From NCBI RefSeq assembly GCF_024679245.1, contig NC_090176.1, forward strand, positions 19,351,793 through 19,415,792: DNA of 64,000 bases, written 5' to 3'. The DNA comes from Pseudorasbora parva (taxonomy: Eukaryota > Chordata > Actinopteri > Cypriniformes > Gobionidae). The notes below the pieces were generated by a model. The model was given only the letters and a program-made list of their open reading frames with translations. It was not told where the DNA came from and ran no database searches. Shown piece after piece: positions 1 through 64,000 of this stretch; within the stretch, counting starts at the first letter, position 1, and each line of letters begins with the position of its first letter. Both the position numbers and the translations under genes were made by a program.

Positions 1-231
1 GTGCCCATGCTTACCCCTGTCCACCACAAAATCGCCAACAGTGGGCATGTGAGCATTAGAACTGGACCACGGAGTAATGGAAAAAGGTGGCCTGGTCTGA
101 TAAATCATGTTTTCTTTTACATCACGTGAATGGCCGTGCGTGTGTGTCACTTACCTGGGAAACACATGGGATCAGGATGCACTATGGGAAGAAGGCAAAG
201 CCGGCGGAGGCAGTGTGATTAATGTACAGAT

Positions 232-374
232 TAATGTTTCACTTTAGATCTTGCTTGATAGCCGTAGTCACCATTCACTTTCACAGTTAGAAAAGAACAG
301 CTCTAAATAACTTCTTTGGTGTTCAACGGAATATACAATGGTCTGTTTCCTTTTGGGGTGAACTGTTCCTTTAA
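232..374. repeat. Terminal fragment of a 'TTAA...GTTCACCC' foldback repeat family
   Basis: The stretch ends in ggggtgaactgttccttTAA followed by g, the reverse complement of a terminus seen again at 26494 (TTAA then a run containing ttcaccc). Such ends are typical of abundant short DNA repeats in cyprinids. Only one end is recognisable; the other boundary is a guess. Confidence 0.4.
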
Positions 375-1314
375 GAAGCCGTTTAGCAATTGGCATGGAT
401 GATACATTTAGCAATGATAGTGCTTAATGTTTGCATGAGCCCAAGTCTGTAATTTACAAAATGGACCACTTAACCATGGAGAAAATGAGTTAACTCTGTG
501 TGGTCTTTAGAGGACCAGACATTCTGCTGACTGCAAAGAGAGAAAACAACCTGTGCATGTTAACATGGCACTGTGGAGTCTGATGAGCACATCTGTTAGA
601 TGGTCCGGCTGCAGGCATTAGAGGAAATGCCAGAGACCACCCGCCTGTGGGTCAGGCCTCTTTACTGACCGCGACTAAACAGAGGTCAGCACTTAGCAAA
701 TAAGGTGTCTTTGCACACATGTTGTGCCACTGTACCTGCTCAAAACTGATTATTACTGGTGGAACCAATTTTGACTCATTTGGGTCAAATCCACCATAAA
801 GCCTAACATAATGTTATCATTGCTGAACATTTACAGGACTCAAATGGACCAGACACAGATGGTCTAATATTTCACACCAGCAATTCTGGAATGAAACTGG
901 ACCTCCTTGAAAATATCCAAACATTTCGACACTCCGGTTTATTGGAATGTGCTCCGTTGGCACTTGTCTGATAAGGCTAATATGTGTTTTCCTCTGCGCG
1001 GTTAATAATTTGCTGCATTTCTTGTGACTTGATGTCGGGCGCAAGAGTGGGCGAAATTCAACCTGTCACGGGAAAATGGGAAAACAGCTGTTGGAACCAT
1101 ATGTGGCGTTTCCATGGAAACCAGGCATGGGGAAAGGAGAGGACGAGAGAGGAAAAGGCAAGATAGTAGGAGACGAGAAATTAAAAGATAAGGAATATGG
1201 TTAATACATAAAAACTATTGCTATTTTTGGATGCCACTGACTGTCACATTTGATGAGCTCTTAAATCTACAGTATATATTTTGACATATAAATAACCCAT
1301 GTATATGGTGATTT
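375..1314. other. Intronic sequence, no feature seen
   Basis: Mixed-composition sequence with short open frames only (at most 75 codons), none with recognisable protein content. No RNA gene, SINE box or terminal repeat was seen. Confidence 0.4.
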
Positions 1315-1433
<119 letters not shown>

Positions 1434-1478
1434 AAAATAAAACTTAATTTTCAGCATTATTACCCCAGTCTTGAGTGC

Positions 1479-3190
1479 CACATGATCAGTGTTGCCACAG
1501 TTACTTTGAAAAAGTAATCTGATTACTGATTACTGATTACTCCTTTAAAAAGTAACTTAGTTACTTTACAGATTACTTGATTTTAAAAGTAACTAAGTTA
1601 GATTACAAGTTACTTTATTAGTTACATTCAGCAGTTGCCGACAACACCGCTGCCGCCTCAAAATAGAAATGACAACCGTTTTTGGCAACACACTTTATTG
1701 TATTTATGCCCGAGACTGACGGTCCCGACTTTTTTACGCCCCCTTTTTTAGGCTTCTCCTTCGTTTTATATTTATTTTAATAATTAAAATGAACAATGAG
1801 ATGTGCTGGTGGAAACAACATGAGACCATGATAGCTTGCGCCACTGTCAAGATATGGCTCGCGCAGGGTTAAAGAGTCCGTATCTTCAGCACAGCTGCTA
1901 GAGTTATGGCCTTTTTACAACTGGTTCCTTCATTCGTTTTCTCTGACCAGGTATCTATCTGATTGCGAAATGACCAGGAGTGGGCCTAAATGCCTTCCGA
2001 GAGTCTTTCCAGACGTATTTAATTCCGATCACTCAAACAAACCAATTCAGAAGGTGCATGAAAGCATTTCAAACTAAACCGGACAAATGTAAATATATCT
2101 GGTTGTTTAAACCACATGTGTAAATTTTACTCCTGGCAAATAATTAAAAAATAAATGTGTGAGAGCGTGTTATGTTGTAGTCAGATAGATATGACGGTGC
2201 AACTGCAACACCGCTGCAGATGAGTAAAGCAAGCCAACGCATATGGCCGTAAATGAAACTTTAAAATAAGTCACACAAAACACAATCATCTTTAATATAA
2301 AATAATGAGACTAATGATCTTACCAGTGCTTAGGTCGCTCTCTCTCTCATATTGTGATCATTGAATTTAAAATGAGCTGCTGAATAAAATGCTGGAATCT
2401 TTTGCTTTGATGTGAACTCCGTTAAATGAGCATACCGCGGGAATTGAAGATCGGATTTATATTAATTTTGCTGAAGTGTAAGGTAGGCTATAAGACAACC
2501 TGCCTGTACTTTTTTTTTTTGTTTGTTTAGATTGTGTAGCCCGTTTCGGGTTTTTTGAGCACCGTTGCGAGCATGTTGTGAGCAGTAGGCTAATCTATCA
2601 GCTGCCTCAGCTCGTCAGAAATGCCTTTGTGGTGGTATAATAACTAGCCTACTTTGTTTTTAATGTCAAAGTAGTTATATTTCGTTTCGTTTATTTTTTA
2701 AGTTCATTTAGAAAAATGTTTGGAGCAATTTTTGTTTGTTAAATTAAAGTTTTAATTTTTTTATGTGACGACCCAGTGAGTTAACCGCATGTTTAATAGC
2801 CTAGTCTCTCAAACCAACTCTTGAATTGTCTTGCCTATATAAACTTTAATTTAACAAACAAAATTAGGATAATAAAAAACGAAACGAAAAATAACTACTT
2901 TGACATTAAAAACAAAACTGAACTATTTTAATGGCTGCAACAATGTAAAAAATAAAATAAATAAATAAAAAACACGGCTCCAGCCCTCGGGCTGAGAACT
3001 TTGATAAGCTGTCGGTTTTTACAAAGGAAAATGACTAAAATAGTAACTCACAGTGACTTGGATAAGTAACTTTAATCTGATTACTGGTTTGGAAATAGTA
3101 ACGCGTTAGATTACTCGTTACTGGAAAAAAGTAGTCAGATTAGAGTAACGCGTTACTATGTAACGCGTTACTGGCATCACTGCACATGAT
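1479..3190 (+). mobile_element. hAT-type non-autonomous transposon, copy 1, with perfect 8-bp TSD
   Basis: The element itself is 1487-3182 (1,696 bp). It begins cagtgttgccacag and ends ggcatcactg, so both termini read CAGTGnTGCCA from the outside. It is flanked by a perfect 8-bp direct repeat, cacatgat, at 1479-1486 and 3183-3190. An 8-bp target duplication with CAG..-type termini is the hallmark of the hAT superfamily. Subterminal regions are rich in overlapping gtaacgcgttac and agtaatcagatt motifs. No transposase frame is present, so it depends on a transposase elsewhere. A second copy lies in the opposite orientation at 39354-41050. hAT assignment is strong; the specific family is not named. 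Confidence 0.93.
2653..2926. repeat. Internal ~90-bp inverted repeat inside hAT copy 1
   Basis: Left arm 2653-2752 carries taatgtcaaagtagttat, ttcgtttcgttt and tttgtttgttaaattaaagt. The right arm, 2841-2926, is its reverse complement around an ~88-bp loop. The right arm lacks about 24 bases (the tttagaaaaatgtt..gagca part) that both arms have in the other copy of this element, so it has suffered an internal deletion. The palindrome may be a MITE that jumped into the ancestral hAT or an intrinsic hairpin of the family. Confidence 0.8.
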
Positions 3191-3237
3191 CCTTCTGAAA
3201 TAATGCCAATATGCTAATTGCTGCTCAAGAAACATGT

Positions 3238-3264
3238 ATCATCATCATCATCATCATCATCATC
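3238..3264. repeat. (ATC)n microsatellite
   Basis: Nine tandem atc triplets. On the minus strand they give an Asp run inside a spurious open frame. Confidence 0.95.
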
Positions 3265-5782
3265 TGTGGAAACCATTTTTTCTGGATTTTCCCCCCAGAA
3301 TTCTGTGAATAGAAAGTAGAAATAAACAGAACTACTTAATTTAACTTCAACTACCAAATCAACCGCTGCGCTAAAACAAGGGCTTGAAACTTTTTCGGAT
3401 TTGTGTGACTTTAAAATAAATTGGAGAAACACATATGGGCAATAGTATGTTTATTATGGCCAATCAGCATGCAAGCTTGTGAAGACTCGCCCATCGAAAT
3501 TCTACCACAGAAGTGGTCACAGGATTGTAAACACAAATCTGCCTCACTTTACCGTTTGTGATCAGATCACCTGAAATGGAAACCCAAGAGAGGATAGGGC
3601 AGAGCATACAGGACTAAAGTGTACGGTCATGTGAGACTTGTTGGTCTGTGTATGTGTACGAGAGTGAGTGTGAGTTTGAGATATGGTGGACTTTGTCGCC
3701 AAGGATATTTTCCCAGATAAACAAACAAATCCTTTAGAACACTGCTTCTATTGTTCTTTGAACTCTTCAGTTAAATCAAATCCACTGCAGGACTGTAATG
3801 AAGTGCATGAGTGTATCTTGCATAACACACTACAACAGTGCATTATGCTCGGCAGCAGGATACAGGTGTCATCCATTAGCAATAATATAATAGGCAAGGG
3901 GAGCCAGCCATCTAGGCAGTGTGGACGGGCCTAGACAAATGTTAATGTATAATACTAATGGGGGAGGGGGGTTGGAGTAGAGAAGTGCACACAACAAATT
4001 GATGTCTCTAGAGGTCTGAATTCAATCAGTGGCACCACAATCAGACATATTGAGTCATTCAGATAGCGTGTATACAACCATTTGAAACACATTAGCTCAG
4101 CGTCAAAACCTAGCAAGTTGCACTGCTGTCTGGTGTCTAGATAGATGGTGTCATCTTAGACAGCAAACTGAAAAGGAACTTCATAAGTAACATTTTATAT
4201 GCTGTAGGCAGAGCTCTTCGTCTGAAACAACTCACAAATGAGTTTGGTGTTAGCATGTTGCTAAGCTAACAGCTCAGTACACTCAGGGCCAGATTTGCGC
4301 CATCGCAAACCCTCCTTTGGTGTAAAAAAAAACAAAAACTACTATCGGGATTCACTAGAGACACGCAGTGTAAAAAAATTGTGCTTAAAAGGCGTGGACA
4401 GGGTTATTTTTGCAGCTGACTTGATCGCATACGCATAGGAGTTTCTCTTTCAGACGCAAATTTTATGGGAGGAGAGAATTTAAATTAATCATGCAAGGTG
4501 ATATATGCTAGTAGGTTTGCGCTCGTCAATTTACTGATATTTTCGTCATTATTCACCACCCAAAAAGCATGTCTTAAAGCAGATGCTAATTTGCGCTGCA
4601 CTTGGTAGATTACTTTGGTAATTATTGAAATGATCCGTCTTTTGCGCGTTGCAGTAGTTCAGAAATTTCCACTCCCGTCCGCGCTTTATTGGTATAGCTT
4701 GCTCATGAGTAATGCTAATTTGTCTTGTTTAGTAAATGTGGCCGTTAGCATGCAAATTGATGGCACAAACAGTGGGGAAATGGTAATTTCTCTTTTTGGC
4801 TGAATATTTTTAATCCGTACTCTTTAAATATAGGCCAAATGGCATTTTGCTGCTCATTTAAATGAACATTTCGCACCTCATTTTCCTTTTTGGTTTTATT
4901 TTTTCCCCCACTGAAATAGTCTTAGACATGCTCTTTAAATGGATTCTCTTTCAAGGTCACACCTATTCCATATCCATCTCTCCGTCCTTTCCTCATTTGT
5001 ACCCTCACATCCCTTGATGTTCCGCCATCAGTGACAAGAGACTCCAACCTTTCATCTCTTAAATGAATTGTCTTCTCCTCCAGAAACCAGCAAAGCAGGT
5101 TTCTCTTTATCTCTAAACCTGACAGAAATCCGTTGGGAGTTCCATTCAAGCATAGATGCTTCATGTTTTTGAAATGGACTTTGGAGGCCTGGCTATGTTT
5201 TTCTGATCAGGGGAGAGTTCAGTCTTTGACAATAAGAGGAGGAGGATTTGGGGGCAATGTTAAGGTTAAAATGGGCTCACTGGGGTGGAAAAGGCATTCC
5301 AGCTACTTGAAGGAGCTGAAAATATAAACCTCATCATGTGTAGTCAGTGCTCTGATTGCATTCAAATTCCTAACCGAAACCTTTTCACTCAGAAAGAGCT
5401 GAAGTGGCATTTGACATTGTATCCCATCTTATCCTATGCCTGGCAAAATGGACAGTGCCTTGGATCAGCAGACACAGGCCAGTTTGGAACCCAAGAGTGG
5501 TGGACAAATAAATATAGGTTGATTTTTATGAAAAGTAGTGGAGTAAACAGAATTAAATCATCCTTTGGAATGTAGTGAAATAAAGGCAAAATATGAATGT
5601 GTGTTGAATGGAGGCACTTTTGAGCATAAGTTGTGGGAATACAAAAGCAAAAATCACATTAACTTTCTCACCTAGGTTTTAAACGGGGTCATACTTTTCA
5701 TGTATTTTAAGCCTTCCTAGTCCAAAAACACCGTCTACTGAAAATACATTTGGGGGGGGAGGGGGATTCTCATTTAGTATCA
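3265..5782. other. Intronic sequence; possible old DNA-transposon remnant near 4285-4920
   Basis: No convincing gene. The section from about 4285 starts gggccagatttgcgcc and contains repeated tttgcgc-type words, which suggests an old Harbinger-like repeat, but I could not pair its ends. The open frames here (up to 96 codons, at 5285-5575) have no recognisable domain. Confidence 0.35.
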
Positions 5783-8700
5783 GGTTTCTGTAGGGCTGGA
5801 CGATATGGCCAAAATTTATATCACGATATATTTCTTAATTTTGGTCGATACGATATCATTTCGATATCGATATGAACTATATAAAAGCTTTAGAAAAACT
5901 ACCAAGAACTGCCACAAAGGATTTCTGTACCTACAAACTTCTGATAAATTAATTTGCCAAGTCTATGAAACCTCCTCCTATAAAACTATATAATATTTTA
6001 GAAATAAAAACGGTACAAATAAATTAATGTTCACCTTTTATTTGTATTTAGCCTTTATACGAACAAGAAATGTGAAATCACCATCAAATAAACAAGACTC
6101 TCACTTCGCAGACGCAGTTTATTGAGCATTTTCTTTTAAGTTTTAAATTTCAGTGAAGAACAATTCATAGCGCTATATTCTCCTTTTATGCAAAACTATA
6201 CCTTTATCTACTGATGCACAAAAAATAAATCAAATAAGACTCAATTCAGTGGCCTATTTGTGCTCTGTTTGAGATGAGTGCACGCTGCTTTTGCAAGGCT
6301 TTAAAGCCCCACTTGGCTACTTTTGCTCTCGGGGTCCCCCTACAGTTTGGAAAAAATTATGTCCTCAACTACTGTCGTAAGCTGTCATCCTACAACAGGG
6401 GATGCCATCGCGCGTGCATTTGTTGACATGACAACCCTGATAGCCCTGAACTAGTCTCGTCTCATAACCCGCGGACCCCGTATGTCTATTTAATGGTCGC
6501 GGGTGCGCGGCGTGTTGTAAAAATATATACAGTGGTGCGGTGCGGGCCAAATAACTTCAAGCGTCCCGCGGGTCGGTGCGGTCGGTGCAGCACTAACAGT
6601 TCCCCTGAAAACTGCAAGAGGAGTTCTTCTGGCGTCGCGTGTGAAATGTCTTCATCCCAGGTAACGTTACAGTCAGTGGCAGATGCTTCAGCATGTCATA
6701 TGAATATAATTTCATGGGTTTTGTTTTTTTTAAACGCCAAATAATCACGATGCTCACGTTTACAAGCCAGCGTCATTATAGTAGTCTATTGGTTACCATT
6801 TTACAGAATCTATATGATACTTCAGTAAGTTCAATGTTTGAGTGGTAGCTCACCGTAACAAGCAGGACAGCATCGGTCGGGCACGCCTCCTTCAGCTCAC
6901 GCCAACGAGCAAACCCTGGTCACATTTTGATCCTCGTCCTGCCTTTAATCCCATCATTTTTTCATTTCCTCTTATTGCTTTCCTCCAACAAAACCTTTTC
7001 TTTCTTATTTGTCTCTGCTGCTTCGGACATGACTATATTATCCGACGAACAAAGTTGGGCTCGCACGTCCGAATGTAAGGAAGTGTGTGTGTTGGTGGAA
7101 GTGACGTATATGCCGTAAAGCAGTTGAATTTTGTAGTTCTTTTCTTTTTCTCGGGTTACTACCCGAAACCCGCAGTTTAAAAGTACGATTAAAAACGATA
7201 CAGACCCCATCAGGCAATGGCAGACGTGTCATTCAACCTATTGTAAGTAGATTTATCATCTCAAGAGTCTTAAAAAATATATTATGAAGGTTGAAAAGTT
7301 ACCTAGTGCTGCTTTAACAGGAGCAAATGATACATTTTCGTGAAGCCATGTCTGACCGTCTTTCACAAGCTTTGAAAGGTAATTTAAACGAGAATGAACG
7401 CATTGGTGTTAATACATGACATTGTGTGCAAATGTGGAAAGTATTAAAACAAATGTGCCACTTGCCTCTTACACAAATATCTACATGGATTATTTGTAAC
7501 GCTTGGCATCGTTGTTAGACATTAGATTGATGCATCTATGTCGATGTATTGTTACACCCCTAGTCGGCACCTCTCCGGCACAAGTTTAATATCAGCCCCA
7601 TTCCCACAGGATTCGTATATCTGGGGACCTCTGGTGATTTGTAATAATTGCAGAGAATGTCTGTGATCTTAATCCCGTGCGAATCGGCCATGTCTGTAAT
7701 TTGTAAAGTAAAAATTCCCCCGCAAATTACCTACCATATTTCGCCGAACACCGAGGTCCTGTGATAACATTAGTCCCGACATCTCTGTGATTTGGCCAGG
7801 ATTAGGCGGATTGTATATACTTTTTGCAAGCTTTTTTTCTCCCTGTGAGCATTTCTATCTTTATATTTCACGAAGAATTAAGTCTGCATTCATAATGCGC
7901 ACCGTTATAAATCCCCGTGCAGCCGCGCCCACACGGATTATACTTTCACTTTAGAATGAGTATCAATTTGAGAGTAATCTGATTGAATGGTGTGTTTAAT
8001 ATTAACATCAATACTGTTCTGAATGAAAAACATAACAGAACAGTATAGTACAATGACAATCTTGTTTAAATAGGCGCTTTTACATTTAGTTTTGAAACTG
8101 AATCTTCCGCCGTATATTGTCAGCTTCTCACTCATGATAAATGAAATCTGATTCCTGCCGCTGGTCTGAACTCAGTTCATGGCGTCTGTTCGCTAACTGA
8201 ACGAAATTATATTTATTTATTAGGCTACTGTAAAATAATCAAAACGATATCGATGCCTGTTTATGATTTCATACAGCTATCTATAACGAACATCATATCC
8301 GGGAGAAGTCAGTAAATTCGAGTAAAATCACAGGCTTTGCTTATCCCATGCGAATGCGCCACGCAAAACTCAGATGTGGAGGAGTCATTTCTCAATCACA
8401 GAGGTCCCTAGATAATACTAATCCCGTGCGAATAGTGCTTTAGATAGACGAACCACTTCCACGCCACTAAAGAAAGTTAGTCGTTCTTCTCTTATCAACT
8501 ATTTATTTCTCCTTACTTGTGGAAGCTCGTTCATTCACATTTGTGTTGCGGTCAGGGAAACTCTCTTTGTAGCTAAAACGTGCCGCGTTGGATCTATCAG
8601 CCTACTACTGCTGAGCACTGGCTGCGTGTCCGTGGTGTAGGCCTACGTCATCACGCAAGAAGCCAATCGTGTTCTGCTCTTTCTGATGGCATGCGCCCTG

Positions 8701-8816
8701 AACATCAGTCATATCGAAATATCGGAAATGTGTTTAAAAATCATATCACCGTTATTGAAAAAAATTATATCGCGATATATATTGATATTGAATTATTGTC
8801 CAGCCCTAGGTTTCTG
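5783..8816. mobile_element. hAT transposon (TAGGGCTGGACGATAT termini), 3.0 kb, perfect 8-bp TSD
   Basis: The element is 5791-8808. It starts tagggctggacgatat and ends gtccagcccta; the ends are inverted repeats extending into the cgatat-rich subtermini (tatcacgatatat left, atatcgcgatatat right). The flanks ggtttctg at 5783-5790 and 8809-8816 are identical, an 8-bp hAT-type duplication. No transposase frame of useful length remains. A separate TTAA-target element is nested at 6305-7313. Another hAT-like end (gttacacccctag, about 7550-7562) lies inside, so the interior is itself composite. Repeated words aatcccgtgcgaat at about 7672 and 8420 mark an additional unresolved internal repeat. Confidence 0.92.
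6301..7317. mobile_element. TTAA-target DNA element nested in the 3.0 kb hAT
   Basis: TTAA occurs at 6301-6304 and 7314-7317. Just inside, the left end reads agccccacttggctactttt and the right end, inverted, reads agcagcactaggtaactttt, a clear if imperfect terminal inverted repeat. The interior is more GC-rich than the surroundings (for example 6480-6600). TTAA duplication is used by piggyBac and Kolobok elements; no transposase is present, so the superfamily is open. Being inside the hAT, it is younger than its host. Confidence 0.75.
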
Positions 8817-8825
8817 ACATCAGTA

Positions 8826-9037
8826 CACTGAAAAAAAAAAAAAATAATAATAATATTTCAATTGAAAATTTCTAGTGACTGATCACATCTAAATTTTTCA
8901 GTTGGCCGAACTGAAATTCTGTGAATTGATGCAATTTTTAACAGAAATTCAATTCAGCTAACTGAAAAATTTAGATGTGATCAGTCATTGATAATTTCAA
9001 TTGGAGACCTACTTATTTTTATTTATTTTTTACAGTG
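8826..9037. mobile_element. 212-bp foldback MITE with TA target duplication
   Basis: Flanked by TA at 8824-8825 and 9038-9039; termini cactg/cagtg. The two halves are long inverted repeats: tttctagtgactgatcacat..ttcagttggccgaa on the left mirrors ttcagctaactgaaaa..tgtgatcagtcattga on the right. TA flanks fit a Tc1/mariner-mobilised MITE. A truncated relative lies at 11698-11803. Confidence 0.87.
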
Positions 9038-9117
9038 TATGAACATATAAATGTTCAACATTTACATGTTAACAGCACTAAACTTAGAAGTTTGGTCTGC
9101 TAATTAAAACTTATAAC

Positions 9118-10746
9118 TAGGGGGTGTAATGATATACTTGTGTCAAGATTCAATACAAATTGTGATACTGAACTCATGATATGCATTAATATTTTAAAGG
9201 GGAGGTGAAATGCTGTTTCATGCATACTGAGCTTTTTACACTGATAAAGACTTGGATTCCCATCCTAAACATAGACAAAGTTTCAAAAACTGATATTGGA
9301 TGTTTGATGGAGTATTGCTGTGTCAAAAATACTCCTTCCGGTTTCTCACAAGTTTCGGAGAGTTTTTTTCGAGTATGGCTCGGCTTGACGTTAATAGATC
9401 GGAAGGTCCTTGTATGGGCCGTACGGGCTCTTCTCCCGGTAGGGTGCGCGCGCGTGACTAGAGCGAGAGAGGAAATGCACGCCCATAAACACTTACTCAG
9501 CTGCAGATCCAGTCGTCCGTAAACACTTATGTCGTTATAGTCCACGCCGCGCTCCACTTTATTCCTATGGGTGACGTCGAGCGACTTCAACGCTTCAGCA
9601 CAGCATTCCGGGAAGGCAGCGCTGCATTTGAACCGATTTGAACGCAGAAATAATGGGAAGCTTCACAACATCGCTTTATTCGCATCGTAAAGTGGGTTTC
9701 CACGGTCACTGCTGTATCAGGACTTCACCAAATCATACCAAAGAAGTGTGTTTTTGACGGAGCGGTCCCAGCGATAAAGGTTCGGTCCTGCTTTGGATGT
9801 AAGTAAAACTGCTTCAAATGTCTGTGCTGTTGGCTATCGTCGCGTGAGTAAACATCAGTAAACGACACGATCGCGTGCTTCGTCATTCAAATGCGCTAAC
9901 GGTTACTCCATTGTTGTTCTATGTTATAACGTTACACTAGTCTGACGTGCAAAACCGTTTTGCTTGCTACTGCTAAGGTTTAGTCGCATACAGTAGTCCA
10001 TAAACCGAATCATGTCCTCATAATCTGTGAGTAAACACACACAAATGTTGACAGGCCACTAAATACAGTACATACCACAGAGACGGACGCCCTGCTGTTG
10101 CTGTTTCTCCTGTTCAATTTATTTCAGCCTCCCAATCTGATTCTGGATCGATAGCCATGGGTTTCTCCACGCTTGAGGCGGTGACGTTTTATGCGCATTC
10201 GTCATTCTTTAGCTCCGCCCACACTATACGCGTCTAGGTGCTCAGTTTTTTCCGGAAAGACTCGGTACAGCCTATATTTCTTTTATAAATATAATAAAAC
10301 TAAAGACTTTTCGGAGATATGAAGGATGCAATACTACTCTATAGGTACTCAAGATTGACATGAGATTGACTGAAACTGTGTTTCACCCCCCCCCCCCCCC
10401 CCTTAAGCCAAAAAAAAAAAAACTTTTCGATTATAATTAAAACAATATTATTATTTTATTATTATCAGGACCAACAAATATTACCCCATTGCATTACATT
10501 CAACATTTTATATAGTTGTTTAATTTTGTAATGTCACCGAAACTCTGTAAACTGTTTTTGAGCATCATGCAAGCATGTGAACATCCATTTTTACCACAGT
10601 ATGCACGCCGTTGTAAACCTGTTTATCATAAAGCCACTGTATCTTTTCAGAAGACTTGAATTTAAATTACACAATTATTTTGACGATGTCTTTGAAATTA
10701 ACATATCGCAATATCTCAATATAACGTTGTTTCTGTTACAACCCTA
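9118..10746. mobile_element. hAT-like element (TAGGGGGTGTAATGATAT end) hosting a nested TTAA element
   Basis: The left end tagggggtgtaatgatat at 9118 and right end gttgtttctgttacaaccct..a at 10746 are inverted. The host is mostly ends: 9118-9193 and 10407-10746. Flanking 8-mers (cttataac at 9110-9117, cttaaagg at 10747-10754) match at only five of eight positions, so the duplication is decayed or was disturbed by the element that later landed on the right edge. The Tol2/hAT-like terminus is the main evidence. Confidence 0.7.
9194..10406. mobile_element. TTAA-target element (AGGGGAGGTGAAATGC terminus), 1.2 kb, nested
   Basis: TTAA at 9194-9197 and 10403-10406 bracket 9198-10402. The left end aggggaggtgaaatgctgtttca pairs with the inverted right end, g-run then ggtgaaacacagtttca. 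The right terminus holds a C run (10387-10402). Within it the text around 9731-9760 (ccaaagaagtgtgtttttgacgg) resembles the start of a THAP zinc-finger exon known from Kolobok-type elements of fish, but it is far too short to prove it. It is nested inside the hAT-like element at 9118-10746. Confidence 0.78.
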
Positions 10747-11231
10747 CTTAAAGGTAGCCTAGAAATCTAGACGCACCCTAGCGGCAGCAAATTTAATCTG
10801 CTCGCAAGTGTCGTCTAGGAACTCTCAATACCCTTCTGAGCTGTATTCCTCTCAATCTGGACGGGCCAATCACATCGTGTATAGAGTCGGCGGGCGGGGC
10901 CATAATGACGACGGCCGAGTTGCGTTTGCGTGCTTCTAGTAAACACAGAGACTGACGAACGGCGGCGGTCTTTCGAATCAGCTTTGACCGCGACTCTGGA
11001 AGACTTGGAGATGTGTTCGGAGTTTAGCCGACCGGATATGGTGAATGTTTAATCTATCAACAAGCTCTGTTTCACCTTCGTTGCTCTGGTTGGTGTAGCG
11101 ATATCCTATCGTGTGCAGAGAGAGTCTGAAAGACAACCGTTTATCCCGCCCCTCGGATTGAGCCCTGTCTATGGTGAGTTTCCAGACCAAACATCTTGAT
11201 GTGGGTCTGGCTTGTCAGGCTAACTTAAAGG
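10746..11231. mobile_element. 468-bp element with TAGCCT..AGGCTA ends and a 9-bp direct repeat
   Basis: The element is 10755-11222, starting tagcctagaaatctagac and ending cttgtcaggcta. Inverted, the right end reads tagcctgacaagccagac, matching the left with few changes. It is flanked by acttaaagg at 10746-10754 and 11223-11231. The duplication may be 8 bp (hAT) plus one chance base, or a true 9 bp (MULE-like). It interrupts a TTAAAGGTGCCCTA-type repeat just inside its first bases. GC content is locally high, with open frames on both strands that carry no domain. Confidence 0.82.
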
Positions 11232-11420
11232 TGCCCTAAAATGAAAAATTGAATTAACCTTGCCATAGTGAAATAATAAGAGTTCAGTACATGGACATCA
11301 CATACTGAGAGTCTCAAACACCATTGCCTCCTACTTCTTATGTAAATCTTGTGCATGAAAAACACCACGGAAAAATAAGTGATTCTCAACATAACACCAG
11401 GCTGTGCAGGGGACGTGAGG
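11225..11420 (+). repeat. Truncated TTAAAGGTGCCCTA repeat
   Basis: Begins ttaaaggtgccctaaaatga and runs through a segment with agttcagtacatggacat and ctcaaacaccattg, which I recognise as a common cyprinid TTAA-target repeat. The similarity fades after about 11420, so only the 5' end is here. Confidence 0.5.
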
Positions 11421-11602
11421 ATTTGTCATACCCTTCCCACAGATAAAAAATGTCAACAGTTATGGTTGATGGTTATAATCGGATACCACAACAATTTCAT
11501 TCAAAGTCGTTTTTTTGTTCGCCAATTTCAAGCAAGCTTCGCTCAGTGTCTTAAACTGAAATAAGGGGCAATTACAACTGTATTCTGCAAGCAGTAAGTA
11601 GT

Positions 11603-11697
11603 AGGGCTGTGAAACTTTGGGTAGCCAGTGAATCGATTTGATTCACGATTCGTAGGTTTTCGGTTCGATTCAAGAAAGATTTTTGCAAATTCAGATA
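11603..11697 (+). repeat. hAT terminal fragment (TAGGGCTGTGAAACTTTGGG)
   Basis: Starts tagggctgtgaaactttggg and continues with gattcacgattcg and ttcggttcgattc, the palindrome-rich subterminal pattern of a hAT. No partner end is present; a MITE remnant abuts it. Confidence 0.55.
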
Positions 11698-11803
11698 AGG
11701 TCTCCTATTGAAAATTTTCTAGTGACATCTACATTTTTTAGTTGGCCGAATAGAATTTCTGTTAATTAAATTGAGTCACAAGAACATTTTATTTATTTTT
11801 TAC
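11698..11803 (-). repeat. Half copy of the 8826-9037 MITE
   Basis: Shares ggtctcc.attgaaa, tctagtgac, atctacattttt.agttggccgaa and the end tttatttattttttacagtg with the complete copy. Only one arm is left, so the foldback is lost. Confidence 0.7.
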
Positions 11804-11809
11804 AGTGTA

Positions 11810-12895
11810 ATAGCTCTGAAAAAGAATCAAGATAAGACTGTACAGGGCTCAAAATGTACACTCATATCTGTGTTAGTTCTGGGTAATTTCCGTCCCGTCA
11901 CACAAATGGAATGACGTATTGCAGGAATGCCACTGGCACTGCCTCAGTGTGCTGTGAGGGGCTTGTAAACACTCATTCGCTCACTCCCAGAGCTTTGTCA
12001 TTATTCCATTATCCTGACAGCCATTTTATGTTTCCTCTGCAAACCACCTGCCAAAATACATGACCATGATGTGTTACATCATTCCGCCCCATCCCAAAGG
12101 CAACACCTCAATCCTAATCCTTGTGTAAAGTGGCTTCATCATTCCCATGGGGCATGTCTGATGAGATGTTTCTGACCTCTTGGTCTTTCAGAAAAATGGG
12201 AACTGTAGTTTGTGGTCATCTTTAATTTGCATTGCAGAGATGAAATAATGATTTAGTGGCATTTACTGAGACCCTGAGGCACAGTGTGGGGAGAGGAGTG
12301 ACGTCTGCCCATGCAGTTTTTAAAAGGGTTGCTGGGTAATATTTATTTTTTTATGGGTAAAGATGTTCTTGTGACTGATATTTACATCTCAGCTGTACAT
12401 GAGGTGTACATTTCTGGAGATTTTATGTTAAACATCTAATTAATTCATCAATAGTAAGATTTGATAAGGTTTGTAATAGACTTAAATACAGGTAAATTGT
12501 CTATACTAAAATAGGTTCAATATGCCTTTTTCACAGCAGCGCCATCTTTGATTTTAAACAGGAATAAAAGCGAGGCTATATGAAGGATAGACAAACATCT
12601 CTTCAGTGGATTTAACTGTTATTTTGGTTGCGCTCACAGCTTCACACTTGTGTTTGGTTCATGTTTGGTTCGATTAAACTAGTGCACCAAAAACGTGGAC
12701 AGAGACTGAAAAGATGGGTCTTGGTCTGCTTCCAAACGAACCCTGGTGCGGTTCGAATGATATATCATAATTTTGCATCATGGACCAAAAAGACATGTAA
12801 ACGAACCAAAAAAAAGGAAGAATGCTCACACGTATCGGTAGTCGTTAAAAAATAGGAAATGCATCATAAAAGCCAGCAATCACAATGTGAAAGTT

Positions 12896-12900
<5 letters not shown>
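11810..12900. other. Intronic sequence, probable diffuse repeat at 12515-12810
   Basis: No gene seen. Around 12650-12805 the words tttggttcg, ccaaacgaacc and aaacgaacc recur in opposite orientations, typical of a degenerate foldback DNA repeat. Its ends were not resolved. Confidence 0.35.

Positions 12901-12901
<1 letters not shown>

Positions 12902-12937
<36 letters not shown>
12902..12937. repeat. (CA)n microsatellite
   Basis: About 18 CA dinucleotides. Confidence 0.95.
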
Positions 12938-12939
<2 letters not shown>

Positions 12940-12940
<1 letters not shown>

Positions 12941-14734
12941 TTTATAATTCATACGTTTATAAGATTTCACTTTCTAATATTCCTTATAAGCTTCTAAGTT
13001 CGGTTTAAAAAATAAAATCCATTTTCACAGTATTTTATAAGATTTACAAGTTAATAAAATGGTAGGCCTATTTGTGGCTGTTAAATGCAGACACATAAAT
13101 GTGAAGTTGCTGATTTAGCAGGTTCAGATGGAGATGAATCCAGCAAGATTTACTGCAGGTAAGAGCTGCATGCTGCTCTGAAACACCCTGTAATCTACTG
13201 AAGATACAGCACAGAATAAAATAGGTGTAGAGAATGACAATGGATGGAGCAAACTACATTTAAAGTATCAGGTTCCTAAACAAAGAATAGCAAAATATGT
13301 GCGTCTAAGTAGCGGTCTTGCCAAGTTTTGGGTCTCTGGGATTTAAAGTCTCTGATGCAAAGACACTTTTAGGGCATTTTTTAAAGACACTTTTTTTAAG
13401 ACAAAGAAAACAAAAAACAGACAAATCGACAACAAAGATGAACACAACGATGAAGGCAAGGACGACAATCAGTATAAAAACAATAGGGTTCATAAAAGGA
13501 GACAAAACAACCTGTAGCAGCTTTGGCTTTCTGAGTTGTAAGAATATATTCATGACTGAAAATCATAAGATTTATCAAACTGACAGTGGGAATAATATTC
13601 AATGCTAGCCCAATAACAGACCAAGACCCGGGGCGAATACCGTTTCCATCAGCATTCAGAAACAGCATATAAACCAATCCGACTGCAATTGATTTCATCG
13701 TTCTATATTCCGAGAGTGCCACATGCTCCTGCTCCCACTCTCATATGGAGCTGATCACGTTAAGACAATACGCTTGGATGACCTCTAATAAGAAACACAC
13801 ATCCACAGGTGCATGCACACAATATTGGAACCACCCAGTAGAGCCCAAATGTTTATTTATGCCTTTTATTACAAATAACATGGAGAGTTCTGGTCTGCGT
13901 TTCTGAAGCAATTCAATTGGAACTTGCAACCAAAGTTGACTAACAATGTTTTTGGGAAATGCACCCCAGGGTGATTTTGATCCAAATCAAAAGAGTCCGC
14001 CATCAAGTCTCCCAAGATATTCTGGTCACTGGATATGATTCACTAAGCATGAAGTCTTTTACCCCCCAGTTTTTGGTCTACAAGATGAAAATGGTAACAT
14101 CCCCAACATACTTCAAGCGACATCAAAGAAGTGATGTGACATCACTTTGAACATAATCAGGCCAAAGCGAAAGAGTTTGTTTCAGGAGTTTGAGACAGTT
14201 TGCCAAAGGGAGCTTTCCAGAAAAGTTTGCTCCTTCTCTTAAACACCTTCAAAACTATCACTGGCTTACATAAAATGTAGGTTTGGAAATATTCTCTGGT
14301 TCATTTCTTCTGATCAGTCTGAATAAAAACATGAACACACTGCTTTACAGTATAAATTCAAGTGGGAATTCTAACTGAAAGCAACACTGGCTCTCTTTTT
14401 GTAATGTTTATTATCGTTAAGCTGCTTGCTTTAAAGCAATCTATTGTATAAAGTGGTATATAAAAAAAGAAAGTGACTTGACTGGAAAGCTGAGTTGCAG
14501 AGCTAGTCCAAATATATCTACAGTGCTAGGATCCGACGTTTTCATAATGCATCTCAGCACTCTCATTTTTATTTTTCCTTTTTTTTATTTTTTCGTGTAT
14601 ATTTTAAGAAAGCATGCAACACATTTGCATATTCTTCTAAATGTCACTTCCAGTCATGTGGGAGGTGTCGGATGTTCACTAACACTGACTTTGACTAAAA
14701 AAAAAATTTTCCCCCCTAAATAAACAAGTAACCC
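12940..14734. other. Intronic sequence with two overlapping hydrophobic minus-strand frames
   Basis: No feature except two overlapping minus-strand frames at 13396-13722 and 13305-13553. They contain hydrophobic stretches (for example SVIGLALNIIP and IVFILIVVLAFIVV) and would join only across a frame change. They could be debris of a membrane-protein gene or chance AT-rich coding. I do not recognise a family. Confidence 0.3.
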
Positions 14735-15231
14735 CTTAACCACCAATGGTTGCTGCAGCATTTTTCTGGGTACTCAAAGCACTTTATACGGCAGAGGGAA
14801 TTCCTCAAATCACCACCAATGTGCAGCATCCATCTGAATGATGCGACAGCAGCCATATTGTGCCAGAAAATACACTACACACCAGCTGATTGGTGGAGAG
14901 AAGACAATCAGTATATGGGTATGATTAGGAGGGCATGATGGACAGAGGCCAATGGGCAAATTTGGCCAGGATGGGTGACACAAACTCTTTTTCCAAAGGA
15001 CATCCTGGGATTTTTAATGATTTAAGTCTCATCAAAAGGACAGTGCTTGTAACAGTAAAGTGTCCCCATTGGGGTGTTTGGACCCACACAGACCACAGAC
15101 CTCACTAACACCTCTTCCAGCAGCATCCTAGTTTTCCCAGTGGTCTCCCATCCAGGTACTGACCACACTCAACCCTGCTTGGCTTCAGCGGGAAACCAGT
15201 TTTGGGCTACAGGGTGATGTGGCTGCTGGCT
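14735..15231 (-). repeat. 5S rRNA-derived SINE (SINE3-like), antisense
   Basis: Read on the minus strand from 15230, the head parallels 5S rRNA: gccagcagccacatcaccctg, then agccaagcagggtt, then gtcagtacctggatgggagacc, then a gggaaaactaggatgctg stretch matching the end of the 5S gene. Those blocks cover the internal A/IE/C promoter boxes. The body toward 14735 carries segments I recognise as a widespread fish retroposon (ccaatgggcaaatttggcc, gtgcagcatccatctgaatga). Known SINE3 elements join a 5S head to a LINE-derived tail; the tail here was not classified. The A-box region between gtagccc and gctgaag is more diverged. Confidence 0.8.
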
Positions 15232-17489
15232 TATAGAGACATAACCAACACACATTTAGAAAGCAAAGAGTTTACGGTTCAATAATTACTCCGACTATTA
15301 TTAATATAGCGATATAAAACCTAATATAAAAAAAAAATATGATGTGCCTGTGCTATAGATACTTAAAAACACAAAATGAAGCTGAAGGCTCAAGTCTGCT
15401 CATGCAAATGTGGGGAAGTCATCTATAAAACTGAATTTTATGAACATTTTATAAGACCATGTCATGCGAGTTTTAGAGAAAGCTGAAGGCTTTTATTGCC
15501 CTGTAAAACACCCATTTACAGTCTATTGTCTGGTGAGGGGAACTGTCACATTCATGTTTCTATTGTTCTCACTCCACAAACCTGTTTGCATTAACTTATC
15601 GCAACATAATGTGACTAAAATGAGACTAAAATTTTAGTCGTATAATGATGTTGAAATATGTATGTTAGCCTTTTATATTCAGATAATCACTACCTGCTTA
15701 GCATTTATAATATAAACATCCATTATTGATATGAAAATACACCAAAGCACATGAAAATCACACACAAACAATAAACTAGTGTAATTGTGTGTTTATTAGC
15801 TTCTTGTTTCACGTGTAGAAATGTTCATTTGGGTTTGTTTTTCACAGAGCTTGGAACGAGGAAGTGTACAGGACAGCTTCATCCAGAAGGGCAGGAATTA
15901 TGGTCACATAAGATGATTGACAGCTCCAGATCGAATGAGCCCTCGATGAGACATAACTCACGTAAAACCTGGAACAGGGGAGACCGAGCATGCTCTGAAT
16001 GCTCTTTCAGCTCATCAGGTTGCATAATTCCGTGGGAAATTAATAGAAATTATATACTGTGTGACCAAATATTTTGCAAACATCTGAGAATAAATCAATA
16101 TTTCTCCAAATATGCACCCTATCGGATGCTTTGTACTGCATCTGTGAGTTAAAACTGAGCAGACGTGAGAGAATATGAATGAACAGAATTATTCTATTCC
16201 AAATATCGAAAAATACTGCAACCTAATTTTATCATAAGCAATCAAATATTGGAGCTGGAGTCTTATATCGTTCTAATGATACATTGTATCAGCTCAAGAG
16301 TGTGAGGTTTTAACATACATTCATTTGTGATTAAATGGGTTAAAAGGACTTTGCCTGGTGTATATAGGGGCCTTGATTTTGATCACTTAGAAAAGCAATA
16401 GCACTTCTCTCCAAAACAAACGGCAAGATTAAGAACACAAAGTTTAAACGAGAGATTTGAACAAACCCCTAACCAAAGTATTAAAAGTAAGCAAGTGTTC
16501 GTTGAAAATCCGTGGCTGGAGAGAAGGAAAAAACAAACAAAAAACAGACATGGACAACTAACACACTGTGGGTCTGCATTTCTAACAGAGATTCATTAAC
16601 GTCTAACCCCGAGCTGATGTCACAAAAATGTGATGCTTCAGTTCACCACTGAGGAGCCATGTGAACAGCATGGGTGAAAGTGGGGAGGAGGCAGAGTGTG
16701 TAATCTAATTGTGTTTCGGTATTACGGGTGTGTGATCCCCATTTCACTCACACTTCGGTGCTTGTCGCCACATAAATGCAAAGTATCACATCTGTAAGTG
16801 AGGGGGTGCCACTCGTCTAAGAGCTCAATGGCGTTGCGACTCGATGCGTATGTGTGTGCGAGATCTGATAGTTTCAGTCAGTCTCCAGGGCTCAGATCTG
16901 ACCGAGTAAAATGTTTGGACACAGTCTATCAACCTTCATTTGTGTGCAATGCTAAGATAACACAGACAACTCATGCAGGAAAAATCAATTACATCACTCT
17001 ATGAAAGCATACAGCACATACTTTTTTTTTAAAGTCACAAACCTCACCTAAATCTCCACAAGCCAAATATGTTTGTAACATGCTAAATATTTCGCTTTAC
17101 CACAGGGATGTAACACCCACCAGTGAGCAATCGCTTCAAAATGTGCCTCTTATTCATTCTGACCTCTGGAACATCTCTAAACTCCTGGCTATGTGGTATT
17201 TACGCATTTGAACTGACTTTTAAAAATGATTAAAGATGGGTGCGATGAGGAACATTGCCGATAGAGTTCCCAGGGTTCCTCTGGGATATCTTCACCCTGA
17301 GGCTAACACATTCCCTGCATATAAATCCAGCATGCTGAAACTCCCAACAGAGAAGCGGCGTCAGCATTATCACATATGCATAACTGTGAAAACATATAAT
17401 TAAAATGTCTCAATTCAGTATCTGCACACGTATGCTACATGTGTTGAGTGATGCTTGCTGGCAGTTCTTATATTGACAGTGATAGGGAT
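15232..17489. other. Intronic sequence, nothing recognised
   Basis: Includes a 121-codon plus-strand open frame at 15787-16152 preceded by an acceptor-like tttgtttttcacag at 15834-15847. The translation has no recognisable domain and strand opposite to myo16, so I do not call it a gene. Otherwise AT-rich with no paired termini. Confidence 0.35.
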
Positions 17490-17565
17490 GTAGGTTAAGT
17501 GGTTAAAAATCTGGGCCCGTAACTAAAAACATGATATAGTTCAAGTCCCACAAATGGCAAAATCA
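17490..17565 (+). repeat. Possible tRNA-derived SINE head fragment
   Basis: taggttaagtgg at about 17491 resembles a Pol III A box with one extra base, and agttcaagtccca at about 17539 resembles a B box. Spacing is about right for a tRNA-like head. The body is short and no tail was seen. Confidence 0.4.
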
Positions 17566-17587
17566 ATAGACCATAACCAATGTGTCA

Positions 17588-18398
17588 TTAAAGGGTTACT
17601 TCAGCGATTAGCATATGGCTTTGTATCAGTAGAAACCCTGGAGTATATGAGAATGATTGTGCTTTCCCCCCTTATATCCCCCTGAGACTAGATTTAAGCA
17701 TTTTATTTCTGGAAAAATTCCTCCTATGATGCAAATTGACGATATTTGCATCATAGGAGGAATGTTTGGAATAAGGCTAAAAACTACAGCCAGCAGAGGG
17801 AGCCATTTCCGCATGTTTTGAACTCGCGCATGGGGGATGGGTTACACTCATGGGTTACACTCAGCTCGCAGGGAGAGCTCAGCAGGCAGCTGCAGGCACT
17901 CATTTAAACGGAGCTATGGTGAGCAATGTAAGTCTTTTAACTTCTCAAATTAATTTCTATGAAAGTTAAGCTTGCAAAGGTATGAACTGAAAAGCGCCAG
18001 ACTGAACTCGCGTTGTGAATGTATGCCGCGAGTGTAGTCGCGATTACCTCAGCTCTCATCACAAGCTCATTTCTCTCACTCCTGCAGTTAGTGATCAGTG
18101 CTGTGATACTCGCGCGGTGACTCACTCATTATATTTAACAGACACGTTCAGATTTTAATTGTAGTGTCTTCAACTCAGTCACAGTAATCCAGTAACTTAG
18201 GTGGCTTTGGGAATGGCCTAACAGGGCAGCGAAGCATTCTGTGAATTGTAGTCTTTCATCCCCATGAGACAAAAATACATTTTCTGTCTTTTCTCAGTCT
18301 AGAAGGCACCAAATTCAAAAATAATTTCACATTTCTACTACATTGATGACCCAGTTTAAATACAGATTCATCTTCCCAGCGCTGAAGTACCCCTTTAA
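17588..18398. mobile_element. TTAA-target element with terminal repeat AGGGkTACTTCAGCG, copy 1
   Basis: TTAA at 17588-17591 and 18395-18398. The left end agggttacttcagcg is matched by the inverted right end aggggtacttcagcg. It carries a perfect 20-bp hairpin at 17717-17763 and a segment gagctatggtgagcaatgtaag around 17910. A truncated copy in the same orientation occurs at about 51376-51862. No transposase. Piggybac/Kolobok-like by target site only. Confidence 0.85.
17717..17763. repeat. Perfect 20-bp hairpin with 7-nt loop
   Basis: Arms 17717-17736 (attcctcctatgatgcaaat) and 17744-17763 are exact reverse complements around tgacgat. The same hairpin stem and loop is present in the second copy of this element (51473-51512) although the right arm is shorter there. 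Confidence 0.95.
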
Positions 18399-19590
18399 AG
18401 AAGGCATTTAACCTTCCTCTAAGATGGGAATGACCCAATAAAAAAAAATTATAAAAAAAAGTTAAAAACCTCACGCATACATGTATAAAAACTGGGCATG
18501 CTTTAAAAACCGGGCCCTTTAAAAAATTGCTGAGAGACATTACAAAAGAGAAAGTTCAGAGGAATATCACGCAAACGTGGAGGCCTGAAAATAGACGCCA
18601 AGTTTGTATCGTTTCTGCTCAAACAATTATCTGTCACTTGCCCTCTTATTTGAAATGTTGTCAGTAAAATAGATAGCGTTTTGATCATGTTTTATATCAG
18701 CAAAGTAAAAATCAAAAACTTTATCAAGTAATTGAATCCATTTAACATTCAGCAGGCCAACAAATACAACAGAACAAATATGCATGTGAAATAAACAGTG
18801 ATTTTTAGGTAGGTTTAATAGTTTTCAGGTACAGAAATAAAGTAAACAAATGTTAAATAACACTGCATATTTTTCACTGTATAAAATAAATTACATGTAT
18901 TATTATTACATTGAGACGTAGCTAAATTCTACTGTACAACATTAATATATGTCTGGTTACAATTACTTTGTTTAAACTGAAATTTTATTTCTGACGGGCT
19001 GCGGTGAAGTTTCATTGCGTGTGTTTATGACATGACGATAGATTTTGTCGAATGAAAAGGTAAAATGCTCATTAAGTGACTGGACATGAGGTTCATGCAT
19101 TCATGTCCTCATATATCAAGGCGGCAGAGGCTGAAAAACACTGCCAAGTTTCAGTGTGTGTGAGGTAAATGAAACCTCGTGTCTGCACCATTCATTCACA
19201 CAGAGACACACAGAAACATGCAGGATTCATATTTATTATTCATCAAAACTTCAAAATGTTATGCAGTAAATAACGTTTTTATGACTGGATTCTGACTGTG
19301 TTTTACGCATCGCAGAAATTAATCCGTATGACAGTTATTTAGTCAATTTTATTCAGTTGATTTTTTTAGTGTTTGGCCGTTTGTTGTGTGGTTAGCAGAC
19401 AGCAGCGCAGAAGGAATATTACATTATAATGTTAAGATTATGCAACAGACATGATCCTGCTCAGTGCCTTCACGCAGTTAATTAACAAACCATTGCTTTG
19501 TTATATCTGTCATTTTCATGCTATAGCCGATATGCTAATTGTTGTAAATTGATCAAAATCGGCCGATACATCGTGCATCAAAAAAAAAAA
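18399..19590. other. Intronic sequence with hAT-like terminal debris at 19528-19580
   Basis: atcggccgatacatcgtgcatc at 19558-19579 is the inner part of a hAT terminus reading GATGCACGATGTATCGGCC outward. It abuts an A-run that is the tail of the SINE at 19591. Nothing else recognised. Confidence 0.4.
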
Positions 19591-19880
19591 TTCCCATAAA
19601 TGGTAAATGGACTGCATTTATATAACGCTTTTAACAGACCCTATGGCCATCCAAAGCGCTTTACATCTTGCCTCGCATTCACCCATTCACTCTCTCATTC
19701 GTACACCGACGCCGGTGTCTGCCATGTAAGGCGCCATCCAGCTCGTCGGGAGCAGTTGGGGTTAAGTGTCTTGCTCATGGACACTTCGACACTTGGTCAG
19801 GTGGAACCGGGGATCGAATCACCAACCTTCCGGTTTGTAGACAACCTACATGAACCACTAAGCTACCACCCTAATGCCCT
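19581..19880 (-). repeat. tRNA-derived SINE, antisense, with clear A and B boxes
   Basis: On the minus strand the element starts near 19880 with gggtggtagcttagtggttca. The A box tagcttagtgg (19865-19855) fits TRGCNNAGYGG exactly, and the B box is gattcgatcc (19820-19811). Downstream come cacttaaccccaactgctcc and a body ending tgcagtccatttaccattt and then an A-rich tail (T run on the plus strand at 19580). The body text is a very widespread teleost retroposon. The tRNA species of origin is not determined. Confidence 0.85.
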
Positions 19881-20180
19881 GCCGCCATACTAATCGATTT
19901 TTATGTATCAGCTATTATGTTTACCCTGCCATCGCGTAACAAAATAACTATAGTTGTAACTTTACTTTATAGTTGAACATTCTGCAATGTGGACTTCATG
20001 TCGATCCCTCTTAAAATGAAGAGGTTTCTTTATTAGCTTGGCATATCTTCTCACCCGCACCGGAAAAGTTTGGTGATGAAAGGTTTTGTTTGGTACGAAA
20101 GGTTCTTTGGGGAACCAAAAAACAAACAAACAACAAAAGAAAAATTGGAAATAAAAAACTGAAAACGCAAATCATTTAAC

Positions 20181-20793
20181 ATATTTAGTATGGGTGTAAC
20201 GGTACACGTATTGGTACCGAACCATTTCGGTACAGGGCTTTTGTGTTAGTTCACTAGAGAAACAAACTCTTTCGCTAAATATATGCACTATATATTAGCC
20301 TATATATTCATTTTATTCTACTTAACCTGTTATTGATGTCTTGTTTATTTAATGTATGTTTAAATAATTCTGTGATGATTTGACAGCCATGTATAAATGA
20401 TTATATTTCAGCAACGAAGTGGAGATGAAAACATATTTATTTCGATTTAGAAGTTAATGCAAAAACTGAAGCTCATGAGTGTTGATTATTATATCTAAAA
20501 ATAACTGAATTGAGGCATATTTGGGCTCTGTTGTTATTTTGTTAACCTTTAATATTACAATGTGTAGCCTAAGTAAGGACTCCCTATATTTACAGCATTA
20601 TCTTTAAGAAACTTGTAGTTATAACTAAATTAATTTAGACATTTTTTTTTTTCAGTAAACCATTGTTGAATAAAAATAAACAAAAATATATTTTGTAAAA
20701 CTGCTGTACCGAAATCGTACCGAACCGTGACTTCAAAACCGAGGTATGTACCGAACCGTCAGATTTGTGTACCGTTACAACCCTATTATTTAG
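20181..20793. mobile_element. 597-bp hAT MITE (GGTGTAACGGTACACGTA terminus)
   Basis: The element is 20189-20785. The left end tatgggtgtaacggtacacg and the inverted right end tagggttgtaacggtacac match closely, followed by taccgaacc words on both sides. Flanking 8-mers atatttag (20181-20188) and ttatttag (20786-20793) differ by one base. That is a hAT-type signature. No coding capacity. Confidence 0.88.
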
Positions 20794-21823
20794 GTAATGA
20801 AAATTCTATACATTTTCAAATTCACAGATTTTAGAAGTAGATTTGTCAGTGCAGATGCTTTCTCGCTTCACTGATTGAACCAGACGGTCTCAGACAACGG
20901 CTCTCACTGTACGTGGTAGCCAAGCAACACTGACGCCTTAAACCAAAACACAGGCACGGAGCCATGAGAAATCAATATTCGGAGTCACTGACTGGTCAAA
21001 AGGCATTTGCACAGGGCGCTGGCCACATTTGGTTGAATGATCAGAACAAAAGGTAAAGTCATTGCCAATTTGGTAATTAGTGTTTAGTAGGTGGGCTAAA
21101 GTCGCCATTCATCCTCAGCCAAAGGTGCCATGTTTCCAACAGGCGTTGCCACAGGAACACCAGCTGGTGCTGTGGACCAGCTGAACACGGCTGACAGCCA
21201 ATAAGGCAGATGCACACAGTGACCTGCAAAGGCTGCTGGGATATCTGACACAGATTTACCCAGACAGCTGGAAAAATGGTTGGCAGGGACTGAGAGAAGG
21301 AAAGATATGAAGACTGAAAGCTGCACAGAGGAAGACAAAGGAACAGATGGATGAGTTTCAGGAGGTAGTTAAACATCCACACATACCGGCACCAGACTCC
21401 ATAAGCAAAATCAAAACTGACCACCCTTTGCTAACCACTTACAATTATTCCCTGTAAAACTGTGTCCAAACCCTGCTCCTACAGGACCAACGTCCTGCAG
21501 AGTTTAGTTAACAAAAGGCAAAAAGTACCCGGATGAGCTACTACTACCAACGGGATTCTGAAGTGCTCGTTCGATGGAGGGCATTTATGAATGGAATTGA
21601 AGCAACACAACTGACACTGATATTCATTCACAAATTTCATTCATACCACCCGTATATAGAGCATACTTTTTTAACGGTAATGGAATAAATTCAAATGTAG
21701 TACCTATTCCTCCAAGAACAGGACTGAACACCCATGACATTCACGATGCTTTTAACTTTCATTATGTGACATTTTTAATTCGTACATAAAGTAATACTTC
21801 AGAACTAAAAAAATCTATATAAG
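20794..21823. other. Intronic sequence, nothing recognised
   Basis: Two overlapping minus-strand open frames at 21077-21424 (115 codons) have no recognisable content. They were checked as candidate downstream myo16 exons and do not resemble ankyrin repeats. Confidence 0.35.
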
Positions 21824-22380
21824 CAGTGGTGTAAATATTTGAGTAAATGTAATTATTTACTGTACTTAAGTATCTTTTTGGCGGTAACACTTTACAATAA
21901 GGTTCATTAGTAAACTACCTTAGTTAAACTAATAATGAACGGCACTTTTAAAGCATTTATTAACCCTTGTTAATTTCAACATTTCTAATTTTATTATCTA
22001 ATTATTAAAATCTTGTTAACATTACTTAATGCACTGTGAAATAACATGAACAATCCATGAACAGCTGGATTTATATTAACTAGCGTTAACCAAGATTAAC
22101 AAATGCTGAACAGAGGTGTGGTTCATGGTTAGTTTATGTTAACTAATGTAACCTTATTGTCAAGTGTTACCTTTTTGGCTAATTTGTAGTTGTACTGAGT
22201 ATCAAAGATATTAAAAAATTGTATTCTCTAATTGACTACATTTAACTACAAGTAAATGTATTTTTACTCAAATACATTTGTGTCGAGTAATGCAATTACA
22301 CATTACATTTTCATGGCACCTAACTTTTTCTGCAGCAGTTTGCCTCTGCTATAAAGAAGCGATATCTCCATCTATGGGCA
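21824..22380 (+). mobile_element. Tol2-like hAT end, interrupted by a MITE
   Basis: Begins cagtggtgtaaatatttgag and continues with aaatgtaattatttactg and gtacttaagtatc, the dense TACTT/AAGTA subterminal pattern of Tol2-type hAT ends. A MITE with its own 8-bp duplication splits it at 21882/22172; removing the MITE restores continuous tatctttttggctaattt. The opposite terminus was not found, so this is a fragment. Confidence 0.65.
21875..22179. mobile_element. 289-bp MITE, GGTAACACTTTACAATAAGG termini, perfect 8-bp TSD
   Basis: The element is 21883-22171. The left end is ggtaacactttacaataagg; the inverted right end is ggtaacacttgacaataagg. The duplication tttttggc is exact at 21875-21882 and 22172-22179. 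The interior is a loose palindrome rich in gttaac. Relatives: 22462-22736 and fragments at 24428-24690. Confidence 0.92.
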
Positions 22381-22453
22381 CTGAAGGTACTATATCTTAA
22401 AAGGCTATTTTACATGAATTGCAAGAAGTGCAAAAAAAAAAAAGCTTTGACTA

Positions 22454-22744
22454 TTTAATTAGGTAACACTATTTTAAGCTTCAGTTATTAACTATTAACT
22501 AGTTGCTTATTAGCATGCATATTACTAGGATATTGTCTGTTTATTAGTACTTATAAAGCACATATTAATGCCTTATTCTGCATCACTTTATTCTACATCC
22601 CTTAATCCTACCTAATACCTAAACTGAAATGCTACAAAAACTACCTTAATAACTATTAATAAGCAGTAAATTAGGAGTTTATTAAGGCAAAAGTCATAGT
22701 TAATAGTGAATGTGTTCCACATACTAAAGCGTCACCTTTAATTT
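22454..22744. mobile_element. 275-bp MITE of a related family
   Basis: The element is 22462-22736, starting ggtaacactattttaagc. The inverted right end is ggtgacgctttagtatgtgg. Flanks tttaatta and tttaattt differ at one base. It contains ttattagcatgcatattactagg, which recurs in the truncated copy at 24521-24690. Confidence 0.82.
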
Positions 22745-24427
22745 GACTTAACATCGTTTTATTTATCTGCTATATTGTCGCTACATATAATTTTTTGAAG
22801 GACATTGGTTTACTTACAGCCTTTTTGTGCATTTGAGCTGAACTGAGAGTGAGAGTTTGTAGACGTTTAAGATGCTGTTGTGTCGACCTTGATTTGTTGC
22901 AATATTGAGGTGTTCAGTTTTATTTTGATTTCTCATCTTACAAATCATGTATTTCTTATTTTCACTGGTATGTCTCTCAGGCGTCTCGGGTACTCCTCTG
23001 TATATTGGGGGGAGATAAAAGGCTACTAATTAAAAGAACGTTCTAGTAGAACTTGTCAACCAGTATAATCCTTTGAGTTTCATTCCTATCGCCTGGGTTT
23101 CCTGTTCCTTTTTTACAGCCATGACAAAAGTCTTTATAAACGTTTATGAAAGTTGTGTATCATTGCAGTGAATGCAATGATAAAACAAAAACCAGTTTAC
23201 CACAAATTAAATGACAAGACATTTCTATATCCTTACAAGCTGCTAAATGTAGCTCGACTCCAAAACAAAACTCGCATTAACGAAATTCCTGCAAAATTTA
23301 ATTGGCAAAAAATGTTTACTGTCAATGGATTAGTATGATGCAAAGCTCACACAGAAGTCACTTTCCAACCAAGCAGTTTTCTGTCAGGCAATGTGGTAAA
23401 AGCTAAACAAAGATAAACACCTCTTTATAGGCAGCTTTATTTAATCGACTGTTCAAAAAGTTACATTGCGTTACTTAAGTTACTGCTTGTAATTGGTCAG
23501 ACAAAATGGTCTCGAACATAGAATTTCGACATAAAACACAGAAAAGACTCACTGCTTGCATGGAACACACATTGTACAGCAGATAGATCAAACAGTAGGT
23601 ATTTTTTAATAATTAATATTTGGTTGCAATGTTCATGACTGTTCACCCTTATATCATTTGGGAAACGAGTCAGTTTGACTTTAAATTGCAGGACTTTCAG
23701 CTCCCCTTGGTGATAAAGTTTTATGTTGCCTTCAGATGGATGGCACTACATTAAAAACGCGAGGCCTCTCACCTTTATCGTGCATAAGCAAAATGAGAAC
23801 AGCTCTGCCCCCCCCCCAATGCAAAGTCACAGACGGAAATAGCTGACTTAGGTTGAATTCATTTAGCCTCCGCCATTGCTCAAGATGCAGAAGGTGGCCG
23901 CTCTGTGATTGTCACCCTGTCTCACAAGCTCCTTTCCCCCGCAAGCTCTTGATTAGATTACTCTTGCCTGTCCCAGGAGTGGCGCGCCACATTCTGAATA
24001 TTAGCTTTTTGACTGGCCCATAATCAGCTTGAGGAATGATCTAATACTCAGCAGCTAATGGCAACTCCTGTGACGGCTCGCCTTTCTAGAAATTAATTTG
24101 GCCTTTTTCACCATCTTGGCCGCTGACTAAGCCACTCTTCTCTCTCTCGCTCTCTCTGCAATACAAACATACTCAAACTCACACACACACACACACACAC
24201 AGACAACACATTCCTTTTCAATTATCTTTTTTAAGTATCACTATTTAGAGGCAATTGCATTATAGAATAATTTAGGGTGATTTCCTGTGATTTTTCCCCA
24301 CCCATGTACACTACCTTTCGAAAGTTTGGGAAAATAAAGTGTAACAAATGTGTACATTGTTGTATGGGAGTCATTGTACCTGTAAACACACCCTATGTTG
24401 AATTATGTCTTACCATGCATGTTTTGG
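22745..24427. other. Intronic sequence, no gene; short (CA)n at 24180-24200
   Basis: AT-rich, with a C run at 23811-23818, a TC-rich tract at 24141-24157 and a CA tract at 24180-24200. The stretch 23860-24120 is less repetitive than its surroundings but shows no open frame or RNA fold that I can name. Confidence 0.35.
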
Positions 24428-24690
24428 CATCACTTTACAATAAGGTTCCATTTGTTGTTGACATTAGTTAACATGCACAAACAGATTAATAATACTGGTA
24501 GAGCAAGTAATAATCTTAGTTAACTGTTAGTAACACTTTAGTTTAGAGTGCAATTCTCACAATTAACTAGTTGCTTATTAGCATGCAAGTTACTAGGATA
24601 TTGGCTGTTTATTAGACCTTATAAAGCACATATTAATGCCTTATTCTACATCTCTTAATCCTATCCAAAACCTATATCTACCTATCTATA
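24428..24690. repeat. Two truncated MITE fragments
   Basis: 24428-24520 starts tcactttacaataaggttcc, like the MITE at 21883. 24528-24690 starts taacactttagtttagagtgc and carries the ttgcttattagcatgcaagttactaggatattgg block of the MITE at 22462. The second is cut by the Tc1 element beginning near 24699. Confidence 0.7.
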
Positions 24691-24698
24691 TTCAAACC

Positions 24699-25364
24699 CA
24701 GTTCCAAAAAAGATGGAACAATGTACAAATTGTGAATAAAAAAGAATGCAATAAATTTCAACCTTGTATTTTATTCATAATAGAATATAGATAACATATC
24801 AAAAGTTGAAAGTGGGACATTTCGAAATGTCATGCCCAATATTGGCTAATTTTGGATTTCATGAGAGTTACACATTCCAAAAAAGTTGGGACAGGTAGCA
24901 ATAAGAGGCCGGAAAAGGCAAATGTACATACTGTATAACAGTAGAAGAAAGATCAGAGTACTGAAATTGCCAGCCTGCAGTCCAGAACTTTCACCCATAG
25001 AAAACATCTGGTGCATCATAAAGAGGAAGATGCGACAAAGAAGACCCAAGACAGTTGAGCAACTAGGAGCATGTATGAAGAATGGGACAGCATTCCTATT
25101 CCTAAACTTGAGCAACTTGTCTCCTCAGTCTCCAGATGTTTGCAGACTGTTATAAAAAGAAGAGGGAATGCCACACAGTGGTAAACATGGCCTTGTCCCA
25201 TCAACTTTTGAGATGTGTTGATGCCATGAAATTTAAAAATCTACATATTTTTCCCTTAAAATTATACATTTTTATGTACACCTATGATGTATTGTGGATA
25301 AAATATTAAATTTGAAACCTCCACATCATTGCATTCTGTTTTTATTCACAATTTGTACAGTGTC
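24699..25364 (+). mobile_element. Internally deleted Tc1/mariner element
   Basis: Left end: cagttccaaaaaagatggaac, then gtacaaattgtgaataaaaa and agaatgcaat. Inverted right end near 25360: ctgtacaaattgtgaataaaaacagaatgcaatg, so the terminal repeats pair for about 35 bp. The outermost bases of the right end are lost. The interior keeps only the C-terminal part of a transposase, so most of the coding region is deleted. Confidence 0.82.
24886..25155 (+). pseudogene. Tc1-type transposase, C-terminal fragment
   Basis: The open frame contains LPACSPELSPIENIW, the motif around the third catalytic acidic residue of Tc1 DDE/D transposases, where the Glu of SPIENIW is the catalytic residue. It is followed by a KRKMRQRRPKTVEQL helix typical of the C-terminus. 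The N-terminal DNA-binding domain and first two catalytic Asp residues are absent, so the protein cannot be active. The first ~24 residues before VLKLPACS are non-homologous filler read through from upstream. Confidence 0.85.
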
Positions 25365-25961
25365 ATTTTAATTGTATTTTATAATGAATCACAAAAGCAT
25401 AATAATAATTATTTTATAGTTATATTGAATTGGTCAAATATAGTGTGAATGCGTCCAACTCAAAGTGAAGAGAGTTTACTTACTGTTTGTGTTGGTTCTA
25501 ATAAAGAGTAAACCCAAATTATGAACACACACATTTTTCATGTTTTTCCCAAACTGTTTAACCATAAAATGATTTCACACTTCGAAAAAGTCTTCCAAGT
25601 CATTTTTTAGCAATGTTTTTCCTATGCAGATGCTTCCCCCACAAAAGCACCCCAACCATTAACCCTCCCCCCATGTGGCACAGCCCTACAATGAACATTT
25701 GTATTAACTAATATCAACAAAATATTAATACGTACTGTAACATATATACATATTGCTCATTCTTAATGTGAAGTTAACTAATGAATTATTATTGTAAAGC
25801 GGTATTGACTGCTCAAGAACATCCTGTGTGAACGACCTGTTAGATGATAACATGCAGCATTTTTGAGTGACTGATTGGTATTTGTTCAGCATAGTTATTT
25901 GAGAAATGTATAATTTACAACATGAAACCAATAAAACAGATAAAGAACACAAGTTTCTTAC
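25365..25961 (-). other. myo16: myo16 intron, 5' end
   Basis: Plain AT-rich intron between the Tc1 remnant and the exon donor. The first intron bases on the minus strand are gtaagaaac, a good donor context. Confidence 0.5.
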
Positions 25962-26184
25962 CTTCTTTGTCATCGTGTCGTATGATGGCATCCTGGATGA
26001 CGTCCGAAAGAGTGAAGCTGATCCTTTGTTTTTTGCGGTTGGTGGCCCGGGGCTTGGGGAAGCTCTGTTTCTGTGTCCGTTCACGCTCGTAGTAGACCCG
26101 CAGCTGCTCGCACCGCATGCGTCTGACCAGCCTCTGACGCTGGCCCAACGGCAGAGACTCCAGCAGACACTGGTCTATCTCCAT
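25962..26184 (-). CDS. myo16: Unconventional myosin XVI, first coding exon (residues 1-74)
   Basis: Encodes the extreme N-terminus of myosin XVI, an ankyrin-repeat unconventional myosin that is mainly neuronal in mammals. The protein starts [20 protein letters not shown], which I recognise as the vertebrate MYO16 start. Residues 1-35 are a basic amphipathic region ([16 protein letters not shown]). Residues 54-57, RISF, fit the RVxF-type PP1 docking motif that precedes the ankyrin repeats in mammals (KVHF there, from memory). [14 protein letters not shown] (61-74) begins the helix leading into the first repeat. The ATG at 26184-26182 has A at -3 and G at +4. Translation leaves one base after codon 74 (AAG|gtaaga), giving a phase-1 junction that fits the Val codon expected next. 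Compared with the mammalian form as I remember it, it is about one residue shorter. Only this exon is present, so motor and tail domains cannot be assessed. Confidence 0.88.
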
Positions 26185-26208
26185 GTTCTGCCTGAACACG
26201 TTACATAG
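26185..26208 (-). other. myo16: myo16 5' UTR part of the exon and its splice acceptor
   Basis: On the minus strand the intron ends ttgttttcag at 26218-26209 and the exon begins ctatgtaacgtg. A second AG (gtgtccag, about 26222-26221) could be used instead, adding about 12 bases. Either way the transcript has an upstream non-coding exon outside what I can identify. No promoter or 5' exon was recognised within 26209-64000. Confidence 0.6.
26201..26206 (-). promoter_or_regulatory. Minimal start-stop upstream ORF (ATG TAA) in the myo16 leader
   Basis: If the acceptor at 26209 is used, the second codon-length of the exon is ATGTAA, a start codon directly followed by a stop, ending 16 nt before the main ATG. 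Start-stop elements of this type can pause ribosomes and lower initiation downstream in other vertebrate mRNAs. The start context (c at -1, t at -2) is weak. Effect is inference. Confidence 0.5.
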
Positions 26209-26493
26209 CTGAAAACAACCTGGACACAGAGACGGAAGAGAGAATGCTTTAGGGAATGGAAAGATGGGACACAGGAGTTGATATCGAGAGAGCAGGGAAT
26301 AAAATAAGTTATTAAATATGCTGCATGGCTACTAATATTTATATTTTCATTTTATTTTTCAATTTTCAAAAAAAAAGTTATTTAGTATATTTGGCATTGT
26401 AAAAAAAAATATATAGAAAAAACATACACAAGTATGCATTAAAATGTTCAAGTGACAGTAAAGACATTTATTTTGTTGCAAAATATTTCTATT

Positions 26494-26915
26494 TTAAAGA
26501 GTTACTTCACCCAAAAATTACAATTCTGTCATGAATCACTCACCCTCATGTCGTCCCAAAACCCGTAAGACTTTTGTTCATCTTTGGAAAACAATAAAAC
26601 TTTATTTATATAAAGAAATCCACTTTCTGTCCCTCTATTGACAGTCTATGCAACTACCACTTTCAGGTGCCAGAAAGGTAGTGAACACCAAATACAAGTT
26701 ATCCATGTGACTCCAGTGGTTTAACCTCAATTTATTATTATGTCTTTACTACCTTTCTGGGGCCTGAAAGTGGTAGTTGCATAGACTGTCAATAGAGGTA
26801 CAGAAAGCTCTCAGATTTCAGTAAAAATACCTTCATTTGTTTTCCGAAGATGAATGAAAGTCTTATGAGGGTAATTCATGATTTTTATTTTATTTTAGTT
26901 GAAATAACCCTTTAC
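26494..26915. mobile_element. Foldback TTAA-type repeat (agagTTACTTCACCCAAAAAT terminus)
   Basis: TTAA at 26494-26497; the right site is mutated to ttac at 26912-26915. The left end agagttacttcacccaaaaa and inverted right end agggttatttcaac are a decayed inverted repeat. A much better inner palindrome has arms at about 26634-26688 and 26746-26799, sharing attgacagtctatgcaacta and ccactttcagg on opposite strands. Confidence 0.75.
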
Positions 26916-29900
26916 ATAAATGCTGTTCTTTTGTTTTGAACTTTCTATTAAAAGAATCCTGAAAAAAAGTACAATATTTTCCACAAAAAGCAGCATTGTT
27001 TTTAAAATTGGTACTCTAAAACCATTTCTTTTTTTCTTCAAATCAACATAATAGAATTAATGATACTGAAAATGCAGCTTTGCATTACATACTAAAATAA
27101 ATATTCATATATATTCAAATATAAAACAGTTATTTTAAATTGTAATATTTTACAATATTGCTGTATTTAAATCATATGAAGTCTAAGAAGCGTAACTATT
27201 TTTAAGCTTAAAAGTTGGCATTTGAATCAAATTGACTTTAAATATTATGAAAGAATGTTATAGACACGTAATCTTGACAACAAAAAAAGGCTATGCTTTT
27301 GTTCTTTCCTTACATTAAACATAAGCATTTACATTTAAAATTATGCATCATGGCACCTTTGGCATACCATTTATCATCATATGTTCGGGATTCTTTAATT
27401 CTTGGATAGTATAGTGTACAGCTAGTGTGTAAATTAGCATGCAGTCTTTATCTCCTCGGCTTAGATACTAAAGCCAGGACAAAACTGATGCCAGACAGAT
27501 AGGTCTGCGTATTCCTCAAAGCTCAGTCCATTCAAATCTTATCTGGCACACACTGCTGAGTAGTGTGTCTGTTTAACCTTGAGAGAGAGCAGAGAATCCA
27601 TATACACACGGCAGGCAGCAGAGACTCAATTATCATGACTCGGCATTTCTCCTGCAGTAGCATGATGGACCAAAGCCAATGCCATCCCTGTACATATAAT
27701 GTAAAGAACTGCCGAACGCTCTGGGACCTGCAGGACGCTGTAAATAGAGGAGAAAACAGCACCCACTGTACTGTAGGTTATTGTAGGGCTGGGCATTTAT
27801 AAAACAACTTCTGCAACGAGCTTCCAACAGAATGTGATTAAACAATTGGGTAAATTATAGAAATATGGACGAATAAACACTGTGGGACTATTAAACTTGA
27901 CTTATTTACTTAGAAACACAGACCTTTATGCCCAGCATACACATTAACGCACAAAACACAATGACTAAACAAACAGAAACCATCAGTAAATCATACTTAA
28001 AACCATTTTAAGTCTAGGCTGTTTACACGGCAAGCCTTAGTGCTCAATTCCGACTTACTGCTCAGATCTGATTTGTCATCCACATTATTTTATGTTCACA
28101 TTATCGTTTGTGGTCAATGTCAGATTTCAATGTGAACAGATATAGTGACCCATAGTGCACAAGAGACGTCGCATAGCATGCTGTCATACGAAGGTAAACA
28201 CGGAGCACATTAAAAGTAAGCTGTTATGCATGTTATGCGATCTGCCGCTGCAGCCAGCTGATTTCAACACAGGCAACATAAAATTAAAGACGAGGATGCA
28301 TAAAAGAGGTCAGAGTATTCATGATACGAGCCCTCGTGTTTTACTTGTAGAGCTTTCTCTGTCCTCCACTGACTACCTTTCATAACTTCAGGTGTCATAC
28401 CTTCAACTCCCATAAGCACAGAATGGTGACGAATGTTGCTCTAGAGTAATGTGAAAGTCATCTGACCTGCATTAGATTTAGTACCATATATAGAAGTGCC
28501 CCGAATCGGAATTTAAAAGATCCGATTATATGTGGTTTGTGCAGTTCACACTGTCATGAGCAAAAATAAATAAGTATTCAGATGTGGGCCTTAGAAGACT
28601 TAAGCCAGGTGCACACGGTGCGATTTTGCCCATGATTTGGCCGTCTGAGACAAATTTTGCAAATCCTAAAAGATTCCTCTGATCCTCGACTAAAATCGTA
28701 CGTCTTTGAAAGTTAGTTTGACATGTTCACCGGCAGCCGATTAATGACCGCTGCGATCAAATTTTACCTCAGACGAAATTCTGGCAGTGTCAGAAGATTG
28801 GGCGCACAATCCTGCAGTGTGACTCCGGACGAGTTTTCTAGCACGCGTCCATTTTTAGCACTATCGTACAGTCTGACATTAATGACAAACTGAGCTCTTA
28901 CAGTGTGACATGACTTACAGAGAGGATCATGTTCGTACAGTCTAAACAAGCAACATTCGCAAAGGATTTTGTGAAAAAAGAAAAGAAAAAAAAACGCACA
29001 ATGTGCAGGACTATTAGTTGTGGTCCATCTATCCAATTTTGAATGGTAAAAAGCAAGCAGAGCTAGCAAATTATTCATCATAATTACCTCATTTATATGA
29101 GGGAGAGAGAGAGAGAGCGAGAGTGAGAGAGAGCATGACATTTAAAATACAAAACTAAACTTCAGCAAATCACTGCATTATACATTATTATAGTTTTACA
29201 TTACACATTAGCAATAAAAAAAATTAATCACACTTTTAAAGTAATTTACAGGGTTTTCCCCCTTCATCAAGTTATTTTCTATAAAACGTCCGTCGAATGC
29301 GCACATCAGAACCTCACTGGAAGTAATATGACGTCCGGATACTTTTTGATGAATGTTTTATGAATATACTATAAATTTAGACATAATCCCTGGCTCACAT
29401 ACCTTTTTGACCTACTATATTGTATGGAAGTAGCCACGTTTGGATGCAGTGCATGACTTATTTACTTTAAGATGTGCTGGACATTCCCATTTCACTCACA
29501 GCCACATGTGGATGTATCAACATTTACATTTAAATGCACATTTTTATGCTGATAAATTATTGAATGTTTGAAACGTTTGAGTCAGATTGGCTGCCCTTCT
29601 CCTCAAGGTTCATTTGCTGCAATCACAGAGCTGCTCATTCTCTCACAAGTTTCATCCTCCGCTTGCAGCTGAGGCGGCGCCAGCAGCACACATCATACAT
29701 TATGAAGTCACTCACCACCCATCTAACCCAGAGAGAGATGCATAAGAAATATCCACAGATGAGTTCACATTAGAAGAGAGGCAGACTGAGTGAGCGAGTG
29801 CTTGAAAAGTTGAGATGAATTGCAAGTTTATTTGGCCTTGTTGATGTGGCCACTTCTACCGCCGCAATCACGAGCACATCAGTCCCCTTCCTCGAGGCTG

Positions 29901-30085
29901 TTTTAGGAATGAAAGCGAGAAGGACGACTTCTCTTTTAGTCTTATCAGACACGCTGTTGTGCAAATCTGTAATTACTCAGATAATTCAGGTCACCAGAAG
30001 CCCTTCAGCCAGGGAAATAAAAGTTTGAAAGTCTGCCTTTGTAGACAAATTAAAGAGGGAGCTCTTTCTGCCCTTTATCTTCTGT

Positions 30086-30088
<3 letters not shown>
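26916..30088. other. Intronic sequence, no gene; scattered repeat debris
   Basis: AT-rich to about 27400. A segment with tgttcacac and tcggaattt-type words lies at 28018-28560, and one with gccaggtgcacacggtgcgat at 28613-28900; both look like old cyprinid DNA repeats without paired ends. A GA-rich tract at 29101-29135 and A runs explain the 125-codon minus-strand frame at 28764-29141. Nothing else is supported. Confidence 0.35.

Positions 30089-30146
<58 letters not shown>
30089..30146. repeat. (CA)n at the left edge of the large inverted element
   Basis: About 29 CA dinucleotides directly left of the first 'gaggggac' motif. A second CA tract reading in the same direction lies at the right edge (44109-44138). 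Confidence 0.95.
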
Positions 30147-30149
<3 letters not shown>

Positions 30150-30153
<4 letters not shown>

Positions 30154-30450
30154 CTATATTACCAAGAGGGGACTATCACTCTACACTATCCAAGAGGGGA
30201 CCTGTGTTTCTAGTCATTTTGAAGAAACAAAAATCACATACAAAATTTTCTTTTAAGGTCCTTATTCATAATATAACTTCAAATAAGCATTTTTTTATTT
30301 TTTTAAAAATATGCCAAGAGGGGACCTGAACGATGTCTACCTATCCAACAGGGGACCTCCATAGACTCTAATGGAGCTGTGTGTGTTTGTGTGTGACCGA
30401 TGTCTACCTATCCAACAGGGGACCTCCATTAGTCTGCAGTGGAGCTGTGT
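30150..30450 (+). repeat. Left outer motif block of the large inverted element
   Basis: Five copies of (C/A)CAA(G/C)AGGGGAC within 300 bp: near 30162, 30190, 30313, 30343 and 30413. The last two lie in a ~73-bp direct repeat, gatgtctacctatccaacag.., each followed by ctcca and a tggagctgtgtgtg stretch. Motif orientation here is opposite to that in the adjacent satellite array. Confidence 0.85.
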
Positions 30451-31049
30451 GTGAATGTGAAGTGAGCTGGCAGTCAAGTCTGTCTTCATTTTATATATAT
30501 ATATATATGCATTTGGCATATATATATGCCATCTCCACCATTACATGTCTTTACAAATAAATAACATAAATGCAGTTAAGCTTCGTACAGACTATATAAT
30601 GTGTCAAGTAATAATATGTCTTTTTATAATAACTGTGTTCTTTTGAATGTACTGAGAAGTATTTATTTGTAACCTAAAATATACTTTAATACTTTAATTT
30701 ATTTTTAAATATATTTATTACACAGTCGCAATAAAGTTACAAGATGTAACATCAAGTACCACACTACACTTAGTTAGTCCACAAGTCTTCTTGTGCTTTA
30801 GTATGTTAGTCAACACATTAAAATAAGTTAACTTGTTTACACAGGCATCTGGTATCACAATAGGCACACACACACACACACACAAACACAATATACCTTA
30901 GACATAATACCTAATACATTACAGAAAAGTCATTTCTTTAAGAAATTCATTCTCTGTTGTGTCTTCATAATTACAGTATATGATCAGTCCACATCTCTCA
31001 TTTAAGATTATTGTCAGGTACACCAATGTATTTACATTATTGAATATTA
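30451..31049. other. Unique AT-rich spacer between outer block and left array
   Basis: Contains a short (TA)n palindrome at 30490-30535 (atatatgcatttggcatatat) and a CA tract at 30864-30884. I found no mirrored counterpart on the right side (43099-43720), so the large element is not symmetric here. Confidence 0.5.
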
Positions 31050-34000
31050 CAGGTCATTATTGAATAGTGATTACGTTACACACACACTGACTCAGGTCCC
31101 CTGTTAGATAGTAAATCACGACGCCTGTGTGTTTGCTGTGACATTTCTTATCATCACAAACACACTGTAAAGATTTAGAGTTTTTACAGCAATACCTGAG
31201 TTTAAAGGGTTAAATCAAGCAGAAATAGCTCTCTAATGTATTAATTGCAGGTCATTATTGAATAGTGAATATGTTACACACACACACACACACACACACA
31301 CTCAGGTCCCCTGTTAGATAGTAAATCACGACACTTGTGTGTTTGCTGTGACATTTCTTATCATCACAAACACACTGTAAAGATTTAGAGTTTTTACAGC
31401 AATACCTGAGTTTAAAGGGTTAAATCAAGCAGAAATAGCTCTCTAATGTATTAATTGCCGGTCATTATTGAATAGTGATTATGTTACACACACACACTGA
31501 CTCAGGTCCCCTGTTAGATAGTAAATCATGACGCCTGTGTGTTTGCTGTGACATTTCTTATCATCACAAACACACTGCAAAGATTTAGAGTTTTTACAGC
31601 AATACCTGAGCTTAAAGGGTTAAATCAAGCAGAGATAGCTCTCTAATGTATTAATTGCAGGTAATTATTGAATAGTGACTACGTTACACACACACTGACT
31701 CAGGTCCCCTGTTAGATAGTAAATCACGACGCCTGTGTGTTTGCTGTGACATTTCTTGCTGTCATAAACACACTGCAAAGATTTAGAGTTTTTACAGCAA
31801 TACCTGAGTTTAAAGAGTTAAATCAAGCAGAGATAGCTCTCTAATGTATTCATGGCAGGTCATTTTTGAATAGTGATTGTTACACACACACTGACTCAGG
31901 TCCCCTGTTAGATAGTAAATCACGACGCCTGTGTGTTTGCTGTGACATTTCTTATAATCACAAACACACTGCAAAGATTTAGAGTTTTTACAGCAATACC
32001 TGAGTTTAAAGGGTTAAATCAAGCAGAAATAGCTCTCTAATGTATTAATTGCCGGTCATTATTGAATAGTGATTATGTTACACACACACTCACTCAGGTC
32101 CCCTGTTAGATAGTAAATCACGACACCTGTGTGTTTGCTGTGACATTTCTTATCATCACAAACACACTGTAAAGATTTAGAGTTTTTACAGCAATACCTG
32201 AGTTTAAAGGGTTAAATCAAGCAGAAATAGCTCTCTAATGTATTAATTGCAGGTCATTATTGAATAGTGATTATGTTACACACACACACTGACTCAGGTC
32301 CCCTGTTAGATAGTAAATCACGACACCTGTGTGTTTGCTGTGACATTTCTTATCATCACAAACACACTGTAAAGATTTAGAGTTTTTACAGCAATACCTG
32401 AGTTTAAAGGGTTAAATCAAGCAGAAATAGCTCTCTAATGTATTAATTGCAGGTCATTATTGAATAGTGATTATGTTACACACACACACTGACTCAGGTC
32501 CCCTGTTAGATAGTAAATCACGACGCCTGTGTGTTTGCTGTGACATTTCTTATCATCACAAACACACTGCAAAGATTTAGAGTTTTTACAGCAATAACTA
32601 AGTTTAACGGGTTAAATCAAGCAGAAATAGCTCTCTAATGTATTAATTGCCGGTCATTATTGAATAGTGAATATGTTACACACACACTCACTCAGGTCCC
32701 CTGTTAGATAGTAAATCACGACGCCTGTGTGTTTGCTGTGACATTTCTTATCATCACAAACACACTGTAAAGATTTAGAGTTTTTACAGCAATACCTGAG
32801 TTTAAAGGGTTAAATCAAGCAGAAATAGCTCTCTAATGTATTAAATGCAGGTCATTATTGAATAGTGATTACGTTACACACACACTCACTCAGGTCCCCT
32901 GTTAGATAGTAAATCACGACGCCTGTGTGTTTGCTGTGACATTTCTTATCATCACAAACACACTGCAAAGATTTAGAGGTTTTACAGCAATACCTGAGTT
33001 TAAAGGGTTAAATCAAGCAGAAATAGCTCTCTAATGTATTAAATGCAGGTCATTATTGAATAGTGATTACGTTACACACACACTCACTCAGGTCCCCTGT
33101 TAGATAGTAAATCACGACGCCTGTGTGTTTGCTGTGACATTTCTTATCATCACAAACACACTGCAAAGATTTAGAGTTTTTACAGCAATACCTGAGTTTA
33201 AAGAGTTAAATCAAGCAGAGATAGCTCTCTAATGTATTCATGGCAGGTCATTTTTGAATAGTGATTGTTACACACACACTGACTCAGGTCCCCTGTTAGA
33301 TAGTAAATCACGACGCCTGTGTGTTTGCTGTGACATTTCTTATAATCACAAACACACTGCAAAGATTTAGAGTTTTTACAGCAATACCTGAGTTTAAAGG
33401 GTTAAATCAAGCAGAAATAGCTCTCTAATGTATTAATTGCAGGTCATTATTGAATAGTGATTATGTTACACACACACACTGACTCAGGTCCCCTGTTAGA
33501 TAGTAAATCACGACACCTGTGTGTTTGCTGTGACATTTCTTATCATCACAAACACACTGTAAAGATTTAGAGTTTTTACAGCAATACCTGGGTTTAAAGG
33601 GTTAAATCAAGCAGAAATAGCTCTCTAATGTATTAATTGCAGGTCATTATTGAATAGTGATTACGTTGCACACACACTGACTCAGGTCCCCTGTTAGATA
33701 GTAAATCACGACGCCTGTGTGTTTGCTGTGACATTTCTTATCATCACAAACACACTGTAAAGATTTAGAGTTTTTACAGCAATACCTGAGTTTAAAGGGT
33801 TAAATCAAGCAGAAATAGCTCTCTAATGTATTAATTGCAGGTCATTATTGAATAGAGACTACGTTACACACACACTGACTCAGGTCCCCTGTTAGATAGT
33901 AAATCACGACGCCTGTGTGTTTGCTGTGACATTTCTTATCATCACAAACACACTGTAAAGATTTAGAGTTTTTACAGCAATAACTAAGTTTAACGGGTTA

Positions 34001-34912
34001 AATCAAGCAGAAATAGCTCTCTAATGTATTAATTGCCGGTCATTATTGAATAGTGAATATGTTACACACACACTCACTCAGGTCCCCTGTTAGATAGTAA
34101 ATCACGACGCCTGTGTGTTTGCTGTGACATTTCTTATCATCACAAACACACTGTAAAGATTTAGAGTTTTTACAGCAATAACTGAGTTTAAAGGGTTAAA
34201 TCAAGCAGAAATAGCTCTCTAATGTATTAAATGCAGGTCATTATTGAATAGTGATTACGTTACACACACACTGACTCAGGTCCCCTGTTAGATAGTAAAT
34301 CACGACGCCTGTGTGTTTGCTGTGACATTTCTTATCATCACAAACACACTGTAAAGATTTAGAGTTTTTACAGCAATAACTGAGTTTAAAGGGTTAAATC
34401 AAGCAGAAATAGCTCTCTAATGTATTAATTGCAGGTCATTATTGAATAGTGATTACGTTACACACACACTCACTCAGGTCCCCTGTTAGATAGTAAATCA
34501 CGACGCCTGTGTGTTTGCTGTGACATTTCTTATCATCATAAACACACTGCAAAGATTTAGAGTTTTTACAGCAATAACTGAGTTTAAAGGGTTAAATCAA
34601 GCAGAAATAGCTCTCTAATGTATTAAATGCAGGTCATTATTGAATAGTGACTACGTTACACACACACACTGACTCAGGTCCCCTGTTAGATAGTAAATCA
34701 CGACGCCTGTGTGTTTGCTGTGACATTTCTTATCATCATAAACACACTGCAAAGATTTAGAGTTTTTACAGCAATAACTGAGTTTAAAGGGTTAAATCAA
34801 GCAGAAATAGCTCTCTAATGTATTAAATGCAGGTCATTATTGAATAGTGACTACGTTACACACACACACTGACTCAGGTCCCCTGTTAGATAGTAAATCA
34901 CGACGCCTGTGT
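31050..34912 (-). repeat. Left satellite array: 19 full units of ~198 bp
   Basis: The word caggtcccctgttagata starts at 31093, 31303, 31503, 31701, 31897, 32095, 32295, 32495, 32693, 32891, 33089, 33285, 33485, 33683, 33881, 34079, 34277, 34475, 34675 and 34875. Spacing is 196-200 bp except the first (210, longer CA run). Each unit holds the AGGGGACCTG motif, a short (CA)n, gctgtgacatttctta, tttagagtttttacagcaat and gttaaatcaagcag. Units are nearly identical, indicating recent amplification or homogenisation. A seven-unit higher-order period is visible. The array ends abruptly at tgtgtgtttctctcctcaac. Confidence 0.97.
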
Positions 34913-35340
34913 GTTTCTCTCCTCAACCCCCACAACCCCCCACTCACAATTTACATTTCAATAAGGGACACTTGAAAAACCAGTTTGTGAACCACAGGCC
35001 AATAGAGCTCAATATACCAATGTGGCAGAACCCTTCTCAAATAAACTAGAGAAGATGCTGGGATTTGCCCTGCCAAATTAAACTAAATTACATTTTTTAC
35101 AATCGCTAGGCCACGTTTCTCAATACTTTGGTCATTTTCAAAATCCTTCACACAGTTCTCTAAACCAACTTTCTGCTTCACATCAGTTATTTCACATTCA
35201 AAATCCACAAAAACCAACAAAACACTTCATTCATGTCTCAAATCAAGTGCCATTGATCCACAGTTTAGCTTGCACAGACTGAAGTTGTGATCACTGTGTG
35301 AAGAGTTGAAAAAGTTGAAAAAGTGTGTTTATTATTGAGA
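34913..35340 (+). repeat. Left inner arm of the large inverted element
   Basis: Starts ctctcctcaacccccacaac and includes acttgaaaaaccagtttgtg, atgctgggatttgccctgcc, tgtctcaaatcaagtgccat and tgatcactgtgtgaag. The reverse complement is at 41275-41660 with only scattered changes, both arms beginning immediately after the satellite. No open frame of note. Confidence 0.92.
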
Positions 35341-35884
35341 AATGTTTTGTAAAAGAACATTTTATATCACAGCTTAACTGTGGATCGACATTGCTTTAGC
35401 AAAAAATGCATTCAATGGCAACATCTTTCAATTTACCTGAAATCTTTTCTCACTTTGACACAAACACAATCAAATCTTTGTTCTACAGGCTAATTCGCAC
35501 ATCCTTACATGCTGTTTTCAAAAGTGTTAAACTTATGGACAAAACAATAACATAATACAAAACTGAATGAGACAGCAATTTACAACATGTATACATTAAT
35601 ACTGTAATGCAATTTATACTGCTAAAAAAATCAAACACTATCAAAGCAACTTTGATGAAACTGAACACCAACACAAGTGTTAGTCCATTACCATCCATTC
35701 AAAACAGGAAACTTAGGAATAATGTTGTACTGTAATGTAAGTATGCAGTGAATTATAAGCAGTAGAGAGTGTCATTCTAGTTTTGTAAAGACATTTTAAT
35801 TGTATAATGTTCCTGATGTTAGTGTTGATGTAAACCTGCGCTGCTAGTGCTCTGGAAGAATGAGTTGATTTGTAAAAGTAAAAT
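35341..35884. other. Unique AT-rich interior, nothing recognised
   Basis: Contains cttaactgtggatcgacattg, a weak echo of the tccacagtttagc text in the arm, in inverse orientation. No coding potential. Confidence 0.35.
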
Positions 35885-36125
35885 TAACTGCTGTGAAGCT
35901 GAAAGTTGGTTAGCAAATTTATAAACTCCTCACTCAGTTCTCCTAAATATTGGGAAATACGTCCTAGCGATTGTAATTTCATTTCATCATGTAATTTCAA
36001 TTTATTTTTGGCAGTGTATTTGGTCTCGGACACAGGTAACAGTAGTGAGCTTCTTTGTATCACCTGTGAGAGTCTTCATGCATTGAAATGTAAATTACTG
36101 GTGGGGGGTTGAGCAGCAACACACA
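35885..36125 (-). repeat. Older, diverged copy of the inner arm (right-arm orientation)
   Basis: Shares in order with 41390-41660: gaagc.gaaagttggtt, attg.gaaat..g.cctagcgattgtaa, ttggcag, and attgaaatgtaaa..tggtggggggttg. Much more diverged than the two main arms, and followed by a short CA tract but no satellite unit. Confidence 0.7.
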
Positions 36126-36309
36126 CACTATTCTCTATTCCAATTTCAAGAGCACATCTAAACCACTAGCCCAAACACATTACAAGTGAAAGCACAAATA
36201 AATACAAAAGATATGATACACATGAAATAAACAGTGCTTTTCAGGACGGTCTGTCAGTAGTTGTAATATAACAGTGTATTGTCCTCACTGTAAAAAAAAA
36301 AAAATAATA

Positions 36310-36350
<41 letters not shown>

Positions 36351-36788
36351 TAAGTTAATAATTTTAAAGTTACTTTTTCTCAAAGTTTATGTTCACTTAA
36401 CTGAACCTACTATGACATAAGCAACTATGTTTACTGGGATACTTCCTATTTTTTTAAAAATAATTTTGTATTAATTTTAGCATTTTAGTTTAGCATTCGT
36501 GGACTGTCAGAGATACAGCTTTTGGGGCGTGTGCTTTAGGTGTTCACCCATATAGCACGTGAATAATGAAGAGCCTTCTGAAGCAAAGTGGCACGTTTGT
36601 GTAAGAACAATGTCCATATTTTAAACTTTATAGACTAAACAAACTATTTTTATTGAAAGAAATTGTGTTTTAGTGTTATTATGAAAAGAGTAACCCCTGA
36701 CGCTAAGTTTTGTTTAGCTCTATCTTCTCTCTTCTGCGTTTGTCAGTGCACATACGTCAAGGATTCATGGGTGAAGAAGGGTTACTCT
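36126..36788. other. Unique interior, low complexity at 36290-36345
   Basis: A/T runs and (TA)n at 36290-36348, otherwise no recognised feature. Confidence 0.4.
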
Positions 36789-37460
36789 TTAAAGTACAAC
36801 TCCGGTGAGAAATGACCCTCGGGGTAATTAACAGACGGTGGTTACCGAGTAGATCGTTCTCTGGGATGCGTTTTCATGGAAATCAAGTGTAAAGAGTTTT
36901 ATCTCTAAAAACAGATTTGAGTGACGAACGCTGTGCTAAGTGATGAACTGTGACTTGGAATTTCATATGGGCCGTTGTTTCCGGAAGAAAGCACTGAACG
37001 CAGTAGAGAAAAAAAAAGAAAAAAAAGTCCATGTAATTAGATTTCACAAACTTAATTCCTATCGATCAGCTCACTTAGCACAACGTTCGTGGCTCGAGTC
37101 GTCGAGACTGTTTTCCAAGATGGCTGCAGTCTGTAAACGTGTAATGTACTGTCTTTAGAAAGTATCTTCTTATTAAACCGTTGTACTCTAACAAGTTCTC
37201 AATGCTGCGGTTTGCATGTAGGGATCCTCATTATGCTGCCTTGTTAGTGTGAGGCTATTTTGAGCCTTGTTAGTGGTATTAACTAGCGATTTAATTTCAC
37301 TTATTCCATGCCCCATAGACAAACATTATAAGCTAATCTGTGTTTAGAGATAAAACTCTTTAAATTCGATTTTCATGACACCGCATCCCAGAGAACGATC
37401 TACTCGATAACCATCTGTTAATTACCCCTAGGGTCATTTCTCACCGGAGTTGTCCTTTAA
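36789..37460. mobile_element. TTAA-target foldback element with ~130-bp terminal inverted repeats
   Basis: TTAA at 36789-36792 and 37457-37460. From the left, aagtacaactccggtgagaaatgaccct..ggggtaattaacag, then gagtagatcgttctctgggatgcg and aaagagttttatctctaaa. The inverted right end repeats all blocks in order with few changes. The interior has ccaagatggctgcagtctg, the only CpG-containing promoter-like stretch here. No transposase; mobilised in trans. Confidence 0.9.
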
Positions 37461-37744
37461 GCGCAATGTGATTCGTGTGGCACTGAAAACAGAAAGCTAG
37501 TATTTTAGTCTATGGATCAGTTACTGTGTGGATCAGTTATATGATGGTTAGATGCACTTTTATGGACCGACAAGGCAGTGGCATTTTAAAGCTGGGAAGA
37601 GCCAGGACTTTTTTAATATAAATTTAAATAACTCAGATTTTATTCATTTGAAAAAAGAATGTCATATACACTTGGGATGACTTGAGGGTGAGTAAATCAT
37701 GGGCTAATTTTCATTTGTAGGTGAACTAACTGCTGTAAACTGGG

Positions 37745-37822
37745 CCCACAAACACAGATCCACACAACCCCCCCACACAATTTACATTTTAATAATAATA
37801 AATAAGGGAAGACTTGAAAACC
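37745..37822 (+). repeat. Older, diverged copy of the inner arm (left-arm orientation), split by a hAT
   Basis: ccacacaacccccccacacaatttacatttt..aataagggaagacttgaaaa parallels 34925-34982. It resumes after the hAT at 39077-39110 as aaacccagtttgtgaaccaaaggcc, parallel to 34980-35003. The extra aataataata in the middle is a small expansion. Confidence 0.78.
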
Positions 37823-39076
37823 TAGGGCCCTATAATTTCCGCGATCACGGAATCGCGGACGGAATCGCGGAATTGGCATATTAACGCGGAATCTGCATAT
37901 TAACGCGGAATCTGGTGTTAACGCAGATTTCCCCGGAATTTTACATATTTGTAATGAAATTCTGTGTCGTGTGGGTGGAGAACGTATGTCTGAGGAAAGT
38001 GCAGACCGGGGGAAGCAAATCTTCGCGACACAACCCCTCCCGTCATTTCAGCTCGCCCTTCAAAACAATGAAAGTATGGCGAAGTTGGTCTCCACGGCTC
38101 TGCTTTCGGCAGCGAAAAAGTTAAGAAACTCGACGCTAACGGCGGTTTCACACTGCACGCGCAGGCGGCGCAGAAGCTTTGCGAATGGAGAGCGGGAGCC
38201 GCGCTCGTGTATTGCACAGACAGACAAATATTGTCCATTCTGTCAGATTTTCCGGTGTTCTGCTCGACCCCTGTCATCTCGTGCTTTGATTTATAATGTG
38301 CACATTAGGCAGCAATGCATATCTGCTGCAAATGCGACCGTTTTCCCCTCTGTTAGTCTGTTCCAAACATGCATTTAACATGCTCTATATGGGTAGTTTA
38401 CATGATAAGTAACCTTAAAGTTAAAATTAAGCATCTAGTTTTAATCATTTAAAGGGGCCTTTGAAGTTGGGGAAAAAAACTTCAGGCAGTGTTGTGTTTT
38501 CGTGTATTTTTATTTTTCACAGCTCTGGATATCATTATGGTGATTGTTAAACACACAGAACAATTCACTACATGATTTCATGGTGCAATGTTTTTTTTTA
38601 TGTTAATTTTCAAATTTAAATGTTTTACTTAATAGTACTTAAGAGTACTGTAAAATATGATTCTTATGATTTTTTTTTTTTAGTTCTTTTTAAAAAAAAT
38701 TACTTGAAAGAAAAAGCTAATGGAGCACTTTCATTTTAACTTATATAAACTATTATAATTTATTTTACCGGAAAGTTTAAAGCTAATAACCATTAATATT
38801 TGAAGTATTTGAAGTGCAGTGTTATGTCAAATATCATATTTGTCCTAAAAAGTAAATGTGATGTTTGTTACCTCGATAAATTTAAGGTCATTCCTATTTT
38901 TTGTTTTATGTTGTATTATATTAACATTAAAAGCAAACTCTTTTTTCACCAAAATTACAGTAAAGGGTAAAAAAACTGAATTACCAAACATTTTAACGGA
39001 AAAAAAGGAATCTGCAAAAATTAAAACGGAAAAAACGGAATTTGGGAAAAAATAAAACGGATTTTATAGGGCCCTA
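37823..39076. mobile_element. hAT-like element (TAGGGCCCTATAA termini), 1.25 kb
   Basis: Starts tagggccctataatttccgc and ends ggattttatagggcccta; inverted ends share TAGGGCCCTATAA plus ccg words. Subtermini carry tandem aacgcggaatctg and aaaacggaa units. Comparison with the arm copy at 34975 shows the empty site was ..ttgaaaaacccagtttg, so a duplicated aaaacc lies on each side; the precise 8-bp repeat is blurred by mutation. The CG-rich interior (37960-38230) has overlapping frames on both strands with no domain. Confidence 0.82.
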
Positions 39077-39110
39077 AAAACCCAGTTTGTGAACCAAAGG
39101 CCAACCTAGA

Positions 39111-39345
39111 GGAAAGGAAAATCAAACCTGAGATCTCCTTCTCAACTCACATTTTTCTCCTAGACAGAAATGAGATCAAGTGAACATCAAATTGAGACAT
39201 AAGGCTAAGTCTCCTGCTTCTCACATGTTTATCCTCAGACAAAAAATGACATTCTCTCATGTTTATCTCCACTAAAGTTTCATAAGAGATCTCAACAACA
39301 TCACATACTATGCTCTGATTTGTCTCCTTGGCTAGAGAGACTGTA
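39111..39345. repeat. Degenerate ~95-bp tandem repeat, first part
   Basis: tctccactaaagtttcataagagatctcaacaacatcacata..tgctc is one unit; further units occur across the hAT insertion at 41060-41250. Upstream to 39111 similar but poorer units can be glimpsed (cctgagatctccttctcaac). Origin unknown. Confidence 0.6.
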
Positions 39346-41058
39346 TTGCTCATCAGTGATGCCAGTAACGCGTTACATAGTAACGCGTTACTCTAATCTG
39401 ACTACTTTTTTCCAGTAACGAGTAATCTAACGCGTTACTATTTCCAAACCAGTAATCAGATTAAAGTTACTTATCCAAGTCACTGTGAGTTACTATTTTA
39501 GTAATTTTCCATAGTTAAAAACGACAGCTTATCAAAGTTCTCAGCCCGGGGGCTGGAGTGTTTTTTATTTATTTATTTTACTTTTTACATTGTTGCAGCC
39601 ATTAAAATAGTTCAGTTTTGTTTTTAATGTCAAAGTAGTTATTTTTCGTTTCGTTTTTTTATTATCCTAATTTAGAAAATGTTCAGAGCAATTTTTTGTT
39701 TGTTAAATTAAAGTTTATATAGGCAAGACAATTCAAGAGTTGGATTGAGAGACTAGGCTATTAAACATGCGGTTAACTCACTGGGACATAAAAAAATTAA
39801 AACTTTAATTTAACAAACAAAATTTGCTCTAAACATTTTTCTAAATGAACTTAAAAAATAAACGAAACGAAATATAACTACTTTGACATTAAAAAACAAA
39901 GTAGGCTAGTTATTATACCACCACAAAGGCATTTTTGACGAGCTGAGGCAGGCTGATAGATTAGCCTACTGCTCGCAACGGCGCTCAAAAAAACCGAAAC
40001 GGGCTACACAATCTAAACAAACAAAAAAAAGTACATGCAGGTTGTCTTATAGCCTACCTTACACTTCAGCAAAATTAATATAAATCCGATCTTCAATTCC
40101 CGCGGTATAGCCTATGCTCATTTAACGGAGTTCACATCAAAGCAAAAGATTCTAGCATTTTATTCAGCAGCTCATTTCAAATTCAAAGATCGCAATATGA
40201 GAGAGAGCGACCTAAGTACTGGTAAGATCATTAGTCTCATTATTTTATATTGAAGATGATTGTGTTTTGTCTGACTTATTTTAAAGTTTCATTTACGGCC
40301 ATATGCGTTGGCTTGCTTTACTCATTTGCAGCGATGTTGCAGTAGCACCATCATATCTATCTGACTACACCATAACACGCTCTCACACATTTATTTTTTA
40401 ATTATTTGCCAGGAGTAAAATTTACACATGTGGTTTAAACAACCAGATATATTTACATTTGTCCGGTTTCGTCTGAAATGCTTTCATACACCGTCTTAAT
40501 TGGTTTGTTTGAGTGATCGGAATTAAATACGTCTCGAAAGACTCTCGGAAGGCATTTAGGCCTACTCCTGGTCATTTCGCAATCAGATAGATACCTGTTT
40601 AGAGAAAATGAATGAAGGAACCAGTTGTAAAAAGGCCATAACTCTAGCAGCTGCACTGAAGAAACGGACTCTGCGCAAGCCATATCTTGACAGTGGCGCA
40701 AGCTATCATGGTCTCATGTTGTTTCCACCAGCACATCTCATTGTTCATTTTAATTATTAAAATAAATATAAAAAGAAGGAGAAGCCTAAAAAAGGGGGCG
40801 TAAAAAAGTCGGGGCCGTCAGTCTCGGGCATAAATGCAATAAAGTGTGTTGCCAAAAACGGTTGTCATTTCTATTTTGAGACGGCAGGGGTGTTGTCGGC
40901 AACTGCTGAATGTAACTAATAAAGTAACTTGTAATCTAACTTAGTTACTTTTAAAATCAAGTAATCTGTAAAGTAACTAAGTTACTTTTTAAAGGAGTAA
41001 TCAGTAATCAGTAATCAGATTACTTTTTCAAAGTAACTGTGGCAACACTGTTGCTCAT
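39346..41058 (-). mobile_element. hAT-type non-autonomous transposon, copy 2 (inverted), perfect 8-bp TSD
   Basis: The element is 39354-41050 (1,697 bp), flanked by ttgctcat at 39346-39353 and 41051-41058. It starts cagtgatgccagtaacgcg and ends gtggcaacactg, the reverse complement of the copy at 1487-3182, with near-identical sequence throughout. The internal palindrome is complete here (arms about 39600-39712 and 39795-39905). It sits inside the degenerate tandem repeat. An 82-codon minus-strand frame at 40453-40701 has no recognised domain and is not conserved as an open frame in the other copy. Confidence 0.94.
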
Positions 41059-41274
41059 ATGTGTCTCCTCTAAAGTTTCAGAAGGGATCTCAACAGTATC
41101 GCATGCTGTGCTCAGACTTTTTTCTTCAGCTAGATACTCTGGAACTCTCACTTTTGTCACCTCTAAAAAGTTTCATAAAAGATCTCAATAACATCACACA
41201 CTGTGCTCAGAATATTCTCCTTAGTCAAAGTCTCTGGCACTCTCAAATTTGTCAAACAAATGTTGGTCACTTTT
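41059..41274. repeat. Degenerate ~95-bp tandem repeat, remainder
   Basis: Two further units: ctcctctaaagtttcagaagggatctcaacagtatcgcatgctgtgctcag.. and cacctctaaaaagtttcataaaagatctcaataacatcacacactgtgctcag... Period about 95 bp. Together with 39270-39345 they show the array existed before the hAT arrived. Confidence 0.75.
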
Positions 41275-41660
41275 TCAAAACTCTTCACAGAGTGATCACA
41301 ACTTCAGTCTGTGCAAGCTAAACTGTGGATCAATGGCACTTGATTTGAGACATGAATTAAGTGTTTTGTTAGTTTTTGTGGATTTTGAATGTGAAATAAC
41401 TGATGTGAAGCAGAAAGTTGGTTTGGAGAACAAGTTTTGAAAATGACCAAAGTATTGAGAAATGTGGCCTAGCGATTGTAAAAACTGTAATTTAGTTTAA
41501 TTTGGCAGGGCAAATCCCAGCATCTTCTCTAGTTTATTTGAGAAGGGTTCTGCCACATTGGTATATTGAGCTCTATTGGCCTGTGGTTCACAAACTGGTT
41601 TTTCAAGTCTTCCCTTATTGAAATGTAAAATGTGAGTGGGGGGTTGTGGGGGTTGAGGAG
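41275..41660 (-). repeat. Right inner arm of the large inverted element
   Basis: Reverse complement of 34913-35340: gagtgatcacaacttcagtc, tgatttgagacatgaat, gcagggcaaatcccagcatc, cacaaactggtttttcaag, ggggttgtgggggttgagg. It leads straight into the right satellite array at the same base as the left arm does. Confidence 0.92.
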
Positions 41661-43098
41661 AGAAACACACAGGCGTCGTGATTTACTATCTAACAGGGGA
41701 CCTGAGTCAGTGTGTGTGTGTAACGTAGTCACTATTCAATAATGACCTGCATTTAATACATTAGAGAGCTATTTCTGCTTGATTTAACCCTTTAAACTCA
41801 GTTATTGCTGTAAAAACTCTAAATCTTTGCAGTGTGTTTATGATGATAAGAAATGTCACAGCAAACACACAGGCGTCGTGATTTACTATCTAACAGGGGA
41901 CCTGAGTGAGTGTGTGTGTAACGTAATCACTATTCAATAATGACCTGCAATTAATACATTAGAGAGCTATTTCTGCTTGATTTAACCCTTTAAACTCAGT
42001 TATTGCTGTAAAAACTCTAAATCTTTACAGTGTGTTTGTGATGATAAGAAATGTCACAGCAAACACACAGGCGTCGTGATTTACTATCTAACAGGGGACC
42101 TGAGTGAGTGTGTGTGTAACATAATCACTATTCAATAATGACCTGCAATTAATACATTAGAGAGCTATTTCTGCTTGATTTAACCCTTTAAACTCAGGTA
42201 TTGCTGTAAAAACTCTAAATCTTTGCAGTGTGTTTGTGATGATAAGAAATGTCACAGCAAACACACAGGCGTCGTGATTTACTATCTAACAGGGGACCTG
42301 AGTCAGTGTGTGTGTGTATTGTAATCACTATTCAATAATGACCTGCAATTAATACATTAGAGAGCTATTTCTGCTTGATTTAACCCTTTAAGCTCAGGTA
42401 TTGCTGTAAAAACTCTAAATCTTTGCAGTGTGTTTGTGATGATAAGAAATGTCACAGCAAACACACAGGCGTCGTGATTTACTATCTAACAGGGGACCTG
42501 AGTCAGTGTGTGTGTAACATATTCACTATTCAATAATGACCTGCAATTAATACATTAGAGAGCTATTTCTGCTTGATTTAACCCTTTAAACTCAGGTATT
42601 GCAGTAAAAACTCTAAATCTTTGCAGTGTGTTTATGATGATAAGAAATGTCACAGCAAACACACAGGCGTCGTGATTTACTATCTAACAGGGGACCTGAG
42701 TCAGTGTGTGTGTAACATATTCACTATTCAATAATGACCGGCAATTAATACATTAGAGAGCTATTTCTGCTTGATTTAACCCTTTAAACTCAGGTATTGC
42801 TGTAAAAACTCTAAATCTTTGCAGTGTGTTTATGATGATAAGAAATGTCACAGCAAACACACAGGCGCCGTGATTTACTATCTAACAGGGGACCTGAGTG
42901 AGTGTGTGTGTAACGTAATCACTATTCAATAATGACCTGCAATTAATACATTAGAGAGCTATTTCTGCTTGATTTAACCCTTTAAACTCAGGTATTGCTG
43001 TAAAAACTCTAAATCTTTACAGTGTGTTTGTGATGATAAGAAATGTCACAGCAAACACACAGGCGTCGTGATTTACTATCTAACAGGGGACCTGAGTC
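41661..43098 (+). repeat. Right satellite array: 7 full units of ~198 bp, inverted
   Basis: caggggacctga starts at 41694, 41894, 42092, 42290, 42490, 42688, 42886 and 43084, spacing 198-200. Sequence is the reverse complement of the left array at very high similarity. It ends after a partial unit at cctgagtcattttgtt. Confidence 0.97.
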
Positions 43099-43719
43099 AT
43101 TTTGTTAAACATAAATAAATCAAAAGTGGTTAGTTTAAAAAGCTCATAAATGTATAAGGTGGTAAGATGGGCCTTTTTTATGGGCCAAAAGTCACACATT
43201 ATTTTTACAAATACTTGGCTAAAATAAAATGTTTTTAATAATGTCTATGTTAACACTTGTTTAAAAGAACTTTAGATGCAAAGTTTGTCCAATTTACCGT
43301 ACCTTTTTTTTTATATAAATAAAATAATGCATTATTTTTCAATAATTATAGGCCACTGTCATTAAAATGTTATATATATATATACACAGAAAAAAAATGT
43401 TTACAAAAGCATTGAATGAGATCCCTTAATAATTTAATAAAGTTTTACGGTCTCTCCACGGCCATGATGGATGGTATTTACTATATTTATTTGTAGAAAC
43501 TGAGGACACACACATTTTGATGGCAGATGTATTTCTAATTACATCCTGGTTGTTTAGATTTTTTAATCGTTTTTTCTTGGATCCTGTAGTATTTAATTTT
43601 AATGTAATGCAAAGTTTGAAACTAGTCAGGGTATTTAGTAAAGAGATATAATCTATATGATGTTTGTTCCTTTAGTAAGCAGCCTGTTAAACAGCAGCTC
43701 TAGAGTCAGAGGACAGCAG
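43099..43719. other. Unique AT-rich spacer right of the array
   Basis: No mirrored counterpart on the left. Small (TA)n at 43371-43384. No gene seen. Confidence 0.4.
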
Positions 43720-44104
43720 GCCATTCAAACAATGGAGGAGTGTGTGTGTGTGTGAACGACGTGTGTTTAAGGGCTATTCCAGTTCCTGCTCCAGCCTACA
43801 GGGGAGCTGCTGAGCATGGCCTTAAACACTCACACACTCTTAGGTCCCCTCTTGGTCAAAATTTTTAAAAATTCACCAGAGTGTTGTTTCTTGATTTTAA
43901 CATTATTTAAACACACACACCTGTAGGTCCTTACTTGGTCAAACATTTAAAAAATCACCAGAGCATTTCTTTAGTTTTTTACTTCATTTTCACATGATTT
44001 AATGCATGACCAACAGGGGACTTGAAAAATGTCCCCTCTTGGCTCAGAGGTCCCCTGTTGGTGAGTGTGTAACGACGCCAAGGTCCCCTGTTAGATAGGT
44101 AGAC

Positions 44105-44108
<4 letters not shown>
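43720..44108 (-). repeat. Right outer motif block of the large inverted element
   Basis: Motif copies near 43846 (aggtcccctcttgg), 43925 (aggtccttacttgg), 44010 (ccaacaggggactt), 44030 (gtcccctcttggc), 44050 (aggtcccctgttgg) and 44083 (aggtcccctgttagatagg). The final one is followed by tagacaagta at the CA tract. Two blocks at 43850-43970 are direct repeats sharing tcaaa..ttt.aaaaa.tcaccagag. Confidence 0.82.

Positions 44109-44138
<30 letters not shown>
44109..44138. repeat. (CA)n at the right edge of the large inverted element
   Basis: About 15 CA units on the plus strand, same direction as the CA tract at the left edge. Confidence 0.95.
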
Positions 44139-44140
<2 letters not shown>

Positions 44141-44349
44141 AGTCTTTATAGTGTTCTGCACACATGTTAAACTGAGCCAAAAACCCCATTGACAATACTG
44201 CCCCTTTCCCAGGGTCATAAGGGCATCCATCATATTCTACAAATCAAACACATCTGATGAAGACTGAAGGATCTATTCAGTCATCTGAACCCATCATAAC
44301 AGAAACTATCTGGTTCGTGGCACAAGAAACATTTATTGGTGTCATCAAT

Positions 44350-45030
44350 GGGTGCGTTTACATGCACACTAGTAAGCTTATAACTCGAAAAAAATCAGCT
44401 TATTAAAATAATCAGTTTTCCCCGTTTACATGCAAACCAGTAAACTGACAACGCAAGTAAACCAAGTTTACATGACTTTATTAATAAATTGGGTTTTTTC
44501 CTTGTAGTGACGTCAAAAATAACAATGTCCATTTTATTTTCAAATGTTACGTCAGTTGTGATGTCAAATAAAGCGTGCGCCGTGTCAGCGGGAGTTTTAC
44601 AGCTTATATTATCCCTCATGCAGTTCCAGATGCAGTGGTTTGACTGAACCTCTTCTACTTCTGCTGCATGAGATGAGAACACATCTTTACAATTTTCTGT
44701 GTCTTAAACGAGTCTGCGTTTGTGATATATGTCCTTATTTCATGCAAAACGCTAGCTCGCTCTGTCTGGATGCATTTAAATCTCCTCTAAGTTTGCGTTT
44801 TTGTCCCCTATCACACATGCTCACTCCAATAAGCGGATAGAAAGCAGGTTCATGCGTTTACATGCAGCGCAAAATCACGGTAAGAGGCAAAGAAACGACC
44901 TGTCCCGACCAGTTTATGCGTAAGCCGTTTATGACCTTACTCCGATAAAAGAAAACGGGTTAGCGCATGTACATGACCATTCTCCGCTTATTAGGCATAA
45001 TCGGCTTAAGAACGTGAATGTAAATGCACC
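44350..45030. mobile_element. MITE with GGGTGCGTTTACATGC termini
   Basis: Starts gggtgcgtttacatgcacac; the inverted right end is gggtgcatttacattcacg. A (c)aat is present on each side, which would suit a 3-bp duplication (PIF/Harbinger-like) but is too short to be decisive. Many internal gtttacatg words suggest subterminal repeats. No transposase. Confidence 0.72.
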
Positions 45031-45498
45031 CAATGATGAAAACGGTTGTGCTGCTTAATGTTTTTTTTTTTTTTTTGCAAATCATGATACATTTTCTGGA
45101 TTATTTGATGAACAGAAACTTTGGTCCCTAACTACTTTGTAACAGTACAGTACACATATTGTGTTCATGTTGTATTTTAAAACTCTTTTGCTGAAACGGA
45201 GGTTGGATGCAGGCAAGCTAAAGGTCACCTATTGTGCAAAATCCACTTTTACAAGGTTTGGATATAAAAGGTGTTGACAGTGTGTGAACACCACCACCCT
45301 ACAATGATAAAAATCCACCCACTCCTAATTTTTCAATCCCCATTAAACCAAAGCGGTCTCATTAGACAAGCTGTTTTGATTCTCTGAGGAATGTGACGTC
45401 ACAAGAGTTCAACTTCTCCAAGCATCTGCGCCAATGAGGACGCAGTGGATTAGTATTATTTTGTTGGAGGTAAAGAGCCTCAAAATACACCTAAATGC

Positions 45499-46245
45499 GT
45501 TTTAATCAGGGATGCACCGAATGTTCGGCAACCGAAATTATAAGTAAATAGAATAAGTAAAAAGGCCAAATAATTTTTGCCGAACAATTAGTTTTTAATG
45601 ACGCGATCAAATAGTAACCCACGTAGAGTGAGAGGCGCGCGCGCTTTATGCAGCAAACATGTCAGCAGTGTGGAAGCACTCTTTAGTGCTGCATCTCATG
45701 TCATCGATGAGAAGAGGAACCGACTTTCATGTGAGAAAGCAGAGAAGCTACTTTTCATAAAGAAGAACCTGCCACTTTTCCTGAAGAAGTAGGCTAAGTA
45801 GGCTTATGTCTAGGACACTTATTTATTTGTTGTGGGTTCATCCATATTTTTTGCACTATTCAATGCACATTTGTTGTTGTAGACATACAGAGTTACATTC
45901 TTTCAGCAATCAGTTATAGGCCTAACATAGGCTATTCAAGAAGTTAAAGTTATGTTGTGCTTAGTTTGTATAATATCTGCTGGAATGTTAAAAAAAATGT
46001 TCAGTGTTAAATAAATATTTTGAAATTGTATTTTTGTTATTTGATTTATTTCTCTGAAAAGCAACACAAAATAGTAAAAAGCAAATCTGTACTATTTAAT
46101 TATTGTAATGGTAAAAAAAATTGCCAAATAAATGGAAAAAATGCAAAACACCACGTTCGGTATTCGGCCTTCGGCCAAGCATTTCATTATTATTTGGTTT
46201 CGGCTTTGGCCAAAAATTTCATTTCGGTGCATCCCTAGTTTTAAT
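45499..46245. mobile_element. 731-bp hAT derivative with transposase scrap, perfect 8-bp TSD
   Basis: The element is 45507-46237, starting cagggatgcaccgaatgttc and ending atttcggtgcatcccta. The duplication gttttaat is exact at 45499-45506 and 46238-46245. It is an internally deleted hAT that still holds the transposase C-terminal coding segment. Confidence 0.93.
45598..45792 (+). pseudogene. hAT transposase, C-terminal dimerisation-domain fragment
   Basis: The open frame contains SSVEALFSAASHVIDEKRN followed by RLSCEKAEKLLFIKKNLPLF. This matches the hATC dimerisation signature (..ERxFSxAGxxxxxxRxxLxPxxxxxLxFLxxN). The catalytic and BED-finger parts are absent. The first ~22 residues have no homology I can see. 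It ends at a stop after LKK. Confidence 0.85.
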
Positions 46246-46542
46246 ACAAAGCTGGCTTTGCAAAAAATAAATTTAAAAAATTTACTTCTCAAGGATGGAT
46301 CTGTACCAACTCCTTGTCATCCTCCAGAAGTAGCAAGTGTCACACTGTTTATTTTTTTATAATACAAATCAATAATTGAAGAGTTCAGGATGCAAAAGCC
46401 TGTAAAAGCCACTTTGGTCAAAAATGAATAGTGGTGAATGCTCTTCGCATATAGTATATGTTCCTAAAATACTTTCATTTCAAACCCACTAAATCCTTAC
46501 CTCATCCCATTCAGAAGTACCAGTACTTAGGTCCCATAGACA

Positions 46543-46693
<151 letters not shown>

Positions 46694-46900
46694 GTTAAAT
46701 ATCGAGCCGTATAGACCAAAACCACAATTTGTACCAGGCTGTAAACATGTTTTTGTCTGCTGTAAAGCTGGGAATTTTAACATGGAGCTCAATGACATTC
46801 TGCTCCCTTCGGGAGCCTGTCCCTAGTGGCCAGCCGAGGAATTGCAGTTTAAGTTACTGCCATATTGGCTTCAACAGAAACTGGGGGAAGGTTGCCGCTT
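46694..46900. repeat. Diverged dispersed repeat
   Basis: gaccaaaaccacaatttgtaccaggctgtaaacatg and ggccagccgaggaattgcag are blocks I recognise from an abundant cyprinid repeat. The low-complexity tract lies inside it. Class unknown. Confidence 0.45.
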
Positions 46901-47309
46901 GAGTGAAACCTATGCATAAGAGCCTAACTAAAATGCTTATTTTAAAGAAAAAATAAAATAAAATAAATTGTAAATTAATTTGTAGCATGTCAACATACTG
47001 CATCAGTAGGAAAGTAATAGTTATGTAGCTTACTGCATTCAGTGTTGGCTAACGTTAAATAATATAAAACAGGTAAGTGTTTAAAATTCAGTGTATAGCT
47101 AGCTATTGACATACATATAACATCTTGTTGTAACCGCGTTTGAGGAGGTGGTTGGTTGTCTCCTGTCGTCGCCAATTAAGAGTCTGGCTCATACATGTAA
47201 GGCCAGAAAACAACAGGCCAGTCAGAAGAGAGGCGCATGAATATTAATTAGGCCAAACATCGAGCTGTTCTTATAAGAGGAGCTGTAAACATCTATTACA
47301 ATGGTTTTT

Positions 47310-47311
<2 letters not shown>
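46901..47311. other. Intronic sequence, nothing recognised
   Basis: No repeat ends, SINE boxes or coding signals seen. Confidence 0.35.

Positions 47312-47393
<82 letters not shown>
47312..47393. repeat. (TA)n microsatellite replacing one end of a Tc1 element
   Basis: Pure TA, about 41 units, directly abutting the transposase C-terminal coding sequence of the element at 47394-48721. The Tc1 left terminal repeat that should lie here or beyond was not found. Confidence 0.93.
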
Positions 47394-47395
<2 letters not shown>

Positions 47396-48721
47396 CCCTT
47401 TTGCCAACAAGAGATCACTTAATCTTCTCCTATAACATTCCACAAGATTGGAGAACACAGAGAGAGGGATCTTTATCTAGAAAGATTGTGCAAAGAAGAA
47501 CAGTCAGTGTCCTGGGTCATCTCTTATGCTCTCTCTTCTTTAGCTCGCCCCAGAGGTTTTCGATTGGGTTGAGGTCTGGGTAATGAGATGGCCATGGGAG
47601 GACCTTGAGTTTGTGACTGCTGAACCATTGTTGTGTAGATTTTGCCACATGTTTTGGATCATTGTCCTGGTGATGACGATCCATCTTCAGGCCATCAAGT
47701 TTTTATTTAAAATGTCTAGGTAGTTCAAAGCATTCATAATGCAATGCACCCTAACAAGGTTCCCAGGGCCTTTGGAAGAGAAACGGGCCCACAGCATCAC
47801 AGATCCTCCACCATACTTCACGGTGGGCATGAGGTGCTTTTCGGCATACTAATCTTTTGTTTTACGCCAGACACACTTAGAGTGTCTGTTGCCAAAAAGC
47901 TCAATCTTAGTCTCTGACCAAAGCACACAATCCCAGTTGAAGTCCCAGTCCCGCTTAGCAAACCCCAGACGTTTACGCTTGTGAGTGTTAGTGAGAAAAG
48001 GCTTTTTCCTTACATGCCTCCCAAACAGCTTGTTGGCATGTAGAGAGCATCTGATGGTTGTTTTGGAGACTTTGTGACCCCAAGATTCCACTCTTTGATG
48101 CAATTCTGTGACAGTTTCTAGGACATTTTTTTACTTCACTTACCATCTTCCTCACTATGCGTTGTGGCAAGATAAACTTGGGATCTCTTCCAGCCTTGTT
48201 TGTCACGGTTTAGTTGTTTTAAACTTCTTAAAGATTCCTCTGACTATAGAAACGGGGAAGTTAAGGGGAATGGCTATTTTCTTGTAGCCATTGCCTGACT
48301 TATGAAGGTCGACACACATCTGCCTTTCTTGAATGGTGTGTTTTCTTGTCTTTGCCATGTTGAAAAATGGGTAAGAGAATTAGGCCTCTGTGTCACATCA
48401 TATTTATACCCCAGGGAAGCAGGAACTCATCAATTACTAATTAAAATTTCCTAGATACCCTAACCAACTTTAGCAACTACAGAAAAATATATTTAGAAAA
48501 AAATAAATTACATTTTTCAGATGAATTTTTAGGGGTGCCAATAATTTTTTATTTTTTTTATGTGTGATTTTTTTTACCACCAAAGTAATGTAGTTAAATG
48601 AAAAGTTGGATTTTTCTCTTTTTTTGCATTTGGGTTCTGTTGTTTTTAAAAAAAGGGAGAATTTTTTGGAAGTCCACGACCACATCTTAAACAGGGTTGC
48701 CAATAATTGTGAAGGGCACTG
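47394..48721 (-). mobile_element. Tc1-like transposon, left end lost
   Basis: The right end reads ccaataattgtgaagggcactg|ta; inverted, cagtgcccttcacaattattgg, the common fish Tc1 terminus inserted at TA. An inner copy of the repeat word ggggtgccaataatttttt is at 48532-48550. The body carries a decayed transposase on the minus strand. The left terminus is missing, replaced by the (TA)n tract. Confidence 0.88.
47430..48358 (-). pseudogene. Tc1 transposase, broken, first catalytic Asp deleted
   Basis: Starts ATG at 48358 (MAKTRKHTIQERQMCVDLHK), the paired-like DNA-binding domain. Stops and frame changes occur around 48200-48120. The catalytic region includes WSETKIELFG, GGGSVMLWA, a [11 protein letters not shown] motif (second Asp) and [13 protein letters not shown] (third residue, Glu). 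The normal first-Asp motif is WSDETKIELFG: the minus-strand text tggtcagagactaag at about 47920-47906 is three bases short, removing the Asp in frame. The C-terminus runs into the (TA)n tract. Inactive on several counts. Confidence 0.87.
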
Positions 48722-48966
<245 letters not shown>

Positions 48967-49007
48967 CATACTTTTAAGGGACAGGTTTGGTGATATGGGT
49001 AGATTTA

Positions 49008-49384
49008 AAGGTGCACCAAGTAAATTTTTGCAGCATCTAGCAGTGAGGTTGTGAATTGCAACCACTCACCACTCCCTTTTGAAGTACAAAAAGAAGCTAC
49101 AGTGGCTGATACAGGACAAAGATGTTGTAGTCTGAGACAGCAGAGAGTAGCTAGCGCTTTGTAGAGAAGTTTGTCTGTTTAGGGCTACTGTAGAAACACA
49201 GAAACGCAAAATGGCGACTTCACTGTAAGGGGACCTGCGATGTGTGTAGATAGAAATGTCTCATTCTAAGGTAATAAAAACATAACAGGTTTATTATGTA
49301 AGGCGTTTATACTCCACTGAAAACAGTTATATATATTAATTTCTGTCAATAGATCCCCGCAGATATTATACACTGCACCACTAA
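49008..49384. repeat. AGGTGCACCAAGTAA TTAA-type repeat, decayed
   Basis: ttaaaggtgcaccaagtaa at about 49006-49024; the right end tatacactgcacca inverted reads tggtgcagtgtata, a partial inverted repeat. Contains ggttgtgaattgcaaccactcacc and gctacagtggctgatacagg, recognised from cyprinid repeats. The right TTAA is lost. Confidence 0.6.
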
Positions 49385-50020
49385 CGGTTGATTAAGGGGA
49401 GTCAGGATCAACCATATAATTATAGATGTTTTGTAAGATTGGGAAACTCTGCCATAGAAGGCAGAAATCTTTCTTATCCTAGGTATTATAAAGACAGATG
49501 GGGATGGAAGGTGATGCTATAACAAAAGGAAATTATAATTCAGTTAGACAAAATACCCATTCCACAATCTGTCCATACTGTCCATCTAAACCACTGACTG
49601 CCTCCACTACCCTCACAGTCCTCATCTCTAAGGAGATAAGAGGTCAAGCACATAACATTTAAAAAGGCAATTTGATGTAATAGACTATGGGGACCTTTTA
49701 TAGCTGTGAGTGAAAGTAGTGATTCAGTAATCTAATTCGACTTCTAAACCATAAAAATGGAACACCACTGCTGAGCTTTATTGGATCGCCAGGTCAAGTG
49801 GTGAAGAAACTGCATTAACATTACTTAAATTCCGAAGACAATGGCTCTAATCCTTTACAGAAAGCCAAAAGTACGAAACGATAGACAACTACAAAACTTT
49901 TTCTGTTAACATTTTAAGTCAAATATATTACAGATCAGAAGACCTTAAGGAAGTCGATAATGGCCAGCTGAAGTGGTGAATTTTTACAATTTTTTAAATG
50001 TTAAAAATACATTCTCTTAA
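49385..50020. other. Intronic sequence, nothing recognised
   Basis: No open frame, paired termini or boxes. Confidence 0.35.
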
Positions 50021-50132
50021 CTAGGGCGCCACGATATATCTATTATTGAAATAACCGCAATATACATTTGGGATGTCATGAAAACCGAAACTTTGGTACC
50101 AAGTCGGTATCAACATTTTAAAATCCTGAAGG
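50021..50132 (+). repeat. hAT terminal fragment (TAGGGCGCCACGATATATC)
   Basis: tagggcgccacgatatatc followed by aataaccgcaatata, then ggtaccaagtcggtatc. Only one end is present. Confidence 0.5.
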
Positions 50133-50936
50133 TACACTGAATGTTTTTTTTTTTTTTTTTTTTTTACTGCTTGTTCAAATTGTTTAATTAAAATGAGCTA
50201 AAGGAACACAATTGCTATACATTTTGTCCAAACTTAATTTGATTGTGTTCAATCCACTTAAAATAAGTGAAATATAAACACAAATCAAATAAGTCAAATT
50301 GAAGTCAAACTTAATCCGTTTGTGTTGTGTTACATGATGTGTTGCATTAACTGAAACTGGGCAGGGCTTGTTAGTTCCCAGCATGCTTTGCATGTGGCTA
50401 AACCAAGAGCGAGTAAATGTTATTTTACATGTAAAAGTGTTTATTTATTTTTGAGCAAAAGGAGAAAAGGGGGAGACTTGTTTGTGTTTAATAGTCAATT
50501 ATGTTGTAATTATTAGAACAATTGAAATGATTGTGGGTTAACATTGTGGAGAAAAGTGGAACATTTGCTTAGGCTGTGGACTAATACAACTGTCATAACG
50601 GCTTTGCTGAGGGAGCTTTTAATGCTTAGTAAGATGATAATGTGTGCTATTGCTAGTTTATTGAAGTTTTCAACTAGCTAGTGCACAATTATAATTCCGT
50701 TTTGTAACATTAATGTATATGAATTGAAATGGTTGAATGAATATATGAAATTGAATGTCTGAATCATGACAGGGAGTCAAAATTCACTTTGAAACTGCTT
50801 AACTGAGTCACTTAAAATGTATTCATTCCATGAAGTTGAAGTTGCATGAACAAATTATGCTTTTTTAACGCAATTGATTCATGTGGGCCCGATGTACACA
50901 ATTAAATGTAAATCCAACGCACTTTTTTTCAGTGTA
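50133..50936. mobile_element. 800-bp TA-flanked MITE-like element
   Basis: TA at 50133-50134 and 50935-50936, termini cactgaa and ttcagtg. T-rich left and aaaaaaag right. The middle contains actgggcagggcttgttag and cccagcatgctttgc, shared with diverged elements at 57490-58260 and 62390-62650. Terminal inverted repeats are short, so classification stays open. Confidence 0.65.
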
Positions 50937-51369
50937 CTTTGCTCTGCAAGCAAGATGCATGGTACAATACAAGACTTTAGCGCACAATTTTATATCATGG
51001 CACTTTATAATTTCAAACGATTTTAAATGATAAAGTACTTAAAGTAGAAAACAATAAAAGTGAATAAGTGTAGCTCTAAATCTGGTAAAATGTTACACGT
51101 TGTAAAATACGTTCATGAAAAACAAGTAAATATACAGAAATAGGGCCTTTATACACTAAGAAAATACATTTATTTCAATGTATAACCCAGCTTTCTAATG
51201 AGTCAGCAACATATAGATAGGGCAGAAAAAGCTATTAATAATCTTTATTAGTGAAAAAGTATTTTAATACAAATGGCTCCAATACAGAGCGGCTCAGAGC
51301 GCGTATGTGCGTCCCGTGCGCAGGATGATGCCCTAGAGGCAACACGGAGTCACAGTCCACATTGAAAAG
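50937..51369. other. Intronic sequence, nothing recognised
   Basis: AT-rich, no supported feature. Confidence 0.35.
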
Positions 51370-51375
51370 TTCAGT

Positions 51376-51862
51376 AGTTCAGTAGAAACCCTGGAGTATA
51401 TTCAAATGATTGTGCTTTCCCCCCTCATATCCCCCTGAAAGAAGAGATTTATGCAGTTTATTTCAGGAAAAATTCCTCCTATGATGCAAATTGACGATAT
51501 TTGCATCATAGGAGACTACAGCCAGCAGAGGGAGCCATTTCCGCATGTTTTGAACCCGCGCATGGGGGATGGGAGATCACACTCAGAGCTCAGCTCACAG
51601 CTACAGGCACTCATTTAAACGGAGCTATGGTGAGCAATGTAAGCCTTTTAACTTCTCAAATTAATTTCTATGAAAGTTAAGTTTGCAAAGGCATGAACTG
51701 AAACGTGCCAGACTGAACTTGCATTGTTATTATATGCCGCGAGTGTATTCGCGATTACCTCAGCTCTCATCACACGCTCATCAGCTCATTTATCTCACTC
51801 CTGCAGTTAGTGCTCAGTGCTGTGAGACTCGCGCGGTGACTCACTCATTATATTGAACAGAC
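51376..51862. repeat. Truncated copy 2 of the 17588-18398 TTAA element
   Basis: From cagtagaaaccctggagtatat to ctcactcattatattgaacagacaac it tracks 17629-18146. It lacks both TTAA ends and has lost about 40 bp after the hairpin, whose right arm ends early (tcatagga). Same orientation as copy 1. Confidence 0.88.
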
Positions 51863-51984
51863 AACTCTCAGACATGGAATGGCTTCAGAACACTTATAAT
51901 ATAGTGCATGAAGCGTTAAAATTGCTTTATAATGTTTTTGAGCCTTTTTTGGGGCACTGGGGCTCAACAATAACACAGAATATT

Positions 51985-52096
51985 ATATGTAGTGTCGGAT
52001 TTGGATTGGATTGGTCCCGTTTGACTGATAGCTGATCCGGCCAATAATGGCGGATCAGATCCGATACCGATACTGGATATCGGATTTGTGCATCCC
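51985..52096 (-). repeat. hAT terminal fragment (GGGATGCACAAATCCGATATC)
   Basis: Ends gatatcggatttgtgcatccc; preceded by gatccgataccgatactg palindromic words typical of a hAT end. The other end is not seen. Confidence 0.6.
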
Positions 52097-54850
52097 GTCA
52101 AAATGCCTGTCTTGGAGAATAGTCATGTAAACACAGTCGGTTATGACAATGTTTTTTTTTTTTTTTTTTACTTGGCTACCCACATTCAACTGTTGATAAA
52201 AAATAAATAATAATAATATAAAGAATAATATAATATAAAGAATAAAACAGGGCTTCTTATTTGTTTATCTTTTTAAAGCAGAGGCGGGGAAAGAGTTAAT
52301 CTTTTTATATGAATGTTTATAGTTTTACTAGAAACAAAGATAATTTAAGTACTAATAAAGAAAATCTTTTTCTTTTGGTGGAGCGCATGTGTCTGTGTTG
52401 AGAGGAGCTGTATTCTGAGCCCTGAGCAGTGATGATAATCAGACACCAAGCGGAGGAGAGAGAGCATGACTGATGCTTTCAATCTGCTCTAAGAGAGATA
52501 ACTATCTGCTTACAGCATCACACCTGTTACAAACGGACACTGAAAAACGCATACGCCATCATTCATTGAGGCGATTTGCATATAGTCTTGTTTACTGTAT
52601 TACACTGTGGGGCAGATGCGGAGGGGAGGGGTTAGATGCTAAACAAAGCGACATATGGAGTGCATAAACTTGAGCAGTTAAGAGCAGTTAAGTTTAAATA
52701 CAGCCTCAGGACAAAGACAAAATCAGAGAATGAGAGAGAAAGACATGAACTGTTGATCGCAAACCACAACGGACTCAAGGGCAAAGAAGAAAGTGCCAAA
52801 ATCTAGAAGGTTTCTGAAATATTACTGTTTAATGGTTAAATATATCCTATTGCACACCTAAATCATATATAAAATGTAATTTATTCCTGTAACAGCAAAG
52901 CTGCATTTTCTATCAAAAGAACAGCATTTTTTAAATAGAAAACTTTTGTAACATTACATAACATTTATTTGGTGTCATTTGTTTGTATAAGATTAAAGCC
53001 TCCTAGATTAATAAAAATGTACATTTCTATATTAAACATAGACATCCGGTCCTGGACTTTGCTAAAAGAACAAATAAACACACACATGCGCACGCACGCA
53101 CGCACGCGTATGTGAATGAAGACTTCAGATGCAAAAACCTCTAAGTCCATCTTTAAATAAGCATTCATGTCAAAAACTGACTGATAAACATTTCATTGCC
53201 ATTAAAGGGAAATTACTGAACCTAACCATACGAGCCTGATAAAAAATGTAATTCGTCTCAAAAGAAAAGTGTCAGAAGGACTTCAGAAGTCTTCATATAT
53301 ATACACAGTATCTTCTACTTCCTTCCCCATTTCAACATCTCTCCCAGGATCTACAATTGAACTGAATAGGATGCGAAAACAGAATTATTCATCCTTCCAG
53401 TCTTGTTCCCTTCTCAATTCGGATAACAATTTCATAGAGGAAAGCAGTAGCTAGACTCTCTCTCTCTCTCCTCTGCTGACTCAGTCTCTATACTCTGATA
53501 AGACTGTGAGGATTAAAGACATTTTAAAATAAGCTCTGGCACTGCAGTTAAATAAGCCTTTGGTTGTAAAAGAATCCAATTACCCTAAAATCAGTTCCGT
53601 AGCTTCACTTCTTTTGTCTTTCTCCAGGAACGCTCACTGTAGAAAGAAGAGCTACGACACAAACCCCCGGAGGAACCAGATAACGTCTTCACGCTCCTGG
53701 TGTCCCACCAAACATATGAAAACTATCAGAAATGTGCATTTATTTGGTTATACCCAACACCACAGGGAGGCTTACAGCTCTATTCCATGGTAATTCTCAA
53801 TACGAAGCATCAAGAGGATTGAGGAAACACTTTTTTTCACCTTCGTCGTCTAACCTACACATAAATGCACACCTCAAGACCGACTGCTCCTCATGTAAGT
53901 GCTATAATTGCTGCACTTCCTGAGCCTTCAGATTTCAATGCAGTACCATGAACAGTTGTCCTTCAAACGCACAGCAATGTCAGACAGACTAAGAGAAGTA
54001 GGGATTCCCACAGCGCCATTCAACAGTCTCCTCGTTTAAAGCCTTGAACACAATCCACAAGACGCATAAGCTGGAGTCAGTGAAACATTCCCAGAAAACA
54101 CCCTCCCAACACACACGCGGAGGAAGCATGAATGCAATTCCATTAACAAAGGGAATTAGCTGTGAGCTTTCATCTTCCCCATCAGCCTGCTATCAGCGAG
54201 CCACAGATATGTGGGACAGTAGCACATACAGTATAATCACAGGACTGCATGGCACAGGCTTGGAGCTCTATATTTCCGAGAGACTCACATTTCTTAGTCA
54301 CGGAATCAAACAAGCATGATCCAAACTCAGCCAAGAGTGAAGATCATGTGGATTAAAGGCGCGCAGAGGAATACTGACCTACTACATTCGGCCTGCCACT
54401 GGTAATGGCTTGCAGTTCCATTTAGAGAAATTATGAAGGGAGATTAGGAGCCAATGGTTCTCTTGCAAAGTAGAAGAGCAGAAATTGAGAAAAAATATTG
54501 CAATGTCTAGGTTGAACACATCTGGCTACCGGTAAGAAGCAAGAATTTTAATGTAGGTCAAGGGATACAAGGCATTAGGAATCGATTGTGGGCGAGTGGC
54601 TGTGATAGAAGCACAATGGCACGTTTATAGAGAGTACACTGAAAAAGCTTTCCAGTTTTGCAAGGAAAAAGGCAGAATTAAAGGAACGTGTTTGCCTGTT
54701 TAGTTGTCAGATGTAGGTAAAACTAGTTTGCTAACATAAATGAGGTTGTTGAAATGATTTGAGATTTTGGCAGCATCAGCAAAAATAGGACTGATAAATA
54801 CAAACCAGTCAATGAATGTTTTGCCATGCGTGCGTGTCATATATATATCA
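52097..54850. other. Intronic sequence, no gene; minor low-complexity tracts
   Basis: T run at 52150-52169, ATA-rich 52196-52250, CA/CACG tract at 53077-53108, TC tract at 53457-53471. Open frames of 60-91 codons (for example 54044-54319) have no domain. The part 53300-54650 is the least repetitive long stretch here and I see no named feature in it. Confidence 0.4.
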
Positions 54851-56228
54851 CAGGTCCTTCTCAAAAAATTAGCATATGTGATAAAAGTTCATTATTTTCC
54901 ATAATGTAATGATAAAAATTAAACTTGCATATATTTTATATTCATTGCACACCAACTGAAAGATGTCAGGTCTTTTATTGTTTTAATACTGATGATTTTG
55001 GCATACAGCTCATGAAAACCCCAAATTCTCAAAAAAATTGCATATTTCAACCGACCAATAAAAGAAAAGTGTTTTTAATACAAAAAAGGTCAACCTTCAA
55101 ATAATTATGTTCAGTTACGCACTTAATACTTGGTCGGGAATCCTTTTGCAGAAATGACTGCTTCAATGCGGCGTGGCATGGAGGCGATCAGCCTGTGGCA
55201 CTGCTGAGGTGTTATGGAGGCCCAGGATGCTTCGATAGCGGCCTTAAGCTCATCCAGAGTGTCGGGTCTTGCGTCTTTCAACTTTCTCTTCACAATATCC
55301 CACAGATTCTCTATGGGGTTCAGGTCAGGAGAGTTGGCAGGCCAAATGAGCACAGTAATACCATGGTCAGTAAACCATTTACCAGTGGTTTTGGCACTGT
55401 GAGCAGGTGCCAGGTCGTGCTGAAAAAAACGAAATCATTCCTCTCCATAAAGCTTTTCAGCAGATGGAAGCAAGAGTGCTCCAAAATCTCCTGATAGCTA
55501 GCTGCATTGACCCTGCCCTTGATAAAACACAGTGGACCAACACTAGCAGCTGACATGGCACCCCAGACCATCACTGACTCTGGGTACTTGACACTGGACT
55601 TCAGGCATTTTGGCATTTCCTTCTCCCCAGTCTTCCTCCAGACTCTGGCACCTTGATTTCCAAATGATATGCAAAATTTGCTTTCATCCGAAAAAAGTAC
55701 TTTGGACCACTGAGCAACAGTCCAGTGCTGCTTCTCTGTAGCCCAAAGTGGCTTGACCTGGGGAATGCGGCACCTGTAGCCCATTTCCAGCACACGCCTG
55801 TGCACGGTGGCTCTGGGTGTTTCTACTCCAGACTCTGGAGTAGTTTCTACTCCAGTTCCTTCTCCACAATCTTCCTCAGGGTCCGGTCACCTCTTCTCGT
55901 TGTGCAGCATTTTTTGCCACACTTTTTCCTTCCCACAGACTTCCCACTGAGGTGCCTTGATACAGCACTCTGGGAACAGCCTATTCGTTCAGAAATTTCT
56001 TTCTGTGGCTTACCCTCTCACTTGAGAGGGTGAATGATGGCCTTCTGGACAAGGTCAGGTCGGCAGTCTTACCCATGATTGCGGTTTTGAGTAATGAACC
56101 AGGCTAGTTTTTAAAAGCCTCAGGAATCTTTTGCAGGTGTTTAGAGTTAATTAGTTGATTCAGATGATTAGGTTAATAGCTCGTTTAGAGAACCTTTACA
56201 TGATATGCTATTTTTTTGAGAAGGACAT
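54851..56228 (-). mobile_element. Tc1/mariner transposon with nearly full-length broken transposase
   Basis: Left end caggtccttctcaaaaaattagcata; inverted right end gtccttctcaaaaaaatagcata. Outermost bases and TA duplications are mutated. The coding strand is minus. A (TA)n tract starts right of the element at about 56264. Confidence 0.88.
55123..56076 (-). pseudogene. Tc1/mariner transposase, frameshifted
   Basis: Start ATG at 56076 (MGKTADLTLS). The N-terminal helix-turn-helix region is frameshifted with an early stop. Residues from VLEMGYRCRIPQVKP through VLFSDESKF (first Asp) and VMVWGAMSA are in one frame (55805 downward). A base change in the T run near 55424-55432 shifts the frame, so the FFQHDLAPAHS-type second-Asp motif is split. 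The C-terminus [20 protein letters not shown] (Glu) is in a third stretch ending GFPTKY at 55123. All three catalytic residues are still encoded, only in different frames. Confidence 0.9.
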
Positions 56229-56260
56229 TATTGTATATTATAATAATATATTGTATATTA

Positions 56261-56263
<3 letters not shown>

Positions 56264-56313
<50 letters not shown>

Positions 56314-56330
56314 GTATATGTATATGTATG

Positions 56331-56405
<75 letters not shown>

Positions 56406-56415
56406 CACACACACT
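56264..56415. repeat. (TA)n/(TG)n microsatellite
   Basis: TA with tgta interruptions to 56399, then a short acacatacacacacac tail. Confidence 0.95.
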
Positions 56416-57489
56416 CAAAAGTACATTTAAAATAAATCAGTAAAAAATGTATACATTTTAAACAGTGCCAACATGCTAAAAAAAAATAATAATAAACAAA
56501 ACAAATAATGTTACATATACATATTTTTACATTGGGTCAGTAAAAAAGTTGGCAAGTAGAAATCTGGACAAAAATCCCTGCCGAGCATTTGGCTTCATAA
56601 AACTTGGAAAATTGCATACATAATTCGTTATGTACGGTTTTCATTGTATTCATTCACTTTCATTTACATTATATTAAAAATAAGAGTAGCCCGGAAGTTC
56701 TTTAAAATATCTCCTTTTGTGCTTCTCAAAAGAAAGTAAAGGTGGGTTTCGAACAACATGATGGATATTTCATCAACATAAAAATAGAATATTACAGTTA
56801 CAAAAGTGGTGGAAACCAAGACAAAATTACTGTACGGCTGTTTATCTGCAGAATTAGTTCAATACATTTGCAGTGGTGAGGAACAGAAAGCAGGTTTGGA
56901 CATTAGTAGAACAGCAGCATAAGCCAAAAGGCACATATGGGATGCTGCTGTATTGCCGATCCCAGCATGAGACTAATGAACCAGGAATTAACTCCGGTGT
57001 TTCTCTCAATCCAGTCTCGGTTTCATCTCTTCCTTCAGCCATCCTCCATTGCTGTCTTTATTTCAACTCCATCTCTGTCTAACAAAGCCTTTAGCTGTCT
57101 TTTTTCTTTTTACAGCCACTTTACAGTCCCATCCACCCGGTTTTTATTCAACCATTCAATCACCAACATTTCCAGCTCTGTTTCTTCTTGACCTCATTCA
57201 CTGCTGTCTGCTTCTTACTGGCTTCTTTATGGCCTACATTGACAGAGTCCATAACAGTTTTATAGAGGACTGCATTAAGTCAAACACAGCCATCACCCAC
57301 ACACACCCACACACCGGATTTGTTACAGACGTAGCCCTTTGCTGAAAGATATTTTGTATCAATAATGAAGCAGACATGACTAAGCCATCACACAAAAACT
57401 GGCTTTTGCTTTCTTGTCTAATTAATCACAACCAGTTTGTTTTAAAGATAAATTACACAAGAACATTCAAAACGGAAAGGTCAATGGAA
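56416..57489. other. Intronic sequence, nothing recognised
   Basis: Several 60-98-codon frames on both strands at 56854-57345, low complexity and without a domain. Confidence 0.35.
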
Positions 57490-58258
57490 TAAACTACTAC
57501 CCTCCCCTCAAAACAATTAATTGGTTTGAGTAGGACAAACTAAAATTAAACAAATTAGTTCAGTCAAATTAACTTTAATGAGTATTTAGTATTTTTCTTT
57601 CAAATTTCAGAACCGATATATTTTAAGTAAACTGAAGTTTTATTGTTTTGAGTTTTATTAAATAATTTAGTTTAATTTAGACAAACTCAATTTTAACTGA
57701 ATCAATCTGGGCTGGGATTTCCATTTCCCAGCCTTATTTGACCATGGCACTTGAAAGTGGGAGTAAATGCTAACATGAAGTATTGTATAATGCTTTTTTT
57801 GTGCAAGAATAATGTGAAGTGGGAGATTTAGAAGTGATCACTGTTTTTTTATGCTAATGTAGAAGATTTTCTGTTCATGTGTTTTTTTTTTGTTTTTTTT
57901 TAAAGAGTTAACATCATAGTGACAAGTGGTGCATTTGGCTTGGTTTGAGAGCAAGTATGTTAAATGCTGAATGAGTGCAGCAATATAAAGAAAGTACTAT
58001 ACCATGCTATTGTTAACAGGTTAGCAAATTAGCATTTACTGAAAGCTACATTTGTACTAATAAAAATGTTCAGGTCTTGATTCTATCACAGGTTTCATTG
58101 GTCAAGGACCGCACATGTTTGACTGGCATGTAATGCAACCAATCGTAGTTCGTTTTGTACCGCATCTTCTTTAGGGGTGTGGACATGTTTGGACATCGAT
58201 GTTAAATTAGCAACATTGTGTCACATTTGAGTTTTGCCAACAATTCAGGTTTACAGTG
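57490..58258. repeat. Diverged relative of the 50133-50936 element
   Basis: Right end ggtttacagtg|ta at 58254-58260. Contains aatctgggctgggatttccatttcccagcc and taaatgctaacatgaag, echoing the actgggcagggctt..cccagcatgc and gtaaatgtta text of the 50 kb element. Left end not defined. Confidence 0.5.
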
Positions 58259-58260
58259 TA

Positions 58261-59336
58261 GGTACTAACCACTGCATACAAGCAACACCCTACAACAGTG
58301 TGCAATCTAGCTATTTAGATATTTAGCCCTTGTCAAATTGAGGTCTAGAGACAGGTTTTTGAAAAGTTTAACTTTTCGCTTGAGAATGCAGCATCAAGTT
58401 GCGAGAGAGAAAGAAAAAAATATGAAGACGCAAGGGCAATGGTTACACATGCACGTCTACAGTACTGATATTCACACACAAGCAGTGCGTCATGGGTGCT
58501 GGCTGAGTTGATGACACCTCTGACGGATTCTAAAATATGTCACTTCAGTGACTGAACGAGTCATGGAGAGGCAGTGAATGACAGGAATGGTGGCATAGAG
58601 AGGAAAATGTGTGTGAGGTTTCCTCCTTATTCTGGGTAGCTTCTGTTTCTCTGCTTTTAGGCTGTCAAGTATTGATTTACACCGGAATATCTTATGAGCT
58701 TCTGTTAATATAAGAGGCATGGGAATAAGAAAGCATAAATTAGACAGAGTGCACTCTCTCTTTGTTTTTCTAACATACTCAACTTTGCGAACATGAAGAG
58801 GATGCACTGTAGAAAGAAACAATTATAGTGACCAAAATCATTGTTTTTTAATTGTATTGTTAAAATGTGCATTACTGTACACAACACAACAAATGGCTTA
58901 AAATTAGCAGCATTATGCACGTTTTCTTTGCATAAACATAATAACTGACAGTGGTGCAATGGATCGCAAAAACTCTATTCGAATCGCATCATGCATTTTG
59001 AGTCATGGATCGACCCGATCTTTTTCAGTACCACAGTAAAAACTACTAAAGACAATTTTAAAGGAAAAATTAACAGTCAGTAATGAAAAACACAAAAGCG
59101 TAGATAAATAAAAAAAAAAAAAAAAAAAAAGTTACAAATAAAGTAAGGTCTAAAACTAGTATTCAGGTAAAGAAATGTAATGTAAAATAACTATAGTGTT
59201 CACTGTATAAAATTAAACGCAGATTAATATCTGTTAAAGTTGTGTTTTGTTGTTTGATTAACATACACAGCACCACATGTACAGGCTACTGTCACTTTAA
59301 GACCTAATGCATAGATCCCATATACTGATACACATC
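58261..59336. other. Intronic sequence; one possible hAT end at 58949
   Basis: cagtggtgcaatggatcgca at 58949 looks like a hAT terminus without a partner. A 32-base A run lies at about 59100-59131. The 110-codon minus-strand frame at 58490-58822 has no recognised content. Confidence 0.35.
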
Positions 59337-60807
59337 TGATTACGTAGGGCTGGGCGATAAATCGATTTTATGGATTAATTCGAGTTTTTAGTTTACGACA
59401 ATTTTTGTGAATGAAAATCGGTTTTCTCTTTCAAATCCGCCGACGCTCCCCTCTGGGCTCCCGTAATGGCTTAGCCCTCCCCGCGCGCGTTTGCCACAGA
59501 GGTACACAAACAACAAGGATCGCGTCTAACAACATACAGTGTCACTCGTAATTGGTTCAGTTTTTCACAGAACAATTAACAATACCCCGCTGCAAAGTGT
59601 GTTTGAAGTCTGAACGGAACCGCGCTAGGCGCTACTCATTTAAAGCTGCGCTGACACGAACGCAGCGCAAGCTCACACACGGGCCAATCTCGTGACAGAC
59701 ACGATACACTGCAGCGCTGGTGATCCAGTGAGAGAGCGTTTAAATTCACCACGGAATTAATACCATCGCTACTGTGATCTAGTGGAAGCGGTCGGGGCAG
59801 AATTCTGTTATAAACCACAGATATCAGCTCTAACAGAGCTGAGCGAAGGTCAGGGGTTTCAGTCACAAAACACCAACATTTACCACGATTGTACTGTAGT
59901 AAAACCACATGGATTTAATGTTGTTGTTGTTGTCATTATTTATCTCAGGATTCGTACAACCTTTTGAGATTGAAATTCAAGCACTTTCCAATGGTTTTCA
60001 AGAGCTTCACACTTATTTCCAGCACTTCAAAGCTCTAGATATCCGACTGTAATGTTATTTTTAATGTGATGGTTTGTAAAACTAAAAGTTTAAAGGGGTC
60101 TTGTGAAAGAAATAGTCAAATGTTTTTTTTAGTTTATTTTTTTAAAATGTGTAATCCATTTTGTAGCATTTTTATTTAAAAAAAGATATGAAATGCCCAC
60201 CACTATAACCAGCAGAAGAGCACTTATTGATTTATTAGCGATTTCCACTCCCTAATGTATGGAGAAAAGTACGAAGTCACAGTCTCAGGAAAAACTAAAC
60301 TTTTCTTCAAATTGTGACTAAATTACAGTAAAGTAAAGAGCTCCTATAATAATCACCGAAGCTGTCGATCAGTTCAGTGTGAGACTATTGAAGAACAATG
60401 CTAATCTATATTTAATAAGAGCATTACATTTAAATTTTCCCTATACTTTTTTTGCACATTACTGTTGTTAATAAAAGTTAATTTTATCTGCATATCAATT
60501 CATAAACCTTTGATATGTATACTGTATATTGCAAAAGATATGGTGCCCATTTATACTGTGGAATAGTCGGGGGTTATTCACATGCGGAAAGTTTTGCACC
60601 CCAGGTGGCACTTCTACCAAGCTGCAAATATTTAATTTTACCTAAACAAAATAAAGTTAAAACTTGTTTTGAACAATTTCTTTGTCATCTGCAGATTGAT
60701 TTTAAGTAGGAGGGGGGGAAAAAATCGTTTTAAATCGTAAATCGAATTCTTGGTGAAAAAATCTGGGATTTTTTTTTGGGGCCATATCGCCCAGCCCTAT
60801 GATTACG
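59337..60807. mobile_element. 1.46 kb hAT (TAGGGCTGGGCGATAAATCG), perfect 8-bp TSD
   Basis: The element is 59345-60799. The right end is gccatatcgcccagcccta; inverted, tagggctgggcgatatggc. The duplication tgattacg is exact at 59337-59344 and 60800-60807. The subtermini contain aatcg/cgatt palindromes on both sides. Internal GC-rich segment 59430-59700. No transposase frame; short frames (up to 90 codons) are not recognised. Confidence 0.94.
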
Positions 60808-61139
60808 TTATCATTCACTTAAGACATAAATCAACTCTGTTTATGTCAAGACGGGTATTTTGAGAATTTTGTGTCCATGCAAGCACATGGAGATAAAGGA
60901 ATCGATCAAGGAATCAATTCAGTGTTCGTCTGCTAATAACATGATTGATAATGTGATCTCTGTGAGGATGTTCACACTGGCAGTTATTATACCAATAAGA
61001 GGAGGGAATGGTCAAAAACCAGGGCAGGAACATGCTGGCCAAGTGAATTTTTAGTTAAAAAAAATAAAACGATGAATAATAAGTTCTGTTGTCCTATTAT
61101 TTATATTATCTGTTTGTTTTTTTTATTACTGTGGTATCG
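60808..61139. other. Intronic sequence, nothing recognised
   Basis: No supported feature. Confidence 0.35.
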
Positions 61140-61225
61140 ATTTAGTATAGGTATCGAGGTATTTTAGTCTGGTATCGTATCGGTATTTAGTCTGGTATCG
61201 TATCGGTATCGTAACAACACTACTC
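61140..61225 (-). repeat. hAT terminal fragment with tandem GGTATCG words
   Basis: tagtctggtatcgtatcggtat occurs twice in tandem (about 61167-61210), then cgtaacaacactac, which inverted is a typical hAT end. Partner not identified; the possible end at 58949 is a weak candidate. Confidence 0.5.
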
Positions 61226-61729
61226 TCATATGGTCGAATCTGTTCGAACAGCCACAAAAGACTAAACATTATGGAAGCACGCTATAGCCAGATGGGATTT
61301 AAACTTTGTCAGCTGAAGACCGAAAAACGTACCAAGCACAATGTTCTCTCACCATTCCTAATTTTTAACACGCATTCACAGCATTCAGCATGTTCTTGCG
61401 CCTATCAGAGCAGAAAGAAAAGCTGCTACTATCCGCATGGGTTTCCATTGTTTCCTTTTTGAATTTGTAAATTGCACGAAAATGTATTCATCCATTAATA
61501 AAGCCCATACATTTATCCACACATGGACCTCTCCCCTCGAAGAGACCAGGAAAACTGGTAACCGTTTCATCCCTAAAGCAGTGACTGTAAAAATCCACAA
61601 GACTGATGGAATCAGACAAACACGAATGTGAAAGACTTCTGTAAGCATGCACTCGTCTCCTCTACTACATCTCAAACCTTGAGGGGATCTGACACTAGTG
61701 GCACGCATAAACACAAACATGCTCTACAG

Positions 61730-61783
<54 letters not shown>

Positions 61784-62389
61784 GTGTGTGTGTGTGACCT
61801 TGCGCATTCTGTTTGCCTCTGGCACTAGCCACTGTTGAGTCTATGCTCAAACACACAGGATGAAAGAGTGAAGGTGTGGGAAAAATGGGAAGATTTAACT
61901 GACAGCACAAAGCACTTTCCATGAATGCAGAACACTTTGCTGTATTCAAGCATTACAGGTACAAATTAAACACATTTGTTTGAATCTAGATGCACTGAAA
62001 TTGCATTTTACTGGAACACCAGAGCCAAAATTTAAGTTGATTCAGCAACACAAAAAAAACAGTTGTGGGTAATATAACTTGGTGTGCTGTTCAGCGCGCA
62101 GTGTTCACAGGAGATAAACCTGCCGCCTCTCAATATTTCAGTTGAACAAATTTAGCATGTTGCTACTCTAGCATGATTTATGGTCCCATTGATGTGTCTA
62201 AAAAACTGACATGTTTATCTGTTCTATACAGTCTTCACAGAATAGAAACTGACAGTGAAAATGTGTTAAAGTGCCCTTGGATATTTGAAAATTACCTTTC
62301 ATGTAGTGTGTAACATTCTAAGAGAATGAAAACATCATGCAAAGTTTTTAATCTGAAAGTGCACCTAATAAAGTTATTGTCTCTCAAAA
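61226..62389. other. Intronic sequence with a (CA)n at 61732-61779
   Basis: CA tract of about 24 units followed by gcagtgtgtgtgtgtg, forming a small CA/TG palindrome. Nothing else supported. Confidence 0.5.
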
Positions 62390-62650
62390 GTAAAAGTCGA
62401 CTGAGTCAATTAAACAAAAGCCCTAAGCAAAACACTAGCATATTGCCCGTCCACTTATTGAGCCAGCCTTAATAAAACAAATTAATCAATCAAATTAACA
62501 CATTTAAAATTATCTAAAGTATCTCATCGTTTTGAGTTTTATGAACTTGTTTCTTTTAATTTAGACAAACTTAAATTTAACTTAAACTGGGCGGGGATTT
62601 CTCAGCATACTTTGCTTTGACATTCAAAAGCTTAAATGTTAAGTGAAAGA
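62390..62650. repeat. Second diverged relative of the 50133-50936 element
   Basis: taaactgggcggggatttctcagcatactttgc matches the core of the 50 kb element, preceded by tttagacaaactt and gttttgagttttat, shared with the 57.5 kb relative. Confidence 0.55.
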
Positions 62651-62665
62651 TTTAGTTTGTAGTGT

Positions 62666-62760
62666 TAAATAAGGGTGTAACGATACATCATTAATAGATA
62701 TATCCCGATATGAAAATGCAACGATAATATTTTCCGTAAAATAATCGTTTTAACCAAGGG
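62666..62760 (+). repeat. hAT terminal fragment (AAGGGTGTAACGATACATC)
   Basis: aagggtgtaacgatacatc followed by atatcccgatatg and acgataat; a hAT end without identified partner. Confidence 0.5.
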
Positions 62761-62789
62761 TCAACTTGCTGTATTCATAAAGTGTAATT

Positions 62790-63000
62790 GACTCAAAAAT
62801 GTAAACTCTGTCATCATGTACTCACCCTTGTGTTGTTTTGTTTAGCTTCTAAGCACAAATAATGACATTCTTTATCAATCCTGAGAGATTTTAGTCCATC
62901 CATTTAAAGTCCATTCCTCTCAAACTTAAAAGTAAAAATATATAATCGAATGTCTTCTGAAGAGACACAGTGGCATTATATGTGTCTCTTCAGAAGATTG
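62790..63000. repeat. GTTCACCC-family fragment with a perfect 17-bp hairpin
   Basis: tcaaaaatgtaaactctgtcatcatgtactcacccttgtg resembles the interior of the repeat at 26494. Arms 62953-62969 (tcttctgaagagacaca) and 62981-62997 are exact reverse complements around an 11-nt loop. Confidence 0.6.
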
Positions 63001-63196
63001 CGTGACGCGCAAAAACAATATGGCGAGTAAATGCAGAATAAACATTTACAGTTTTAAAATTACTGTAGTCATTTTGACACAATTTCTTGCTATTAGAAAT
63101 GTGGATAATTGCATTGATCATCTGAAACTCACACGCTGACAGAATGACACTCCTCAAATTCAAAGAGCAAACATCATTTAAAGCGGCACTCCTTAT

Positions 63197-63279
63197 TTGG
63201 CCTGGCCGATAAAACAGATAACAATACGTATATTGTGATAGACACATAATCAATAACAATAAAAAATGTGTTCGATATA

Positions 63280-63312
<33 letters not shown>

Positions 63313-64000
63313 CATCGGAAGAAACCAGAGGTTACAAAGCAAGTTTGGTTGCATGAACAAAGGCACTCGCTCTCTGGTAACCTAGCAACGTAAGGCGTGA
63401 CACGCTAACAGCCAACAGTATCATGTTTGAAGATCAACCTGAAAATAAATGCCACAGCGAGCGAGCATGGCAAGAAAAAGGGGCAAATCGCCAGTATGGC
63501 AGTTTTTTGAATTTTATAAGTCTGACCACAGTCAGACCAATGTCGTCTGCAAATGATGCAAGACCGTCGTACCCTCCAAGACTGGTAATACCACAAACTT
63601 GTTTAACCACCTTAAAGTCCATATGAAAACAAAATTTACATGTTAGCACATAGTAAAGGTCTTAGGGTGAACAATTAATCTGTGTTAATAAACAAAAAAA
63701 AAAGTGTTGTTTGTCGCGGTTATCTTTAATCAAAATCTGAAAAGTAACTTCTGGTCTGGAACCAGCGTTCCTTCTCAGATTATGTCAGTTTGACTCTTAG
63801 GTTTGAAAATGCTTTACAGACTGTACGATAGGAGGCGCACTAAAACGGACGCACGTAAGAAAACTTTTTATATAAGTTTTATATCATCAATGAATGCCGC
63901 GTTCGGTGACGGTGAGCTGCATTACACACAGGATTGAAATGGTGGCTACAAGGCATCTATAGCACTCATTTTAGTCACAGTTTGTCTTGAAAAACAAAGA
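63197..64000 (+). mobile_element. 5' part of a hAT transposon, cut by the window edge
   Basis: ggcctggccgataaaacagataacaatacgtatattgtgatagacac near 63198 is a degenerate hAT terminus of the CTGGGCGATAAAAC kind. A (TA)n/T run at 63276-63313 lies just inside, followed by a transposase N-terminal exon. The other end must lie beyond 64000. Confidence 0.65.
63467..63649 (+). pseudogene. hAT transposase N-terminus with BED zinc finger, premature stop
   Basis: ATG at 63467: MARKRGKSPVWQFFEFYKSD, then VVCK, a TGA stop at 63554-63556 (codon 30), then CKTVV..NTTNLFNHLKVHM. The arrangement C-x2-C ... H-x4-H with aromatic residues ahead is a BED finger, the DNA-binding domain at the N-terminus of many hAT transposases. 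The stop sits between the two finger cysteines, so no functional finger is made unless read through. The finger frame continues to about 63649. Confidence 0.85.

Follow-up and report, generated by a model that had tools for sequence, protein, structure and literature searches.

A young family of ~14-kb satellite-bearing DNA elements located in CA repeats of a fish genome

Multiple subterminal motifs in both directions are a general feature of EnSpm/CACTA transposons, and both CACTA/EnSpm and other DDE elements usually carry motif arrays close to their ends. Helitrons have 5'-TC and CTRR-3' ends with a 3' hairpin, and hAT elements make an 8-bp target duplication. Some CryptonV families insert specifically in microsatellites, according to the section that treats them in PMC8869645. 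Cryptons are described as lacking terminal inverted repeats (TIRs), and tyrosine recombinases as typically using two inverted arms of 11-13 bp around 6-8 bp (relevant sections of PMC3212892). Dada, a sequence-specific fish DNA transposon inserting in one direction per family, targets multicopy RNA genes with a 6-7-bp duplication and has subterminal inverted repeats without TIRs in the part of its description cited here (PMC3706591). The pineapple Ac-mMITE is a MITE-sized, Mutator-like DNA element flanked on both sides by a dinucleotide repeat, (TA)n, with 9/10-bp duplications outside the repeats (PMC8449440, section on this element); an oyster Helentron is described as a mobile carrier of short satellite arrays (PMC7492417), and Zisupton as making an 8-bp target duplication (PMC12730594, corresponding section).

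The locus analyzed here, which we call the giant element, is one copy of a young, recently mobile family of ~14-kb DNA elements with fixed ends. Like some CryptonV families it has a microsatellite target, and the CryptonV mechanism, as far as the cited sections describe it, would account for CA flanks in direct orientation, for a fixed polarity and for the lack of a duplication (PMC8869645, PMC3212892); size, satellites and inverted motif arrays are the giant's own features, absent from the CryptonV descriptions in those sections. CryptonV encodes a tyrosine recombinase, whereas none was found in the giant (8 frames scanned; 66 pairs on C1-C11); a non-autonomous derivative would lack the gene. 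EnSpm/CACTA elements share with the giant their large size and subterminal motifs in both directions, and an EnSpm-like element with arrays inside both ends occurs in the same genome. The giant differs from them in its termini (TACACG...AAGTA with CA on the same strand on both sides, as opposed to CA..TG), and in its CA-repeat target and polarity; no transposase was found in it, by a search that missed a known nested gene of the Transposase_21 type. Dada is similar in its sequence-specific, one-direction insertion and in its subterminal inverted repeats without TIRs; it differs in target, the giant lying in (CA)n. The pineapple element resembles the giant in its dinucleotide flanks and the Helentron in its satellite cargo; Helitron end features were not seen, as the giant's ends begin TACACG and end AAGTA, with the hairpin judged by eye only. 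A literature search, whose scope lay outside the repeat libraries Repbase and Dfam, found no description of this giant family.

Architecture and motif content

The window is the whole 64,000-nucleotide stretch of DNA analyzed, contig C5:19351793-19415792 of a 1.23-Gb genome. The element occupies 30147-44109 of the window, embedded in a CA tract, and is ordered as CA tract, left outer block, 198-bp satellite, inner arm, core, inverted arm, inverted satellite, right outer block and CA tract. Its features are as follows:

30088..30146, + strand (CA on the + strand): CA tract, left flank; all 30 left ends read, the window's included, are preceded by CA on this strand.
30147..31045, + strand: left outer block, starting TACACGTCTATATTACCAAGA-GGGGAC, with five inward-facing motif matches (end pattern and motif scan).
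31046..34916, + strand: left 198-bp satellite array, 19.4 copies, with 20 motif matches in the direction opposite to the left outer block (repeat search, motif scan).
34917..35315, + strand: left inner arm, the outer part of an imperfect palindromic unit ending near 36118 (inverted repeat; the unit's inverted far edge placed by eye).
36789..37460, no strand: probable nested element, with a 129-bp inverted repeat at its boundaries (inverted-repeat search).
37823..39076, no strand: probable nested element with ends TAGGGCCCTATAA...TTATAGGGCCCTA, within a second arm-like copy (sequence, junctions).
39354..41050, no strand: nested element with ends CAGTGATGCC...GGCAACACTG and an 8-bp duplication, TTGCTCAT (empty site in the 33-kb copy).
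41269..41660, - strand: right inner arm, an inverted copy of 34917-35315 (inverted repeat).
41663..43105, - strand: right satellite array, inverted relative to the left array, with 8 motif matches (repeat searches, motif scan).
43106..44109, + strand: right outer block, ending AGGTCCCCTGTTAGATAGGTAGACAAGTA, with six motif matches in both directions (end pattern, motif scan).
44110..44138, + strand: CA tract, right flank; all 30 right ends read, the window's included, are followed by CA.

Tandem Repeats Finder placed the 198-bp array at 31046-34916 (19.4 copies) and again at 41663-43097 (7.2 copies), the right array reaching 43105 by inverted-repeat search. It also reported CA tracts at 30088-30151 and 44109-44138, as expected from the original prediction, made from the letters of the window, that both edges lie at a CA tract. 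The mirrored ~198-bp arrays and ~400-bp arms of that prediction were likewise borne out: satellite and arm form a single inverted unit (33474-35315 against 43105-41269 reversed, 96.9% over 1847 bp). The base at which arm gives way to satellite is identical on the left and right of the element, as had been claimed, placing the arrays within the inverted unit, and all 8 arm loci that were read, namely the window's own and 7 more, have the same junction; these were the best 8 of 40 scored matches. Isolated arms with no common boundary, named beforehand as a result that would refute the prediction, were not seen among these best matches. The outer blocks (30147-31045 and 43106-44109) are different sequences and not the mirror images first proposed, having in common, as far as seen, only a 48-bp stretch at 87.5% and the end motif.

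The core carries nested transposons; a related copy of the one at 39354-41050 is present at 1487-3182 of the window. Ten stop-to-stop frames of at least 80 aa overlap the element, the longest, of 180 aa, inside a nested element, which refines the initial statement that no protein is left; the 8 of these frames that were scanned had no Pfam match. The window copy has no recognizable gene.

The 14-bp motif YYAASAGGGGACCT had 39 matches inside the element and 1 elsewhere in the window (at most 2 mismatches), whereas 20 base-shuffled versions of the element had 0-2 each. The left block has 5 of these matches and the left array 20; the core has none, and the right array and right block have 8 and 6, respectively. 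The satellite consensus contains an 18-bp stretch identical to the right end of the element (AGGTCCCCTGTTAGATAG), and the motif core, GGGGAC, sits 21 bp from the CA edge at both giant ends. The motif repeats are putative binding sites.

Family copies and insertion sites

Allowing at most 2 mismatches, the genome contained 186 matches to the left end pattern and 202 to the right; the reversed-pattern controls for both ends gave 0. Pairing used the first 100 places per end, all exact matches, over a range from C1 to C11 up to 30.5 Mb. Of the 88 left ends listed there, 66 paired with a correctly oriented right end within 45 kb, the copies so delimited spanning 8.8-33 kb with a median of 13.9 kb; 22 of 88 left and 34 of 100 right ends among those listed were unpaired, and wrong-orientation combinations within 45 kb numbered 2. 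The shared outer boundaries that the original prediction had proposed to look for were seen as common ends in dozens of copies.

Median pairwise identity was 99.0% among the 30 left blocks read and 99.1% among the 30 right blocks, which, being the best matches, come from the copies that are youngest or best preserved. At C8:24956814 lies a copy that matched the window copy at 100% over 2451 bp in the left stretch and at 99.85% over 3428 bp in the arm stretch; its right outer block was 99.9% identical, the comparison being confined to parts outside window positions 36841 to about 41600. The flanks of the two copies differ, the similarity starting (left) and stopping (right) within the CA tract. 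A near-identical copy in different flanks indicates recent transposition, and spread by segmental duplication was rejected because near-identical copies have different flanks.

As described for the microsatellite-specific CryptonV families, insertion is in a microsatellite: all 60 ends read (30 left and 30 right, from 51 copies, the window's included) directly adjoin (CA)n, and at all 60 the CA lies on the strand reading left to right across the element. The CA tract at both edges of the window element reflects a general property of the copies read, all of which occupy CA repeats in a single strand orientation. This polarity would mean less if the CA were part of the element itself. Tract lengths at these ends were 1-83 CA units on the left and 2-67 on the right, with at least 9 units in 29 of 30 left tracts and at least 11 in 28 of 30 right tracts; at both ends they are more even and longer than random splitting suggests. 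Tract lengths change fast, and the exact insertion point is therefore unreadable.

In the 9 copies with both sides read, no target duplication was found outside the CA tract, a count to which a CA duplication within the tract would be invisible, as would matter for 2-5-bp duplications of the EnSpm/CACTA type. This result agrees with the description of Cryptons as making no duplication beyond short direct repeats. In one copy (L013/L073) the CA tract is broken on the left side of the element (...CACATCCA, L013) and pure on the right (L073), and any duplication there is therefore at most about 2-3 bp, a limit drawn from one copy and valid if the interruption is original and not later. In this single copy neither the 8-bp duplication of Zisupton/KDZ or hAT elements nor the 6-7-bp duplication of Dada fits.

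The flanks of giant copies also hold short repeats with CA on both sides. Of 13 such segments, six measure 276-298 bp and others are partial; one, L028, is a chance case. Of the 16 inward GGGGAC matches within 70 bp of 128 CA tracts lying outside the giants, 15 fell 20-23 bp from the CA edge, with 0.03 expected per offset. Six of the 15 are units of one tandem array (L033), and 9 of 10 matches were at 20-23 bp without it; since the matches are copies of a few subfamilies, the rule is looser than the count implies. Several short-repeat ends carry the variant cores AGGGAC, GAGGAC or CAGGAC in place of GGGGAC, and near the same tracts there were also 11 outward-facing GTCCCC matches, of which 6 lay at 21 bp and the other 5 at 32-58 bp. 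In one subfamily, the pattern on the CACACA side had 964 forward and 465 reverse raw matches (1,429); forward sites were counted once per register, up to three times, so that the distinct sites number roughly 790 or more, including some in tandem arrays. The pattern on the TGTGTG side had 1 match, itself with CACG beside the end. The short repeats are much shorter and more numerous than the giant, with CA on both sides in one polarity, and are abundant enough that they may already be in Repbase or Dfam. The common end grammar of (CA)n, about 21 bp and GGGGAC places the giant in a wider group, and we infer that the short repeats use the same enzyme.

Candidate enzymes and modes of spread

A copy with a transposase between the arms had been suggested as worth seeking, and the 33-kb copy at C2:9474646-9508042 carries a 628-aa open frame whose relatives match Transposase_21/DUF4218; its best named relative is an Onychostoma macrolepis protein, 94% identical over half of the query and pointing to a probable cyprinid host. 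The frame belongs to a separate 17.5-kb element nested at window position 36216, bounded by CCCAGCTAG...CTAGCTGGG with an apparent 2-bp GA duplication and with its own arrays of 220 bp and 133 bp inside both ends; the window copy shows uninserted sequence at this site. The 33-kb copy was rejected as an autonomous version because its extra 17.5 kb is a nested element with its own ends and arrays. Further close copies of the nested gene, at C2:52621712 (100%) and C5:10814184 (99%, interrupted), lie 335 kb and 978 kb, respectively, from the nearest listed exact giant end on their contigs.

Profile searches on C1-C11, where some matches on C11 lie beyond the paired range, placed none of three domains inside the 66 pairs. 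Phage_integrase gave 61 matches (58 in the paired stretch; scoring covered 149 of 410 candidates), DUF3504 gave 3 representatives of 6 rows, and Transposase_21 gave 14 matches (8 in the paired stretch). The silence of Transposase_21 means little, because that search missed the nested 628-aa gene.

The best explanation, which we favor tentatively and at somewhat under an even chance, is that the element is non-autonomous and depends for its movement on a recombinase that acts in trans, is strand-specific and targets CA; this enzyme, whose existence we infer, is perhaps CryptonV-like. It would recognize GGGGAC at about two helical turns (21 bp) inward of each end and would exchange a CA core with CA repeats elsewhere. 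The junction of the circular intermediate would read TAGACAAGTA-(CA)n-TACACGTCTA, with two imperfect inverted arms (predicted at 10 bp, 8 matching) flanking a CA spacer as in a tyrosine-recombinase site. Exchange of the CA core between circle and target would thus produce both the fixed strand polarity and the missing duplication. Among described systems, CryptonV elements come closest to this behavior. More speculatively, the satellites and inverted arrays may have arisen by amplification of this motif and may serve to attract or cluster the recombinase. Counting against this reading, the 10-bp arms can equally be read as short TIRs of a DDE element, and no recombinase gene was found inside the family, within the 66 pairs on C1-C11; the usual presence of motif arrays near the ends of DDE elements and tract lengths more even than random splitting suggests also weigh against it. 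A broader proposal, possible if somewhat doubtful, is an undescribed fish mobile system in which the recombinase reads GGGGAC two helical turns inside the ends, inserts only into CA repeats in one strand direction and moves units of ~0.28 to ~14 kb, the giants having turned the recognition site into inverted satellite arrays.

Rather doubtful, yet a serious contender, is a non-autonomous derivative of a DDE element, EnSpm/CACTA-like or of another superfamily, with a transposase that would bind the motif repeats and choose CA repeats in a fixed orientation, as Dada does for RNA genes. The motif clusters near the ends, in both directions, are consistent with it, as is the presence in the same genome of the EnSpm-like 17.5-kb element with tandem arrays inside both ends and CCCAGCTAG ends. 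In the cited parts of their descriptions, Dada is a DDE element with sequence-specific targets and one direction per family (PMC3706591), and (TA)n is preferred by the pineapple Mutator-like MITEs (PMC8449440). A symmetric DDE complex, however, would insert in both (CA)n orientations, and 60 of 60 ends show one; a 6-8-bp duplication does not fit L013/L073, and the ends are not the 5'-CA..TG-3' that most CMCT elements have according to the relevant section of PMC12730594. The 0 of 14 Transposase_21 matches within the 66 pairs point the same way, weakly, as the search missed the nested gene.

Spread with no enzyme at all, in which recombination between flanking CA tracts yields circles that reintegrate by homology into other CA tracts, is unlikely. 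It accounts for the fixed CA polarity, the absent duplication and the CA on both sides, and the greater-than-random tract lengths at both ends favor it; it predicts, however, that whatever lies between two CA tracts would be captured, whereas the observed ends recur and carry GGGGAC at 20-23 bp, and it leaves the motif arrays unexplained. The other reading first offered, in which inverted or segmental duplication spread a satellite block without transposition, would suit the large mirrored arrays but is very improbable given near-identical copies in unrelated flanks and fixed ends at dozens of sites, and it does not explain the CA-strand rule.

Implications of insertion in CA repeats

The transposon reading of the original prediction is supported in outline. 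For the non-autonomous giant transposon with amplified transposase-binding sites that it proposed, the boundaries, the moved copy, the lack of recognizable coding sequence and the motif in outer blocks and satellites were all found, while the enzyme class and the binding role are putative. The location of every copy read in CA repeats, in one strand orientation, had not been foreseen. Among microsatellite-targeting non-autonomous DNA elements, the giant is notable for its size, its satellite content and its strand rule.

Among the simple repeats of vertebrates, CA repeats are very common. An element inserting into them in a single strand direction would be a natural case of safe-harbor targeting for large DNA that leaves no visible duplication, which is a sought-after property in genome engineering, and the shared end spacing is a direct handle for finding the enzyme. 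The family may also offer a concrete route to the birth of dispersed satellites, in which a subterminal, motif-bearing unit is amplified inside a mobile element and carried widely.

Other transposons in the window and in a giant-element copy

Two elements are described here, the first present twice in the window (the two copies matching at 93.6%) and the second nested within the 33-kb copy of the giant element (C2:9474646-9508042; C1 and C2 are contigs of the genome searched).

window 1487-3182: 1.7-kb element
window 39354-41050: 1.7-kb element, second copy
C2:9479089-9496614 (loci L069-L071): EnSpm-like nested element, 17.5 kb, with ends CCCAGCTAG

The 1.7-kb copy at 39354-41050 is accompanied by an 8-bp duplication, TTGCTCAT, and another copy of the giant element retains the empty site for this insertion; judged from the length of the duplication, the element is hAT-like. 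The EnSpm-like element carries an uninterrupted 628-aa transposase-like frame, together with a 220-bp array near its left end and a 133-bp array near its right. It is a second large transposon with arrays in this genome, besides the giant element.

Short CA-bounded repeats

One short CA-bounded repeat has its end arrayed in tandem at C1:721426-725605, with a spacing that is mostly about 125-165 bp, as though this repeat, too, seeded satellites. Just beyond the left end of the giant copy at C2:6136635 (locus L033), several copies of one unit with GGTCCCCTGTTGGATAGGTAGACATCGGT were observed in reverse orientation, each followed by CA.

Integrase-family frames

The genome has many recurrent open frames of the integrase family on several contigs, with lengths of 241, 357-358 and about 709 aa. 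Some may be the partner, the enzyme that would move the giant element in trans; others may be DIRS-like.
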